From: Gemmatimonadota bacterium | Lineage (GTDB): Bacteria > Gemmatimonadota > Gemmatimonadetes > Longimicrobiales > Gaopeijiaceae | NCBI GenBank assembly: GCA_009692205.1 | Contig: SHZR01000019.1 | Location: forward strand, 1-55,077 | Length of the DNA: 55,077 bases | Direction: 5' to 3' | Part shown: one piece after another, positions 1 through 55,077 of the stretch | Position numbering within the stretch: position 1 is the stretch's first letter | Layout: the number at the start of each line of letters is the position of its first letter | The notes under the pieces: generated by a model | The model's database searches: none | What the model was told of the DNA's origin: nothing | The model's input: only the letters and a program-made list of their open reading frames with translations | Position numbers and translations under genes: made by a program

Positions 1-46
1 GCAATACCGCCAGTCGATCTCGGTCCCGCTGGCTCAATGTCAGCAT
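1..46 (-). CDS. Transposase N-terminus, partial (ISNCY/IS1202-like)
   Basis: Reading the minus strand from ATG at 46 gives MLTLSQRDRDRLAVL before the window edge cuts the gene. This resembles the start of ISNCY/IS1202-type transposases, where a short 'LSQRDRDRL' leader precedes a helix-turn-helix DNA-binding domain; I recognise it by family style, not by alignment. A purine-rich GGGGGAGGAG-like ribosome site lies just upstream on the minus strand. The catalytic DDE region would lie outside the window. The terminal repeats at 102-143 support an IS reading. Because only 15 residues are visible, the family call is tentative. Confidence 0.5.
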   Translation of the reverse strand, partial: MLTLSQRDRDRLAVL

Positions 47-101
47 CTCCTCCCCCGGAGCGGCCTGTGCTTGGACTCCCAAGCGAACAGGTTCCGAAAG
101 A

Positions 102-143
102 GGACATTCCTATTTCAACCAAACCGGACATTTCTATTTCAAC
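102..143 (+). repeat. Two direct terminal repeats of the IS
   Basis: GGACATTCCTATTTCAAC at 102-119 and GGACATTTCTATTTCAAC at 126-143 differ at one base and are spaced 24 bp apart. Closely spaced repeated motifs at an IS end are typical transposase-binding sites. The low local GC contrasts with the GC-rich neighbourhood. Confidence 0.65.
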
Positions 144-208
144 GCTACACGACCATGGTTGGCCCCTTGTGGCCAGCGATCATCTGCATGATGCTTTATG
201 CAACTCGC

Positions 209-1396
209 ATGCATAATTCCTCGACCAAAGAGATCGAGCTGAAGGAGCCGAAGACCACCGGGCTGAAGCAGCGCCGCGTGGTGCTGAAGTTCGGGAGCCG
301 ACTCCTCACCGGGAACACCACCACGCTCGATCCCGAGCGGATGCGGTCGGTGGCTCGTGCGGTCGCCGCCGAGCCGACCACCGAGGCGGTGATCGTATCG
401 AGCGGCGCCATCGCCGCCGGCTTCCGGACGCTGGGTCATGCAACGCCGCCGAAGCGTATTCGAGACCGGCAGGCGGCCGCGGCCGTCGGTCAGGGGCGGC
501 TCATGAGCATGTGGGGCACCGCGTTCGAGGAGGTCGGTCTCGTCGTGGCCCAGGTGCTGCTCACCAACGACTGCCTGACGGATCGGCGGCGCTATGTCGC
601 CGCCAGCCAGGCGCTCGGCGCGCTACTCGAGGCCGGCGTCGTTCCGATCGTCAACGAGAACGATACCGTGAGCGTCGACGAGATCGTCGTGGGGGACAAC
701 GACAACCTCGCCGCCATGACCGCGGCGCTCGTCGATGCGGACCTGCTCGCGCTCCTCACCGACGTGCCGGGTGTGCTCACGGGGGATCCCGCGCGCGACC
801 CAACGGCTCGTCTGATCGAGCACGCCGAGAACGCCGACGAACTGCGGCGCTACTGCTTCGCCAAGAAGGCGGGCGTGTCGACCGGAGGCATGATCACGAA
901 ACTCGAAGCAGCCGAGCGTGCGGGTCACTTCGGGATCCCGACGGTCATCGCGTCCGGTACCGATGAGGCCGTGCTCGCCTCCATCGTCCGCGGCCAGCCC
1001 GCGGGCACGCTCATCTCGGCTGTGAAGAGGCCTCTCGACGCCGTGGAGCAGTGGATGGCCGCGCAGCGCGGGCTTACCGGTGCTCTCGTGGTGGACGACG
1101 GCGCCGTGAAGGCCATCAAGCGGAACGCGAGCCTTCTCCCGCGAGGGGTGGTGAGGGTCGAGGGACGGTTCCGGCGCGGAGACCTCGTCTCGGTGATCGA
1201 TCTCGAGGGCCGCGAGCACGCGCGCGGCATCGTGCGCTTCGACGACCGGGACGTGGAGCGCATCCGCGGGCTGCACACGCTCGAGGTCCGGGAGGCGCTG
1301 GGGGAGGGGCTCGGGCACGTCGTGATGAGGCCGGACCGCATGGTCCTGGTCGGCGAGGGGGAGGAGAAGGAGGAGAAGGAGGAGAAGGAGGCGTGA
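209..1396 (+). CDS. proB: Glutamate 5-kinase
   Basis: Catalyses ATP-dependent phosphorylation of L-glutamate, the first step of proline synthesis, in the cytoplasm. An amino-acid-kinase domain fills the first two thirds: the [13 protein letters not shown] nucleotide-binding start, [10 protein letters not shown], and the substrate loop [11 protein letters not shown] followed by [12 protein letters not shown]-like domain follows ([20 protein letters not shown] onward). The start is uncertain: an open frame runs back to 71, but that part reads through IS repeats. ATG 188, 191 or 209 are the realistic choices, none with a good ribosome site; 209 gives 395 residues. The C-terminus ends in a repetitive Glu/Lys tail. 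It overlaps proA by 4 nt (GTGA), so the two are translationally coupled. Confidence 0.95.
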
Positions 1397-2673
1397 CGCT
1401 GGCCGAGCAGATCGACGTCGGCACCACGATCCCGGCGATGGCCCGACGGGCCCGTGCGGCCGCGCTCGCTTCGGCACGCCTCGACGCGGGGGCGCGCCGT
1501 CGTGCGCTCGAATCCATGGCCGACGCCATCGATGCGAACCGCGCGCAGATCTTGGCCGCCAACGCGCTGGACCTGTCGGCGGCGGAACGCAACGGCGTGA
1601 GCGGCCCGATGCTCGACCGGCTCCACCTCGGCGAGAAGGCGATCGCGAAGCTTGCCGACGCCGTTCGCGAGGTCGCTGCACAAGACGATCCGCTCGGCAC
1701 GATCGAAGAAGAGACCGTGCGTCCCAACGGGCTGCGCGTCGGTCGGATGCGCATTCCGCTCGGCGTGATCGCCATGATCTACGAGAGCAGGCCCAACGTC
1801 ACGTCGGATGCGGCGGCGCTCTGTCTGAAGGCCGGCAACGCGGTGATCCTACGGGGCGGCTCCGAGGCGGTGCACTCCAACCGTGCGATCGCGGACGCGC
1901 TGCGCGAGGGCCTCGCGGGAACGGACGTGCCCGTGGACGCGGTGCAGCTCGTGCCGACCACGGACCGCAAGGCGATCGACGTCCTGCTCGAGCAGGAGCA
2001 GTGGATCGACCTGGTCATTCCCAGGGGGGGCGAGAGCCTGATCCGCGCCGTCACCGCCAAGAGCCGCATTCCGGTCCTCCAGCACTACAAGGGCGTCTGT
2101 CACGTCTTCCTCGACGAGACTGCACCCGTCGCGCGCGCGGTCGATATCGTCGTGAACTCGAAGGTGCAGCGCCCAGGGGTGTGCAACGCGCTCGAGACGC
2201 TACTCGTCCACCGTGCCTCGGCCGCGAAGGTGCTTCCGGCGGTGGCACGGAAGCTCGTGGAGGCCGGTGTCGAGCTGCGGGGCTGCCCGCGCACCGTCGC
2301 GCTCCTCCAGGGGCTCGACGTGAAGCCGGCGACCGAGGACGACTGGCATGCCGAGTATCTGGACCTGACGCTCGCGATCCGGATCGTCGACGATCTGGAG
2401 GGTGCGCTGGACCACATCGCCCGCTACGGCTCGTCGCACACGGAAGCCATCGTGACGGAGGACGATGCGAATGCCGATCGGTTCGTCTCGGCGGTGCAGT
2501 CCTCGACCGTGCTGGTGAACGCGAGCACCCGCTTCGCCGACGGCGGCGAGCTCGGGCTCGGCGCCGAGATCGGCATCTCCACCTCGAAGCTGCACGCGTT
2601 CGGCCCCATGGGGGCCCGCGAGCTGACCACCCGCAAGTTCGTGGTCTTCGGCCAGGGCCAGATTCGCTCGTAG
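1393..2673 (+). CDS. proA: Glutamate-5-semialdehyde dehydrogenase (gamma-glutamyl phosphate reductase)
   Basis: Reduces gamma-glutamyl phosphate with NADPH to glutamate semialdehyde, the second step of proline synthesis, acting directly after ProB. About 426 residues, usual for the family. Hallmarks include [20 protein letters not shown], the [10 protein letters not shown] segment, and the catalytic-cysteine region [17 protein letters not shown]; the C-terminal part has [20 protein letters not shown]. The GTG start is embedded in the proB stop (GTGA), and the purine-rich GAGGAGAAG repeat that encodes the ProB tail also serves as its ribosome-binding region. No further proline gene follows. 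Confidence 0.97.
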
Positions 2674-2715
2674 AAGCGCGCGACGACGGCCCCTACGCGG
2701 TTGTTACAATCCGCC

Positions 2716-2731
2716 TACGCCGTTCGGCGTA
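2716..2731 (+). other. Short stem-loop in proA-downstream spacer
   Basis: TACGCCG and CGGCGTA form a perfect 7-bp inverted repeat separated by two bases, just downstream of TACAAT at 2705-2710, which could be a -10 box. A two-base loop is sterically poor, so an operator-like palindrome is as likely as an RNA hairpin. Confidence 0.35.
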
Positions 2732-2759
2732 CAGAGCGTGAACCTTCCGTAGGCCATCC

Positions 2760-2800
2760 TTCCTCACCGGGAGCCGCTAGGGCTCCGGACCCCTGAGGAA
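2760..2800 (+). terminator. Nested stem-loop after proA
   Basis: An outer perfect pair TTCCTCA (2760-2766) and TGAGGAA (2794-2800) encloses an inner pair GGAGCC (2770-2775) and GGCTCC (2781-2786). No T-tract follows, so it is either a weak terminator after proA or a structured leader for the small reading frame at 2812. Confidence 0.35.
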
Positions 2801-2811
2801 AGTGAGGCCTT

Positions 2812-2991
2812 ATGTGGGAGATCCTGGGCGGGCTCCTCCTAGGCACAGCGGCGAGTGGGATCCTGCCGCTGGTGAACGCGGAGCTCCTCGCGGTGGGCGT
2901 GGTCGTGGCCGCCCCCGAGATCGGCGTGCCGCTCGTCGCGGTTCGCGTCGGGGCATGTATCGCAGGTACTCTTACATCCAAGGGAGGTTGA
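2812..2991 (+). CDS. Small hydrophobic protein, possibly a truncated membrane protein
   Basis: 59 codons starting MWEILGGLLLGTASGILP and ending in SKGG. The run of small hydrophobic residues predicts one or two membrane segments. The pattern 'LLLGTASGILPLVNAELLAVG' recalls the start of DedA/VTT-like membrane proteins, which normally exceed 150 residues; if so, this is a remnant that has lost its C-terminal two thirds. A modest AGTGAGG ribosome site precedes the ATG. The stop lies 5 nt before the next gene's ATG, so the two could be cotranslated. Neither function nor expression is assured. Confidence 0.4.
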   Translation: MWEILGGLLLGTAASGILPLVNAELLAVGVVVAAPEIGVPLVAVRVGACIAGTLTSKGG

Positions 2992-2996
2992 CCACG

Positions 2997-3668
2997 ATGC
3001 TCACTCTAGCGCTGTTCACGGCCGCGAACCTGTTGGCGATGACGGAGCGCGCGCAGCGGCCCGACTGGGCGGCCGAAAGCGTTCCGGACACGGTGGTGGC
3101 GCTCGTCGAGCGGGCCAACGACACCGTCGACGATGACCAGCGGAAGGACCTCCTGGCCGAGGCCGAGTTGCATGCGCGCGCCGCGGTCAGCGGCCACGAG
3201 GACGACATCGGGCGGCACTACGCGCTCGCGGTGGTGCTCGGGCTCCGCGCGGACTCGGAGGGCGGCCAATCGAAGGTTCGAGCAGCCGCGGACCTGTCGA
3301 CCGAGCTCGACGCCGTCCTCGCAGCGGACTCGAGCCACGCCGGGGCACGCCACATGCTGGGTAGACTGCATGCGGGCGTCCGGCGTATGAACCGCGTCAC
3401 GCGCTGGATCGCGACGAACTTGCTCGGCGGCAACGAGCTCAAGCGCGCGACATGGCAGGCGGCCGAGGAGAACCTGGCCTACGCTGAGGAGCACGCCCCG
3501 GGCGTCGCGGACCACCATCTCCAGCTCGCGCTGCTCTACCGGGACACCGGGCGGCCCGAGCTGGCCCTCGAGGAACTCGCCCACGTGAGGGAGTTCCAGG
3601 CTGGGAACGTGCTGGAGGCAGCCGTGCAGACCGAAGCCGAGGAGGTCTGGTCGGATCTCAGCCAGTAG
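2997..3668 (+). CDS. Tetratricopeptide-repeat protein, RMD-like
   Basis: A 223-residue protein. The first 15 residues (MLTLALFTAANLLAM) form a weak hydrophobic segment that could be a signal peptide or anchor. The rest is helical and TPR-like: a repeat around YALAVVLGLRAD, another around HARHMLG-type text (SSHAGARHMLGRLHAG), and a clear final one at HHLQLALLYRDTGRPELALE. The arrangement resembles the bacterial relatives of 'regulator of microtubule dynamics' TPR proteins, of unknown function. The start is set by an AAGGGAGG ribosome site at 2980-2987. TPR domains bind other proteins; no partner is evident. Confidence 0.7.
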   Translation: MLTLALFTAANLLAMTERAQRPDWAAESVPDTVVALVERANDTVDDDQRKDLLAEAELHARAAVSGHEDDIGRHYALAVVLGLRADSEGGQSKVRAAADLSTELDAVLAADSSHAGARHMLGRLHAGVRRMNRVTRWIATNLLGGNELKRATWQAAEENLAYAEEHAPGVADHHLQLALLYRDTGRPELALEELAHVREFQAGNVLEAAVQTEAEEVWSDLSQ

Positions 3669-3714
3669 GTAAAGGCGGGCGGCCAGAACCTCGCGCCGGC
3701 GGTGCTCCGTAGAG

Positions 3715-4659
3715 ATGTCCATGGAAGAGATCCGCATTCCCAACGACGCGACGTACGCTCCGTTCTCCCTGACGGACATCATCGCCACGGCACCGCTGGC
3801 CTCCCGGATCCTCCTTGGCGCGACGCTCCCTGGCCGGATCTTGAGCGCCGCGGCCCTCAGCGTGTACGCGGGAAGCGCGATCAAGGACTGGTCGCGACGG
3901 CGCGACGTGCGCTGGATCGACTTCGGCGCGGAGTTCGGCGCGGACGTGCGCACCCTCGATTCGATGCCTGAGGAGGCCCGGCGCGCCGAGGTCGGGCGGC
4001 TGGCGGAGCGGTTGAACGGCGGGTACACAGCGGCGCGACCGACCTCGGGGGAGATGGCCAAGTCGGTCAACGGCCGCCTCACCGACTACATCGCGGATAT
4101 CACCGGACAGCGGGTCCACACGAGCTCCGAGGTGCGCGACTTCACCCTCGCGAAGCTGGTCTTCCCGTTCGCCATGGGTGTCTGCGACATCATCTCGGGG
4201 GACGTCGCGATCTTCCGAGACGCGGGGGTTCTCACTCCGCACATCGTCTGTCACGAGTTCGTGCACCGGAAGGGATATTGGAAGGAGCTGCACGCCCAGG
4301 CGCTGTCGTACTTCGCGCTGGTCACGTCGGGGGATCCCGTCATGGTGCAGGCCGCACTCGCCGAGCGGCTGCACCGGCAGCTCAAGGTCCTGTCGGGGGA
4401 AGACCACGCGGCGTATCACGCCCGGGTCGACGGCCTGGGGCTGCGCGAGGAGTTGGCGGGTGAGATGCATGCGCTGCGCCCGGACGCCGGCGCGTATGAG
4501 GGCGCGGTCGCCGAGGTCATGAAGCGGATGTACGACGAGCGCCTGAAGCTCACCGGGCAGAACGGGCTCTCCGACTACGACGTGGGGTTCACCAACTTCC
4601 TGTGGACCTTCACGCAGAGTACCCGGGCTCGCCAAGACCGCGCACAAGGGGTGGTCTAG
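3715..4659 (+). CDS. DUF3810-like putative zinc metallopeptidase
   Basis: 314 residues with an HExxH motif (HEFVH, His180-His184) in the context CHEFVHRKGYWKELHAQALSY. In DUF3810 proteins a similar 'HE..H..G...E..A' arrangement is seen, so Glu193-region acidic residues may complete the zinc site. Upstream, SVNGRLTDYIADITGQ and the hydrophobic stretches around residues 20-50 and 140-160 suggest membrane association. The substrate is unknown. A second possible start, ATG 3721, lies two codons downstream. It is convergent with the VOC gene at 4701. Confidence 0.6.
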   Translation: MSMEEIRIPNDATYAPFSLTDIIATAPLASRILLGATLPGRILSAAALSVYAGSAIKDWSRRRDVRWIDFGAEFGADVRTLDSMPEEARRAEVGRLAERLNGGYTAARPTSGEMAKSVNGRLTDYIADITGQRVHTSSEVRDFTLAKLVFPFAMGVCDIISGDVAIFRDAGVLTPHIVCHEFVHRKGYWKELHAQALSYFALVTSGDPVMVQAALAERLHRQLKVLSGEDHAAYHARVDGLGLREELAGEMHALRPDAGAYEGAVAEVMKRMYDERLKLTGQNGLSDYDVGFTNFLWTFTQSTRARQDRAQGVV

Positions 4660-4700
4660 CTCCGCTAGCCGATGTCGGGCGCCTCCGAGAGCCGGGCTTC

Positions 4701-5087
4701 CTAGGCCTTGGGAATCTCCGACATGAGCGCGAGCTGGTTCCCCTCGCTGTCCTTGAAGAACGCCATCCACAGCTCGCGATCGTGCATGTCCGCGATGAGG
4801 TGGGGCGTGGTGTCGAAGGCCACGCCGCGCTCCGCGAGCTCCGTGTGCGCTCCGGTGAGATCCGGCACGTCGAAGTACAGGATCGATCTCGGGTGATCGA
4901 AGGCCGGGCCCTCGGGCTCGCCCAGCATGAGCCGCACGCCCGAGAGGTCGAAGAACGCCATCCGCGGGACCTCGAAGAGGAAGGGGATCGAGAGCGTGTC
5001 GCGGTAGAACCCGATGGCGCGCCGGAGGTCGACCGCCCGCATATAGATCTGCCCGATCTTGCGGATGCCGGTGAAAGAGTCGCCCAT
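4701..5087 (-). CDS. VOC-family (glyoxalase/bleomycin-resistance fold) protein
   Basis: 128 residues from the internal Met at 5087; a 16-residue longer version from 5135 is possible. It shows the two beta-alpha-beta-beta-beta modules of the vicinal-oxygen-chelate fold: GQIYMRAVDLRRAIGFYRDT opens the first module and SILYFDVPDLTGAHTELAER opens the second, ending FFKDSEGNQLALMSEI. The last motif carries the usual C-terminal metal-ligand Glu region. Members bind a divalent metal and act as dioxygenases, isomerases or antibiotic-binding proteins; nothing here fixes the substrate. Standalone gene between DUF3810 and a degraded beta-barrel gene. Confidence 0.75.
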   Translation of the reverse strand: MGDSFTGIRKIGQIYMRAVDLRRAIGFYRDTLSIPFLFEVPRMAFFDLSGVRLMLGEPEGPAFDHPRSILYFDVPDLTGAHTELAERGVAFDTTPHLIADMHDRELWMAFFKDSEGNQLALMSEIPKA

Positions 5088-5172
5088 GGAGAGTCTCGGG
5101 TGGTTGGGGCAAACGGTGACTCGGGATAGTACCACCCAGCCGGCCGACAGGCTCCACGCGCTCCCGCGCTGA

Positions 5173-6250
5173 TCAGCGCACGGGGACGCGCACCGCGAGC
5201 TGATGGGTGACGACGCTCGCTGCCTGGAGGGTGAGCGGCCCGCCCGGGGCGAGGATGAAGTCGCTCCCGATCTGGTTGATGGTGCCGGATGCGAGAGTGC
5301 TCACTGCCATGAAGTCCGACCCCGGCAGCCCCGTTCCGCTCGTGACCCGGCCCGCGTAGCGGAGCTCGAGGCCCGAGAAGCGAACCGTCGCTCCGAACGT
5401 GGGCATCCACTCCATCCACGTCTCGTCCTGCTCGCGATAGGAGTCGACGACGTGGCTGACCTGCTCGAGCGAGTAAGCGTAGGACAGCACCTCGAGTCCC
5501 GCTTTCAGCGTGGTGCGCCCGACGTCCTGCGAAAGCCCGTTCCGGAACATCACGTTCGTAAAGAAGAAATCGTTCACGATGGAGCGATCCCCGACCTCGA
5601 GGTCGCCGCCCGACAGGCGGACGTCCGTGGTGTCCGCCCCCTCCCACGTCTCACTCCAGATGGGCTGGAGCGCCACCTCGAAAGCGAAGATCGTCGGCCC
5701 CGCCTCGCGCGCGAATCCGACGGCGGCCTCGTAAGCCCACGTCGTGCCGGGGTCCCTCGGGATGCTCTGGATCTCGTAGTTCGGGATCTTCGGGTGGTCC
5801 TTGTAGTTCACGGTCGCGGATGCGCCCATGCGCCATCCGGGTGCGCCGAGCGCGCGCGACCACTCCACGTGCGTGCCCCAGGTGCGCGTCTGATCTTCGT
5901 TGACCTCCACGCGCCTGAGGGCACGCGGCGACATCGACAAGGAATCCCAGGTCCACTGGTTGTAGGTGACGTCGTGGGTCATCGATACGCGCCCATGCAG
6001 GAGAAGCACCGACAGCTGGTCCGTGGCGCCCTGCCGGTGTAATCCGAGCCGGAGGTCCTGCGTACCACCCGACTGCTCGATCCGGGACGCGCCGGCGTAC
6101 AGCAGGTCGACTCCGTCCATGGCGTCGAGGGCGGAGGCGGAGGCGGCGACGCCGACACCGACCGACCAGTCTCCTCCGAGTCGAACGCCGGCGAAGCCGG
6201 CCGCGTACAGATTGCGGGAGAACGCGTCGCCGAGGGTGCGTTCGCCGACG
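5173..6250 (-). pseudogene. 5'-truncated outer-membrane beta-barrel protein gene
   Basis: The minus-strand frame shows alternating aromatic and polar residues typical of barrel strands (DDxxNQWTWDSLSMSP-like text, ATVNYKDHPKIPNYEI, TNVMFRNGLSQDVGRTTLKA) and ends in a strand-like LAVRVPVR. No signal peptide or credible start is present: at about 6240-6260 the frame passes into the antisense of another gene, so the N-terminus is missing. The first Met in clearly coding text is at 6120. A complete protein of this kind would have a signal peptide and several more strands. Function is unknown; Gemmatimonadota encode many such barrel proteins. Confidence 0.55.
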
Positions 6251-6261
6251 CCATCGCCGAG

Positions 6262-6819
6262 GTGGACGCCAACACGACCACCGCGGATACGCCGGCCGAG
6301 CCCGACCAGCAGTGGCTCGGGGGGAACTACCTGGCCGATGCGGGTCAGTTCGCGAGCGTCGCGGCGTTCTGGACCGGCATCGAGAGCTTCATGCAGGGCG
6401 TGCGGGCTGCCGACCGGCAGCTCTATCACGACAAGCTCGTCGCGCGCGCCGGGGCCGAGGGAATCGCCGCGGACACCGCCGCTATGATCGTCGAACGAGC
6501 GGACTCGGGTTTCGTCGCGGCTCAAGCGATGCGCGAGGGAGCCTACGCGACCATGGATGACCTCGTCGACGCCGCGCTCGGGCTGCACGACTTCCTGGTC
6601 GCGAACGAGGCCAACATCGAGTATCGGCCGGCGAGCACGAGCACCGCCGATCCCATCCTCGAGGCGGTACCGAGCACGCAGGCGATCGGAGATCAGATGC
6701 TGGAGATGGTCGACTAGATCACCGAGGCGCTCGCCGAACTCGGCTCTCTGGATCGGGTGACGAGGGAACGTCTGACCTCGGCACTGGTCGCTCGCCTACA
6801 GCAGACCGGAATCCAGTAG
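6262..6819 (+). pseudogene. Degraded gene of unknown function with in-frame TAG
   Basis: Reads QQWLGGNYLADAGQFASV, then a helical domain ending QAIGDQMLEMVD, where TAG (6715-6717) intervenes. The same frame continues ITEALAELGSLDRVTRERL to a natural end TAG at 6817-6819. The text after the stop has the same amphipathic helical character, so the stop looks like a point nonsense change, most simply GAG to TAG. The 5' end is also doubtful: upstream of about 6262 the frame turns into low-complexity antisense of the barrel gene, with no ribosome site. I do not recognise a named domain. Confidence 0.5.
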
Positions 6820-6840
6820 GGACCGCTCGGTAGGGCGGCC

Positions 6841-7425
6841 TTACAAGTAGGGGTTGTCCCCCGAGGCGTGATCCGTCACGTCGTGGACCGCCGTGAGTTC
6901 GGGGATCGCCTCGCGGAGCATGCGCTCCACACCCTGCTTGAGCGTCATGCGCGAAAGCGCACACCCCTGGCAGCCGCCGCTCATCTCGACGTAGACATCG
7001 GTCTCCTCGACGTCCACCAGCGAGATCATGCCTCCGTGGGCCGCGATCGCGGGATTGACCTGCGTCTCCAGCACGCTGCGCACGCGATCTGCGATGGGTC
7101 CGGTCGGGATCCCGGAGGACTTCGAGCCTGGGCGCCTCGCGCCCGCCGGCCGCACCTCGAACCCGCTCTCGTTCACGCGTTCGACGTAGTCGACCGTCGC
7201 ACCTTCGAGCATCTCGGAGTCGGTCGATTTGACGAGCACAGTGAAGCCGCCCGCGTCGACCCGCTTCTCGTCGTCGGTCTGTTCGGCCAACCCCACCAGC
7301 GTGAGGTCGAACGAAGGAGCGACCGGGCTTCCGCCCATGCCGATGCGAAGGGCCAAGTCGCCTTCAGTGCTGTCGTCCAGAAACTGCTGGACCATCGTAC
7401 GCGCGCGCTCGGTGAATTCGATCAT
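6841..7425 (-). CDS. nfuA: Fe-S cluster carrier NfuA
   Basis: 194 residues combining an N-terminal A-type (HesB/IscA-like) domain (residues 1-95, MIEFTERARTMVQQFLDD start) with a C-terminal NifU-like domain. The latter carries the cluster-binding C152-x-x-C155 in MSGGCQGCALSRMTLKQG. NfuA homodimers hold a 4Fe-4S cluster between the paired CxxC motifs and deliver it to apoproteins in the cytoplasm. The A-type domain lacks the cysteines found in true IscA, as in E. coli NfuA. Transcribed divergently from glyQS, whose 4Fe-4S-using neighbour nth lies a few genes away. Confidence 0.9.
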   Translation of the reverse strand: MIEFTERARTMVQQFLDDSTEGDLALRIGMGGSPVAPSFDLTLVGLAEQTDDEKRVDAGGFTVLVKSTDSEMLEGATVDYVERVNESGFEVRPAGARRPGSKSSGIPTGPIADRVRSVLETQVNPAIAAHGGMISLVDVEETDVYVEMSGGCQGCALSRMTLKQGVERMLREAIPELTAVHDVTDHASGDNPYL

Positions 7426-7497
7426 GCTGTTTCGTCTCCAGGTTCGGCCAGCTTCTACACTCGTCGTTCCGAGCGGTTCTGTCGAGCAGGAGCGCGG

Positions 7498-7526
7498 TTG
7501 ATCGCCCCTCGGGCCCCGGGTAGCTT
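7498..7526 (+). promoter_or_regulatory. Putative promoter of glyQS
   Basis: TTGATC (7498-7503) and TAGCTT (7521-7526) are separated by exactly 17 bp, a sigma-70-like arrangement. Transcription would begin near 7533, about 40 nt before the ATG. The TAnCTT form of the -10 box recurs elsewhere in the window. Confidence 0.45.
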
Positions 7527-7573
7527 ACCCCGCCCCGGTCAGGGGCTCGAAATCCTACCACGCCAAGGCTTTC

Positions 7574-8890
7574 ATGGCGAACGCCGACCTCATGGACAAG
7601 CTCGTGTCGCTCTCCAAGCGGCGCGGATTCATTTTCCAGTCGTCGGAGATATACGGCGGCACCGGGTCGGTGTGGGACTACGGCCCGCTCGGCGTCGAGC
7701 TGAAGCGGAACCTCAAGGACCGGTGGTGGTCCTCGATGGTGCACCAGCGCGACGACATCGAGGGTCTCGACGCCGCCATCCTGATGCACCCCCGCGTGTG
7801 GGAAGCCTCCGGGCACGTCGAGGGCTTCGTGGATCCACTGGTCGAGTGTACCCAGTGCCACCGCCGCTTCCGCGCAGACATGCCGGAGGTCGCGGGCGGG
7901 CAGTGCCCGACATGCGGCACGAAGGGCGCGTTCACCGAGCCCCGCATGTTCAACCTCATGTTCAAGACGTTCATGGGGCCGGTGGAGGACTCCTCGGCGA
8001 CCATCTACATCCGCCCGGAGACCGCCCAGGGGATCTACGTCAACTTCCTGAACGTGCAGGGCGCCGCCCGCCAGCAGGTGCCCTTCGGGATCGCGCAGAT
8101 CGGCAAGGCATTCCGCAACGAGATCACGCCGGGGAATTTCATCTTCCGCACGCGTGAGTTCGAGCAGGCCGAGATGCAGTTCTTCGTCAAGCCGGGATCC
8201 GACGAGGAGTGGTTCGAGAAGTGGATGGACGTCCGCATGCAGTGGCACAAGGACCTCGGCATCCGCACGGAGAAGCTGCGCTTCCACGAGCACGGCCCGG
8301 ACGAACTCGCGCACTACGCCAAGAAGGCGTTCGACATCGAGTACGAATTTCCGTTCGGCTGGAAGGAATTCGAGGGGATCCACAATCGCACGGACTTCGA
8401 CCTCACCAGGCATCAGGAGTACTCGGGCAAGCGGCTCGAGTACATCGATCCGGTTACGAACGAGCGCTACGTGCCCTATGTGATCGAGACCTCGATGGGT
8501 GTGGACCGCACGGCGCTCGTGCTGCTCGCCGACGCGTATCGCGAAGAGGAGATCGAGGGCGAGACCCGTGTCGTGCTCGGGCTCAAGCCCGCGCTCGCGC
8601 CGATCAAGGCTGCCGTGTTCCCGCTCATCAAGAAGGAAGGCATGCCCGAGATCGCGGAGAAGCTGCACGCCGATCTGCGTGCAGCCGCGATCCCGTCGTT
8701 CTACGACGTGTCCGGCGCGATCGGACGGCGCTACCGCCGGCAGGACGAGGTCGGCACGCCTTGGTGCATCACGGTCGACGGGCAGACCGTGCAGGACAGC
8801 ACGGTGACCATCCGAGAACGCGACACGCTCCAGCAGGTTCGTGTCGCCTCCGACAAGGTCGTCGGGTGGATTCGGGAGCGGCTGGCGTAG
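7574..8890 (+). CDS. glyQS: Glycyl-tRNA synthetase (single-chain alpha2 type)
   Basis: Class II aminoacyl-tRNA synthetase charging tRNA-Gly, 438 residues. Conserved segments: SRRGFIFQSSEIYGG-like start (KRRGFIFQSSEIYGGTGSV), a zinc-binding insertion CTQCHRRF...CPTCG, motif 2 at FRNEITPGNFIFRTREFEQ, glycine pocket EFEQAEMQFF, and motif 3 at IETSMGVDRTALVLL. The C-terminal anticodon-binding domain covers about residues 335-438 (ALAPIKAAVFPL). This is the homodimeric form, so no separate beta subunit is needed. The leader shows no T-box features. Confidence 0.97.
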   Translation: MANADLMDKLVSLSKRRGFIFQSSEIYGGTGSVWDYGPLGVELKRNLKDRWWSSMVHQRDDIEGLDAAILMHPRVWEASGHVEGFVDPLVECTQCHRRFRADMPEVAGGQCPTCGTKGAFTEPRMFNLMFKTFMGPVEDSSATIYIRPETAQGIYVNFLNVQGAARQQVPFGIAQIGKAFRNEITPGNFIFRTREFEQAEMQFFVKPGSDEEWFEKWMDVRMQWHKDLGIRTEKLRFHEHGPDELAHYAKKAFDIEYEFPFGWKEFEGIHNRTDFDLTRHQEYSGKRLEYIDPVTNERYVPYVIETSMGVDRTALVLLADAYREEEIEGETRVVLGLKPALAPIKAAVFPLIKKEGMPEIAEKLHADLRAAAIPSFYDVSGAIGRRYRRQDEVGTPWCITVDGQTVQDSTVTIRERDTLQQVRVASDKVVGWIRERLA

Positions 8891-8912
8891 GCGGGCACGT
8901 CCCGTCCAGGCG

Positions 8913-9638
8913 ATGAAGTTCGCCGACTTCGAGCGCCGCGCCCGAAAGGCATTCGAGGCGATCCCCGAGCAGTTCAAAGAGGGGATCGACGGGCTCGAGG
9001 TGAGCCGCGAGGCCGAGCCCCATCCGACGCTTCCCGAGGTCTACACGCTCGGCCAGTGCGTGACCGAGGAGCACCTCTCCGACTTCGGTGGTCCCGAGAC
9101 CACGCGCTCGCTCATCGTCCTCTACTGGGGATCGTTCCGAGAACTCGCCGACCTCGACGCCGAGTTCGACTGGGACAAGGAGACCTGGGAGACGTTGACC
9201 CACGAGCTGAGGCACCACCTCGAGTCGCTCGCGGGTGACGACGCGCTCGAGGGCGTCGACTACGCGGCCGACGAGCTCTTCAACCGTCAGGAAGGGCTGA
9301 CGTTCGACCCCTGGTACTACCAACAGGGCGAGGCCCTCGGCGGAGGTGTCTACGCGGTGGAGAGTCACCACCATGTCGAGCAGACCTGGGGCAAGGCCGC
9401 CTTCGAGCGCGCGAGGACCGTCGACTTCGACTGGCAGGGGGCGATGTATCGCATTCCGCGGCCCGCCGAGCTCGGCGACGTCCACTTCGTCGCGATCCTC
9501 GGTCCGGATTTCGAGGAGCAGAGCCTCGAGCTCGTGCTCGTGCGCCGGAGGAGCTTCTGGGAGGAGGCGAAGGCGCTCGCGGGCTCGTCGAAGGCCGCGG
9601 TGCTCGAGTCGGAGGCGGAGGCGGAGCGGCTCGACTAG
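8913..9638 (+). CDS. Minimal zincin-like metallopeptidase (PF06262-type)
   Basis: 241 residues. The N-terminal half matches the small 'zincin_1' family: FERRARKAFEAIPEQFKEGI opening, then an HExxHxxE site THELRHHLESLAG (His97, Glu98, His101, Glu104). In that family the second helix provides the zinc ligands; peptidase activity has been shown for very few members. The C-terminal half (residues 115-241) is an extension I do not recognise, rich in aromatic residues (TFDPWYYQQGE) and ending in an acidic helix. Start ATG 8913, closely following glyQS (22 nt), suggests cotranscription. Confidence 0.7.
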   Translation: MKFADFERRARKAFEAIPEQFKEGIDGLEVSREAEPHPTLPEVYTLGQCVTEEHLSDFGGPETTRSLIVLYWGSFRELADLDAEFDWDKETWETLTHELRHHLESLAGDDALEGVDYAADELFNRQEGLTFDPWYYQQGEALGGGVYAVESHHHVEQTWGKAAFERARTVDFDWQGAMYRIPRPAELGDVHFVAILGPDFEEQSLELVLVRRRSFWEEAKALAGSSKAAVLESEAEAERLD

Positions 9639-9706
9639 GAGCGCGAGGCCTCGCTCGCCATGCCGATCCGGGACGGGGCGCGCTTCCGTGCCGGACGGCA
9701 CCGGCC

Positions 9707-9712
9707 TACGTT
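9707..9712 (+). promoter_or_regulatory. Putative -10 box close to a start codon
   Basis: TACGTT lies 8 nt before ATG 9721 with no ribosome-binding site between. TTCCGT sits 17 bp upstream as a weak -35. The arrangement would give a leaderless or nearly leaderless mRNA. Confidence 0.35.
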
Positions 9713-9720
9713 CGAGGGCC

Positions 9721-10506
9721 ATGTCGCTTCACGACGCGTTCGCCCGCACAACGCCCTTCGAGATCGCTTTTCCGGACCGAGCGCGCTTCGACGCCCTCGT
9801 GGCGTCCGTCGCGGACGAGGCCGCGGAGCGGGGCACGGACCCGGCCGTCCCCGACGCGTTCGTCGCGTTCGCCTCGGTCGGGGCTTTCCTCGGGGAGATG
9901 CACGGTGAGGATGCTCCGCGTGTCGCGCTCCTGCAGCTCGGCGCCCTCACGTTCCACGCCGTCCACTTCGTGCGAGCCGGTTGCCCGCTCTTCCTGCTCG
10001 AGACGACCGCGTCGAGGCACCTCGTCGCCGCGGCTCCACTCGGGAGCCCCGTGCCGCCCGCGCAGGCCGGCTACGTCCAGCTTCCCCAGCACCTCTTCTG
10101 GACGAGCGGGGTCGAGGGCGGTGCGCCCGAGTCGCTGGACGGCATGTTCTGGACGGCGTCGCGCGAGGGTCGGCTCCACGTGCTCCCGATCGTGGGGCTG
10201 CGCCCCGACCGCCCGGGCTTCGGCGCCCTGTCGCTGCCGGACGCGCCGCTCGCGCACGCCGAGCGTTGGGTGCACGCGACCATGCGCGAGCGCGGTGGCG
10301 ACTACGCGAGCGCGCTGCCGGGCGCCGACCTGGACGGCCTGTACGCCATCGAATCCGCCGGGGAGGTTCTCAAGTTGCTCGCGCGCTTCTTCGCGTACGT
10401 GGGAGCGATCGCGTCGGTGCTCGAGACGGCTGAGCCCGCAGCGGAAGGAGCAAGCGGGCCGCGACCCTCCGCCCTCCCGTTCACGCGCGTGAAGGCGGTC
10501 GCCTAG
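9721..10506 (+). CDS. Protein of unknown function
   Basis: 261 residues; I do not recognise a family. It is acidic in its first 70 residues, then hydrophobic-aromatic (FHAVHFVRAGCPLFLLE, GYVQLPQHLFWTSGVEGG, LPGADLDGLYAIESAGEVLK). No signal peptide or confident membrane helix, so probably cytoplasmic. It ends 2 nt before nth begins, so the two are likely one transcript, which may hint at a repair- or redox-linked role, but this is only neighbourhood. A box TACGTT at 9707 suggests its own leaderless promoter. Confidence 0.65.
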   Translation: MSLHDAFARTTPFEIAFPDRARFDALVASVADEAAERGTDPAVPDAFVAFASVGAFLGEMHGEDAPRVALLQLGALTFHAVHFVRAGCPLFLLETTASRHLVAAAPLGSPVPPAQAGYVQLPQHLFWTSGVEGGAPESLDGMFWTASREGRLHVLPIVGLRPDRPGFGALSLPDAPLAHAERWVHATMRERGGDYASALPGADLDGLYAIESAGEVLKLLARFFAYVGAIASVLETAEPAAEGASGPRPSALPFTRVKAVA

Positions 10507-10508
10507 GA

Positions 10509-11159
10509 ATGCCGAGAGAATCCAAGAAGGCGCGCGCGGCGCGGGCCTCCGAGATCTACGAGCTGCTCTCGGACGAGTACCCCGACGCCCACTGCGAGCT
10601 GTCGTTCGCCAATCCGTTCCAGCTCGCCGTCGCGACGATTCTTTCGGCGCAAACCACGGACGCGCGCGTCAACATGGTGACGCCCGCGCTCTTCGCGCGG
10701 TATCCTGATGCGCTCGCGCTCGCGGCGGCCCGCCAAGAAGACGTTGAGGAGATCATCCGCTCGACCGGGTTCTTCCGGAACAAGGCGAAGAGCATCATCG
10801 GGTTTGCGCGCGGCGTGGTGGCAGATCACGACGGCGAGGTGCCCGCGAGCATGGTGGCGCTCGCGGCACTCCCCGGCGTCGGCCGGAAGACCGCCAACGT
10901 CATCCTCGGAAACGCGTTCGGCCTCGCGGAGGGCGTCGTGGTCGACACGCACGTCACACGGCTGGCGACGTTGCTGCGCTTCACGAACGAAGAGACCCCC
11001 GAAAAGATCGAACGGGACCTCGTGGCGCTCTTTCCGCGGGAGAGCTGGACCATGCTCTCGCACCTTCTCATATGGCACGGCCGCCGGGTTTGCATCGCGA
11101 GGAGGCCTCGCTGCGAGGCCTGCACCGTGTCGCACCTCTGTCCGTCGTCGCGCGTGTAG
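10509..11159 (+). CDS. nth: Endonuclease III (DNA glycosylase/AP lyase)
   Basis: 216 residues. Removes oxidised pyrimidines and nicks abasic DNA. The helix-hairpin-helix is ALPGVGRKTANVILGNAFG with the catalytic Lys in GRKTAN, and the catalytic Asp lies in VVDTHVTRL. The C-terminal 4Fe-4S loop C-x6-C-x2-C-x5-C is Cys195, Cys202, Cys205 and Cys211. All active residues are present. Starts 2 nt after the preceding gene; an HD-domain gene follows 33 nt later. Confidence 0.96.
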   Translation: MPRESKKARAARASEIYELLSDEYPDAHCELSFANPFQLAVATILSAQTTDARVNMVTPALFARYPDALALAAARQEDVEEIIRSTGFFRNKAKSIIGFARGVVADHDGEVPASMVALAALPGVGRKTANVILGNAFGLAEGVVVDTHVTRLATLLRFTNEETPEKIERDLVALFPRESWTMLSHLLIWHGRRVCIARRPRCEACTVSHLCPSSRV

Positions 11160-11192
11160 CTTCCTGTCTCCGGCCTCCAAGGAGTGACCCGT

Positions 11193-11762
11193 ATGCCTGA
11201 CCGCAACGACGCCCTTCGACTCCTCGAGGAGTGGGTAAAGAACGAAGGGCTCAAGAAGCACATGTTCGCGGTCGAGGCCGCGGTGAGGCACTACGCGGGT
11301 CTTCGTGGAGGAGATCCGGACGTCTGGGGTCTCGCCGGCCTGCTGCACGACCTCGACTGGGAGAAGCATCCTGAGAGGCATCCACTCGAGGCCGTCGATT
11401 ACTTGCGCTCGCAGGGATATCCGGAGGAGGTCCTCCACGCGATCCTGGCGCACCGCTCCGACTTCACGGGCGTGGAGCCCGTGAGCGACCTCGACAAGGT
11501 GCTCGTAGCGTGCGACGAGCTCTCGGGGTTCGTCGTCGCCGCATGCCTGGTGCGTCCGAACGGCGTCGACGACCTCGAGCCCAAGTCCGTCGTGAAGAAG
11601 CTCAAGGACAAGACGTTCGCCGCCGGCGTGAGCCGCGAGGAAGTGGAGCGAGGGGTCGCGCTGATCGGTATCGAGCGCGCCGAGCACATCAAGAATATCA
11701 TCGAGGCGCTGCGGGCGGCCGGCATCGAGCTGGGCATCACGGCGAAGGACCTGGCGAGGTAA
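11193..11762 (+). CDS. HD-domain hydrolase
   Basis: 189 residues, a compact HD domain: His26-region (KKHMFAVEAA), then LAGLLHDLDWEKHPERHP with the HD pair, and AILAHRSDFTGV plus KVLVACDELSGFV further on. Such small 'HDIG-type' proteins are predicted metal-dependent phosphohydrolases; many sit beside nucleic-acid metabolism genes but few have known substrates. The start is chosen at ATG 11193 because AAGGAG (11179-11184) lies 8 nt upstream; a GTG at 11184 inside that site is less likely. Probably cotranscribed with nth and closed by the hairpin at 11774. Confidence 0.8.
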   Translation: MPDRNDALRLLEEWVKNEGLKKHMFAVEAAVRHYAGLRGGDPDVWGLAGLLHDLDWEKHPERHPLEAVDYLRSQGYPEEVLHAILAHRSDFTGVEPVSDLDKVLVACDELSGFVVAACLVRPNGVDDLEPKSVVKKLKDKTFAAGVSREEVERGVALIGIERAEHIKNIIEALRAAGIELGITAKDLAR

Positions 11763-11773
11763 CAGCTTCAGCA

Positions 11774-11792
11774 GCGGTCGGAACCGCGTTTT
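11774..11792 (+). terminator. Intrinsic terminator after HD gene
   Basis: GCGGT (11774-11778), loop CGGA, ACCGC (11783-11787) then G and TTTT. A short G/C stem followed directly by a T-run fits a rho-independent terminator; the stem is only 5 bp. Confidence 0.45.
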
Positions 11793-11843
11793 CCCGCGGC
11801 GTGTAGGGAAGATCCGGTCGTCTCGTTGTCAGGCGGTTCGTCA

Positions 11844-14366
11844 GTGCACCCCACCCGATGGCTTCTGGTCACGCTCGTGGCCGGCCTGTGCTCCCAGGGC
11901 GTTTCCGCGCAGGACGTGGAGATGCTGGGGCGGCGCTACGGCACGCGGCCGCCGGACGGGTACTTCCGCGAGCTCGCCCGGAACCCAGACGCCTTCCGCT
12001 TCACGCGCGGGCGTGCGGCCCGAGGACGGGCGATCGAGGCGCTGCGGGCGCCGGTAGGCGGCGGGCCGGCCGGGGCAGGGGTGGCCGGAGGGCCGGCGCT
12101 CGCGATCGGACCGCGCGGACCGGTCGCAGGCACCTACCTCGTACCCGTCGTGCTCGGGCTGTTCAGTGACTCACCCAAGACGCCGCCGTACGACCGCGAC
12201 GCCATCCAGTCGGCGTTCTTCGACGCGCCCACGGGCACCGTGTCGGAATACTATGACGAGGTGTCGGGGGGCGACCTGGCGTTGGTCGGCGAATCGCTCC
12301 CCTGGGTGCAGGCCGCGCTTACGCAGACGACGGTGACCCAGAACGAGAGCGCGCTGGTATGCTGCGGCATTGGTGACTTCATCAAGCAGCTGCTGTCGCG
12401 CCAGGGCGTAGTCGATTGGGGCGCCTACGACAGCGACGGGCCTGACGGCCGCCCCAACTCTGGAGACGACGATGGCTACGTGGACGCTCTCGCGGTGATG
12501 CACCCCACCCGGGGCGGGGAGTGCGGGGGCACCGGTCTCACGAGCCGCATCTGGGCGCACAAGTGGACGCTCTCTCAAGCCAGCGGAACCGGCCCCTTCG
12601 TCACGACCAGCCTACGCAAAGGGGGTGGCGTGATCAAAATCGACGACTACTTCGTCCAGGGAGCGGTGTCGTGTGACTCATCCTCCCTCAACGAGATCGG
12701 GGTCTTTGTGCACGAGACCGGGCACGCATTCGGGCTCCCAGACTTGTACGACACACGTCAGTCCGGGCCCCGCCACAACGGCGCGGGCAACTGGGACCTC
12801 ATGGCCACGGGCACATGGGGATGCAACGGAAACACGCCGCAGCGCCCTTGTCACATGGGGGCGTGGAGCAAGGCGATGCTCGGCTGGGTCACGGTGACGA
12901 CCCTGCCCGCCGGTGCCGACCTGGGCACCCTGACGCTGCCGCCGGTCGAGACGAGCGGGGCGGTCTACCGGGCCAACGCGGGCGACGGCTCGGGCGAATA
13001 CTTTCTCCTGGAGAACCGGCAGCGGATCGGGTACGACAAAGGTCTGTGGTCCGAGGGCTTGCTCGTCTGGCAGATCGATACGGTTGCTCTGTCCGGGCGC
13101 TGGCCCTCGAACAGTGTGAACAGCGCCAACCACCTGGCCGTGTGGCTCCGCCAGGCAGACGGGCTCGACCAGCTCGCGTTGACCAGCGGCGGGAGCCGCG
13201 GCGACGCGGGCGATCCATTCCCGGGCCAGTTGCGGAGGAAGGAGTTCCACGCGGGATCCAACCCCGCGTCGGTCTCGTTCCAGGGGACCGGCACCGGGGT
13301 CACGGTCCTGGACATCACCACCGTGGGCTACGACGTCTCCTTACGGGTGCTCACCCGCTTCACGCGGCTGACGGTGACGTCCTTGGGCACCACGCCGGGG
13401 GCGAGCGGCCTCTTCACCGTGGACGGCGTCCCGCTACCCGCTCCTCCCGCCAACGTCGTGTTGTCCGCGCCGTTCGCTTCGCGCGCGCTCGTGGCCGCGG
13501 CAGACGAGGTCGTTCAGCCTGGCGCGCGCCGGCCGTTCGCGCAGTGGAGCGACACCCCGGCAGCGCCGCGCATCCGGACCATAAGCACGCCGCTCGTCGA
13601 CACGCACTACGTGGCCGCGTACGGCGGCACGCAGTACCAGCTCCTCGTCGGCCTGCTCGGAGGCGTGAACGGCGTGATACCCGGTACGCTCGCCACGACG
13701 CCCGCTTCGCCGGATCTGTGGTTCGCACAGTTCACGAGCGTCGAGGTCAGAGCGCTTCCCCAGACGGGGTTCAGCTTTTTCGCGTGGACGGGCTCCCTCC
13801 TGGGGCAGCCCAACCCAGCCACGGTGGTCATGAATGCGCCGGTGTTCGGCGGTGCGGACTTCCGGCTCGTCTACTCGGTGGCGGACGCGCAGCTTGCCAT
13901 CACAGCCACCGAGCCGCAGGACTTGCAGCTCACGGTCGTGAACGGCACCAGCCCGGTGACGTGGAGCCTGCTTGCCGGACCGCTCCCGACCGGGCTGGCG
14001 CTTTCCGGCAGCGGCCGGCTGACAGGTGCCTCACTCGACGTCGGATCCTATCCCGTGTCGATCGAAGCGGTCGACGCGCTCGGGCTCGCGGCGGCGGCGA
14101 TCCTGACCCTGGTCGTGAGCGAGCCGACGATTGCAGTTGCGGATCTGGCGTCGAGGTTCCTGCTCGGCGGCCCGACCTTGAGTGTCGTCGAGCAAGCCTT
14201 CCTCGACCGGCAGGGAAACAAGGGGGGTGCCTTCGACCTGGGTGACTTCCGTGCCTGGGTGCTGGCGCATCCGTCGCTCCCGCTGAGTGCCGACTTCGGA
14301 TCGGCCGCCGCGCCCCAGACTGTGTTCTTGCCGTTGCGCCTCGAGAAGCGGAGCGAAGGCCGATGA
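11844..14366 (+). CDS. Secreted M6-family metalloprotease
   Basis: About 840 residues with a signal peptide (WLLVTLVAGLCSQGVSAQD). The M6 (immune-inhibitor-A-like) domain spans residues 90-500: active site HETGHAFGLPDLYD (His290, Glu291, His294, Asp300), preceded by GTVSEYYDEVSGG and followed by NWDLMATGTWGC and AWSKAMLGWV. Next come repeat-rich beta modules, an Ig-like putative domain (GTSPVTWSLLAGPLPTGLA...LSGSGRLTG) and a C-terminal LDRQGNKGGAFDLGDFRAW element that looks like a calcium-loop/dockerin-style motif. Start: GTG 11844 gives a compact signal peptide; TTG 11826 is possible. Overlaps the next lipoprotein gene by 4 nt (ATGA). Likely degrades extracellular protein. Confidence 0.88.
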   Translation: MHPTRWLLVTLVAGLCSQGVSAQDVEMLGRRYGTRPPDGYFRELARNPDAFRFTRGRAARGRAIEALRAPVGGGPAGAGVAGGPALAIGPRGPVAGTYLVPVVLGLFSDSPKTPPYDRDAIQSAFFDAPTGTVSEYYDEVSGGDLALVGESLPWVQAALTQTTVTQNESALVCCGIGDFIKQLLSRQGVVDWGAYDSDGPDGRPNSGDDDGYVDALAVMHPTRGGECGGTGLTSRIWAHKWTLSQASGTGPFVTTSLRKGGGVIKIDDYFVQGAVSCDSSSLNEIGVFVHETGHAFGLPDLYDTRQSGPRHNGAGNWDLMATGTWGCNGNTPQRPCHMGAWSKAMLGWVTVTTLPAGADLGTLTLPPVETSGAVYRANAGDGSGEYFLLENRQRIGYDKGLWSEGLLVWQIDTVALSGRWPSNSVNSANHLAVWLRQADGLDQLALTSGGSRGDAGDPFPGQLRRKEFHAGSNPASVSFQGTGTGVTVLDITTVGYDVSLRVLTRFTRLTVTSLGTTPGASGLFTVDGVPLPAPPANVVLSAPFASRALVAAADEVVQPGARRPFAQWSDTPAAPRIRTISTPLVDTHYVAAYGGTQYQLLVGLLGGVNGVIPGTLATTPASPDLWFAQFTSVEVRALPQTGFSFFAWTGSLLGQPNPATVVMNAPVFGGADFRLVYSVADAQLAITATEPQDLQLTVVNGTSPVTWSLLAGPLPTGLALSGSGRLTGASLDVGSYPVSIEAVDALGLAAAAILTLVVSEPTIAVADLASRFLLGGPTLSVVEQAFLDRQGNKGGAFDLGDFRAWVLAHPSLPLSADFGSAAAPQTVFLPLRLEKRSEGR

Positions 14367-14749
14367 GGCCGCTGAAGCACTCGAGGCTTCTCGCCGGCTT
14401 GAGCGTCCTCGTGCTCGCGGCGTGCGACCTCGGTCCGAGCGGTCCGGGCACGGTCACGGGATCCGTGACGGGCAACCCGGCCCTCGGTGCGGTCGTGCTC
14501 GACGTGACGTGGCCCGGCGTCGTGGGCTTCGAGGGGCGGGGGAGCACGCAGGTGTACTCCGCGGCGGTCACGGGCTCGCCCGATCGCCACCGCGTGGTCC
14601 TCGTGAGCCCCACCGGCGGAGACCTTCCCTTCGCGATCGCGGTCGACGACGTGTACCTGGAGACCCCGGTCGCCACCGTCGTCGAAGCCGTGGGAACCGA
14701 CAACCTGGCGCTGTCGGTCGGAGGCCTCCGGGTCGTACTGGAACGCTAG
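14363..14749 (+). CDS. Small lipoprotein paired with M6 protease
   Basis: 128 residues. N-terminus RLLAGLSVLVLAACDLG is a classic lipoprotein signal with Cys at the LAAC lipobox, so the mature protein is membrane-anchored. The remainder is beta-rich (GTVTGSVTGNPALGAVVLDV, GSPDRHRVVLVSPTGG) and may be a single Ig-like or fibronectin-like domain. The ATGA overlap with the protease gene implies translational coupling and a joint role, perhaps as a tether or chaperone for the protease. No named family recognised. Confidence 0.7.
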   Translation: MRPLKHSRLLAGLSVLVLAACDLGPSGPGTVTGSVTGNPALGAVVLDVTWPGVVGFEGRGSTQVYSAAVTGSPDRHRVVLVSPTGGDLPFAIAVDDVYLETPVATVVEAVGTDNLALSVGGLRVVLER

Positions 14750-14764
14750 CCGCCGGCCTGGGAA

Positions 14765-14789
14765 GGGCGCAGCGGACGGCCGCTTGCCC
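14765..14789 (+). terminator. Hairpin between lipoprotein gene and carB
   Basis: AGCGG/CCGCT inside GGGC/GCCC with small internal bulges. A pyrimidine-rich stretch follows but no clean T-run, so a weak terminator is possible. Confidence 0.3.
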
Positions 14790-14857
14790 GACCCTCGCCC
14801 TTTCACGACTTTACCCCGCCCACGGACTTCGCCCTCGCCCAGGCGCCACTCGAGCAC

Positions 14858-18106
<3,249 letters not shown>

Positions 18107-18121
18107 GGGGCGCCGATTCCG

Positions 18122-19096
18122 GTGGGCATCACGACGGGCTTCTATCTCCATCCGGCTTCTCCCCTGCACGACACCGGGTGGGGCCACCCCGAGCACCAGG
18201 GGCGCCTCCGCGCGCTCGCGTCAGCGGTAGGCCGCGAGATGCTCTCGCTGCATGGCATCGTCGAGCAGCGAGAGGGCGCGGACGCCGACGTCGAGGACCT
18301 CCTCCGGGTCCACACGCAGGCGCATGTCGACACCGTGCGAGCGGCCTGCGACCTCGCCCGCACTCGGCAGGCGCTCATCTCTCTCGACGAGGACACGAAG
18401 GTCTCTTCGGCGTCGTGGGACGCCGCCGTCGGAAGCGCCGGGACCGCGATCGCGGCCGCGGCTGCTGTGGCGAGTGGGGACCTCCGCACCGCGTTCGTGG
18501 CCGCGCGTCCGCCCGGCCACCACGCGACGCCCGAGCGCGCGATGGGGTTCTGTCTCTTCAATTCCATCGCGATCGTCGCGCGTTGGCTGCAGGCCTATGG
18601 CCACGCCGAGCGCGTGCTCATCGTGGACTGGGACGTGCACCACGGCAACGGCACCCAGGATGCGTTCTACGAGGATCCGTCCGTCTACTTCCTGTCGCTG
18701 CACCAGTGGCCGCACTACCCGGGCACGGGCGTCGCGGAAGAGCGCGGCTCGGGCGCGGGCGAAGGCTACACCCTCAACGTGCCGCTCGCCGCGGGAACGT
18801 CGCGCGCGGAGTACCGGCGGCGGTTCGAGGGCGCCCTCGCCGAGGCCACCGGGGGCTTCAGACCCGACTTCGTGCTCGTGTCGTCGGGCTTCGACTCGAT
18901 GGCCGGGGATCCTCTCGGCGGCCTGCTCCTCGAGCCCGAGGACCTGCACGCGATGACGCGGCACCTGATCGACGAGGTCGCGAGCGACTGCGGCGGGCGT
19001 GTCGTCGCGCTCCTCGAAGGTGGCTACAACACGGAGCGCCTCGGGCTCGGCACCGCGGCGGTCCTCCGGGCGCTCGCGGGGCTGCCGCCGGCCTGA
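18122..19096 (+). CDS. Histone-deacetylase-family amidohydrolase
   Basis: 324 residues, arginase/deacetylase fold. Characteristic elements: HPASPLHDTGWGHPEHQGRL, the active-site RPPGHHATPERAMGFCLFN, the zinc-binding DWDVHHGNGTQDAFY, and SSGFDSMAGDPLGGL with the second Asp ligand, then EGGYN. The catalytic His pair and Asp/His/Asp zinc ligands are intact. Bacterial members deacetylate acetylpolyamines, acetoin-linked or protein substrates; the true substrate is unclear. GTG start 15 nt after carB. Confidence 0.9.
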   Translation: MGITTGFYLHPASPLHDTGWGHPEHQGRLRALASAVGREMLSLHGIVEQREGADADVEDLLRVHTQAHVDTVRAACDLARTRQALISLDEDTKVSSASWDAAVGSAGTAIAAAAAVASGDLRTAFVAARPPGHHATPERAMGFCLFNSIAIVARWLQAYGHAERVLIVDWDVHHGNGTQDAFYEDPSVYFLSLHQWPHYPGTGVAEERGSGAGEGYTLNVPLAAGTSRAEYRRRFEGALAEATGGFRPDFVLVSSGFDSMAGDPLGGLLLEPEDLHAMTRHLIDEVASDCGGRVVALLEGGYNTERLGLGTAAVLRALAGLPPA

Positions 19097-19104
19097 GCAC
19101 CGGA

Positions 19105-19110
19105 TACCTT
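19105..19110 (+). promoter_or_regulatory. Putative -10 box 5 nt before a start codon
   Basis: TACCTT ends 5 nt before ATG 19116, with no Shine-Dalgarno sequence. CTGCCG lies 17 bp further up. Suggests a leaderless start for the M24 gene in addition to read-through. Confidence 0.35.
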
Positions 19111-19115
19111 TCGGC

Positions 19116-20318
19116 ATGCCCCCTGTGAGCGCCGGCCTGTTGGCCAGCCAAGCCGGAGTGCGACGCGTCCAGCGCGCCCTCCAGGAACTCGACCTCGACG
19201 GCTGGCTCCTCTACGAGTTCCACGGCATCAATCGCATCGCCGTCGCGCTCCTGGGGCTCGGGAAGACGACCCGGCGAAGTTTCGTGCTCATTCCGGAGGA
19301 GGGGGAGCCCGTCGCGCTGATCCACGCGATCGAGGCCACGTCCTGGCGCCACTGGCCGTTCGCGCGTCGCGTCTACTCGGGTTGGCGGGACATGGAGGCC
19401 CAGCTCGCGGAGCTCGTCGCGGGCAGGAAGCGCCTCGCCATGGAGATCTCGCCGGGCGGAGCGGTCCCGAACCTCGACTACGTGCCCGCCGGCATGGCCA
19501 GCACCCTGCTCGATCTCGGCCTGGAGCTCGCCAGCTCGGGTGACCTCGTGTCGCGATTCCACTCGGCGTGGACTCCGGCGCAGCTCGCGGACCACAAGCG
19601 CGCCGCCGAGATCGTGGCCGGGGTCGCGCGCCGCGCATTCACCCAGGCCGCCAAGGCGGTCGAGGCGGGCGCGCCCACGACCGAGGGGGCGCTCTCCGAC
19701 TGGATCCGGGCGGAGCTGCGTGGCAAAGGGCTCGTCGAGCAGGTGGACTGCATCGTGGCCATCGGGCCGCGCGCCGCGGACCCGCACTACGCGCCCGTGG
19801 GGGCCGGCGAGACCATCACGCGCGGGCAGCTGCTGCTCATCGACCTTTGGGGCGCATTCCCCAAGTCGGTGGCCGCGGACCAGACGTGGATGGGCATGCT
19901 CGGCGCCTCCGTCGACGCGCGCACGCAGAAGGTCTGGGAGGCCGTGCGCGACGGGCGCGACGCCGCGCTCGCGTTCCTGCGCCAGCGGGCGAGCGAAGGC
20001 GTGGACACACGGGGCTACGAGGTGGACGACGTCGCGCGCGCGCTCATTTCCGAGCGTGGGTTCGGCGACCGCTTCGTGCACCGCACGGGGCACTCGATCG
20101 ACACCGAGCTGCACGGGAGCGGACCCAACCTGGACAACTTGGAGACCCGGGACGACCGCCTCCTCGTGCCGGGCGTGGGCTTCTCTGTGGAGCCCGGCAT
20201 CTACCTCCCCGGCGAGCTCGGCATCCGCGCCGAGGTGAACGTGTACTGGGGCGCGGACGGCCCCGAGGTCACGCCGGCCGAGGTCCAGCGCGAGATCTTC
20301 CTACTGCTCGAAGAGTGA
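19116..20318 (+). CDS. M24 peptidase family protein (Xaa-Pro aminopeptidase-like)
   Basis: 400 residues. An N-terminal creatinase-like domain (LLYEFHGINRIAVALLGLG, HAIEATSWRHW) precedes the pita-bread catalytic domain. Candidate metal ligands occur in order: Asp in LLLIDLWGAF, Asp in AADQTW, His in HRTGHSIDTE, Glu in VEPGIYLPGE, Glu in IRAEVNVYW. The active-site set is complete, so peptidase activity is plausible. It differs from the PepP-type paralogue at 39586 by its N-terminal domain. Overlaps priA by 4 nt (GTGA). Confidence 0.85.
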   Translation: MPPVSAGLLASQAGVRRVQRALQELDLDGWLLYEFHGINRIAVALLGLGKTTRRSFVLIPEEGEPVALIHAIEATSWRHWPFARRVYSGWRDMEAQLAELVAGRKRLAMEISPGGAVPNLDYVPAGMASTLLDLGLELASSGDLVSRFHSAWTPAQLADHKRAAEIVAGVARRAFTQAAKAVEAGAPTTEGALSDWIRAELRGKGLVEQVDCIVAIGPRAADPHYAPVGAGETITRGQLLLIDLWGAFPKSVAADQTWMGMLGASVDARTQKVWEAVRDGRDAALAFLRQRASEGVDTRGYEVDDVARALISERGFGDRFVHRTGHSIDTELHGSGPNLDNLETRDDRLLVPGVGFSVEPGIYLPGELGIRAEVNVYWGADGPEVTPAEVQREIFLLLEE

Positions 20319-22774
20319 GGCAGACGGAAGCTCGAGTCGACGTAGCGCTGCCGCTGCCCATCCACCGGACGTTCACGTACGGCTGCGAGGGCGAGCCACC
20401 GCCCCCCGGTACGCGAGTGCGGGTTCCGTTCCAGCGCGGCGAGCGGATCGGGTGGGTCGTGGGGCCCGGGTCGGAGGAGCCGATCAAGGGCCTGAAGCGC
20501 GTCTTGTCCGTGCTCGACGACGAGCCGAGCGTAACGGCGGACATCCTGCGGCTGTGCCGTTGGATGGCCGAATACTACGCGGCACCGCTCGGCATCGCAC
20601 TGCGCTCCGCGCTTCCCGCTGTGCTCGTGGACGCCTCGACGGACTACGTCACATTGGCCCGTGACCCTGGTGCGGGCCTGCGGCCCCGGGAGCGACGCGT
20701 CGTGGACGCGCTGGCGCACCGCGAGGGCCTGCAGCGCGTGTCCACCGTGCGGGACGCGCTCGGGATGGGCTCGATCTGGCCCGAGATCCGTGCGCTGGAG
20801 GCGCGCGGCGCGATCACCCATACGACAGTTCCGCCGCAGGAGCCCGCGGTAAAGACCCGGCGTGTCATCCGCATCGTTCGCTGGCTGGAGACGCTCCGCG
20901 AGCGGGATGAAGCGTTCGGGCGAGCGGGAAGGCAGCGCGAGGCGTACGAGCTGCTGGAGGCTTCGGGCGGCTCCGTGGACCTCGCTCACCTCACGGACGT
21001 CGAGGGCTTCAGCCGCACCGTGGTGAAGAGCCTCGAGGAGAAGGGGCTCGTGGGCGCGTCCGACGAGGAGGAGATGCGCGATCCGTTCGCGGAGAGCCCG
21101 TCGACTCCGCCGCCGGACCTCGTGCCGACCCCCGACCAGCGCGCCGCGATCGGCCGGCTGCTGGCCGCTCTCGACACGCCGTCGACGCCGTTCCTGCTTC
21201 AAGGCGTCACGGGCTCGGGCAAGACGCTCGTCTACATCGAACTGATCCGCGAAGCGCTGGCGCGCGGTCGCACGGCCATCGTGCTCGTTCCGGAGATCGC
21301 GCTCACGCCGCAGGCGTCGTTCCGGTTCCGTGCGCAGTTCGGCGACCAAATCGCGGTCTTGCACTCGAGACTCTCGGACGGGGAGCGCTACGACGCGTGG
21401 CGGAGCCTCAAGCGGGGTGATCGCCGGGTTGCCGTGGGAGCCCGGTCGGCGCTCTTCGCGCCTCTGGCCGACCTCGGCGTGATCATCGTGGACGAGGAGC
21501 ACGACACGAGCTACAAGCAGTCGGACGCGCCGAGATACCACGCCAGGGACCTGGCCATCGTGCGCGCCCAGGCGAACGGCGCGATCTGCGTCCTCGGGAG
21601 CGCGACGCCATCGCTCGAGACCTGGCACAACGCGGTCACGGGAAAGTTCAACCGGCTCCTTCTGCCCGAGCGCGTGGGTGGCGCGGTGCTCCCGGGCGTC
21701 CGCGTGATCGACCTGCGCGTGCGGCGAGACCCGGCGTCCCAGGCACCGCAGTCGGGTCCGGAGCACAGCGTCCTGTCCGAGCCGCTCGTGGAGGCGATCG
21801 GGACGCGCCTGCGCCGCGGCGAGCAGGTAATCCTGCTCCACAACCGCCGCGGCTACTCGTCGTTCGTGCAGTGCCGCGAGTGCGGTGAGGTGAGTCCGTG
21901 CGTCAACTGCTCCGTCGCGCTCACGTACCACAAGGTGACCCGTCGTCTCCTCTGCCACCACTGCCGTCACGAAGAGCCGGCGCCCTCGCGCTGCGGGAAG
22001 TGCGGGTCGGTGGATCTATCGTTCCGGGGCCTCGGCACGGAGCAGGTCGAGCGCGTTACCGCGGAGACCTTCCCGGAGGCCCGCATCGCGCGCATGGACG
22101 TGGACACCACGTCAGGGAAGTGGGCGCACCAGCAGATCCTTGATCGCGTCGAGCGCGGGGAAGTGGACATCCTGCTCGGCACGCAGATGATCGCCAAAGG
22201 ACTCGACTTTCCCCGCGTGACCCTGGTCGGAGTGGTGAACGGGGACGTCGGCCTCCACCTCCCCGACTTCCGGGCGAGCGAGCGCACGTTCCAGTTGCTC
22301 AGCCAGGTGGCCGGGCGAGCCGGGCGAGGGAAGCTCGGCGGCGAGGTCATCATCCAAACCTCTCTGCCGGATCACTACGCCATCCGGGCTGCGGTCACGC
22401 ACGATTACGAAGCGTTCGCCACTCGGGAGATGGAGGAGCGGAAGTCTCCCCGCTATCCGCCTTGGGTGCGGCTCGTGAACGTGGTGCTCAGCAGCCCCGA
22501 TCGCGGCCTGGCGGCGACCGCCGCAGAGGCGGCGGCGGCGTGGACGCGGCGGCGACTCGCTGAGCACGCGCCCGGGCAGGGTGGCGCCGAGGTGGTGGGA
22601 CCTGCCCCCTCGCCGATTGAGCGCCTGCACGGGCGGTGGCGCTGGCACTTCTTCCTGCGCTCCACTTCCCCCCGAGCGGTCGGAGAGGCGACTCGGGCGC
22701 TCGCCGAGAGGCTGGTGCTGCCGTCCGGAGACGTGCGGCTGGCCATCGATCGCGATCCGGTGGCACTCTTGTAG
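20315..22774 (+). CDS. priA: Primosomal protein N' (replication restart helicase)
   Basis: 819 residues. PriA reloads the replicative helicase at stalled or recombination-derived forks. The N-terminal 3'-end-binding and winged-helix regions occupy residues 1-260 (VDVALPLPIHRTFTYG start). The helicase core carries Walker A GVTGSGKT, the DEEH box in IIVDEEHDTSYKQ, GSATPSLETW, and LLHNRRGYSSFVQCRECG. Zinc-binding cysteines follow (CRECG...CVNC...CHHCRH...CGKCG), then GTQMIAKGLDFPRVTLVG and QVAGRAGRG. The GTG start is embedded in the upstream stop (GTGA). Complete. Confidence 0.97.
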   Translation: MRQTEARVDVALPLPIHRTFTYGCEGEPPPPGTRVRVPFQRGERIGWVVGPGSEEPIKGLKRVLSVLDDEPSVTADILRLCRWMAEYYAAPLGIALRSALPAVLVDASTDYVTLARDPGAGLRPRERRVVDALAHREGLQRVSTVRDALGMGSIWPEIRALEARGAITHTTVPPQEPAVKTRRVIRIVRWLETLRERDEAFGRAGRQREAYELLEASGGSVDLAHLTDVEGFSRTVVKSLEEKGLVGASDEEEMRDPFAESPSTPPPDLVPTPDQRAAIGRLLAALDTPSTPFLLQGVTGSGKTLVYIELIREALARGRTAIVLVPEIALTPQASFRFRAQFGDQIAVLHSRLSDGERYDAWRSLKRGDRRVAVGARSALFAPLADLGVIIVDEEHDTSYKQSDAPRYHARDLAIVRAQANGAICVLGSATPSLETWHNAVTGKFNRLLLPERVGGAVLPGVRVIDLRVRRDPASQAPQSGPEHSVLSEPLVEAIGTRLRRGEQVILLHNRRGYSSFVQCRECGEVSPCVNCSVALTYHKVTRRLLCHHCRHEEPAPSRCGKCGSVDLSFRGLGTEQVERVTAETFPEARIARMDVDTTSGKWAHQQILDRVERGEVDILLGTQMIAKGLDFPRVTLVGVVNGDVGLHLPDFRASERTFQLLSQVAGRAGRGKLGGEVIIQTSLPDHYAIRAAVTHDYEAFATREMEERKSPRYPPWVRLVNVVLSSPDRGLAATAAEAAAAWTRRRLAEHAPGQGGAEVVGPAPSPIERLHGRWRWHFFLRSTSPRAVGEATRALAERLVLPSGDVRLAIDRDPVALL

Positions 22775-22833
22775 CATCCTGAATACCTTCGCGGTCGGAG
22801 CCGTGAGACCCTGAATCGGGGAGGAGGAAGGCG

Positions 22834-23439
22834 GTGAGCTGTCTGGCACTGAACGCGTCGTTTGAGCCACTCACCATCGTCCCGTCGCGCCGGGCGGTGC
22901 GCTTGGTGCTCGACGGAAAGGCCGAGCTCTTGGAGTCCGAGTCGGGGCGGGTCTTCCGGTCCGAGGACCAGGAGGTGCCCAGCCCGTCGGTCATCCGGCT
23001 GGTGCGGTACGTCCACGTCCCCTACCGCTTCCGCCGCCAGGTCACCAACACGTTCCTGTTCGCTCGGGACGATTACCAGTGCCAGTACTGCGGCCGACGG
23101 AAGAGCGACCTCAGGGGCCGGCAGTTCCTCACGCGCGACCACATCCGACCGCTCTCGCGGGGCGGGCTCAACACGTGGGACAACGTGGTCACGAGCTGCT
23201 CGCCCTGTAACAACCTCAAGGGCGGACGGCTACCGGGCGAGGCGGGCTTCTCGCTCCTGAGCCAGCCGTGCGAGCCGAACTACGTGCATCTGGTCTGGGT
23301 CGTACGACGCGTGACCGACACGCAGGCGAAGTACATCAAGACGTTCTACGGCGAGGATACGCTGGACGCGGTGTCAGGCCGCCGGAGCCGGGCGACGAGG
23401 AGCGGACGACTCGAGCGTCAGTCTTCTAGCCACGCGTAG
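22834..23439 (+). CDS. HNH endonuclease family protein
   Basis: 201 residues. The HNH core is FARDDYQCQYCGRR...LTRDHIRPLSRGGLNTWDNVVTSCSPCNNLKG: paired zinc cysteines CxxC and CxxC, the catalytic His in DHIRP, and the Asn in WDNV. This is the widespread conserved chromosomal HNH type (start LALNASFEPL) rather than a phage or restriction enzyme; its biological role is unknown. A strong GGGAGGAGG ribosome site precedes the GTG start. The 3' end overlaps the convergent gene at 23418 by 22 nt. Confidence 0.88.
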   Translation: MSCLALNASFEPLTIVPSRRAVRLVLDGKAELLESESGRVFRSEDQEVPSPSVIRLVRYVHVPYRFRRQVTNTFLFARDDYQCQYCGRRKSDLRGRQFLTRDHIRPLSRGGLNTWDNVVTSCSPCNNLKGGRLPGEAGFSLLSQPCEPNYVHLVWVVRRVTDTQAKYIKTFYGEDTLDAVSGRRSRATRSGRLERQSSSHA

Positions 23440-23888
23440 GACCGCTCGGAGAACTGACCGTACCCACGCACCGTTCCACGGTGCGTGAACTCCTTCCACG
23501 AGATGATCCAGCCTCGGACGGAGTCCTGCTCCACCTGGTAGGAGAACCCGGGCTCTTGGGCGCGCTCGGCTAAGAAGCGCTGCAAGTACGCCGACATGTT
23601 CGAGACGCCCTCGACATAGAAGGTCGCGTCGACCTCTTGGATCACCGCGCTGCGAACCTCGGACTCCGACATCTTCAGAGCCCGAATCGCGTGCTCCACC
23701 GCGGTCTTGATCTCGGTGAGATCTGGGGCCGAACCCGTGCGCCGCTTGATCTCTTTGACGAGCCCCACCGTACCGGGGGCGAGCAGGGCTTCGTTCGCGC
23801 GCAGGAATTGTCCGAGGAACTACTCGTGGAGTCGGAGCAACTGGGCGTACTCACCCTTCGCCTGAGCCTGCGGTTCTTGCGGTGGCAT
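23418..23888 (-). pseudogene. Unknown-function gene interrupted by one in-frame TAG
   Basis: From ATG 23888 the frame reads MPPQEPQAQAKGEYAQLLRL-HE, then TAG (23820-23822), then FLGQFLRANEALLAPGTVGL and onward to DSVRGWIISWKEFTHRG, ending at 23418. The text on both sides of the stop is coherent amphipathic helix and the stop sits where a Glu is expected (LHE-E-FLGQFL), so a GAG to TAG change is likely. An internal GTG at 23768 could still start a 116-residue product (residues MGLVKEIKRRTG on). I do not recognise a domain; the C-terminal half is aromatic and beta-rich, without signal or membrane segments. Confidence 0.55.
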
Positions 23889-23994
23889 TCATGCCTCGCG
23901 GGTGCGCGCGCGCCCGGTAGGTGACGGCAAGCAGTTACTAAGGTGGCTTTGCCCATGGGCGGCAATGGGCGCATTCTTGGCTGGGTTGGCCCAG

Positions 23995-24000
23995 TATAGT
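23995..24000 (+). promoter_or_regulatory. Putative -10 box for the 24031 gene
   Basis: TATAGT is a good sigma-70 -10 hexamer, 30 nt before ATG 24031. No convincing -35 is seen at 16-18 bp; TTCTTG at 15 bp is the nearest. Confidence 0.3.
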
Positions 24001-24030
24001 AGGAGTGCCGCCCTGCCCTGGAGGTCCGAA

Positions 24031-24486
24031 ATGAGCGAGCCGTCCCGCCAGAAACCGTTGCCGGCTCGTCCTGCCTCTCCTGGCACGGGCGAGGTGCGTC
24101 AGGGTACGGTGACGCCGACGGTGGTCGCACCCCCGCCGGAAGCCCACACGCTTCCGGCCCCAGCTGTCCGCACCGAGCCCGACGTGTCCGAAGTGAGGGT
24201 GTCGGGGCGAGGGGGGGCGTGGACGGTGGGCGTGCTGGGTAGGTCGGGTAGGGTGGCCGCCCGTTCGGCGCCCCTGCTGCTGCTAGGGTTCTCGCCCGAG
24301 GGGGCGGGGGGAGCCGCGCCGACCCTCGAAGCGACCGTGGCCGGGCGCGCCCTCGGCGAACTGTCCGATGACGTGCTCCAAGCCGCCCTGACCAGGGCCG
24401 TCGCCCCCCCGACGGGCACGCGCCGGCGCCCGTTCTTCGAGGACGTGGACCAGGGTGGTAGGCCGTCACCGGACGGCGGATCTTAA
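24031..24486 (+). CDS. Small protein of unknown function
   Basis: 151 residues starting MSEPSRQKPLPARPASPG. The first 60 residues are Pro/Ala-rich and probably disordered; the rest looks like a short beta domain (RTEPDVSEVRVSGRGGAWTV, RSAPLLLLGFSPEG) with a helical end (LGELSDDVLQAALTRAV). No signal or membrane segment. The start is set by GGAGG at 24020-24024. It precedes an ECF sigma gene, separated by a hairpin, so a regulatory link is possible but unproven. Confidence 0.6.
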   Translation: MSEPSRQKPLPARPASPGTGEVRQGTVTPTVVAPPPEAHTLPAPAVRTEPDVSEVRVSGRGGAWTVGVLGRSGRVAARSAPLLLLGFSPEGAGGAAPTLEATVAGRALGELSDDVLQAALTRAVAPPTGTRRRPFFEDVDQGGRPSPDGGS

Positions 24487-24517
24487 CGACCTACGCGGGG
24501 CCGGAGTCCTACCCATC

Positions 24518-24551
24518 CCGGAGGAGTGTTTTGGATCCAACGGTCCTCCGG
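24518..24551 (+). terminator. Hairpin between the 24031 gene and the sigma factor gene
   Basis: CCGGAGGA (24518-24525) and TCCTCCGG (24544-24551) are perfectly complementary; the 18-nt loop contains the palindrome TTGGATCCAA. No T-tract follows. Either a terminator or a structured leader of the sigma operon. Confidence 0.4.
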
Positions 24552-24640
24552 AGCCGTACCATGAACAGCGGGCCCGCACTCGGGCGGCTGACTCGCGTCC
24601 GGGCCGGGCCGAGAATGCCTCAACAAGGTCTCATCCTTCG

Positions 24641-25225
24641 GTGTCATTGAACACGTTCGAAGCGCCGACCGATGGCGAGTTGGTTCGAAGGGCCAGGCAC
24701 GGTGACGAGTTGGCCTTTTGCACGCTCGTGGAGCGGTACCAGCGCCCCGCGTATGCGGTGGCGCTGTCCGTCACCGGTCGGCACGAGGACGCGCAGGACG
24801 CGGCTCAGGAGTCCTTCGTGGCGGCGCTTACCCGCCTAGAGGAATGCCGGAGCCCTGAGCGGTTCGGGGGATGGTTGATGACCATCGTCCGCAACCGGTC
24901 GAAGAACTTGGTGCGAAGGGAGTCGCTACGAGCGACGGACGAGGTGCCCCCAGGCACTCGGTCGCGAGTACCGACGCCAGATCGGATAGCGGAGACGAAT
25001 GAGCTCAGGGGTTTGTTGAAGAAGGCGCTGATGGATCTTCCCGAGGTGCAGCGCCAGATCGTCTTGTTGCACGACTTGGAGGGATGGAAGCACCGAGAGA
25101 TCGCCGATCGTCTCGATCTGCCCTGCGGGACGGTAAGATCACATTTGCATTTTGCGCGTAAGGCCCTGAAGACCGCATTGAAGAGCGTTCCGGGTGTGTC
25201 CGAGATGACGAGGGCGGCCCCATGA
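24641..25225 (+). CDS. ECF-type RNA polymerase sigma factor
   Basis: About 194 residues. Region 2 is ARHGDELAFCTLVERYQRPAY to EDAQDAAQESFVAAL (core-polymerase and -10 contact). Region 4 is LMDLPEVQRQIVLLHDLEGW with the helix-turn-helix HREIADRLDLPCGTVRSHLH for -35 recognition. Sigma-70 regions 1 and 3 are absent, as usual for ECF factors. The start is uncertain: GTG 24641 gives a normal-length protein; longer frames upstream are rich in Arg/Pro and unlikely. Overlaps the next gene by 4 nt (ATGA). It probably drives this operon and perhaps the exporter downstream. Confidence 0.9.
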   Translation: MSLNTFEAPTDGELVRRARHGDELAFCTLVERYQRPAYAVALSVTGRHEDAQDAAQESFVAALTRLEECRSPERFGGWLMTIVRNRSKNLVRRESLRATDEVPPGTRSRVPTPDRIAETNELRGLLKKALMDLPEVQRQIVLLHDLEGWKHREIADRLDLPCGTVRSHLHFARKALKTALKSVPGVSEMTRAAP

Positions 25226-25623
25226 ATCGCGAATGGTATCACACGGCAGAGACCGACGAGCTCGGACGGGACATCGAGCTCGCCCGAGCGCTCGCGGTGC
25301 TCGACCCCGCGCGTGGCGATCCGAATTACTGGCTGCGCTTCCGCGGGCGGGTGCTGACCGGAGCCTCGCGCGAGTTGGCCCGACGACGGATGATGGCCCA
25401 GCTCACCGTCGGCGACGTCGTGGGATCGTGGGCACGAACGCTGGTCCCCACTGCGTTGCTCGCGGCAGTGCTGGCGGGCGTCGTGCTCTGGAGGGCGGGC
25501 GCGCCGCTGCCGGTGTCCGTGGAGGAGTTGCTCGTGAGTGAGATCCGAGGAGAGACGATCCGTGTCATGGCTTCACCCGCGCGAGCGGCTGAGGCAGTAA
25601 CCTTCGCGGCGGAGGCGTTCTGA
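25222..25623 (+). CDS. Single-pass membrane protein, putative anti-sigma factor
   Basis: 133 residues. The soluble N-terminal 70 residues would lie in the cytoplasm, a single transmembrane helix spans residues 73-91 (LVPTALLAAVLAGVVLWRAG), and a short periplasmic tail follows. It lacks a zinc-finger HxxxCxxC motif. Position and topology (directly translationally coupled to an ECF sigma gene) are those of an anti-sigma factor; that function is inferred. Confidence 0.6.
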   Translation: MNREWYHTAETDELGRDIELARALAVLDPARGDPNYWLRFRGRVLTGASRELARRRMMAQLTVGDVVGSWARTLVPTALLAAVLAGVVLWRAGAPLPVSVEELLVSEIRGETIRVMASPARAAEAVTFAAEAF

Positions 25624-25625
25624 CC

Positions 25626-26066
25626 ATGGAGCAAGGATCTCGCACGAAGCTCGTGGCAGCCCTGGTCCTCGCGTCCGTCTTCGGTTCGGGCATCCTCCTC
25701 GGCTACGCGGCTGACCGGGGCGCCGCTGGCGTGGTGATCGCCTCCGAAGCGCCAGCGGGTGCGCCGGCGCCGACCGAGCGCGGCCGCCGCGCTCCGGTCT
25801 ACGAGCAGATGAACCCCACTCTCGAGCAGAGGGCGCTGATCGACTCGATTCTCCGGGTCCATCGGGACGAGATGAACCGGCTTCATGCCGAGTTCGACGT
25901 CGTCCAGGAGGAGTACCAGGACAGCTACGACGCTGTGATCCAGGACACCCGCGTGAGCATCGCGGCCGTGTTCCCGTCAGAGCAGGCGGCTGACTATCGC
26001 CGTCGCCTGGCTGAGGACGATCAACGCCGTGCAGCCGAGCGCGCGAGCAAGGATCGTCGGAAGTAA
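25626..26066 (+). CDS. Periplasmic CpxP/Spy-like heavy-metal-sensor-type protein
   Basis: 146 residues with an N-terminal membrane anchor or signal (residues 8-27, [20 protein letters not shown]). The rest is a helical, charged domain ([40 protein letters not shown]), the arrangement of periplasmic LTXXQ/CpxP-like or 'heavy-metal resistance' proteins that sense or chaperone in the envelope. Starts 2 nt after the putative anti-sigma gene, so the three form one operon. Confidence 0.65.
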
Positions 26067-26142
26067 CCCCCGTGACATCACAAATACCGGGCACGTGCCC
26101 GTTCGCATGCCTGCACGGCCGCAGGCCAGGGAGAGTGTTGCC

Positions 26143-26850
26143 GTGAGCGACGAGATCATCAGGACCGAGGGCCTTCAGAAGGAGTACGTGCTAGGGGCCG
26201 AGACCGTACGCGCGGTGCGGGGGGTCGACCTCGTCATCAATCGAGGCGAGTTCGTCGCCGTCATGGGGCCCTCCGGGAGCGGGAAGTCCACGCTCATGAA
26301 CATGATCGGATGCCTCGACACCCCGACCGCCGGCAAGTACTGGCTGAACGGTCAACTCGTGAGCGAGCTGTCGGACGACAGCCTGGCGCGGGTGCGCAAC
26401 CGGGCGATCGGGTTCGTCTTCCAGACGTTCAACCTGCTCCCGCGGGCGACCGCCCTCCACAACGTCGAGCTTCCGTTGATCTACGCCGGCGTCCCCACCA
26501 AGGAGCGTAGGCGTCGCGCCGAGGAGAAGCTCGCACTCGTCGGGCTGGCGGACCGCATCGGACACAAGCCGCCCGAGATGTCCGGCGGCCAGCGCCAACG
26601 CGTGGCCATCGCGCGCGCGTTGGTGAACGAGCCCGCGCTGCTCTTGGCCGACGAGCCGACGGGTAACCTCGACTCGGTGACGAGTGCCGACATCATGCGA
26701 CAGCTCACCGAGCTTAACGAACAGGGCCAGACGATCGTCCTAGTGACGCACGAGCACGACATCGCGGAGTTCGCGAGGCGGCAAGTGCACCTGAAGGACG
26801 GGGTCATCGAGCGGGACTTCCTGACCGAGCCTGTGGAGAGCGCGGTATAA
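26143..26850 (+). CDS. ABC transporter ATP-binding protein (MacB/LolD type)
   Basis: About 235 residues. Powers the exporter formed with the two following genes. Walker [11 protein letters not shown]-loop in [14 protein letters not shown], signature [15 protein letters not shown], Walker [14 protein letters not shown] and the H-loop THEHDIAEF are all intact. GTG 26143 is chosen because a GGGAGAG-type site precedes it and the length is then normal. Its stop overlaps the next ATG (TAATG). Confidence 0.92.
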
Positions 26851-28490
26851 TGCGAAGCTGGGTGCGCTGGGCACCGCTCGCGGCAGGACTGGTCCTGCTG
26901 GCGGGGTGCGGTGAGGGGGAGGCGGCGGAGGACGGCGCACCCACGCGTCTGACCGTGACGGTCCGGCGCGGCAACATGACCATTCGGGCCGAGGCCACCG
27001 GCACGGTCGAGCCGGTGCGCAAAGTCGAGGTCAAGTCGAAGGCATCGGGCGAGATCCTGCGACTGCATGCGGACGTCGGCGACCAGGTGACCCGGGGCAC
27101 ACTGCTCGCGGAGATCGACCCGCGTGACGTGCGCAACAATTTCAACCAAGTGCAGGCGGACCTCGAAGTCGCGCGCGCGCGACTCGAGATCTCGCAGGCG
27201 CAGCTCGAGCGGTCCAATCAGCTCCTGGCGGCGAATGTCATCACGCAGCAGGAGCACGAGAACGCGCGCCTCGACTACACGAATGCTCAGGCGACGCTGG
27301 TCCGAGCCGAGACCAACTTCGAGCTCTCCCAGCTCCAGCTGAACGACGTGTCCATTCGGGCCCCCATGGACGGCACCATCATCCAGAAGAACGTCGAGGA
27401 AGGGGTGGTGATTCAGTCCGCTTCACAGAACGTGTCGGGCGGCACGGCGCTCTTCCTGATGGCGAACCTCGCAGAGATGCAGGTGCGGACGCTCGTCGAC
27501 GAGACCGACATGGGCATGCTGCGAGCGGGGCTGAGCGCCTCGGTGACTGTCGAAGCATTCTCGGACAGGTCGTTCACGGGAGTCATCCAGAAGATCGAGC
27601 CCCAAGCCGTCGTCGAGCAGAATGTCACGATGTTTCCTGTGATCGTCTCGCTCGACAACACTTCGGGCCTGCTCAAGCCGGGCATGAACGCCGAGGTGCA
27701 GGTCTTCATCGACGAGGCGCGCGACGTCCTGCTCGTGCCGAACAACTCGATCGTGAAGGCCGCCGACGTGGGTCCGGCCGCGATGGCGCTCGGACTCGAC
27801 GTGGAGTCGCTCGACCTGACAGCATTCGCGCAGACCGGCGGTGGGGCGGGCACGTTCACCGCGCGGGCCGGCAATGGTGGGGGCGGCGGCGCCGCGACAG
27901 GTGGAGGCGAGGCCGCGAGTGGTGGGGGTGGGACGGGTCAACGCAGGGGCGGGGGACGCGCGGGCGGGGGCGGGAGGGCGGGAGCCCAGCTCAGCCCCGA
28001 GATGCAGGCTCAGATGGAGGGGCTGCGCGCCCAGGTGGAGAGCGGCGCGATCTCGCAGGACTCGATGCGCGCCCTCTTCCAGGGACTCCGTGGCCAAGGC
28101 GCGGGAACGAACGGTGGTGGTGGAGCCGCGGCGGCAGCGCCGGGCGCTGCCGCCCCTTCAGCGCGACAGACGCGTCCCGCGGCCGTGTTCGTCGTGGCTG
28201 CTGACGGCACCCCCGAGCCGCGACTCGTGCAGATGGGGCTCGGAGACTGGGACAACACCGAGATCGTGAGCGGCGTCGAGGAAGGCGACGAGCTCATCAT
28301 CGTGACGGCCGCGCAGCTCCAGGCGCAGCAAGAGGCGTTCCTCGAGAACATGCGGGGCCGCATGGGTGGGGCGAACCCCTTCGGCGGCAACGTGGCCGTT
28401 CCGGGCGGGCGGGGCGGCGGGGGCGGTGGCTTCCCCGGCGGTGGCGGCGGGGGTGACTTCCGAGGCGGCGGCGGCGGCGGACCGGGCTAG
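26850..28490 (+). CDS. MacA-like periplasmic adaptor lipoprotein with glycine-rich insertions
   Basis: 546 residues, unusually long. Signal with lipobox LLAGC (Cys20). The adaptor core has the lipoyl/barrel-sandwich halves (VEVKSKASGEILRLHADVGD and SIRAPMDGTIIQKNVEEG), an alpha-hairpin coiled coil between them, and beta-barrel and membrane-proximal domains (FSDRSFTGVIQKIEPQAV). Residues about 330-435 and 505-546 are Gly/Ala-rich low complexity, with a helical island QLSPEMQAQMEGLRAQV between. This insertion splits the membrane-proximal domain (AAVFVVAADGTPEPRLVQMG). It links the inner-membrane permease to an outer-membrane channel, which is not encoded here. Confidence 0.85.
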   Translation: MRSWVRWAPLAAGLVLLAGCGEGEAAEDGAPTRLTVTVRRGNMTIRAEATGTVEPVRKVEVKSKASGEILRLHADVGDQVTRGTLLAEIDPRDVRNNFNQVQADLEVARARLEISQAQLERSNQLLAANVITQQEHENARLDYTNAQATLVRAETNFELSQLQLNDVSIRAPMDGTIIQKNVEEGVVIQSASQNVSGGTALFLMANLAEMQVRTLVDETDMGMLRAGLSASVTVEAFSDRSFTGVIQKIEPQAVVEQNVTMFPVIVSLDNTSGLLKPGMNAEVQVFIDEARDVLLVPNNSIVKAADVGPAAMALGLDVESLDLTAFAQTGGGAGTFTARAGNGGGGGAATGGGEAASGGGGTGQRRGGGRAGGGGRAGAQLSPEMQAQMEGLRAQVESGAISQDSMRALFQGLRGQGAGTNGGGGAAAAAPGAAAPSARQTRPAAVFVVAADGTPEPRLVQMGLGDWDNTEIVSGVEEGDELIIVTAAQLQAQQEAFLENMRGRMGGANPFGGNVAVPGGRGGGGGGFPGGGGGGDFRGGGGGGPG

Positions 28491-28500
28491 GAGTAGGAAG

Positions 28501-29715
28501 ATGCTGAGCTTCGAGATCGTCAAGGTCGCGATGGGTGCGGTGCGCGCGAACCTGCTGCGCTCGGTGCTCACCACGCTCGGCATCGTCATCGGCATCGCCG
28601 CGGTCATTACGATGGTCGCGCTCGGCGAGGGCGCGCAGCAGCGCGTGCAGGCGGAGATCAACCGGATGGGCACGAACGTGCTCACGATCCGGCCCGGCCA
28701 GCAGTTCTCGTTCGGCGTGTCGCGCGGTGACGCCGAGATGTCCATCGAGGATGCGATGGCGCTGCGCGAGGACACCGGCGGCCTCCTCCAGGTCTCTCCG
28801 GAGCAGCGCACCGGGTTGCAGATCTCGTATCTGCGCTGGAACGCCCGCGCTGATGTGCTCGGTGTGTGGCCGGAATACTTCAATATCTACGACCACACGC
28901 TCGTCGCGGGACGGTACTTCACCCAGAGCGAGGTGGGCGGGCGCCAGCGCGTCGCGGTCCTCGGCTTCGACGTGCCGACGAATCTCGGCGAGACCCCGCC
29001 CGAGTACCTGATCGGAGAGACGATCCAGATCCGCGGAATCGGGTTCGAAGTCATCGGTATCCTCGCGGAGAAGGGCGACGCGTCGTTCCTTCGCCCGGAC
29101 GGGAGCATCTTCATCCCGCAGTCGACGGCGCAGTACCGCGTCATGGGAAGCCGCAATCGCCTCAACACGATCTATGCGGCCGCGGAGAGCCCCGAACAGC
29201 TCGACCAGGCGTATGCCGAGATCGACCGCATCTTACGTCGGGAGCACCACATCGGTGCCGGAGAGGACGCGGACTTCAGCATCTCGAACGCCGCGGACCT
29301 CCTCGAGACGTTCAACGAGACGCGCCAGACGTTCACCATGCTGCTTGCGGGCATCGCGGGCATCAGCCTTCTCGTCGGCGGCATCGGCATCATGAACATC
29401 ATGCTGGTGTCGGTGACGGAGCGGACCCGCGAGATCGGCATACGCAAGGCGCTCGGCGCATCCAGACGGGCCATCATGACGCAGTTCCTCGTGGAGGCGC
29501 TCTTCCTGTGCGTGCTCGGAGGGATGCTCGGCGTGGGCGCCGGGTACGGCGCGGCGGAGGCGATCTCGCGCATTGCCGAGTGGGAGACCGCGGTGTCGCC
29601 ACAGGCGGTCCTGACGGCACTCGCGTTCTCGGCGGGGGTGGGGTTGTTCTTCGGGATGTGGCCCGCGAGACGGGCAGCGATTCTCGACCCGATCGACGCG
29701 CTGCGGTACGAGTAG
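28501..29715 (+). CDS. MacB-like ABC transporter permease
   Basis: 404 residues. The mechanotransmitting four-helix permease: first TM at residues 18-42 (LRSVLTTLGIVIGIAAVITM), a large periplasmic domain to about residue 280, then three TMs (MLLAGIAGISLLVGGIGIMN; FLVEALFLCVLGGMLGVGAG; VLTALAFSAGVGLFFGMWPA). The coupling motif TREIGIRKALGASRRAI precedes the third TM. Lacks a fused ATPase, which is supplied by the gene at 26143. Likely exports a small molecule or peptide in partnership with the MacA-like adaptor. Confidence 0.9.
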   Translation: MLSFEIVKVAMGAVRANLLRSVLTTLGIVIGIAAVITMVALGEGAQQRVQAEINRMGTNVLTIRPGQQFSFGVSRGDAEMSIEDAMALREDTGGLLQVSPEQRTGLQISYLRWNARADVLGVWPEYFNIYDHTLVAGRYFTQSEVGGRQRVAVLGFDVPTNLGETPPEYLIGETIQIRGIGFEVIGILAEKGDASFLRPDGSIFIPQSTAQYRVMGSRNRLNTIYAAAESPEQLDQAYAEIDRILRREHHIGAGEDADFSISNAADLLETFNETRQTFTMLLAGIAGISLLVGGIGIMNIMLVSVTERTREIGIRKALGASRRAIMTQFLVEALFLCVLGGMLGVGAGYGAAEAISRIAEWETAVSPQAVLTALAFSAGVGLFFGMWPARRAAILDPIDALRYE

Positions 29716-29725
29716 GCTCTTTGGG

Positions 29726-29829
29726 GGGTCGGAGGCACGAGGCTCCCCTTCGCGGCTCCGGCTGATCGCGGTTATTCTGCCGGGCGGCTGACGTGCGACG
29801 CGCTCAGGGGAGCCTCGTACCTCCGACCC
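29726..29829. repeat. Long inverted repeat between convergent genes
   Basis: Arms 29726-29749 and 29806-29829 (24 bp each) match as inverted repeats at 23 of 24 positions, enclosing a 56-bp spacer with smaller inner pairing (CCGGC/GCCGG). It lies 10 nt after the permease stop and ahead of the convergent PDZ gene's end. The arms resemble those of the element at 52114-52279 (shared blocks GGGG, AGCCT, GTACCTC, CCC). No T-tract, so not an ordinary intrinsic terminator; it may be a bidirectional terminator or a REP/MITE-like mobile palindrome. Confidence 0.75.
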
Positions 29830-29941
29830 GGCTTCACGGTCGTCAGCGCGGCGATAGGGTCGAGAGTAGCTGCTGACGCGGGGGGCTGAACGGACGTCTT
29901 TGCCTATCGCGGCGACGCTGGCGCGCGCCGCGACTCGGGGG

Positions 29942-31123
29942 CTAGCGGCTGCGGAGCAGGACCTCGATGCGCGAGCCCTGCCGCACCAGCGTCACAGGTA
30001 GCGTAGCGCCGGCTCTCGAGATGCCGGTGCGGAACTCGTCGACGGAGCGGACGGCTACGCGGTCGAGGTTCACGATGACGTCGCCGGGTTGGATGCCGGC
30101 CATCGCGGCGGGGGTGCCGGGGGTGACGTCGACTACGAGCACGCCGGTCTCCACTCTGAAGTACTCGGCGAGGCCGGGGCGGAGGTCGACGACTTCGGCT
30201 CCGGCCACGCGATTGCTTCCCAGCAGGTAGGGCGTGAGCGGTCGGAACGTCGCGGGCGGTTCGGGCGCGTCGGCGTTGGGCGCATCCGGTGGCGCGGGCC
30301 ATGGGTACTCGAGCCCGGCGGTCACCCTCGCGGCTTCGGCCATGGCGGCGCGCAGCTCGGCCGACTGCAGAACCACGTCCTCGATGTCGGCACGGAGCTC
30401 GGTGAGTTGCGCCTCGACCTCCCGGACCTCGGAGCGGCTGACGCTCCGCCCTCGGCGACGCTCAGCGAGCCGGCTCTCCTGCTCACGGAGCCCGTCGATC
30501 CGACGATTGAGCTGATCCATCTCCAGGCGGAGCGAGTCGTGCTGCTCCCCTCGGAAGACGAAGAACTCGAAGGGCGCATCCACGGGCTCGGGCCCGGTGG
30601 GCGGGGCCACGGTGAAGCGCTGGCGCGGCGCGTCCGGTGGTGGCGGTGCGAAGGCTCCACGCGTCGTCGCGAGGATGTGGATGCGCAAGGAATCCATCGC
30701 GCGGAACATCGTCTCCGTCATGGAATCGACGGTGAGGTCGGCGTTGATGGTCCACGCCTCGAGGTCCACCGGACGCTCTGCTGCGCGGAGGCTGAGGTCG
30801 AGGCGGCGCCCGTTCCTCTCCAGACGGATCTGGACGCGATCTCCCACGCGGAGCGCGAGCCGCTCCGCGAGCTGCTCGAAGTCCACGGCCGTGCTCACGT
30901 CGTTGATGGTCAGTATGCGGTCGCCCACCTCGATGCCGGCCGAGGCCGCGGGGCTACCCTCGCGGACCTCCGTGACGACCGCGGCGGCCGCTTCCCCAGA
31001 AGCCAGTCGGCCGCTCTTCACCTCGAACCCGATTCCGATCCAGGCCGGGGCGCGCTGTGCGAGCACGGCGCTCCCCGGCAGGGTGAGTGCGAGGGCCAGC
31101 AGGGAGGTCCGCAGGATTCTCAT
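29942..31123 (-). CDS. Periplasmic protein with two PDZ domains and a coiled coil
   Basis: 393 residues with a signal peptide (LLALALTLPGSAVLAQ). PDZ 1 covers about residues 27-115 (GSPAASAGIEVGDRILTIND), PDZ 2 about 320-393 (GTPAAMAGIQPGDVIVNLDR). Between them lies a Pro/Ala-rich linker and a charged coiled coil (LRLEMDQLNRRIDGLREQES and VEAQLTELRADIEDVVLQSA). There is no protease domain, so it may be a peptide-sensing or scaffolding protein. It follows the anti-sigma gene by 2 nt, making a sigma/anti-sigma/PDZ operon in which it could sense envelope stress. Confidence 0.85.
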   Translation of the reverse strand: MRILRTSLLALALTLPGSAVLAQRAPAWIGIGFEVKSGRLASGEAAAAVVTEVREGSPAASAGIEVGDRILTINDVSTAVDFEQLAERLALRVGDRVQIRLERNGRRLDLSLRAAERPVDLEAWTINADLTVDSMTETMFRAMDSLRIHILATTRGAFAPPPPDAPRQRFTVAPPTGPEPVDAPFEFFVFRGEQHDSLRLEMDQLNRRIDGLREQESRLAERRRGRSVSRSEVREVEAQLTELRADIEDVVLQSAELRAAMAEAARVTAGLEYPWPAPPDAPNADAPEPPATFRPLTPYLLGSNRVAGAEVVDLRPGLAEYFRVETGVLVVDVTPGTPAAMAGIQPGDVIVNLDRVAVRSVDEFRTGISRAGATLPVTLVRQGSRIEVLLRSR

Positions 31124-31125
31124 GT

Positions 31126-31779
31126 CTAGAACCAGTTGTCCCGGCTCACGGACACCTGGCGGGCAGCCACGTCGCGCTCGGCGAGCGCGGACGCCAGGAA
31201 GCCGTTCAGGAAGGGGTCCCCCGGCGCCTGCCGGACCGCGGCCTGGCTCACCGACACGAGGTGCTCGAGCGCGGCATAGCGGCTGACGGGGTCGACCTGT
31301 GGGGCGTCGCCGCCCTGTTGGTCCATGAGTTCACGGTAGCGGGACACGGCCGAGACGTACTGCTGCTCGGCGGCGCGCACGACGCTGGCGGCGTCCTCCA
31401 CGCTGAAGGCGGCCACGGGCGAGAATGGTGCCTCCACTCCGCTCGGGCGGCTCGCGACACCTACGCCGAAGGCGGTTCCACCGAGGAAGAGCACCACGGC
31501 AGCGGCCGCGGGCATCCACGCTGGGGTACGCGCGAGACCCAGCGTCTGGAACAGACCAGGATCCCGCACCAGGCCCTCGGAGCGCAGCTGCGCCTCGAGC
31601 ACATCCCAGTCGCCCAGCGGCGGCAGGATCTCGGGCAGCGCGGCCAGGGACTCGGTCTGCGCCTTGAGCGCGGCCAACTCGGCAGAGCACGCCTCACACG
31701 CGGCGAGGTGCTTCGCCTCTTCCGGTCGCGGCGCCTCGTCCACGAGCCGCGCCAGCGTATCGATCGTCACATGCTCCAT
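31126..31779 (-). CDS. Zinc-finger anti-sigma factor
   Basis: 217 residues. The N-terminal cytoplasmic domain carries HxxxCxxC in KHLAACEACSAEL, the zinc-anti-sigma (ZAS) motif that holds ECF sigma factors. A transmembrane helix follows at about residues 90-108 (AAAAVVLFLGGTAFGVGVA), then a periplasmic helical domain. Its start overlaps the sigma gene by 13 nt. Stress-triggered release or cleavage would free the sigma factor. Confidence 0.88.
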   Translation of the reverse strand: MEHVTIDTLARLVDEAPRPEEAKHLAACEACSAELAALKAQTESLAALPEILPPLGDWDVLEAQLRSEGLVRDPGLFQTLGLARTPAWMPAAAAVVLFLGGTAFGVGVASRPSGVEAPFSPVAAFSVEDAASVVRAAEQQYVSAVSRYRELMDQQGGDAPQVDPVSRYAALEHLVSVSQAAVRQAPGDPFLNGFLASALAERDVAARQVSVSRDNWF

Positions 31780-32348
31780 GCTTCTGCTCCGTGTTCGTGT
31801 GCCGCTCCGGCCAGGCCGGACAGCAACGACCTCATCTTGGCTCGCGCCTTGAATAGCTGTGATTTCGATGTGCCCGATGTCACGCCGAGCACGTCGCCGA
31901 TTTCCTCGTGTGTGTATCCCTCGACGTCGTGCAGGATCAGCACCTCGTGCATCCCCTCCGGAAGGGCGTCGAGCGCGTGCTCCAGACGCTTCTGCAGGAG
32001 CGAGTCCGCACGGCCCGGTCCCACCGGCGCATCCTCCGACAACCGTTCCTCCCGCTTCGAGCGGGTATCCGCCTTGCGCAGGGACTGGAGTGCCGCATTG
32101 ACGGCAATGCGGTGGAGCCAGGTGGAGAACCGCGCGTCGCCCCGAAACGTCGGGAGAGCGCGGATCGCCCGAATCCAAGCTTCTTGGGCGCAGTCCTCCG
32201 CCAGATCGTCGTCCGCCGCGATCCGGCGCACGACCGCATACACCCGCGGCGCGTATCGGTCGTAGAGCGACCGAATCGCGCGGGCGTCCCCATCGGCGGC
32301 CAGCCGAATGAGTTGGCGCTCCGTCTGTACCGGGGAGACGTCTCTCAT
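31767..32348 (-). CDS. ECF-type RNA polymerase sigma factor (RpoE-like)
   Basis: 193 residues. Region 2 reads AIRSLYDRYAPRVYAVVRRI and DDLAEDCAQEAWIRAIRAL with RFSTWLHRIAVNAALQSLRK; region 4 is LDALPEGMHEVLILHDVEGY and HEEIGDVLGVTSGTSKSQLF. ATG 32348 has an AAGGGA ribosome site. First gene of the sigma/anti-sigma/PDZ operon, divergent from the NatA-like gene; the 147-bp spacer between should hold both promoters, but I see no clear sigma-70 boxes, in line with ECF autoregulation. Confidence 0.93.
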   Translation of the reverse strand: MRDVSPVQTERQLIRLAADGDARAIRSLYDRYAPRVYAVVRRIAADDDLAEDCAQEAWIRAIRALPTFRGDARFSTWLHRIAVNAALQSLRKADTRSKREERLSEDAPVGPGRADSLLQKRLEHALDALPEGMHEVLILHDVEGYTHEEIGDVLGVTSGTSKSQLFKARAKMRSLLSGLAGAAHEHGAEAWSM

Positions 32349-32495
32349 ATTGATCCCTTCGACGCGGGCCGGGGGGTCCAGGGTTGCCCGCGCATGGGCG
32401 CATCCCTGGCGATCCGCGGTAGCGCGGTACTACGCTCGGTGCGTACCCGGGACTCTCCCCCCGAGTTCGGCCACCCCCTCCACCCGCGGGCACCC

Positions 32496-33239
32496 ATGAT
32501 TCGGCTCTCCGGCCTGACCAAGCGGTACGGGCCGGTCTGCGCAGTCCGGGAACTCACGCTCGAGGTCCTGCCGGGCGAGGTGTACGCACTCCTGGGTCCG
32601 AACGGGGCGGGCAAGACCACCGCGCTCCGCTGCCTCGCCACACTCCTCGAGCCCTCGGAGGGCTCGGCGTCCGTCTGCGGCATCGACGTCTCTACCGGTC
32701 CGGTCGAGGCACGGCGGCGGATGGCGTTCCTGAGCTCCTCGATGGGACTCTACGCACGGCTGTCCGCGCGCGAGCTCGTGGCGTTCTTCGGCAGCCTGCA
32801 GGGTCTCGCGGGAGAGGCCCTCGCCGCTCGCGTGGAGGAGATGGTCGAGCTGTTCGGGCTCTCCGAGTTCGCGGACCGGTTCTGTGGCAAGCTCTCGACC
32901 GGTCAGCGCCAGCGCGTCTCGCTCGCCCGCGCGCTCGTGCACGATCCCCCGGTGTTGATCCTGGATGAGCCGACCCTAGGCCTCGACGTCCTGAGCGGCC
33001 GGGCGATCCACGACTTCATCCAACGCGAGCGAGATCGAGGCAAGGCGATCCTCTTCTCGACGCACCAGATGGAGGAAGTCGATCTGCTGGCGGACCGCGT
33101 GGGCGTCCTGCGGCGGGGTGAACTGGTGGCCGAGGGCACGCCCGCGGAGATCCTGGCGCGCACGGGGGCGTCGAACCTGGCGCGCGCGTTCCTGGCGCTG
33201 GTGGCGGACGCGCCCGTCGCCGAAGCAGTGCGCGCATGA
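32496..33239 (+). CDS. ABC-2 type transporter ATP-binding protein (NatA-like)
   Basis: 247 residues. Walker A LLGPNGAGKTTALRC, signature LSTGQRQRVSLARAL, Walker B VLILDEPTLGLDVLS, H-loop FSTHQMEEVD. The context, a coupled permease fused to a CPBP protease, matches Na+-efflux-type NatAB systems, though the substrate is not proven. Overlaps the permease gene by 4 nt (ATGA). No ribosome site before ATG 32496. Confidence 0.9.
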   Translation: MIRLSGLTKRYGPVCAVRELTLEVLPGEVYALLGPNGAGKTTALRCLATLLEPSEGSASVCGIDVSTGPVEARRRMAFLSSSMGLYARLSARELVAFFGSLQGLAGEALAARVEEMVELFGLSEFADRFCGKLSTGQRQRVSLARALVHDPPVLILDEPTLGLDVLSGRAIHDFIQRERDRGKAILFSTHQMEEVDLLADRVGVLRRGELVAEGTPAEILARTGASNLARAFLALVADAPVAEAVRA

Positions 33240-35239
33240 GATCCGCCTGGTGGATCGTCTTCCGCAAGGAGCTTCGCGAGACGCTGCGTGACCGGCGCAC
33301 GCTCCTCATGATGGTTGCGGTTCCCGTGCTCCTGTATCCCGTGCTGCTCATCGTGAGCGAGCAGCTGCTGCTGTTCGGACAGCGCAGCCTGGAGGCGGAG
33401 AGGTCTCCTGTCGCGGTCGTGGGCGACGTCCCCGAGGGACTCACCGAGGTCGTGGGAGCCCGGGAAGCGCTCGAGCTCGTGCCAATCGAGTCGGGCCCGG
33501 TCGAGGCGCTCCGGAGCGACGCTGTGACCGCGGTCGCCGTGGTCGGCGCTCCCTCGGGTGCCGAAGGCACGCGCGCGATCACGCTCCTCTACGACGCGGC
33601 CTCGGATCGATCGCAGCGCGGAAGAGGGGAGCTGTCGCGCGCGCTGGACGACTGGGCGGACACGCTCCTCGTGCGCCGGCTCGCGGACCGCGGACTTCCT
33701 CTGACGTTCGCGCTGCCGGTGGCGGTGACCGATTCGTCCGTGGCCCTGCCGGCGGAGATGGGCGGATACACCCTCGGTCGGATCCTGCCGCTCCTGCTGG
33801 TCGTGATCACGCTGCTCGGCGCGTTCTATCCCGCGATCGATCTCGCGGCGGGCGAGAAGGAGCGCGGCACGCTCGAGACGCTCCTCACGGCTCCGGTCCC
33901 GCCGAGCGCCATCGTCGCGGGCAAGTTCCTCACGGTCGCGCTCATCGCTGTCGTGGCGGCGGCCCTCAACCTCGGGAGCATGCTCCTCACCTTCCAGACG
34001 GGCGCGCTCCAGATCACCCAGGTGCTCGGCATCGAGGTGTCGCTCCCGCTGCGCTCGGTGGCGATCATCTTCCTCGCGCTGATTCCCCTCGCGGTGCTGT
34101 TCGCCGCGCTCTTCCTCGGCCTCGCGGTGCGCTCCGCCTCGTTCAAGGAGGCTCAGAACGCCCTGACCCCGGTCTACATGGTGGTGCTGGTGCCCGCGAT
34201 GCTGCCGATCTTCCCCGGCATCGACTTCGGGCCGCTGCTCGCGATCACTCCGGTCGCGGGCGTCTCGTTCCTCTTCCGCGACGCGATGGCCGGGAACGTC
34301 GAGTGGCTCCTGGGCGCGCTGGTGCTCGTGTCCACGACGCTGTATGCCGCGGCGAGCCTCGCGTTCGCGGCCCGGGCGTTCGGCAACGAGCGCGTCCTGT
34401 TCGGCGGAGCAGGGCCGGCGGACGTGCCGAGCACCTCGTGGCTCGATCGCCTGCGAGCGCTCGCGCCTGCGGGACGCGTCCCCGAGCCGGGCGTGGCGCT
34501 CGGCTTCGTGGCCGGGATCGCGCTGCTCTTCTTCTACGGCGGCATCCGGCTCCAGATCGGCTTCGGCGAGCGGGGGTTGCTGGCTTCGGAGTGGCTGCTG
34601 CTCTTCGTCCCGGCGGTGCTCTTCGTGCTCCTCGGTCGGTTCGACGTCGCCCGCACGCTGTCGTTGCGCGCGCCCACGGGAAGGGCGCTCGCGGCGGGCG
34701 TCCTGGTGGTCGCCGGCGCCCTGCCGATGGTGTGGCTGATCGGGTGGCTCCAGTCGTTCGTGCTGCCGATCCCCTGGGATCTGCTCGAGGGGCTGGAAGA
34801 GCTCATGACGGCGGGCGACGTCCGCCGCCTGGTGTGGCTCCTGCTGCTCCTGGCGGTCACCCCGGCGATCTGCGAGGAGGTCGTCTTCCGAGGCGTCCTT
34901 CTCGGAGGCACGCGGACACTCGAGCCGTGGAGGATGATCCTTCTGAACGGCGCCGTGTTCGGCGCGTTCCATCTGTCGTTCGAGACCGTGATCCGATTCC
35001 TGCCGACCGCGACGCTCGGCGCCCTCATCGCGTGGACGGTGTGGCGAACCGGGTCGATCTGGGTGGGGATGCTCATGCACTTCGTCAACAACGCGACCCT
35101 CGTCGTGCTGACGTCGACTCCCGCGTTGCGGGAGGTGCTCTCCGATCCGGACGCGCCGCCGCCGCTCTGGCTCGTTCCCCTCGGCGCGGCGATGCTCGTC
35201 CTGGGAGCGCGTCTGTTGCCTCGCGTGAGTGATCGATGA
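33236..35239 (+). CDS. ABC-2 permease fused to a CPBP intramembrane protease
   Basis: 667 residues. The N-terminal 400 residues form an ABC-2/NatB permease: KELRETLRDRRTLLMM start, an extracytoplasmic domain, and AGEKERGTLETLLTAPVPP before several TMs. The C-terminal 240 residues are a CPBP (Abi/CAAX) metalloprotease with EExxxR (Glu547, Glu548, Arg552 in CEEVVFRG), the FxxxH motif ending at His579, and HxxxN beginning at His615 in HFVNN. All catalytic motifs are intact. Permease and protease would act on the same cytoplasmic-membrane pathway; fusions of this layout occur in other bacteria. Overlaps thrC by 4 nt. Confidence 0.9.
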   Translation: MRSAWWIVFRKELRETLRDRRTLLMMVAVPVLLYPVLLIVSEQLLLFGQRSLEAERSPVAVVGDVPEGLTEVVGAREALELVPIESGPVEALRSDAVTAVAVVGAPSGAEGTRAITLLYDAASDRSQRGRGELSRALDDWADTLLVRRLADRGLPLTFALPVAVTDSSVALPAEMGGYTLGRILPLLLVVITLLGAFYPAIDLAAGEKERGTLETLLTAPVPPSAIVAGKFLTVALIAVVAAALNLGSMLLTFQTGALQITQVLGIEVSLPLRSVAIIFLALIPLAVLFAALFLGLAVRSASFKEAQNALTPVYMVVLVPAMLPIFPGIDFGPLLAITPVAGVSFLFRDAMAGNVEWLLGALVLVSTTLYAAASLAFAARAFGNERVLFGGAGPADVPSTSWLDRLRALAPAGRVPEPGVALGFVAGIALLFFYGGIRLQIGFGERGLLASEWLLLFVPAVLFVLLGRFDVARTLSLRAPTGRALAAGVLVVAGALPMVWLIGWLQSFVLPIPWDLLEGLEELMTAGDVRRLVWLLLLLAVTPAICEEVVFRGVLLGGTRTLEPWRMILLNGAVFGAFHLSFETVIRFLPTATLGALIAWTVWRTGSIWVGMLMHFVNNATLVVLTSTPALREVLSDPDAPPPLWLVPLGAAMLVLGARLLPRVSDR

Positions 35240-36423
35240 ACATGCAAAGCCCCATGCGAGGCGCGACCCATCTCGAGTGCTCGCTCACGGGCCAGCGCGT
35301 GGAGAGCGAGCGCCTCGTAGGGCTCTCGGCGGCGGGCAAGCCGCTCTTCGCGCGCTACGACCTGGAGGCCCTGCGCGGCTCGTTCACCCGCGAGGCCATG
35401 TCGGGCCGGCGGGCCGACCTCTGGCGGTACGCCGAAGTCCTTCCGGTCCGCGATCTTGCGGCGCGTATCTGCCTCGGCGAAGGGTGGACGCCGCTGCTCG
35501 ACGCGCCGCGCACCGCCGCTCGACTGGGGGTCCGCCGAGTCTGGATCAAGGAGGAGGGCCAAAACCCCACGGGGAGCTTCAAGGCGCGGGGTCTCTGCAT
35601 CGCGGTGTCGAGGGCGCTCGAGCTCGGAGCGCGGGAGCTCGCGCTGCCCTCGGCCGGCAACGCCGGCAGCGCGGCGGCAGCCTACGGAGCGGCCGCGGGA
35701 CTCCCGGTGCATGTGGTCGTTCCGAGTGACACCCCCGTACCGATCCTCGAAGAGATCCGCGCGCTCGGCGCCGACCTGCAAATGATCGACGGCCTCATCA
35801 CGGACTGCGGACGCGTCGTGAGGCGCGGTGTCGAGGAGCACGGCTGGTTCGACCTCTCCACGCTCAAGGAGCCTTACCGCATCGAGGGGAAGAAGACGAT
35901 GGGCTACGAGCTGGTCGAACAGCTCGACGGTCGTCTACCGGATGCGATCGTCTACCCGACGGGGGGCGGGACCGGGCTCATCGGCATGTGGAAAGCGTTC
36001 GAGGAGATGCAGACGCTCGGCTGGATCGGGCCGGAGCGCCCGAAGATGTTCACGGTGCAAGCCGCAGGCTGCGCGCCGATCGTGCGCGCCTGGGAGGAGG
36101 GCCGCACCGACGCGGGCGTGTGGGAGGGCGCGCGCACGTACGCGTCCGGCCTGCGGGTGCCGTCCGCGGTCGGGGACTTCCTGATGATCCGCGTGCTGAG
36201 AGAGTCGGGAGGGGGCGCGGTCGCGGTCTCCGATGACGCGATGGCCGAGTGGGTGGACCGGCTCGGCGCCGACACCGGCGTGTTCGCGGCGCCGGAGGGA
36301 GGAGCGGCGGCGGCGGCCGTGCCGATCCTGCTCGAGCGCGGCATGATCGCGGCCGACGACGAGGTCGTGCTCTTCAACACGGGCAGCGGACTCAAGTATG
36401 TGGGCATGGTCCCGCAGGACTGA
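35236..36423 (+). CDS. thrC: Threonine synthase
   Basis: 395 residues. PLP enzyme converting O-phosphohomoserine to threonine. The PLP lysine lies in NPTGSFKARG, the cofactor phosphate loop is YPTGGGTGLIG, and LPSAGNAGSAAAAYGA is the Asn-containing loop that stacks on PLP. The N-terminus has one Cys (LECSLTG) of a zinc-ribbon-like start. Threonine dehydratase shares the fold, but the N-terminal segment and absence of an ACT regulatory domain favour ThrC. ATGA overlap with the transporter gene is unusual for an amino-acid gene. Confidence 0.88.
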   Translation: MNMQSPMRGATHLECSLTGQRVESERLVGLSAAGKPLFARYDLEALRGSFTREAMSGRRADLWRYAEVLPVRDLAARICLGEGWTPLLDAPRTAARLGVRRVWIKEEGQNPTGSFKARGLCIAVSRALELGARELALPSAGNAGSAAAAYGAAAGLPVHVVVPSDTPVPILEEIRALGADLQMIDGLITDCGRVVRRGVEEHGWFDLSTLKEPYRIEGKKTMGYELVEQLDGRLPDAIVYPTGGGTGLIGMWKAFEEMQTLGWIGPERPKMFTVQAAGCAPIVRAWEEGRTDAGVWEGARTYASGLRVPSAVGDFLMIRVLRESGGGAVAVSDDAMAEWVDRLGADTGVFAAPEGGAAAAAVPILLERGMIAADDEVVLFNTGSGLKYVGMVPQD

Positions 36424-36442
36424 CGCGACTCCATTGAACTGA

Positions 36443-36697
36443 ATGGTCGCACTCTTCTGGGTCGTGTTCTGGACGCTGCTGTCGGCGCTGGTCGTCGCGG
36501 CCGGGCTGAAGACCTACGCGCATCGCCGCGCCGCACTCGCGGCGGGGCTGCCGAGCCTCGATGACGACGCGGTCCGCACGATCGTCGAGACGGGTGCACT
36601 CACCATCGAGGTCGACGAGCCGCTCGACCTGCGCGAGATCGGCGAGGAAGAGGAGCGCTTCTGGTCGGAGCGTTGGGACGAGCCCGAGGAGATGTGA
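36443..36697 (+). CDS. Small single-pass membrane protein
   Basis: 84 residues: an N-terminal membrane helix (residues 3-24, ALFWVVFWTLLSALVVAAGL), a short basic stretch (KTYAHRRAAL), then an acidic cytoplasmic tail (REIGEEEERFWSERWDEPEE). Unknown function. Follows thrC by 19 nt and may share its transcript. Confidence 0.65.
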   Translation: MVALFWVVFWTLLSALVVAAGLKTYAHRRAALAAGLPSLDDDAVRTIVETGALTIEVDEPLDLREIGEEEERFWSERWDEPEEM

Positions 36698-36710
36698 TCT
36701 CCCGGGCCTG

Positions 36711-37187
36711 TCAGGGCGTCAGCCGGTAGTAGATCTCGGGAAGCGGGACGAGGCGCTTATTGAGCGGGAGATCGTCGTCCGGGTCGGTGCGACGCACGCC
36801 GAGGGCGCGGTTCAGGTTGAGCGCCGCTCCGATGGCGTGATCGTCGACGAAGCTCCAGTCCACTCCGACGGGCGCCCTGAGCACCAGCGCGAGCCCCGTG
36901 CGTTCGCTCGGCGGGAACGCGGCGACGGCCCAGAGCCCCGCGCCCACGAAGGGCCTCACCCGGCTCCCGAAGAAGTACTCCTTGTAGACCGCCGACAGCG
37001 AGAGCTCTCGAAGCGACCACGTGCCGAGCGCGAGCTCCACCGCGTGCGTGTCGCGGAACAGCTCGACGACCACGCCGACCGTGCTGATGCCCCCGACCGA
37101 GACGCCCAGCCGCACGCCGTCCCCGGCGTTCGACCCCTGCGCCGTGACCGGAAACGCGTGGACGGCGAGCGCCAGCAGCGCGACCAC
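36711..37187 (-). CDS. Secreted or outer-membrane small beta-rich protein
   Basis: About 158 residues from GTG 37187; the hydrophobic start VALLALAVHAFPVTAQ acts as a signal peptide. The mature part is strand-rich with glycine turns (GVRLGVSVGGISTVGVVVEL, VYKEYFFGSRVRPFVGAGLW) and resembles small beta-barrels. Start is uncertain; longer in-frame versions run into the antisense of the receptor gene. Lies 64 nt downstream of the TonB receptor gene on the same strand, so probably cotranscribed. Confidence 0.65.
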   Translation of the reverse strand: MVALLALAVHAFPVTAQGSNAGDGVRLGVSVGGISTVGVVVELFRDTHAVELALGTWSLRELSLSAVYKEYFFGSRVRPFVGAGLWAVAAFPPSERTGLALVLRAPVGVDWSFVDDHAIGAALNLNRALGVRRTDPDDDLPLNKRLVPLPEIYYRLTP

Positions 37188-37251
37188 GACATTCGTCGTG
37201 GTGCCCGCCGCGACGCCCGCCGTCCGGTGAATCGACCGCGTCAGCGTCGAC

Positions 37252-39438
37252 CTACCGCGACACCGCCAGGGTTCCGCCGACGTACAGCGTCCTGCCCGGG
37301 CCCGGCTCGTAGAACCGGCCGCCGAACGCATTGACCGTGACCGACGACATATACCGCTCGTCCATCAGGTTCTGCAGGCCCGCAAACGGGGTGATCTCGA
37401 AGCGACCGAGCTGGACGCCCGTGCCCCCGACGCGCACGCCAACCAGCGTGTACGCGCGGGTGAATCCGTCCTGGCGGGCGCCACCTGCGCTTGCCGGGCA
37501 GGCACCGGCCACCAAGGCCACGAGGCAGTTGCGGTCGTTGACCGGAACCTCGTCCGTGTACTCGGCGCCGAGGTCGAGGTACCAGCCGGCCCGCGTGAAG
37601 CGAAGGCTGCCCTGGAGCTGCTGCGGTGAGAGCCCCGGCACCTTGTTGCCGGAGAAGTCCAAGCCTTTGAGATCGACATACTCGACGAACTCGGCGTTGG
37701 TGCGGGAGTACGAAACCTGCCCCGTGACGAAGTCCAGGAGCCGCGCCCGCACGATCGCTTCCGCCCCCGTGCGCCTGGTCTTGCCAGCGTTCTGATAGTA
37801 CGTGAGCACGTTCACGTTCTCGTACGCGATCAACTCGTTCTCGAGGTTGGTCCTGAAGAGGCTCACCTCGTAGGAGACGCGGTCCAGCAGCGTCCCGCGC
37901 GCCCCCGCTTCGAGCGTCTCACCCGTCATCGGGTCGAGATCTGGGTTGAACCCGCCCGACGCGTTCGCGCGGTTGCCGAGCTCCACGGTGGTCGGCGTCT
38001 CGAATGACGTCGCGTAGTTGGCGTACAAGCCGATCCCCGGCGCCGCCGCCACGTGGACCCCGATCGTCGGGCTGAACTTGTCCATGTCGCGCGAGCCGGA
38101 GTCGTTCTCGTCGACGCGCGCGGTTACCGGGAAGAGGTCGGTCACCTTGAACGTCGCGTGATCGTACCGCGCGCCAGCCACGATGCTCACCCGATCCATG
38201 AGCGAGAGCGACGCCTGGAAGAACGCGCCGGTGCTCTTGACCGACTCCGTCTGGTTCTGCGTCAGCGTGTTTGGCAGACCCCCGCTGTTGGTATACTCCC
38301 GGCGGTCGTCGTCTTGGAGGTCGTACTCCACCCCGGCCAGGAGGTCGATGCCTGTGCTGCCGCTCGTCGTGGAGCGCCCGAGCGTGAGCCGGCCGCCGCC
38401 GGCCCTCCGGTCCAAGTCCACGACGTCGTTGGGGAGCGGATTGGAGAAATCACGCGTGACGCCGTAGACCGCCGCCTCGGCGGTGAGACCCGCGACGGGT
38501 CCACCCCAGGTGAGGCCGAGCTGGCCCTGGTTCACGTCCTTGCCTGTCTTGAACGTGTTGTACGTGGGTGCGATCTGCGTGGGATCCGCGTTGAACTGGG
38601 CGCGCGTCAGCGAACCCGGGTTCTCGGAGTCCAGATCGAAGTAGTTCATCGTGATGCCGAGCTGGCCGCCGCCCATCGGCTGAACAAGCCGTGCGTTCGC
38701 GTGCCGCCGCCTCGCCGCGCCGAAGGCGTCGCCGGTGTTCGCACCGTTGGCGAATTTGCGGAAGCCGTCGTACTCGAGCCGGTCGAGGCTGATGAGGTAG
38801 GAGGCGTCTCCCACCGTGCCGCTGGTCAGGCTCTGGAGCCGGAGCAGCCCATCGCTGCCTCCCACCGTCGTGAACTCCTCGCGGACCGGCGTGCCCGCGG
38901 GCATCTCGGTCTCGAAGCGGAGGACGCCACCCGACGCGTTGCCGTACATGGCCGAAGCGGGCCCGCGCAGGGCTTCGACGCGGCCGAGCGACGCGATGTC
39001 GAGATGGTCGAGCGTGGATTGGCCGTCAGCGAGCGTGGCGGGGATGCCGTCGATGACCACCTGGATTCCGCGCACCCCGAACTGTGCACGCGAACCGAAG
39101 CCCCGGATGCTGATGCGCTCACCTACGGCGTAGTTGAAGCGATTCTGGACCTGAACGCCCGGGAGGCTCTGCAGGGCCTCCTCGAGGAACATTCCGGTCT
39201 TACCGATGCGCAGGTCGCTCTCGCCGAGGACGGAGATGGGGTAGGGGGACCTCCCGAACCTCACCGGCGTGCCCAGGACCGATACGACCAGCGAATCGAG
39301 GTTGAACGTAGGCACCGTGTCGGTGTCCGCCTGCGCCGCGGCGGGCGCTGCGGGCAGCATCAGGAGCGCACCGAGGAGGAGCGCGAGGGCGAGGCTACCC
39401 AGGCGGGTGCGTGGGTTGCGGACGGCGATTCGATTCAT
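37252..39438 (-). CDS. TonB-dependent outer-membrane receptor
   Basis: 728 residues. Signal peptide LALALLLGALLMLPAAPAAAQ. A short region after it (FNLDSLVVSVLG) resembles a TonB box. The plug domain follows (SLPGVQVQNRFNYAVGERIS; IRGFGSRAQFGVRGIQVVIDG; RVEALRGPASAMYGNASGGV) and the barrel from about residue 200 to the C-terminal LYVGGTLAVSR. It imports a siderophore, vitamin or sugar using TonB-ExbBD energy; no ligand clue in context. A -10 box TATGAT at 39508-39513 (minus strand) gives a 60-nt leader. Confidence 0.93.
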   Translation of the reverse strand: MNRIAVRNPRTRLGSLALALLLGALLMLPAAPAAAQADTDTVPTFNLDSLVVSVLGTPVRFGRSPYPISVLGESDLRIGKTGMFLEEALQSLPGVQVQNRFNYAVGERISIRGFGSRAQFGVRGIQVVIDGIPATLADGQSTLDHLDIASLGRVEALRGPASAMYGNASGGVLRFETEMPAGTPVREEFTTVGGSDGLLRLQSLTSGTVGDASYLISLDRLEYDGFRKFANGANTGDAFGAARRRHANARLVQPMGGGQLGITMNYFDLDSENPGSLTRAQFNADPTQIAPTYNTFKTGKDVNQGQLGLTWGGPVAGLTAEAAVYGVTRDFSNPLPNDVVDLDRRAGGGRLTLGRSTTSGSTGIDLLAGVEYDLQDDDRREYTNSGGLPNTLTQNQTESVKSTGAFFQASLSLMDRVSIVAGARYDHATFKVTDLFPVTARVDENDSGSRDMDKFSPTIGVHVAAAPGIGLYANYATSFETPTTVELGNRANASGGFNPDLDPMTGETLEAGARGTLLDRVSYEVSLFRTNLENELIAYENVNVLTYYQNAGKTRRTGAEAIVRARLLDFVTGQVSYSRTNAEFVEYVDLKGLDFSGNKVPGLSPQQLQGSLRFTRAGWYLDLGAEYTDEVPVNDRNCLVALVAGACPASAGGARQDGFTRAYTLVGVRVGGTGVQLGRFEITPFAGLQNLMDERYMSSVTVNAFGGRFYEPGPGRTLYVGGTLAVSR

Positions 39439-39507
39439 GGGGAGGATCCTGGACTGAGTGGTTCGACAGTGTGTCGGCCGCAAGCGTCCGGCCGGCGCGC
39501 GCCCACC

Positions 39508-39513
39508 ATCATA
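39508..39513 (-). promoter_or_regulatory. Putative -10 box of the TonB receptor gene
   Basis: Minus-strand TATGAT is a near-consensus -10 hexamer 70 nt upstream of ATG 39438. No clear -35 box. Confidence 0.35.
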
Positions 39514-39572
39514 CATTGCCGCATGCGTTTGCGCCTCAGTGGCCTGGGGTGACGACCCCCTCACGGCTCCGC

Positions 39573-39578
39573 TAGCTT
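39573..39578 (+). promoter_or_regulatory. Putative -10 box, leaderless start of pepP
   Basis: TAGCTT ends 7 nt before ATG 39586 without a Shine-Dalgarno site. GTGACG 18 bp upstream matches the -35 consensus at four positions. Confidence 0.45.
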
Positions 39579-39585
39579 GGCGCGC

Positions 39586-40923
39586 ATGAATCGACCGGAC
39601 GCACTGGATACGCCGATCCATGTCCTCGAGAAGAGGCGGAAGGCCGCCTTGGCGGCGCTCGGACAGGGGGTCTTGGTGCTCCCGGCCGCCCCCATCCAGT
39701 TCGCCTCCCGGGACGGGGAGAGGCCCTACCACCCCGACCGCGAGCTCTTCTATCTGACGGGTGCGACGGAGCTGGGCACGCTCGCCGTGCTCATCGGCGG
39801 CGCGGAGCCGCGGCTCGTCATGTTCGTGCGCGAGCGGGACGCCGAGGCCGAGCTCTGGAGGGGCATGCGGCTCGGCCCGGAGGGCGCGGCGGAGCGCTTC
39901 CGTCCCGACGAGTGCCACCCGCTCGGGGAGTTGGGCGCACGCGTGCCGGACCTGCTCCGAGCGGCGGATCGCATCTTCTATCGGCTGGGGCGGGGTGACG
40001 AGATCGAGCGTCACGTGATGGAGGCGCTCGCCCACCGGCGCGCGCGCGGAGCTCGAACGGGCACCGGACCGAGGGCGATCGTCGATCCGAGCGAGATCCT
40101 CGACGACCTCCGCCTAGTGAAAGACGCTCACGAGTTGGCGCTGCTCCGGCGTGCCGCGGAGGTGACGGTCGCAGGGCACCGCGCGGCTGCCGCCGCCATC
40201 GCGGCTGGGGAAGGGGAGTGGTCCGTCGAGGCGGCACTGCACTCCGCGTTTCGCACCGGCGGCGCGGGAGGCCCAGGCTATGAGACCATCGTGGGCTCGG
40301 GGGCGAACGCCTGCGTGCTCCACTACGTCGAGAACACGAGCGTTATCGGGCAGGGCGCACTCGTGCTCGTGGACGCGGGCGCCGAGTTCGGTCTCTACAA
40401 CGGCGATGTGACGCGCACGTATCCTGCGGGGGGACGCTTCACCGGAGCGGCGCGGGATGTGTACGACATCGTCGAGGCGGCGCGCCGTGCGGCGGTCGCG
40501 GCGGTACGGCCGGGAACGCCGATCGCGGGCGTGCACGCGACCGCGACGCGCGTGCTCGTGGAGGGCCTCGTCGCGCTCGGTGCGCTGCAGGGAAGAGTCG
40601 ACGATCTGATCGCGTCAGAGGCGCACAAGCCGTTCTATCCGCACCAGACGGCGCACTGGCTGGGGCTCGACGTGCACGACCCCGGCGACTACGCGCGTGC
40701 CGGAGTCTCGCGCGCGCTCGAGCCGGGCATGGTGCTCACCGTCGAGCCGGGGCTCTACTTCCGGCCCGACCACCCCGCCACGCCGGATCGCCTCGCGGGC
40801 ATCGGTGTGCGAATCGAAGACGACGTCGCCGTGACCGCCGCCGGGTGTGAGGTGCTGACGCACGAGCTTCCGACCTCGTCCGCCGAGGTGGAGGCGCTCG
40901 TTCCGAGCGCGAAGGGACGCTGA
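39586..40923 (+). CDS. pepP: Xaa-Pro aminopeptidase (aminopeptidase P type)
   Basis: 445 residues. N-terminal aminopeptidase-P domain (SRDGERPYHPDRELFYLTG) and M24 catalytic domain. Metal ligands: Asp in VLVDAGAEFGLYNGDVTR (two Asp), His in HQTAHWLGLDVHD, Glu in VEPGLYF, Glu in VRIEDDVAV. Removes N-terminal residues next to proline in the cytoplasm. Overlong starts exist upstream; ATG 39586 fits the leaderless promoter. Ends 7 nt before the MTHFR-like gene. Confidence 0.93.
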   Translation: MNRPDALDTPIHVLEKRRKAALAALGQGVLVLPAAPIQFASRDGERPYHPDRELFYLTGATELGTLAVLIGGAEPRLVMFVRERDAEAELWRGMRLGPEGAAERFRPDECHPLGELGARVPDLLRAADRIFYRLGRGDEIERHVMEALAHRRARGARTGTGPRAIVDPSEILDDLRLVKDAHELALLRRAAEVTVAGHRAAAAAIAAGEGEWSVEAALHSAFRTGGAGGPGYETIVGSGANACVLHYVENTSVIGQGALVLVDAGAEFGLYNGDVTRTYPAGGRFTGAARDVYDIVEAARRAAVAAVRPGTPIAGVHATATRVLVEGLVALGALQGRVDDLIASEAHKPFYPHQTAHWLGLDVHDPGDYARAGVSRALEPGMVLTVEPGLYFRPDHPATPDRLAGIGVRIEDDVAVTAAGCEVLTHELPTSSAEVEALVPSAKGR

Positions 40924-40930
40924 CGGGAAC

Positions 40931-41779
40931 GTGCCGAGCGCGCTGATCCTCGAGGCATTGGCCAAGCCGGGCCCGCTCGTGTCCGTGGAGCTCAGGCTGC
41001 CGCGAACGGACCTCGATCGGGCGGGCGGCATGTCGGCCTGGATCGACCTGCACCACTCGCTCGGGCGCCTGACGCGGGACGGGTTGTTCGTCTTCCTGAC
41101 CGACAACGCCGTCGGCGCTGCCGAGGAAGAGAGCCTCGCGCACGTCGGTGCGAACGTCGGCGAGTCCGTCGACCTGCGGCGCATCGTGCCGATCCTGACG
41201 ACCAAGCACACGCTCGAGTACTGCGAAACGTTCGCGGCGCGGGCGGCGTCCGACGGCTTCGACGCGCTCACCGTGCTCGGAGGCGACACCGCTGTCGGCG
41301 CGCCGCGCTGCGTCCCGCACGGGCGCGATCTACGCGAGATCCTGCGCGCGCGCGTCCCGTCGCTCGTGCTCGGCGGTTGGGTGAACCCGCACCGCACGGT
41401 CGACGAGCAGGTCGGCTTCATCCGCCCGCCCCACGCGCACGCCGAGTTCGCGCTCAGCCAGATCGTGTCGCACCACTCGCTAGCGGGCGTGGCATGGTTG
41501 CTCGAGGCGCTGGAACGGAGCGGCGTTGCCGTCCCCGTCGTGTTCGGCGTCTTCCTCTACCGGAGCGCGAACCCCGCGACGCTCGGGACGCTCTCGCGCT
41601 TCTTCCCCGTCCCGGTCGAGGAGCTGACGCGCGAGTTCGCGAGCGGCGCTTCGGCCGAGGAGATCTGCGCGCGCTCCATCCGCGAGCTGCGGCGGATCGG
41701 TGCCGACAAGGTCTACGTGAGCAACCTGGGCAACCGGGGGGCGGGGCGGCGGTTGGCGAAGATCCTGGAGCGGGTGTAG
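40931..41779 (+). CDS. Methylenetetrahydrofolate reductase-like protein (MetF fold)
   Basis: 282 residues. Shows MTHFR-type segments: LVSVELRLPRTDLDRAGGMS at the start, RRIVPILTTKHTLEYC, ALTVLGGDTAVGAPRCVPHG, GGWVNPHRTVDEQVGF, then LSQIVSHHSL. These match the fold of FAD-free MTHFR-like proteins known from some bacteria. The second MTHFR domain in this window is part of the methyltransferase fusion at 44586, so this copy is a paralogue, perhaps acting on another C1 carrier. GTG start. Confidence 0.6.
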   Translation: MPSALILEALAKPGPLVSVELRLPRTDLDRAGGMSAWIDLHHSLGRLTRDGLFVFLTDNAVGAAEEESLAHVGANVGESVDLRRIVPILTTKHTLEYCETFAARAASDGFDALTVLGGDTAVGAPRCVPHGRDLREILRARVPSLVLGGWVNPHRTVDEQVGFIRPPHAHAEFALSQIVSHHSLAGVAWLLEALERSGVAVPVVFGVFLYRSANPATLGTLSRFFPVPVEELTREFASGASAEEICARSIRELRRIGADKVYVSNLGNRGAGRRLAKILERV

Positions 41780-41861
41780 GGGGGCGACGCCACGAAGAGC
41801 GACCGGTGGGGGTGAGGGTGCCTCCGACGGGATGAGCGACGCGCGGTCCCGAACGCCGCGA

Positions 41862-42395
41862 TCACGCTTTGGATTTCTCCAGGAACTCATCGACGGCTGA
41901 GAGGACCGCGTCCTGCGACAGCGCGGGATAGTGAGCATATGCCTCGGCAGGGATCCCGTGGACGAGGTCCCGGAACCGGTCCGCGTCCACCATGCCGCTG
42001 CGGAGGAAGTCATCCGCGTCCTCCAGGTCTCTCTGGAACCCTCGGACGATCTTCGACAAGACCTGCGCGTAGGGATCGTGGTGGAAGAACGAGACGGAGC
42101 CCATCGCCTCGATGAAGACGTGGCGGGCGTCGCTTCCGGCTAGAGGCGGGACGAAGTCCTCGGGGCGCACGAACTCTACATTGAGCCGCAAACGCTTCTT
42201 GATCGCCTGGATGTCGCGGAACAGCACTTCCGGGTCGCCATGCAGATCGACATCGATCGTCGAGGGGCGCCAACCTGCCCACACCGCCGTCCCGCCCCCG
42301 ACCAAGTAGACGTGAGCGGCTTGTCCGCGGGGCGCCGCTCGAGCGAGCTCAACCATGAACTCGCGGAGTCGCTCCTTGGTCAACGGGTCGCGCAT
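41862..42395 (-). CDS. Nucleotidyltransferase-fold protein, putative toxin (DUF6036-like)
   Basis: 177 residues. The nucleotidyltransferase signature is GGGTAVWAGWRPSTIDVDLH: a GG pair followed by the D-x-D metal-binding dyad (IDVDL). The C-terminal domain is helical. Members of this group pair with a small partner as type II or VII toxin-antitoxin systems or anti-phage modules. Encoded 1 nt after its partner at 42397 (TGAATG-type junction), so the two are translationally linked. Toxicity is inferred. Confidence 0.7.
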   Translation of the reverse strand: MRDPLTKERLREFMVELARAAPRGQAAHVYLVGGGTAVWAGWRPSTIDVDLHGDPEVLFRDIQAIKKRLRLNVEFVRPEDFVPPLAGSDARHVFIEAMGSVSFFHHDPYAQVLSKIVRGFQRDLEDADDFLRSGMVDADRFRDLVHGIPAEAYAHYPALSQDAVLSAVDEFLEKSKA

Positions 42396-42396
42396 T

Positions 42397-42834
42397 TCAG
42401 CAATCGACCCGGGCTACACGACACGCGTCCGCGAACGACACCACCTGTCTGCGCAGAGCGTTGTAGCGCGCGTGGGCCAACTCACCCTCCGACTGCTCGA
42501 GCCTGTCGTAGAGTCGCTGCTCAGCGTCGGACTGTACAACCACGACCGGGACACCTTCGCGGCGCAGGCGCGGGGCGGCGAGGGACACGAGAAGGCTCTC
42601 GGTAGAGGTCGCGCTCGCGGCCAGGTCGGCCAAACCAGCGTCGATCGTCTCTCCGCCAGGGAGGCCCAGGGCCGCGAAGCTTCGGGCCCCGAAGCGTTCG
42701 CCAATCCATCGAGCCGTTGCGGCGTGGCGCGCGCCGGCGATCCGCGCTTCCGGCGCCATCCCGGCCGCGCGGGCCTTTCCGCCGTTCCTCCCGTGTCGGC
42801 GAAACTCCTCCAAGACCTTCGGCGGTAGCTTCAT
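42397..42834 (-). CDS. Putative antitoxin partner of the nucleotidyltransferase
   Basis: 145 residues from ATG 42834. The N-terminal EEFRRHGRNGGKARAAGM and RHAATARWIGERFG resemble basic segments found in small regulators; the C-terminal half is helical (DAEQRLYDRLEQSEGELAHA). A strong promoter with a palindrome lies directly upstream, consistent with autoregulation. Longer starts up to 42861 are possible but cross the -10 box. Confidence 0.6.
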   Translation of the reverse strand: MKLPPKVLEEFRRHGRNGGKARAAGMAPEARIAGARHAATARWIGERFGARSFAALGLPGGETIDAGLADLAASATSTESLLVSLAAPRLRREGVPVVVVQSDAEQRLYDRLEQSEGELAHARYNALRRQVVSFADACRVARVDC

Positions 42835-42839
42835 GGGAA

Positions 42840-42869
42840 AATATACGTACGGGGTACGCATAGTTCCAA
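42840..42869 (-). promoter_or_regulatory. Promoter and operator of the toxin-antitoxin pair
   Basis: Minus-strand TTGGAA (42869-42864) and TATATT (42845-42840) with an 18-bp spacer. The spacer holds the palindrome CGTAC-CCC-GTACG (42846-42858), well placed for a repressor. ATG is only 5 nt beyond the -10 box, so the mRNA should be leaderless. Confidence 0.6.
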
Positions 42870-42921
42870 GGAGGCCATGGGCCAGGCGCGGCCGGCTGCT
42901 GGGCTCCCCAGGGATGGAGGG

Positions 42922-44214
42922 CTAGGGCTCGATCAACGCCTGATAGACCATCGTCGGGAACTTCTGACCGATATCCGTGCTGTTCGGCAGCTGGTTGATC
43001 ATGAGCACGAGGGTGAGCCCGGCCTGCGGATCCACGCGGTACGCGGACCCGTACGCGCCCCCCCAACCGAAGGAGCCAATCGAGTTCATGCCGTTGGCCC
43101 CGTAGCGGTCGGTGGTCTCGAAGCCGAGGCCGAATCCCAGGCCGTTGGCGGAGTGGAGCGTCCCGACCTGATTCGTCGTCATCAGCTGGACCGTCCGGGG
43201 CGCGAGAATCCGCACGCCATCCAACTCGCCGCCGTTGCGAATCATCTCGAGGAAGCGTGCGTAGTCGCCGGCGGTCGAGAGCAGGCCGGCCCCACCGGCG
43301 AAGTTCCTGCGCGGACCGTCGACGTACGACCCCTGTCCGCGCGGTCCCTCCGGCGCGCGTACCGCTTTCCCGTCAGTGCCGCTCGCGTACACGGCGACCA
43401 GCCGTTCGCGCTGCTCGGACGGCAGGAAGAAGTGCGTGTCGCGCATGCCCAGCGGGCCCGTGATCCGCGTGCGAATGAGTTGGTCCAGCGGCATCCCGGC
43501 CACGCGCTCCGCGACGCAACCGAGCACGTCGGTGTTGTAGCCGTACACCCACTGCTCTCCGGGCTGCGCGACGAACGGCACCGATGCCAAACGCTCCATC
43601 GTGTCGCACACGGGCTCGTCCTTGTCGGCCGTGTACCAGCCGAACCCGGCGGCGGGGCCGAGGCCCTGCTGCCCGTAAGCGTCGGCGACCTGGGGTTGGG
43701 TTCCGTACGAGATGCCCGCGGTGTGGGTGAGAAGGTCGCGGATCGTGATGCGACGGCGCGCGGGGACGACTCTGCTGCCCGTTTCGCCCCGCTCCATCAC
43801 GGTGGTCGAGTCGAACTCCGGAATGAAGCGACTGACCGGGTCGTTCAGATTGAGGCGGCCCTCCTCCATGAGTGAGAGGACGACCACGCTCGTGAGCGCC
43901 TTGGTTTGCGACGCGATTCTGAAAATGTTGTTCGTCGACATCCTGCGCCCGGCTTCCCGGTCGCTCCAGCCCACGGCTCGCTCGTACACGGGCTGACCGT
44001 CACGGAGGACGAGCGCGACCGCTCCCGCCAGTTCCCCGTTGTCGACGTACTGCTGGAGCACCCCGTCGATGCGGGCGAGCCGTTCGGCCGAGAATGCCGA
44101 GCTGGCCTCGACGGGACGCGCGGTCTGGGCGGCGGCCTGATTCACGCACCAGGGAAGGGCGGCCAGGAGCGCGAGCGTGTACGCGGCGAGACGGGGATCG
44201 ATGGGGCGTATCAT
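42922..44214 (-). CDS. Serine hydrolase of the beta-lactamase/class C family
   Basis: 430 residues with a signal region (AAYTLALLAALPWCVNQAAA). Catalytic motifs: SxxK at Ser102-Lys105 (ASQTKAL), YxN in WVYGYNTD, and the third box in SFGWGGAYG instead of the usual HxG/KTG. Members include esterases, D-alanyl-D-alanine peptidases and class C beta-lactamases; the sequence alone does not say which. Periplasmic. Confidence 0.85.
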   Translation of the reverse strand: MIRPIDPRLAAYTLALLAALPWCVNQAAAQTARPVEASSAFSAERLARIDGVLQQYVDNGELAGAVALVLRDGQPVYERAVGWSDREAGRRMSTNNIFRIASQTKALTSVVVLSLMEEGRLNLNDPVSRFIPEFDSTTVMERGETGSRVVPARRRITIRDLLTHTAGISYGTQPQVADAYGQQGLGPAAGFGWYTADKDEPVCDTMERLASVPFVAQPGEQWVYGYNTDVLGCVAERVAGMPLDQLIRTRITGPLGMRDTHFFLPSEQRERLVAVYASGTDGKAVRAPEGPRGQGSYVDGPRRNFAGGAGLLSTAGDYARFLEMIRNGGELDGVRILAPRTVQLMTTNQVGTLHSANGLGFGLGFETTDRYGANGMNSIGSFGWGGAYGSAYRVDPQAGLTLVLMINQLPNSTDIGQKFPTMVYQALIEP

Positions 44215-44426
44215 GGATGGGTCTCCGCGCGAGGTCTGGCTAACGAGCCGTTCGGGGCGTGAGGACAGCCTAGGACCTGGGCACACGGCGGGCAAGCTGG
44301 GAAGGCACTCGATCCCGTTGGCTGCGCGATCGGGGCCGACACGAGGATGTCGGGCGAGTGTATGGTGGCTCGGAGGACCGGGCGGCGAACGTGCCGGCGA
44401 AGCGGCGCGTGCATGCGGCCGGCACT

Positions 44427-44572
44427 ACATCGGCGCGATGTCCGACCCCAGCACCCACCTCAACGCGGCCCTCTCGGGTTCCCGGTTCGCCATTCGCACG
44501 CCCACCCGCCACCCATTCTCCGGGCGTCGTCGGCCGCACGATCGCCGCCTGGTAGGTCGCCCACCCCGTTGA
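44427..44572 (+). pseudogene. Remnant of a Ser/Thr protein kinase start
   Basis: From ATG 44439 the reading MSDPSTHLNAALSG matches the characteristic first residues of Gemmatimonadota Ser/Thr kinases (usually followed by RYxIERELGxGGMATV). Here the frame instead continues SRFAIRTPTRH and stops at 44572, with no glycine-rich loop. The box TACATC (44427-44432) lies 6 nt before the ATG, as at other leaderless genes here. This occupies most of the 44215-44585 gap; nothing else of note was seen in it. Confidence 0.45.
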
Positions 44573-44585
44573 TGCGCCCGCCGAA

Positions 44586-46423
44586 CTAACCCAGCCCCGC
44601 CTCTCTCAGCACCCTGAGCGCGACCTCCACGTTCCTGCGCGGCGCGCCCAGGTGGAACCCCTGCACGAGCGGGCGCGCCGCCGCGATCACCTCGAGGGCG
44701 ATCCGCACGCCCTCCTCGCCGGCTGCCTCCGGCCCCGACGCCTCGGCGCGCCTCATCCGCTCGACGACGTTCGCCGGAACGGAGATCCCCGGCACCTCGT
44801 TGGCGAAGAACTCAGCGGTGCGCAGGGAAGGGAACGGCAGAATGCCCGCGATCACGGGCGTGCGGTGGCGTGCGGCGAGCTCCAGGAACGGCTCGAGATC
44901 CGCGACGTCGAACACGGGCTGCGTGACCGCGAAGTCGGCACCGGCCTCGAGCTTGTACGCGAAGCGCTCGAGCTCGAGTGCGCGGTCCTGCGCGCCCTCA
45001 CTCACCTGCACGCCCTGCACGAATTGCGTCGGCGCACCGATGGTCGCGCCGCCCGGATCGACGCCGCGGTTGAGCCCCTGCACGAGATGCGTGAGGCCGA
45101 TCGAGTCGATGTCGAAGACCTCGGTCGCGTCGGGATAGGGCCCGAGCGCAGGCGGATCCCCGCTCACCACGAGCACGTTCCGGAGCCCGAGCGCAGCCGC
45201 GCCGAGCAGGTCCGAGAGCATGGTGAGCATGTTCTTGCCGCGGCACGTGTAGTGCACGACGGCTTCGATGCCCGCCTCGTGTTGCACGAGCGTCGCGGCC
45301 GCGAGCGAGCCCATGCGAATGCGCGAGCGTGCGGTGTCTACGAGCGTGACCACGTCGACCCCGGCAGCGGCGAGCGCGCGTGCGGGCTCCGCGACCTCGG
45401 CGGCGTTCCAGCCGTGCGGCGGCCGGATCTCGACGGATAGCACGAGTCGGCCATCGGCGAGCTTGGCCCCGAGCTTGGATCGGTCCCGGAGCGGCACGGG
45501 CTCGACCGCGGCCCGCTTCTCCACCGCGCGCGGGACGCTCACGCGCGTCGTCGCGGGCCGACCGGCCGCTTCGCCGACGACGTCGCGGATCGCGCGGATG
45601 TGCGCGGGCGTCGTCCCGCAGCAACCGCCGAGGAAGCGCACGCCGTCCTGGATCATGCGGCGCGCGTACTCCGCGACGTACTCGGGGCTGGCGAGGTAGA
45701 TCTGACGGTCGCACACGGTGCGCGGCACGCCTGCGTTCGGTTGTGCCGACAGCGGGGCCGTCGTGGCCTCGGCCATCTCTTCGATGGCGTCGAGCATCAC
45801 GGCGGGTCCCACCGAGCAGTTCAAGCCGATCACGTCGGCGCCGAGGTCGGTGAGAGCGCGCGCGAGGTGCGCCGGGTCGGTGCCGTACGCGGTCTTACCG
45901 TCCGGGCCGACGGTCATCTGCGCGACCACCGGCAGATCGGTCTCCGCGCGCACGGCCCTGTATGCGCACTCGATTTCGGCGAGGTCGGAGAACGTCTCCA
46001 GCACGAAGCCTTCAACCCCGCCCTCGAGGAGCCCGAGGACCTGGCGGCGGAAGTGCGCGGTCGCCTCGTCGCGCGAGGTCGGGCCGTAGGGCTCGATGCG
46101 GATGCCGAGCGGGCCGATCGCGCCCGCAACCGAGGCCCGCGTCCCGACGGCCTCGCGCGCGAGACGCGCCGCCGCGCGGTTGAGCTCCTCGGTGCGCTCC
46201 GCGAGCCCGTAGGCCGAGAGCTTCACGGGGTTCGCGCCGAACGTGTTGGTCTCGACGATCTCGGCGCCCGCGTCCACGTAGTCGCGGTGGATCTGCCTCA
46301 CGAGATCGGGACGGCTGAGCGTCACCTCGTCGTAGCAGACGTTCACGAACACGCCCCGGCCGTAGAGCTGGGTGCCCATCGCGCCGTCGAAGACGTGCAC
46401 GTGTCCGTCGTCGATGAGCCGCC

Positions 46424-46427
<4 letters not shown>
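44586..46427 (-). CDS. Bifunctional homocysteine S-methyltransferase / MTHFR
   Basis: 613 residues. The N-terminal methyltransferase domain (residues 1-300) begins [20 protein letters not shown] and carries the zinc-binding cysteines: GLNCSVGP and [13 protein letters not shown]. The C-terminal MTHFR domain begins near 330 ([11 protein letters not shown]) with [28 protein letters not shown] and [11 protein letters not shown], the flavin and folate region. This is the YitJ-like fusion; the methyl donor may be S-methylmethionine or SAM, with MTHFR supplying methyltetrahydrofolate. The GTG start overlaps the metH stop (GTGA), so both proteins are made from one transcript. Confidence 0.9.
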
Positions 46428-50179
<3,752 letters not shown>

Positions 50180-50195
50180 GGTACAACCTCCAACG

Positions 50196-50227
50196 AAAAT
50201 GCCCCTCGCGGCTATGCGCGATGGGGC
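50196..50227 (-). terminator. Terminator-like hairpin of the metH riboswitch
   Basis: On the minus strand GCCCC and GGGGC flank TCGCG/CGCGA (50227-50201), followed by ATTTTCG. It lies between the aptamer and the ribosome site (GGAGG), so it could end transcription early or mask the start when SAM binds. Confidence 0.55.
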
Positions 50228-50231
50228 TCAT

Positions 50232-50302
50232 GGCTTTTTAGCTCGTTCGCCAGCACGTCTGGGACGTACCGAGCGGGCCGCAATACGCCTTAAATCGCCC
50301 CG
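50232..50302 (-). ncRNA. SAM-II riboswitch aptamer with extra hairpin
   Basis: Minus-strand core matches SAM-II: CGGGGC opens P1, then GATTTAAGGCGTATTGC, closing CCCG, and after an insertion, GAGCTAAAAAGCC. The known SAM-II core has UUUAACCGUAUUG and GCUAAAAAGGG; here the pseudoknot bases change together (GGC with GCC), which supports the fold. The linker before GAGC holds an extra hairpin closed by GCTCG/CGAGC with an inner ACGT/ACGT. It lies 53 nt ahead of metH and should respond to S-adenosylmethionine. Confidence 0.8.
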
Positions 50303-50317
50303 TTCTGTTGTGTTTCG

Positions 50318-50346
50318 AAGGTAGCATGGGCCCGGGAGAGGGCCAA
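50318..50346 (-). promoter_or_regulatory. Putative metH promoter
   Basis: Minus-strand TTGGCC (50346-50341) and TACCTT (50323-50318) with 17 bp between. Predicted start near 50311, 9 nt before the riboswitch P1 stem, as expected for a riboswitch-led mRNA. Same form as the glyQS promoter. Confidence 0.5.
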
Positions 50347-50423
50347 CCCTGCCGATGCCGGCGCCCATATGGACTGCGTTGCGGACCGAGTCGCGGGGCT
50401 TGGTGGGCATCCGCACGTCAGGT

Positions 50424-50429
50424 TAGCGT
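50424..50429 (+). promoter_or_regulatory. Putative -10 box, leaderless start of dapF-like gene
   Basis: TAGCGT ends 6 nt before ATG 50436; TTGGTG is 18 bp upstream. No Shine-Dalgarno site. Confidence 0.45.
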
Positions 50430-50435
50430 CTCGGC

Positions 50436-51338
50436 ATGAGCCGATGGCCGCCGCCGCCCCGCCTCGCCGCTGCCTTCTACAAAGCGCACGGTCTGGGCAA
50501 CGATTACCTCGTCTTCGAGGAAGGCGACGACTGGCTCGCGACGCCGAGGGCGGTCCAGGCCGTCTGCGACCCGCACATGGGCGTCGGCTCGGACGGCATC
50601 GTCGCGCTGCTCGCCGCCCGCGCGGGCGGAGTCTTCCGCCTGCGCATGTTCAACCCCGACGGGAGCGAGTTCGAGCGGAGCGGAAACGGCCTCCGCGTGC
50701 TGGCCACCCACCTCGTCCGCTCGGGTCACTCGTCGCCCTACCGTATCGAGGTCGGCGGAGAACGGGTGACCATGCTCGTGCACGCGTCGGCCGGCGGGGC
50801 ACACGACGTCTCGGTGGAGATGGGGCGCGCGCGCATCGGCCCCGCGGCCGTCGAGTTGGACCCACGCGCGCTCGATCCGAACGGGCGGCTGGCTGGCCCA
50901 CACGGCGAGCCGCTCCAGGTCGTGCCCGTCTCGGTCGGAAACCCGCACATGGTCGTCCTCGTGGACACGCCGACGCCGGAGCGGCTCGCGGAGATCGGCC
51001 CGTTCGTGGTCGCGCACCCCGCGCTCGCGCGGGGTGCCAACGTCCAGCTCGCGCGCGCGTCGGGCGCGGCGAACGAGAACGCCTGCGAGGCGCTCATCTG
51101 GGAGCGCGGCGTCGGGCCCACGTCGGCGTCTGGCACGAGCGCGTGCGCCGTGGCGGTCGCGTTGGTGAGCGAGGGTCGGCTTCGGCCCGGCGCTGTCACG
51201 GTGCGCATGCCCGGCGGGACGATGACCGTCACGGTGAGCGAGAGTCTCGACGTGGTCCTGCGCGGACCCGTCGAGGGGGTCTGCGCGGGCGCGCTCACGC
51301 AGGGGTTTCTGGCCGAGCTGTCGCTACTGGGCGGTTAG
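50436..51338 (+). CDS. DapF-fold epimerase lacking both catalytic cysteines
   Basis: 300 residues with full DapF architecture: FYKAHGLGNDYLVFEEG, MFNPDGSEFERSGNGLRVL, VGNPHMVVLVD, ANVQLARASGAANEN, WERGVGPTSASGTSACAVAV. In diaminopimelate epimerase the first catalytic Cys precedes GNG and the second precedes GTG; here those positions are Ser82 and Ser232. Cys237 lies five residues further on. Two cofactor-free proton-transfer thiols are thus missing, so normal racemisation of diaminopimelate is doubtful. It may be a paralogue with another substrate. Start is leaderless (see 50424). No lysine-pathway gene is nearby. Confidence 0.85.
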   Translation: MSRWPPPPRLAAAFYKAHGLGNDYLVFEEGDDWLATPRAVQAVCDPHMGVGSDGIVALLAARAGGVFRLRMFNPDGSEFERSGNGLRVLATHLVRSGHSSPYRIEVGGERVTMLVHASAGGAHDVSVEMGRARIGPAAVELDPRALDPNGRLAGPHGEPLQVVPVSVGNPHMVVLVDTPTPERLAEIGPFVVAHPALARGANVQLARASGAANENACEALIWERGVGPTSASGTSACAVAVALVSEGRLRPGAVTVRMPGGTMTVTVSESLDVVLRGPVEGVCAGALTQGFLAELSLLGG

Positions 51339-51422
51339 ACGAAATGTGCCCCAGAAGGCCGCACCGATCGAACCTACTCCACAGGCCGTCATACGCCGCT
51401 GGCGTGCTCCCGCCACCGTGTG

Positions 51423-51428
51423 TACATT
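51423..51428 (+). promoter_or_regulatory. Putative -10 box, leaderless start of the VapB-like gene
   Basis: TACATT ends 7 nt before ATG 51436, with no ribosome site; CTGGCG is 18 bp upstream as a weak -35. Confidence 0.4.
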
Positions 51429-51435
51429 GTCTTAC

Positions 51436-51672
51436 ATGAGTACGACAGTGACGGTCCGGCTGGACGAACCGCTCCGGGAAGCTTTGGAGGCCCGCGCGCA
51501 GGCCTCCGGCACCACCATCTCCGAGGTCGTTCGCGACACCCTGAGGGAAGCGCTGGCGGAGCGACCGCTCGGTGAGCGCATTGGCCACCTCAAGGGCATC
51601 CTAGAATTGGAGGTTGAAGTGGACGACGATCCTTGGCGCCGCCAGATCAAGGAGCGCAACTGGCGGCCCTGA
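51436..51672 (+). CDS. Ribbon-helix-helix antitoxin (VapB/RelB-like)
   Basis: 78 residues. STTVTVRLDEPLREALEARA is the DNA-binding beta strand and first helix; ASGTTISEVVRDTLREAL is the second. The C-terminal tail (PWRRQIKERNWRP) would wrap around the toxin. It overlaps the PIN-domain gene. Autoregulation of its own promoter is expected. Confidence 0.8.
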   Translation: MSTTVTVRLDEPLREALEARAQASGTTISEVVRDTLREALAERPLGERIGHLKGILELEVEVDDDPWRRQIKERNWRP

Positions 51673-52091
51673 AGCCATGGCTCGTGGACACTGGCCCGTT
51701 GGTGGCCTTTCTCAGCCGGAAAGACCCGGATCACGAGCGCATGAGTGAGGTCCTCGGCGCTTTTCCAGGACGAATGCTCTCGACCGGGGCCGTGGTGACC
51801 GAGGCGATGTTCTTCCTCGCGAAGGCTCGTGTCGGGCCGGCGGCTCTCGCCGAACTCGTCTCCAGCGGGGGCATCGTCATCGTGGACGTATTCCAGCCGT
51901 CGGACCTCCGCGCGGCTGCCCGGCTGATGAGCCGATATGAAGACACGCCCATGGACTTCGCCGACGCGACGCTAGTCCTGACGGGCGAGGCCCTCGGCGT
52001 GCTCGACATCCTCACGCTCGACCGTCGCGGCTTCTCCACGTTCCGAACGAGCAGCGGCGAGCCCTTCCGGCTGGCCCTGGACGCATCCTAA
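51633..52091 (+). CDS. PIN-domain ribonuclease toxin (VapC-like)
   Basis: About 152 residues. Acidic active-site residues: Asp19 (PWLVDTGPLVAFL), Glu57 (VVTEAMFFL), Asp108 and Asp111 (PMDFADATLV), with Asp130 nearby. PIN nucleases cleave tRNA or rRNA when not held by the antitoxin. The start is uncertain: TTG 51633 overlaps the antitoxin by 40 nt; no better ATG exists in frame. Confidence 0.78.
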   Translation: MAPPDQGAQLAALKPWLVDTGPLVAFLSRKDPDHERMSEVLGAFPGRMLSTGAVVTEAMFFLAKARVGPAALAELVSSGGIVIVDVFQPSDLRAAARLMSRYEDTPMDFADATLVLTGEALGVLDILTLDRRGFSTFRTSSGEPFRLALDAS

Positions 52092-52113
52092 ACGCGAAAG
52101 TGCCGTCTCCCAG

Positions 52114-52279
52114 GGGGCGAGCCTGTACCTCTCTTCCCGGAAGGGGATCGTCGCGGGTGCGACTCCAGGCGGGTCAGACGAGGCCTCTCGACTACGCACC
52201 CGCGCCGTAAGCGAGTCCTAGCCTACTCTCCCCATGAGACGAGCGACCCCTGGAGGGGAGAGAGGTACAGGCTCGCCCC
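52114..52279. repeat. Long inverted repeat between convergent genes
   Basis: Arms 52114-52138 and 52255-52279 (25 bp each) pair at 24 of 25 positions, with a 116-bp spacer holding a second perfect inverted pair GCGGGTGCG/CGCACCCGC. The element fills nearly the whole gap between the VapC-like gene and lptG and touches the lptG stop. Arms resemble those of 29726-29829. Possible bidirectional terminator or mobile palindrome. Confidence 0.75.
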
Positions 52280-53346
52280 TAGGTCCGCACGCGCGCGAGC
52301 AGCAGGAGCGCCGCTCCGAAGAAGAAGATATTCGGCATCCACGCCGCCGACCACGGCGAGATCGCGCCGGCCTCACCCATCGCGCCGGCGAACTTGAGCA
52401 TCATCGTGAAGACGATCACAGTCAGGAGCGAGATGCCGATCCCGAAGGCCGTGCCCCCGCGCTTGCTGCTCGTGGCGAGAGGCGCGCCGAACAGGATGAT
52501 GATCAACGTCGCCACGGGCACGGAGAGGAGCTGGCCGCGACGCACGAGCCACTCGGTCGCATCGCCCCCCGTGCGCTCGAGGATGGCTGCGAGCCTCGCG
52601 ATCTCCGCGTACGTCATCTCTTCGGGCTCGCGGGGCACCTCGAGTAGATCCTCGGGCCTCTCCTTCATCTCCGGCATCGTCATACGCTCGAACTGGACCG
52701 CGCGCTCGGTGCTGTCCGGCAAGAGCGTCCGCATGTAGCCCTGGGCGAGCGTCCACCCCTCGCCCTCGGTCCAGTTTGCGGCCTCCGCAGTCACGTGCGT
52801 CCCGGGGGACTCCGCCGAGGGCGGGCGCTCGAGCACGACGCCCGTCATGCGGCCATCCGAAGCGGTGAGGCGCGTCACCTGCCAGCTGAGCCCGTCCTCG
52901 GAGCGATAGACGAAGTCGGAGCGCCAGGTGCGGCTGGGGCCTTCGGCGCGCTGGATCTGCGCGGCGATGCGGTTCCCACGCGGCACGACTTCGCTCAGCC
53001 CGAGCGCGACCCCGGTCAGCAGGACGCCCAACACCACGAGCGGAGCCATGATGCGGTGGAAGGAGATCCCTCCCGCCTTGGCGGCGACGATCTCGTGGTG
53101 GCGGGTCATCGAGTGGATCGTGAAGATCGTCGCGACGAGCGCCGCGATGGGGAACGCGTACTGGAGGTACTCCGGCATCTTGTAGAGGTACGACAGCGCG
53201 ATCTCGGTGCGGCTGAGCCCGCGGTCGAGGTACTGGTCGAGCCGCTCGGTGAAGTCGCCCAGGATGAAGAGGGGAGGCACCGCGAGCGATACGACCACGA
53301 ACAGCTTCATGAAGCTGCCCACCACCAGGCGGTCGAGCGTGCGCAT
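52279..53346 (-). CDS. lptG: LPS export permease LptG
   Basis: 355 residues. Inner-membrane half of the LptB2FG transporter that extracts lipopolysaccharide. TMs at the N-terminus (SFMKLFVVVSLAVPPLFILG, QYAFPIAALVATIFTIHS) and C-terminus (LLSVPVATLIIILFGAPLAT, FAGAMGEAGAISPWSAAWMP), flanking a periplasmic jellyroll domain. I call it LptG by its place after LptF; the two are paralogues. ATG 53346 overlaps the lptF stop by 1 nt. Confidence 0.85.
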   Translation of the reverse strand: MRTLDRLVVGSFMKLFVVVSLAVPPLFILGDFTERLDQYLDRGLSRTEIALSYLYKMPEYLQYAFPIAALVATIFTIHSMTRHHEIVAAKAGGISFHRIMAPLVVLGVLLTGVALGLSEVVPRGNRIAAQIQRAEGPSRTWRSDFVYRSEDGLSWQVTRLTASDGRMTGVVLERPPSAESPGTHVTAEAANWTEGEGWTLAQGYMRTLLPDSTERAVQFERMTMPEMKERPEDLLEVPREPEEMTYAEIARLAAILERTGGDATEWLVRRGQLLSVPVATLIIILFGAPLATSSKRGGTAFGIGISLLTVIVFTMMLKFAGAMGEAGAISPWSAAWMPNIFFFGAALLLLARVRT

Positions 53347-54788
53347 CAGGATGCCTCCGCCGTGGACCCGAGCTTCCGACCGAGCCTCGCCCGCAGCGAC
53401 TGCCACATCTCGTCGAAGCCGCTCCCTCGGGTATTCACGCTCGCCCGCCCCATGCGTGCGGCGAGTACGATGCCCGCGACGAGGAAGACCACGTTGCTCA
53501 CCCACATCGTCACCGCGGGGTCGGCCACGCGACGGTCGGCGAGGCTCTCGCCGGCGATCAACCCCACCCAGTAGACCGAGAAGATGACCGTGGACGCCGC
53601 GATGACCAGCCCGACGCCGCCGCGCGGGAAACGCAGCGCAAGCGGCGGCCCGATGAGCGTGAACACGATGCATGCGAACGCGATCGCGAGCTTCTTGTGG
53701 ATCTCGACGTTGAAGCGGTTGACCGTCTGTTCGAGAGCGCCCGCCCTTGCTGCTCGAGACCGGGCCTCGGCCGCGACCTCCTGTACCATCGCGTCCCTCG
53801 AGCCCGATGACGTGCTCCGGACGCGCCATCCTCCGATGTCCGCTTCGGTGAACGCGCCGGTCGAGTCCGTCCCAGACGGCTGGTCGAGCGCCACGAGTAC
53901 CGCGCGCATCGCGTCCGTCCGGTTCTCGGTACGCACGCTGTCGAGCTCGGCCTGGCGCTGGTGCGCATTCTCGGACAGGAGCGCGATGCTCATCTCACGA
54001 TCGGAGCGGTCGGATCCGCCGAGGCGCCGCTCGAGCTCGTTGCCCACGCCCCGCAGCGGAATGACCTGCTGCTCGAAGAAGAGGCGCTGGAATCCCCCCT
54101 CTCGGTCGGCCTGCGCCTCGTGCACGACGCCGTCGTAGAGGGTCAGGTAGAGGTCCGTGCGCGCCGCGTTGAACGCCATCTCACCCCGAGCCGCGTACGT
54201 CGTGCGGTGGCGGAGCGGGTCGTTGGCATCGAAGATGGCCACGTTCCCGAGCGTCGCGGACTCGTGGTCGATGCGGTCGGCGGTGAGGAAGTACAAGTCG
54301 CTGCCGCCGCCCGGGCGAAGCTCGTTGACGACCTGCTCGCGCAGCTCCAGGGTCGGGCTCTTGCGACCGATATCCAGGATGAGGTTCTTTAGGGCGTGGT
54401 TCGACTCGGGCAGCACCTTGTCATTGAAGTAGAACATCACCGTCGCGGCGACCACACCCATGCCGACGACCGGCGCCATCATCTGGCGTGGCCGGATGCC
54501 GCCCGCGGCGAATGCGGTGATCTCGTTCGAAGCCGCGAGATCGTTGAAGGCATAGAGCACGGCCACCAACACGGCCATGGGCAGCGCGAGCGCGATGACG
54601 TGAGGTAGCGACAGGACCAGGAACTCGACGATCACTGTCCAGGGCAGTCCTTTGCCCACCAGGTCGCCCACCCTCTGGGAGAGCGAATTCAGGAAGATGA
54701 TCGCGGTGATCCCGGAGAGCGCGAACAAGAACGGGCCCATGTGGACCCTGATCAAGTATCTGGTGAGCACTCCCATGCGCATCCCCAA
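53346..54788 (-). CDS. lptF: LPS export permease LptF
   Basis: 480 residues, longer than the usual 350-390. N-terminal TMs (FLFALSGITAIIFLNSLSQR, ALALPMAVLVAVLYAFNDLA), the conserved cytoplasmic helix NEITAFAAGGIRPRQMMAPV, a jellyroll, and C-terminal TMs (IAFACIVFTLIGPPLALRFP). About 100 extra residues (260-360: helical, Asp/Arg-rich, LLSENAHQRQAELDSVRT) sit in the periplasmic part. ATG 54788, 54779-type Met residues allow small start shifts. The outer LptA/LptD partners are not here. Confidence 0.87.
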   Translation of the reverse strand: MGMRMGVLTRYLIRVHMGPFLFALSGITAIIFLNSLSQRVGDLVGKGLPWTVIVEFLVLSLPHVIALALPMAVLVAVLYAFNDLAASNEITAFAAGGIRPRQMMAPVVGMGVVAATVMFYFNDKVLPESNHALKNLILDIGRKSPTLELREQVVNELRPGGGSDLYFLTADRIDHESATLGNVAIFDANDPLRHRTTYAARGEMAFNAARTDLYLTLYDGVVHEAQADREGGFQRLFFEQQVIPLRGVGNELERRLGGSDRSDREMSIALLSENAHQRQAELDSVRTENRTDAMRAVLVALDQPSGTDSTGAFTEADIGGWRVRSTSSGSRDAMVQEVAAEARSRAARAGALEQTVNRFNVEIHKKLAIAFACIVFTLIGPPLALRFPRGGVGLVIAASTVIFSVYWVGLIAGESLADRRVADPAVTMWVSNVVFLVAGIVLAARMGRASVNTRGSGFDEMWQSLRARLGRKLGSTAEAS

Positions 54789-54852
54789 GTCGGTGTGCCG
54801 CCGGCCAGTCCGTACACCCGCTCCGGTCCGCCGGTTCGGATCCTAGATCCCC

Positions 54853-55032
54853 GTGCCCCGGCGACGCTCCCCCTTCTCCTTGATGATAGCGCTTCCGACG
54901 CTGCTCGTCGGGGGTGTTCGGGCGGAGGCCGCCACCGCGCAGGTGTCGACTGCGCAGCAGGTCCCGGACTCGGCCGGCCAGCAGACCGACCGCTTCGTGA
55001 CGGACTACAGGGTGAGGGAAGCAAGCCCATGA
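54853..55032 (+). CDS. Short secreted-type reading frame at the window edge
   Basis: 59 residues from GTG 54853: RRRSPFSLMIALPTLLVGGV then an AEAATAQ cleavage-like site and a hydrophilic tail ending DYRVREASP. Looks like the start of an exported protein whose frame ends early; another frame opens at ATG 55029 and runs off the window. It may be a small secreted protein, a truncated gene or a frameshifted one. Divergent from lptF. Confidence 0.3.
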   Translation: MPRRRSPFSLMIALPTLLVGGVRAEAATAQVSTAQQVPDSAGQQTDRFVTDYRVREASP

Positions 55033-55077
55033 AGGGGCTGCGTGTCATATTGGAGCCTCACGCAATTCCCAACTGGG

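Follow-up and report, generated by a model that had tools for sequence, protein, structure and literature searches.

Bacterial stem-loops cluster where genes converge (Petrillo et al. 2006, PMC1590033), and in bacteria generally repeats are known to be more frequent towards the ends of genes (PMC1590033, PMC13155455). A survey of 13 genomes has reported that U-tracts are unnecessary at many hairpin-linked ends (PMC8355165). Template switching has been described as a process that both creates and repairs perfect stems (PMC8794818). In the literature searched, a scope that leaves most subscription journals outside, no account of an element such as the one described below was found for Gemmatimonadota, and as far as that literature goes transcript ends in this phylum are hardly described.

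The window, that is, the whole stretch of 55,077 nt that was analysed, contains one such hairpin at 29726–29829. A sequence-only reading had described it as a near-perfect 24-bp inverted repeat with a 56-bp spacer between a MacB-like gene and a convergent PDZ gene, lacking a T-tract and having a stem far beyond that of an ordinary terminator. The repeat is as described, with 23 of the 24 arm positions complementary; gene calls and Pfam place it between these two genes; and on neither strand does a terminator scan of 29500–30200 give a stem with a T-run behind it at the element. The names macB-type, tuf and sufD used here are presumed from Pfam matches. The features of the locus are as follows.

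28501 to 29715, plus strand: MacB-like/FtsX permease gene, the upstream neighbour (Pfam PF12704, MacB_PCD, and PF02687, FtsX)
29674 to 29703, plus strand: left outer arm, inside the macB-type coding sequence at its 3' end; 26/30
29726 to 29749, plus strand: left inner arm, 24 nt, GGGTCGGAGGCACGAGGCTCCCCT, from the inverted-repeat scan
29750 to 29805, no strand assigned: spacer, 56 nt, sharing CGGCTGATCGCG (plus strand) with the spacer at the same site in G001; no core by the R2 search (see below)
29806 to 29829, minus strand: right inner arm, 24 nt, complementary to the left arm at 23/24
29844 to 29873, minus strand: right outer arm, which repeats the end of the macB-type gene in inverted form; 26/30
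29942 to 31123, minus strand: PDZ-domain protein gene, the convergent neighbour (PF13180, two PDZ stretches)

The macB-type gene, whose protein has its closest named relative in a Gemmatimonadota MAG (65% identity), has its stop codon 11 nt ahead of the left inner arm. The inner-arm repeat scores 21 (match +1, mismatch −2) and is the sole one of its score in the window by a strict scan; none of 100 first-order Markov versions of the window reaches this score, their maximum being 18, attained once. The single inner-arm mismatch reads A.C on the plus strand and G.U on the minus strand. The 125-nt element has a folding energy of −74.8 kcal/mol, in keeping with a GC-rich hairpin straight after a gene, and 29666–29885 folds as RNA into one unbroken hairpin of −134.2 kcal/mol (z −6.3). 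The outer arms, which the sequence-only reading had not mentioned, enclose the inner arms to give a palindromic region of about 200 nt. A search of the whole window with Rfam 15 gives no match at family gathering thresholds.

The 56-nt spacer, the absence of a T-run on both strands and a stem much longer than is usual make it very unlikely that this is a long-stemmed intrinsic terminator of the ordinary kind. The place and the pairing do fit such a terminator, and the 13-genome survey, in which U-tracts are unnecessary, is in its favour as well (PMC8355165). A mobile palindrome of the REP or MITE type, which had been among the roles offered from the sequence, is hardly credible at all. The arms are inverted and the position is intergenic, as in such elements, but only one copy exists: a search of the whole genome for the arms, the check that the sequence-only reading had proposed while counting a single occurrence as half of what would speak against it, finds them once (225-nt query; 2,717,492 bases in 61 contigs, completeness listed as 97.9%), the best unrelated match having an E-value of 0.08. 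The plasmid records searched with the element give no match, and inspection by eye shows no target duplication where the arms end. A dispersed or mobile repeat is thus rejected for these arms on the grounds of the single copy and the plasmid search. A weak match of the spacer in G001 (C29) was dropped, as it seemingly is coding sequence.

A search with the macB-type gene end reached relatives of the locus in 59 genomes; 30 loci were kept, 28 with a recognisable gene end. Two genomes of the same genus also carry a hairpin at this site. The stem in G001 is 22 nt long, with 19/22 paired and a loop of 69 nt, and the one in G002 is perfect at 21/21, with a loop of 127 nt. The arm letters at this site are unrelated among the window, G001 and G002, and the build of a long stem with a long loop persists. 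Directly beyond the right arm, GGCTTCACGG is common to the window and G002. In G004, also of this genus, other letters follow macB, with no such hairpin there, and the fifth genome, G003, is uninformative at this site, its contig stopping inside macB.

The 28 macB-type gene ends, the window's own genome included, comprise 21 convergent sites, five with a neighbour in the same direction and two with an undetermined neighbour. A long-loop repeat (score of at least 13, loop of at least 40) lies in the gap at 6/21 convergent sites versus 0/5 same-direction sites; in convergent gaps of at least 140 nt the share is 6/8, a figure that a hairpin may itself raise by widening the gap. One of the six, L056, is a low-complexity purine sequence. 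Since 15 of the 21 convergent sites are without one, the long-loop hairpin is not required at the macB site. At two sites, L039 and L060, the hairpin is of the ordinary kind, with a short loop and T-rich sequence behind it. At another locus (L053, in G055), a 19-nt long-loop stem after the macB-type gene encloses a terminator-like hairpin with a short T-run.

The distribution of inverted repeats with loops of up to 150 was scanned in 775,077 bases of the window's genome (the window plus 720 kb, 28% of the genome), with genes called by a simple codon-usage program. Eleven repeats score at least 16, six in convergent gaps, five in same-direction gaps and none in genes or divergent gaps. The six include 29726–29829 twice, by its inner and its outer arms, and one linked to tRNA-Asp (G000 C17:17252), excluded as unrelated: of the arms of this 16-nt inverted repeat (L158:17252–17384), one is part of the tRNA-Asp gene and the other lies in the adjoining gap. 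After removal of the duplicate count and the tRNA-Asp repeat, 3/8 lie in convergent gaps. Convergent gaps amount to 8,481 bases, or 1.1% of the sample and 12.8% of its intergenic DNA; the share of 3/8 is far above the former, yet not clearly above the latter. The window's genome is not alone in having long-loop repeats, because a mixed 514-kb set from other bacteria contains three that score at least 16 with a loop of at least 40. No repeat of score 14 or more is present in 200 kb of G004, and several are present in 200 kb of G008. Three overlapping long inverted repeats of ATCGTGCCAATCG-like units lie between genes at L208:10930–11361 in G008.

The sequence-only reading had also offered a bidirectional terminator or RNA-stability element, and the structural side of this proposal stands: the convergent position, the lack of a T-run, the long stem and the hairpins of the same build in relatives all fit a two-way 3'-end element. 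Transcription through the element, its effect on RNA ends and its template-switch history are what we infer. Judged from the sequence, there is about an even chance that 29726–29829 is a two-way transcript-end hairpin between convergent genes, kept by its shape and place, the arms of which are rewritten, probably by template switching. Transcripts from either side would form the same 24-bp duplex past their stop codon, and the hairpin may help to halt or trim read-through into the opposing gene without a T-run and may shield the newly made 3' end. Template switching from one side of the palindrome to the other would probably do the rewriting, and it may also have placed the macB end, inverted, in the right outer arm. 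One such event would leave just this kind of copy, which a scan of the same site in G001 and G002 does not find.

A self-renewing palindrome could also persist without function, and it is possible, if unlikely, that the element is a mutational product only, that is, a functionless template-switch palindrome with arms kept alike by copying across it. The near-perfect Watson–Crick arms with letters unrelated between species, the outer arm being an inverted copy of a coding end, and a mechanism that is published (PMC8794818) are all in agreement with this. However, mutation by itself does not explain why three congeners have a hairpin at the same convergent site, nor why repeats scoring at least 16 are missing from the coding and divergent DNA of the sample. 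A hairpin with a persistent place and shape and replaced letters would offer a clean test of selection versus template switching in stem pairing.

Four sites in the genome sample carry giant hairpins, with a score of at least 20 and a loop above 40.

29726 to 29829: in the window
52114 to 52279: in the window, between a small gene and the convergent LptF/LptG gene
C22:94976 to 95121: directly after sufD
C22:23952 to 24113: directly after a small gene resembling those of c-type cytochromes (Pfam match under the cut-off)

Three of them have a related core, and 29726–29829 is the exception. At the sufD site, the hairpins of the window's genome and of G003 are alike in build, with 31-nt arms and an 84-nt loop. 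Their inner part is 82% identical, and their outer 22 bp have wholly different letters that still pair at 22/22 and 19/22. No hairpin is found at the sufD site in G001, G002 and G004. Past the sufD hairpin of the window's genome lies a direct copy of the core end and the right-arm start (L174:15122–15160), by eye like the right arm of G003, as if an older arm had been left behind. Similar cores follow tuf in both G001 and G002, with a further one at the macB site of G002, and likeness to the core is visible by eye in 52114–52279 and C22:23952, the latter scoring 12.4 bits in the R2 search with limits near its arms. In the tuf–rpsJ gap of G002, a perfect 25-bp stem with an 88-nt loop (L187:1554–1691) follows the core-bearing hairpin of tuf; its loop resembles a reverse-direction core by eye, and in G000 the sequences flanking a similar loop (L266) pair poorly.

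The second giant hairpin of the window, which the sequence-only reading had not listed, is built as follows.

52114 to 52138, plus strand: left arm, 25 nt, 24/25 paired
52139 to 52254, plus strand: core, a loop of 116, the top R2 match of the window (17.3 bits), with limits exactly at the arms
52255 to 52279, minus strand: right arm, in contact with the LptF/LptG stop codon (gene at 52279 to 53406, minus strand)

The match has an E-value of 0.5 over the 144 kb searched, a score that by itself would not convince; we regard 52114–52279 as a divergent member of the core family. The small gene on its other side (51633–52091) gives no Pfam match and presumably is PIN-like.

MAFFT alignments of all seven cores and of nine cores misaligned the divergent ones and were discarded, so five clear cores, trimmed to the arm borders, went into the first covariance model (A7, R1). 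In the genus (five genomes, 15 rows, E of at most 10), R1 returns its own five and one new strong place, G000 C8:200–295 (E 5e-9), just after tuf and enclosed by 23-nt arms paired at 22/23. In 121 genomes of the family, it gives 19 matches outside the genus with an E-value of at most 0.05. Because the arms had been left out of the model, they provide an independent test of these matches: at 13/19, arms scoring at least 12 lie beside the core, each above all 200 permutations, and two more, with arm scores of 7 and 8, likewise exceed all 200. The four that are not above the permutations are the two of a tandem pair in G135, the partner in a tandem pair in G130, and G005 C420, which is probably false, as is a match at G003 C17:19033 without arms. 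In the two tandem pairs (L284 and L277; G130 C98 and G135 C117), the cores start 152 and 263 nt apart and have common arm or flank sequence. The arms are copy-specific save for three pairs of like copies, and a later core match in G103 has 34-nt arms paired at 34/34. At 18 core-family loci, Rfam (E of at most 1) gives one weak match, off the core and under its gathering score.

At 15 of 26 core loci (25 plus G103), the stop codon of the adjacent gene is within 62 nt, in one constant orientation of the core. Of the remaining loci, four lie near contig ends, G022 C31 is reversed, and six have no clear gene that close. At the four (L291, L294, L280 and L287) the contig ends 66–96 nt off and rpsJ- or presumed secE-like genes lie on the other side; these contig ends are probably assembly breaks at duplicated tuf genes. 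The adjoining genes encode EF-Tu, SufD, the E1 part of 2-oxoglutarate dehydrogenase, an iron-trafficking protein, and ABC-2 and zinc-dehydrogenase proteins. Under stricter filters, which lose weak matches, the model R2 finds the core in 12/154 genomes and 7/61 genera of the order, all in the window's own family, and in 9/395 genomes of a phylum sample, again in that family only. The exact core pattern is present in no viral contig, and core-like sequence in no plasmid record.

Over 26 core matches (24 distinct), 92.9% of cells show the two core helices, P2 and P3, as paired, with two-sided changes at 11/15 of their pairs. The covariation score is 0.490 versus 0.176 (sd 0.018) for shuffled alignments, is reached by 0/500 shuffles and compares with 0.075–0.156 for slid partners, counts that are biased in favour of the tested structure, to which the alignment was fitted. 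In the outer stem, the tuf elements of G001 and G002 differ by two full pair swaps (A–T to G–C and T–A to A–T) and two one-sided changes. An extra helix P4 (CCGCU with AGCGG) is not claimed, being 74% paired at best on the alignment. Read along the adjacent gene, arm mismatches in the genus are A.C 16 times and G.T once, a count that extends into inner stems and stands beside 27 other mismatches. On the strand of R1, P3 has nine G.U versus two A.C; P2 has four versus eight, and the arms of other genera are even at six each, the rows of all these counts being related by descent. The opposite strand, on which these mismatches would read G.U, is therefore not upheld as the working strand, since P3 agrees and P2 and the arms of other genera do not.

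The hairpin at 29726–29829 matches the core family in its arms and its place after a stop codon, with a 56-nt spacer shorter than the core-bearing ones. It might thus be a decayed or loop-swapped member, the ancestor having had the core and the loop having been exchanged or shortened in the line of G000 and G001, a history that we hold to be rather doubtful. In its support, the geometry and the place are alike, core features are present in three of the four giant hairpins of the sample, and the hairpin of G002 at the macB site of the window is a strong core match (87.9 bits), though it is among the five model-building sequences. Against this, R2 with filters off finds nothing convincing of the core and helices P2 and P3, with no score above 9 bits in 29600–30000 and a best match wholly in or around the element of 1.8 bits on the minus strand, and the spacer common to G000 and G001 is a sequence that differs from the core. 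The macB site has held both core-bearing and core-less hairpins.

Taken together, these data lead to the tentative suggestion that the lineage has an unlisted gene-end element, in which a copy-specific, near-perfectly paired outer stem surrounds a core that is conserved and contains two helices that covary, the whole lying immediately behind the stop codon of a housekeeping gene (for example tuf, sufD or a 2-oxoglutarate dehydrogenase gene), with 52114–52279 as a divergent and 29726–29829 as a core-less member. The pairing of the outer stem would be kept by selection, template switching or both. If so, this would be a structured RNA or single-strand DNA element with one part evolving by shape alone and another by sequence. 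The core family is a concrete target: its roughly 25 copies are spread over 12 genomes, many of them beside housekeeping genes that can be named, its helices covary, and Rfam has no entry for it.

Among known systems, REP elements and MITEs, which repeat by sequence, are likewise palindromic and intergenic, whereas the arms here are single-copy or copy-specific. Bidirectional intrinsic terminators resemble the locus as palindromes between convergent stop codons that are usable from both strands, and differ from it in that the stem here has 24 bp, the loop 56 nt, and there is no pair of A-run and T-run. The convergent-gap stem-loops of Petrillo et al. (2006, PMC1590033) share the position at gene 3' ends in convergent gaps; here, the stem and the loop are longer and the site is kept with new letters in congeners. 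The hairpins attributed to template switching by Monttinen and Loytynoja (2022, PMC8794818) have the same long near-perfect stems, multi-base compensatory changes and inverted copies, but were studied in RNA genes, whereas those described here lie at gene ends, beside a many-copy family with a conserved core.

Follow-up and report, generated by a model that had tools for sequence, protein, structure and literature searches.

The forward strand of the window, by which we mean the whole 55,077-nucleotide stretch of DNA that was analysed, contains at positions 50436..51338 a dapF-like gene with an ATG start, whose 300-amino acid product carries serine at both positions that hold the catalytic cysteines of diaminopimelate (DAP) epimerase (DapF). 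Profile searches and a fold match identified it as a DapF homologue, the only one in its genome. From sequence comparison we consider it fairly probable that this Ser/Ser protein is the sole diaminopimelate epimerase of its order, with serines at both acid/base positions; the proposition that a natural amino-acid epimerase operates with two serines and no thiol, order-wide and in an essential pathway, we regard as evenly balanced. In DapF, one cysteine thiolate takes the alpha proton and the opposite cysteine thiol returns one, and such a thiol/thiolate pair is the accepted answer to the problem of removing an alpha proton with a weak base in cofactor-independent racemases. Compared with a thiol, the hydroxyl of serine is by far the weaker acid and ionises much less readily.

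A DapF-like protein with serine at both catalytic positions

The translated open reading frame contains the motifs NPDGSEFERSGNGLR, GNPH, WERG and SASGTSACA. The protein scored 176 bits against the TIGR00652 DapF profile (curated cut-off 114.65) and 126.6 bits against PF01678, which was the only family returned by a Pfam scan at E-values up to 1; PF05544, representing the proline racemase superfamily, gave no match. The profile for the bifunctional DapF/glutamate racemase of Chlamydia (NF038284) gave 48.6 bits, far below its cut-off of 350. An AlphaFold2 model of the protein (pLDDT 96.5, pTM 0.93) found its best match within the PDB in Anabaena DapF (9mro; Z 32.7 over 262 residues, rmsd 2.2 Å), and Z-scores to the DapF structures 9mro and 1gqz (H. 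influenzae) ranged from 30.7 to 32.7. The Ser/Ser protein is thus predicted to have the two-domain DapF fold, and it also has in common with DapF its length, a profile score above cut-off, the DAP contacts and the accompanying DAP pathway genes. In the strict sense it is not a DapF, because it lacks the pair of catalytic cysteines, which form part of the PROSITE DapF signature (quoted in PMC8225329).

Alignment to the solved Anabaena structure (9mro) placed Ser82 (codon at 50679..50681, forward strand) opposite Cys75 and Ser232 (51129..51131, forward strand) opposite Cys224, corresponding to Cys73 and Cys217 of the H. influenzae enzyme. Both positions are serine in 96/96 members of the clade described below. 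The first-pass annotation had reported that the two catalytic cysteines were replaced by serine in a protein otherwise intact and of normal length, and both the alignment to 9mro and the clade bear this out. The codon for Ser82 is AGC, a plain serine codon that excludes a recoded stop. Among the order sequences, site 82 is encoded by 94 AGY and one TCN codon, while site 232 is encoded by 92 TCN and three AGC codons; the presence of both codon types at both sites indicates that serine itself was retained across codon changes. Chance, sequencing error, a pseudogene or recoding can be rejected given 96 intact Ser/Ser relatives with plain serine codons. We likewise reject a shift of the catalytic cysteines to other positions, which the first-pass annotation had named as a finding that would overturn its reading: Cys/Cys DapF proteins usually have Cys44 and Cys237 as well, Cys237 is absent from two members of the clade, and no other clade-specific cysteine was found near Ser82 or Ser232 in the deduplicated alignment.

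The genes surrounding dapF are housekeeping genes and gave no clue to function. Upstream on the reverse strand (44586-50179), a full-length MetH of 1251 amino acids adjoins a fusion of homocysteine methyltransferase and methylenetetrahydrofolate reductase (NF006396), whose frame overlaps that of MetH on the same strand. Directly downstream on the forward strand (51346-52091), a ribbon-helix-helix protein (RHH_1) is followed by a 136-amino acid protein in a toxin–antitoxin-like arrangement; the latter looks PIN-like by eye and matched no Pfam or NCBIfam family. LptF/LptG permease genes follow on the reverse strand (52279-54788). Of 95 Ser/Ser loci, about 75 have genes of the lptF/lptG type downstream in opposite orientation, and about 45 have metH upstream.

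Distribution and ancestry of the serine pair

The genome containing the window is 2.7 Mb in size and 98% complete, and the named genomes closest to it place it in the phylum Gemmatimonadota. All of the closest relatives of its Ser/Ser protein, down to about 40% identity, have serine at both positions. The first catalytic site was searched for with a degenerate DNA pattern in 395 Gemmatimonadota genomes, and the counts per order were tallied by hand. The serine version of the motif was detected in 113/120 genomes of the window's order, whereas the cysteine version was detected in none of these 120 genomes compared with 250/275 genomes of other orders and classes. The seven genomes of the order without a match at the first site include fragmented assemblies. 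Outside the order, the serine-motif match in genome G240 lay in an unrelated open reading frame, which by sequence resembles a beta-lactamase-like hydrolase, and was discarded; genome G339, with another such match, also carries the cysteine motif. In the deduplicated alignment, which covers both sites, Ser/Ser was observed in 96/96 sequences of the order and Cys/Cys in 35/35 others, with no mixed pairs. Pairwise identity inside the Ser/Ser set extends down to 30%, and its members carry the taxon labels Longimicrobiales and BD2-11 clade.

A tree was built with the three trait columns masked. Here, the Ser/Ser sequences form one side of a single branch (support 100/99) with a stem of 0.93 changes per column, and the clade lies closer to Cys/Cys sequences from Chloroflexota and Armatimonadota than to DapF of the sister orders of Gemmatimonadota. 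Across the sequences sampled, Ser/Ser is thereby confirmed as a fixed trait of the whole order, with the Cys pair lost, and not as a one-off. The uniform Ser/Ser pair, the single clade and the different catalytic residues also support the suggestion made in the first-pass annotation that these proteins constitute a distinct, apparently unstudied DapF-like (epimerase-like) subfamily. In the literature searched we found no description of a natural Ser/Ser DapF or epimerase, and hence no Ser/Ser homologue already shown to be active, a precedent that the annotation had said would undo its proposal.

The diaminopimelate pathway and the substrate pocket

MurE was found in 33/33 genomes tested, with the DAP-type motif DNPR in every motif recovered. 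LysA was found in all 25 genomes of the order tested except G018 (the match in G105 was only below cut-off), with the motifs EPGR and CESGD in those order sequences checked, and in many genomes of the order it scored >470 bits, above the sister orders that have Cys/Cys DapF. The window's genome further contains DapB and a DapL-like aminotransferase, the latter scoring below the curated DapL cut-offs. On this gene content, the window's genome is predicted to run a DAP pathway that needs an epimerase step. G018 retains the Ser/Ser gene, MurE and the DapL-like aminotransferase with no LysA hit, a pattern expected if the cell wall needs meso-DAP; no statement on the peptidoglycan chemistry of Longimicrobium was found in the open literature searched. 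LysA and aspartate kinase form a single fusion protein in the window's genus (G000:C7:27745-28791, L177; NF006515, 1141 bits versus 802).

The D-centre of meso-DAP is where canonical LysA works. The product of LL-DAP aminotransferase is LL-DAP, which still requires epimerisation, and to our knowledge DapF is bypassed only by meso-DAP dehydrogenase. The first-pass annotation had proposed a search for a second DapF or an LL-DAP aminotransferase. A DapL-like aminotransferase is indeed present, but it was wrongly regarded as a substitute for DapF, since the LL-DAP it would produce must still be epimerised. No second DapF was found in the window's genome, nor in the order at useful scores. Bypass through meso-DAP dehydrogenase was rejected because DAPDH_C (PF16654) had no match in 33 genomes, the C. 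glutamicum and Bacteroides controls being positive. Asp/Glu racemases (PF01177) and proline racemases were also rejected as replacements, as both families are absent from the window's genome and their occurrence elsewhere does not follow that of Ser/Ser. PF01177, which includes MurI, had no match in the window's genome or in nine other genomes of its family (f1), so that the former would need another source of D-glutamate for its peptidoglycan. With a single DapF homologue, no known alternative and the pathway genes in place, the most economical interpretation is that the epimerase step is carried out by the Ser/Ser protein.

Features of the substrate pocket were read from the alignment to 9mro. 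In Anabaena DapF the ligand is contacted at its proximal end by Asn13, Gly76, Asn77, Gly225 and Thr226, and at its distal end by Asn66, Asn164, Asn197, Glu215 and Arg216 (PMC12039745). All ten of these DAP-analogue contacts are identical in the Ser/Ser protein (N22, N73, G83, N84, N169, N202, E223, R224, G233 and T234). On the forward strand, the codons of these kept contacts include that for Asn22 (50499..50501; Asn13 in Anabaena), which contacts the proximal amine, and that for Asn73 (50652..50654; Asn66), a distal contact. Asn169-Pro170-His171 (50940..50948) comprises a distal carboxylate contact (Asn164) together with a conserved histidine, Asn202 (51039..51041; Asn197) is a further distal carboxylate contact, and Glu223-Arg224 (51102..51107; Glu215-Arg216) contact the distal amine and carboxylate. 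Within the clade, N22, N73, G83, N84, N202, E223 and G233 are conserved in 96/96 sequences, R224 in 95/96 and N169 in 94/96, while position 234 is Thr or Ser. In PddB, a DapF homologue with a shifted substrate, the three distal asparagines are all substituted (PMC8225329), whereas the Ser/Ser proteins keep N73, N169 and N202 (96, 94 and 96 of 96). The pocket therefore still looks built for DAP. The first-pass annotation had offered another chemistry or another substrate as explanations; the difference in catalytic residues stands, while another substrate is disfavoured because all DAP contacts are kept. The distal position equivalent to Asn169 is Val or Thr in 20/20 distinct proteins from the sister orders (L131-L150), whose catalytic Cys pair is intact, possibly reflecting altered distal substrate binding.

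The differences fixed in the clade are concentrated around the catalytic ends (Ser82, Ser232, Ser235, Arg/Lys81, Gln204, Tyr24 and Ile/Val88), and several of them, in addition to the two serines, separate the protein from DapF. Position 81, immediately before the first site, is Arg or Lys in the clade and Met, Leu, Thr, Ala or Ile in Cys/Cys DapF; position 88, six residues after the first site, is Ile or Val in place of the cysteine of an RC motif. Ser235 (51138..51140, forward strand), at i+3 of Ser232, is serine in 95/96 members of the clade and glycine in 35/35 Cys/Cys sequences. The equivalent residue of Anabaena DapF is Gly227, whose backbone NH lies at hydrogen-bonding distance from the thiol of Cys224 (PMC12039745). 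At i+3 of Ser82 is Gly85, which is invariant and offers no side chain.

Proposed serine-based epimerisation and its alternatives

As the order's epimerase, the Ser/Ser protein would convert LL-DAP to meso-DAP and so supply MurE and LysA. Protons would be transferred at the two faces of the alpha carbon as usual, with serine side chains replacing the Cys thiol/thiolate pair. Ser235 would help to position or polarise Ser232, and compensating changes, namely Ser235 and perhaps Arg/Lys81, would make serine workable. We infer that the protein binds DAP and epimerises it, that both serines take part in catalysis and that Ser235 has this supporting role; the change from Gly to Ser at i+3 of Ser232 fits such a serine-based epimerase.

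Other natural enzymes show that a hydroxyl residue can do the work on one face. Within the proline racemase superfamily, 4-hydroxyproline epimerases use a Ser/Cys pair in which Ser93 is identified as one catalyst of the two (PMC4113996). In the Ser/Thr trans-3-hydroxyproline dehydratase, the residue at i+3, Asn93, holds the catalytic Ser90 through both its side chain and its NH, an arrangement proposed for every superfamily member that has serine there (PMC4113996). These enzymes share with the Ser/Ser protein a two-domain fold and a natural catalytic serine; however, the partner of their serine is Cys or Thr, their substrates contain a proline ring and identity is low. By analogy, we infer a parallel between Ser232/Ser235 and Ser90/Asn93 at the second site only. 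The Cys/Thr Asp/Glu racemases EcL-DER and MMP0739 naturally carry a hydroxyl residue in place of one catalytic Cys (PMC8142540). They resemble the Ser/Ser protein as cofactor-independent racemases with a natural hydroxyl replacement, but belong to a different fold family and have a single Cys replaced, and EcL-DER is one-directional.

A further case was found on phage-associated contigs (L261:1971-2804, L262:1947-2810 and L263, the last two encoding the same protein), where DapF retains Cys at the first site and has Ser at the second. These proteins, at about 31–33% identity, are another natural case in which one catalytic cysteine has been lost. In their second-site motifs (LASGSSSCA and LASGSCSCA) the residue at i+3 is Ser or Cys rather than Gly, such that, as in the Ser/Ser protein, a second-site serine is accompanied by a side chain at i+3. 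The link between the two thus appears outside the window's order too.

Against a serine epimerase count the near-inactivity of engineered Cys-to-Ser mutants and the weak acidity of the hydroxyl, as well as the below-cut-off score of the DapL-like aminotransferase and the lack of a side chain at Gly85. Cys-to-Ser single mutants of PddB have <0.1% activity left (PMC8225329), <0.1% is also reported for Cys-to-Ser M. tuberculosis DapF (as cited by PMC8225329), and turnover of HisR C67S and C209S is greatly reduced (PMC11602996). The same mutants speak for the main alternative, in which the Ser/Ser protein has ceased to be an epimerase and binds DAP or an analogue in a sensing, allosteric or scaffold role, with meso-DAP made by an unrecognised, unrelated enzyme. 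Loss of both thiols on one long stem (0.93 changes per column) would fit lost chemistry, and the DapF active-site mutants 2q9h and 2q9j show that the fold can be kept. However, Ser/Ser is held without exception across deep divergence, where a dead site would be expected to vary, and no candidate replacement was found (DAPDH_C, a second DapF, or an Asp/Glu or proline racemase). The suggestion of the first-pass annotation that another gene makes meso-DAP thus finds no candidate among known families, and we consider an unknown enzyme family, together with a non-epimerase role for the Ser/Ser protein, to be unlikely.

Less likely still, the protein catalyses some other transformation at the alpha carbon of DAP or of a similar compound, such as an isomerisation or a beta-elimination in which one of the serines serves as the base. 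A serine at one site goes with either epimerase or dehydratase activity in the sister superfamily (PMC4113996), and a Cys-to-Thr change converts an epimerase into a dehydratase (PMC8142540). The changes peculiar to the clade around the site (R/K81, Q204, Y24 and S235) fit such a reaction, but the DAP pocket has not changed in its distal half, the neighbouring genes (metH, lptF/lptG) are housekeeping genes rather than a dedicated catabolic or biosynthetic cluster, and meso-DAP would be left without a source. It is very improbable that the order needs no meso-DAP, with MurE and LysA using LL-DAP and the epimerase site free to decay or change: LL-DAP walls do occur in some actinobacteria and the DNPR motif of MurE is silent on the stereoisomer, but LysA of the order keeps its canonical motifs, often at >470 bits, and the DAP pocket is kept, not decayed.

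Automatic annotation will label the gene dapF and leave its missing catalytic residues unflagged. An order-wide Ser/Ser DapF with an intact pocket offers a ready comparison enzyme for cofactor-independent racemases, and inhibitors of DapF that target thiols would not affect it, a point of relevance to DapF as a drug target. If the Ser/Ser protein is the epimerase, it would show that the DapF fold can do without the thiolate/thiol pair that has long been considered essential to it; if it is inactive, meso-DAP must be made in the order by a route yet to be discovered, an equally novel outcome.
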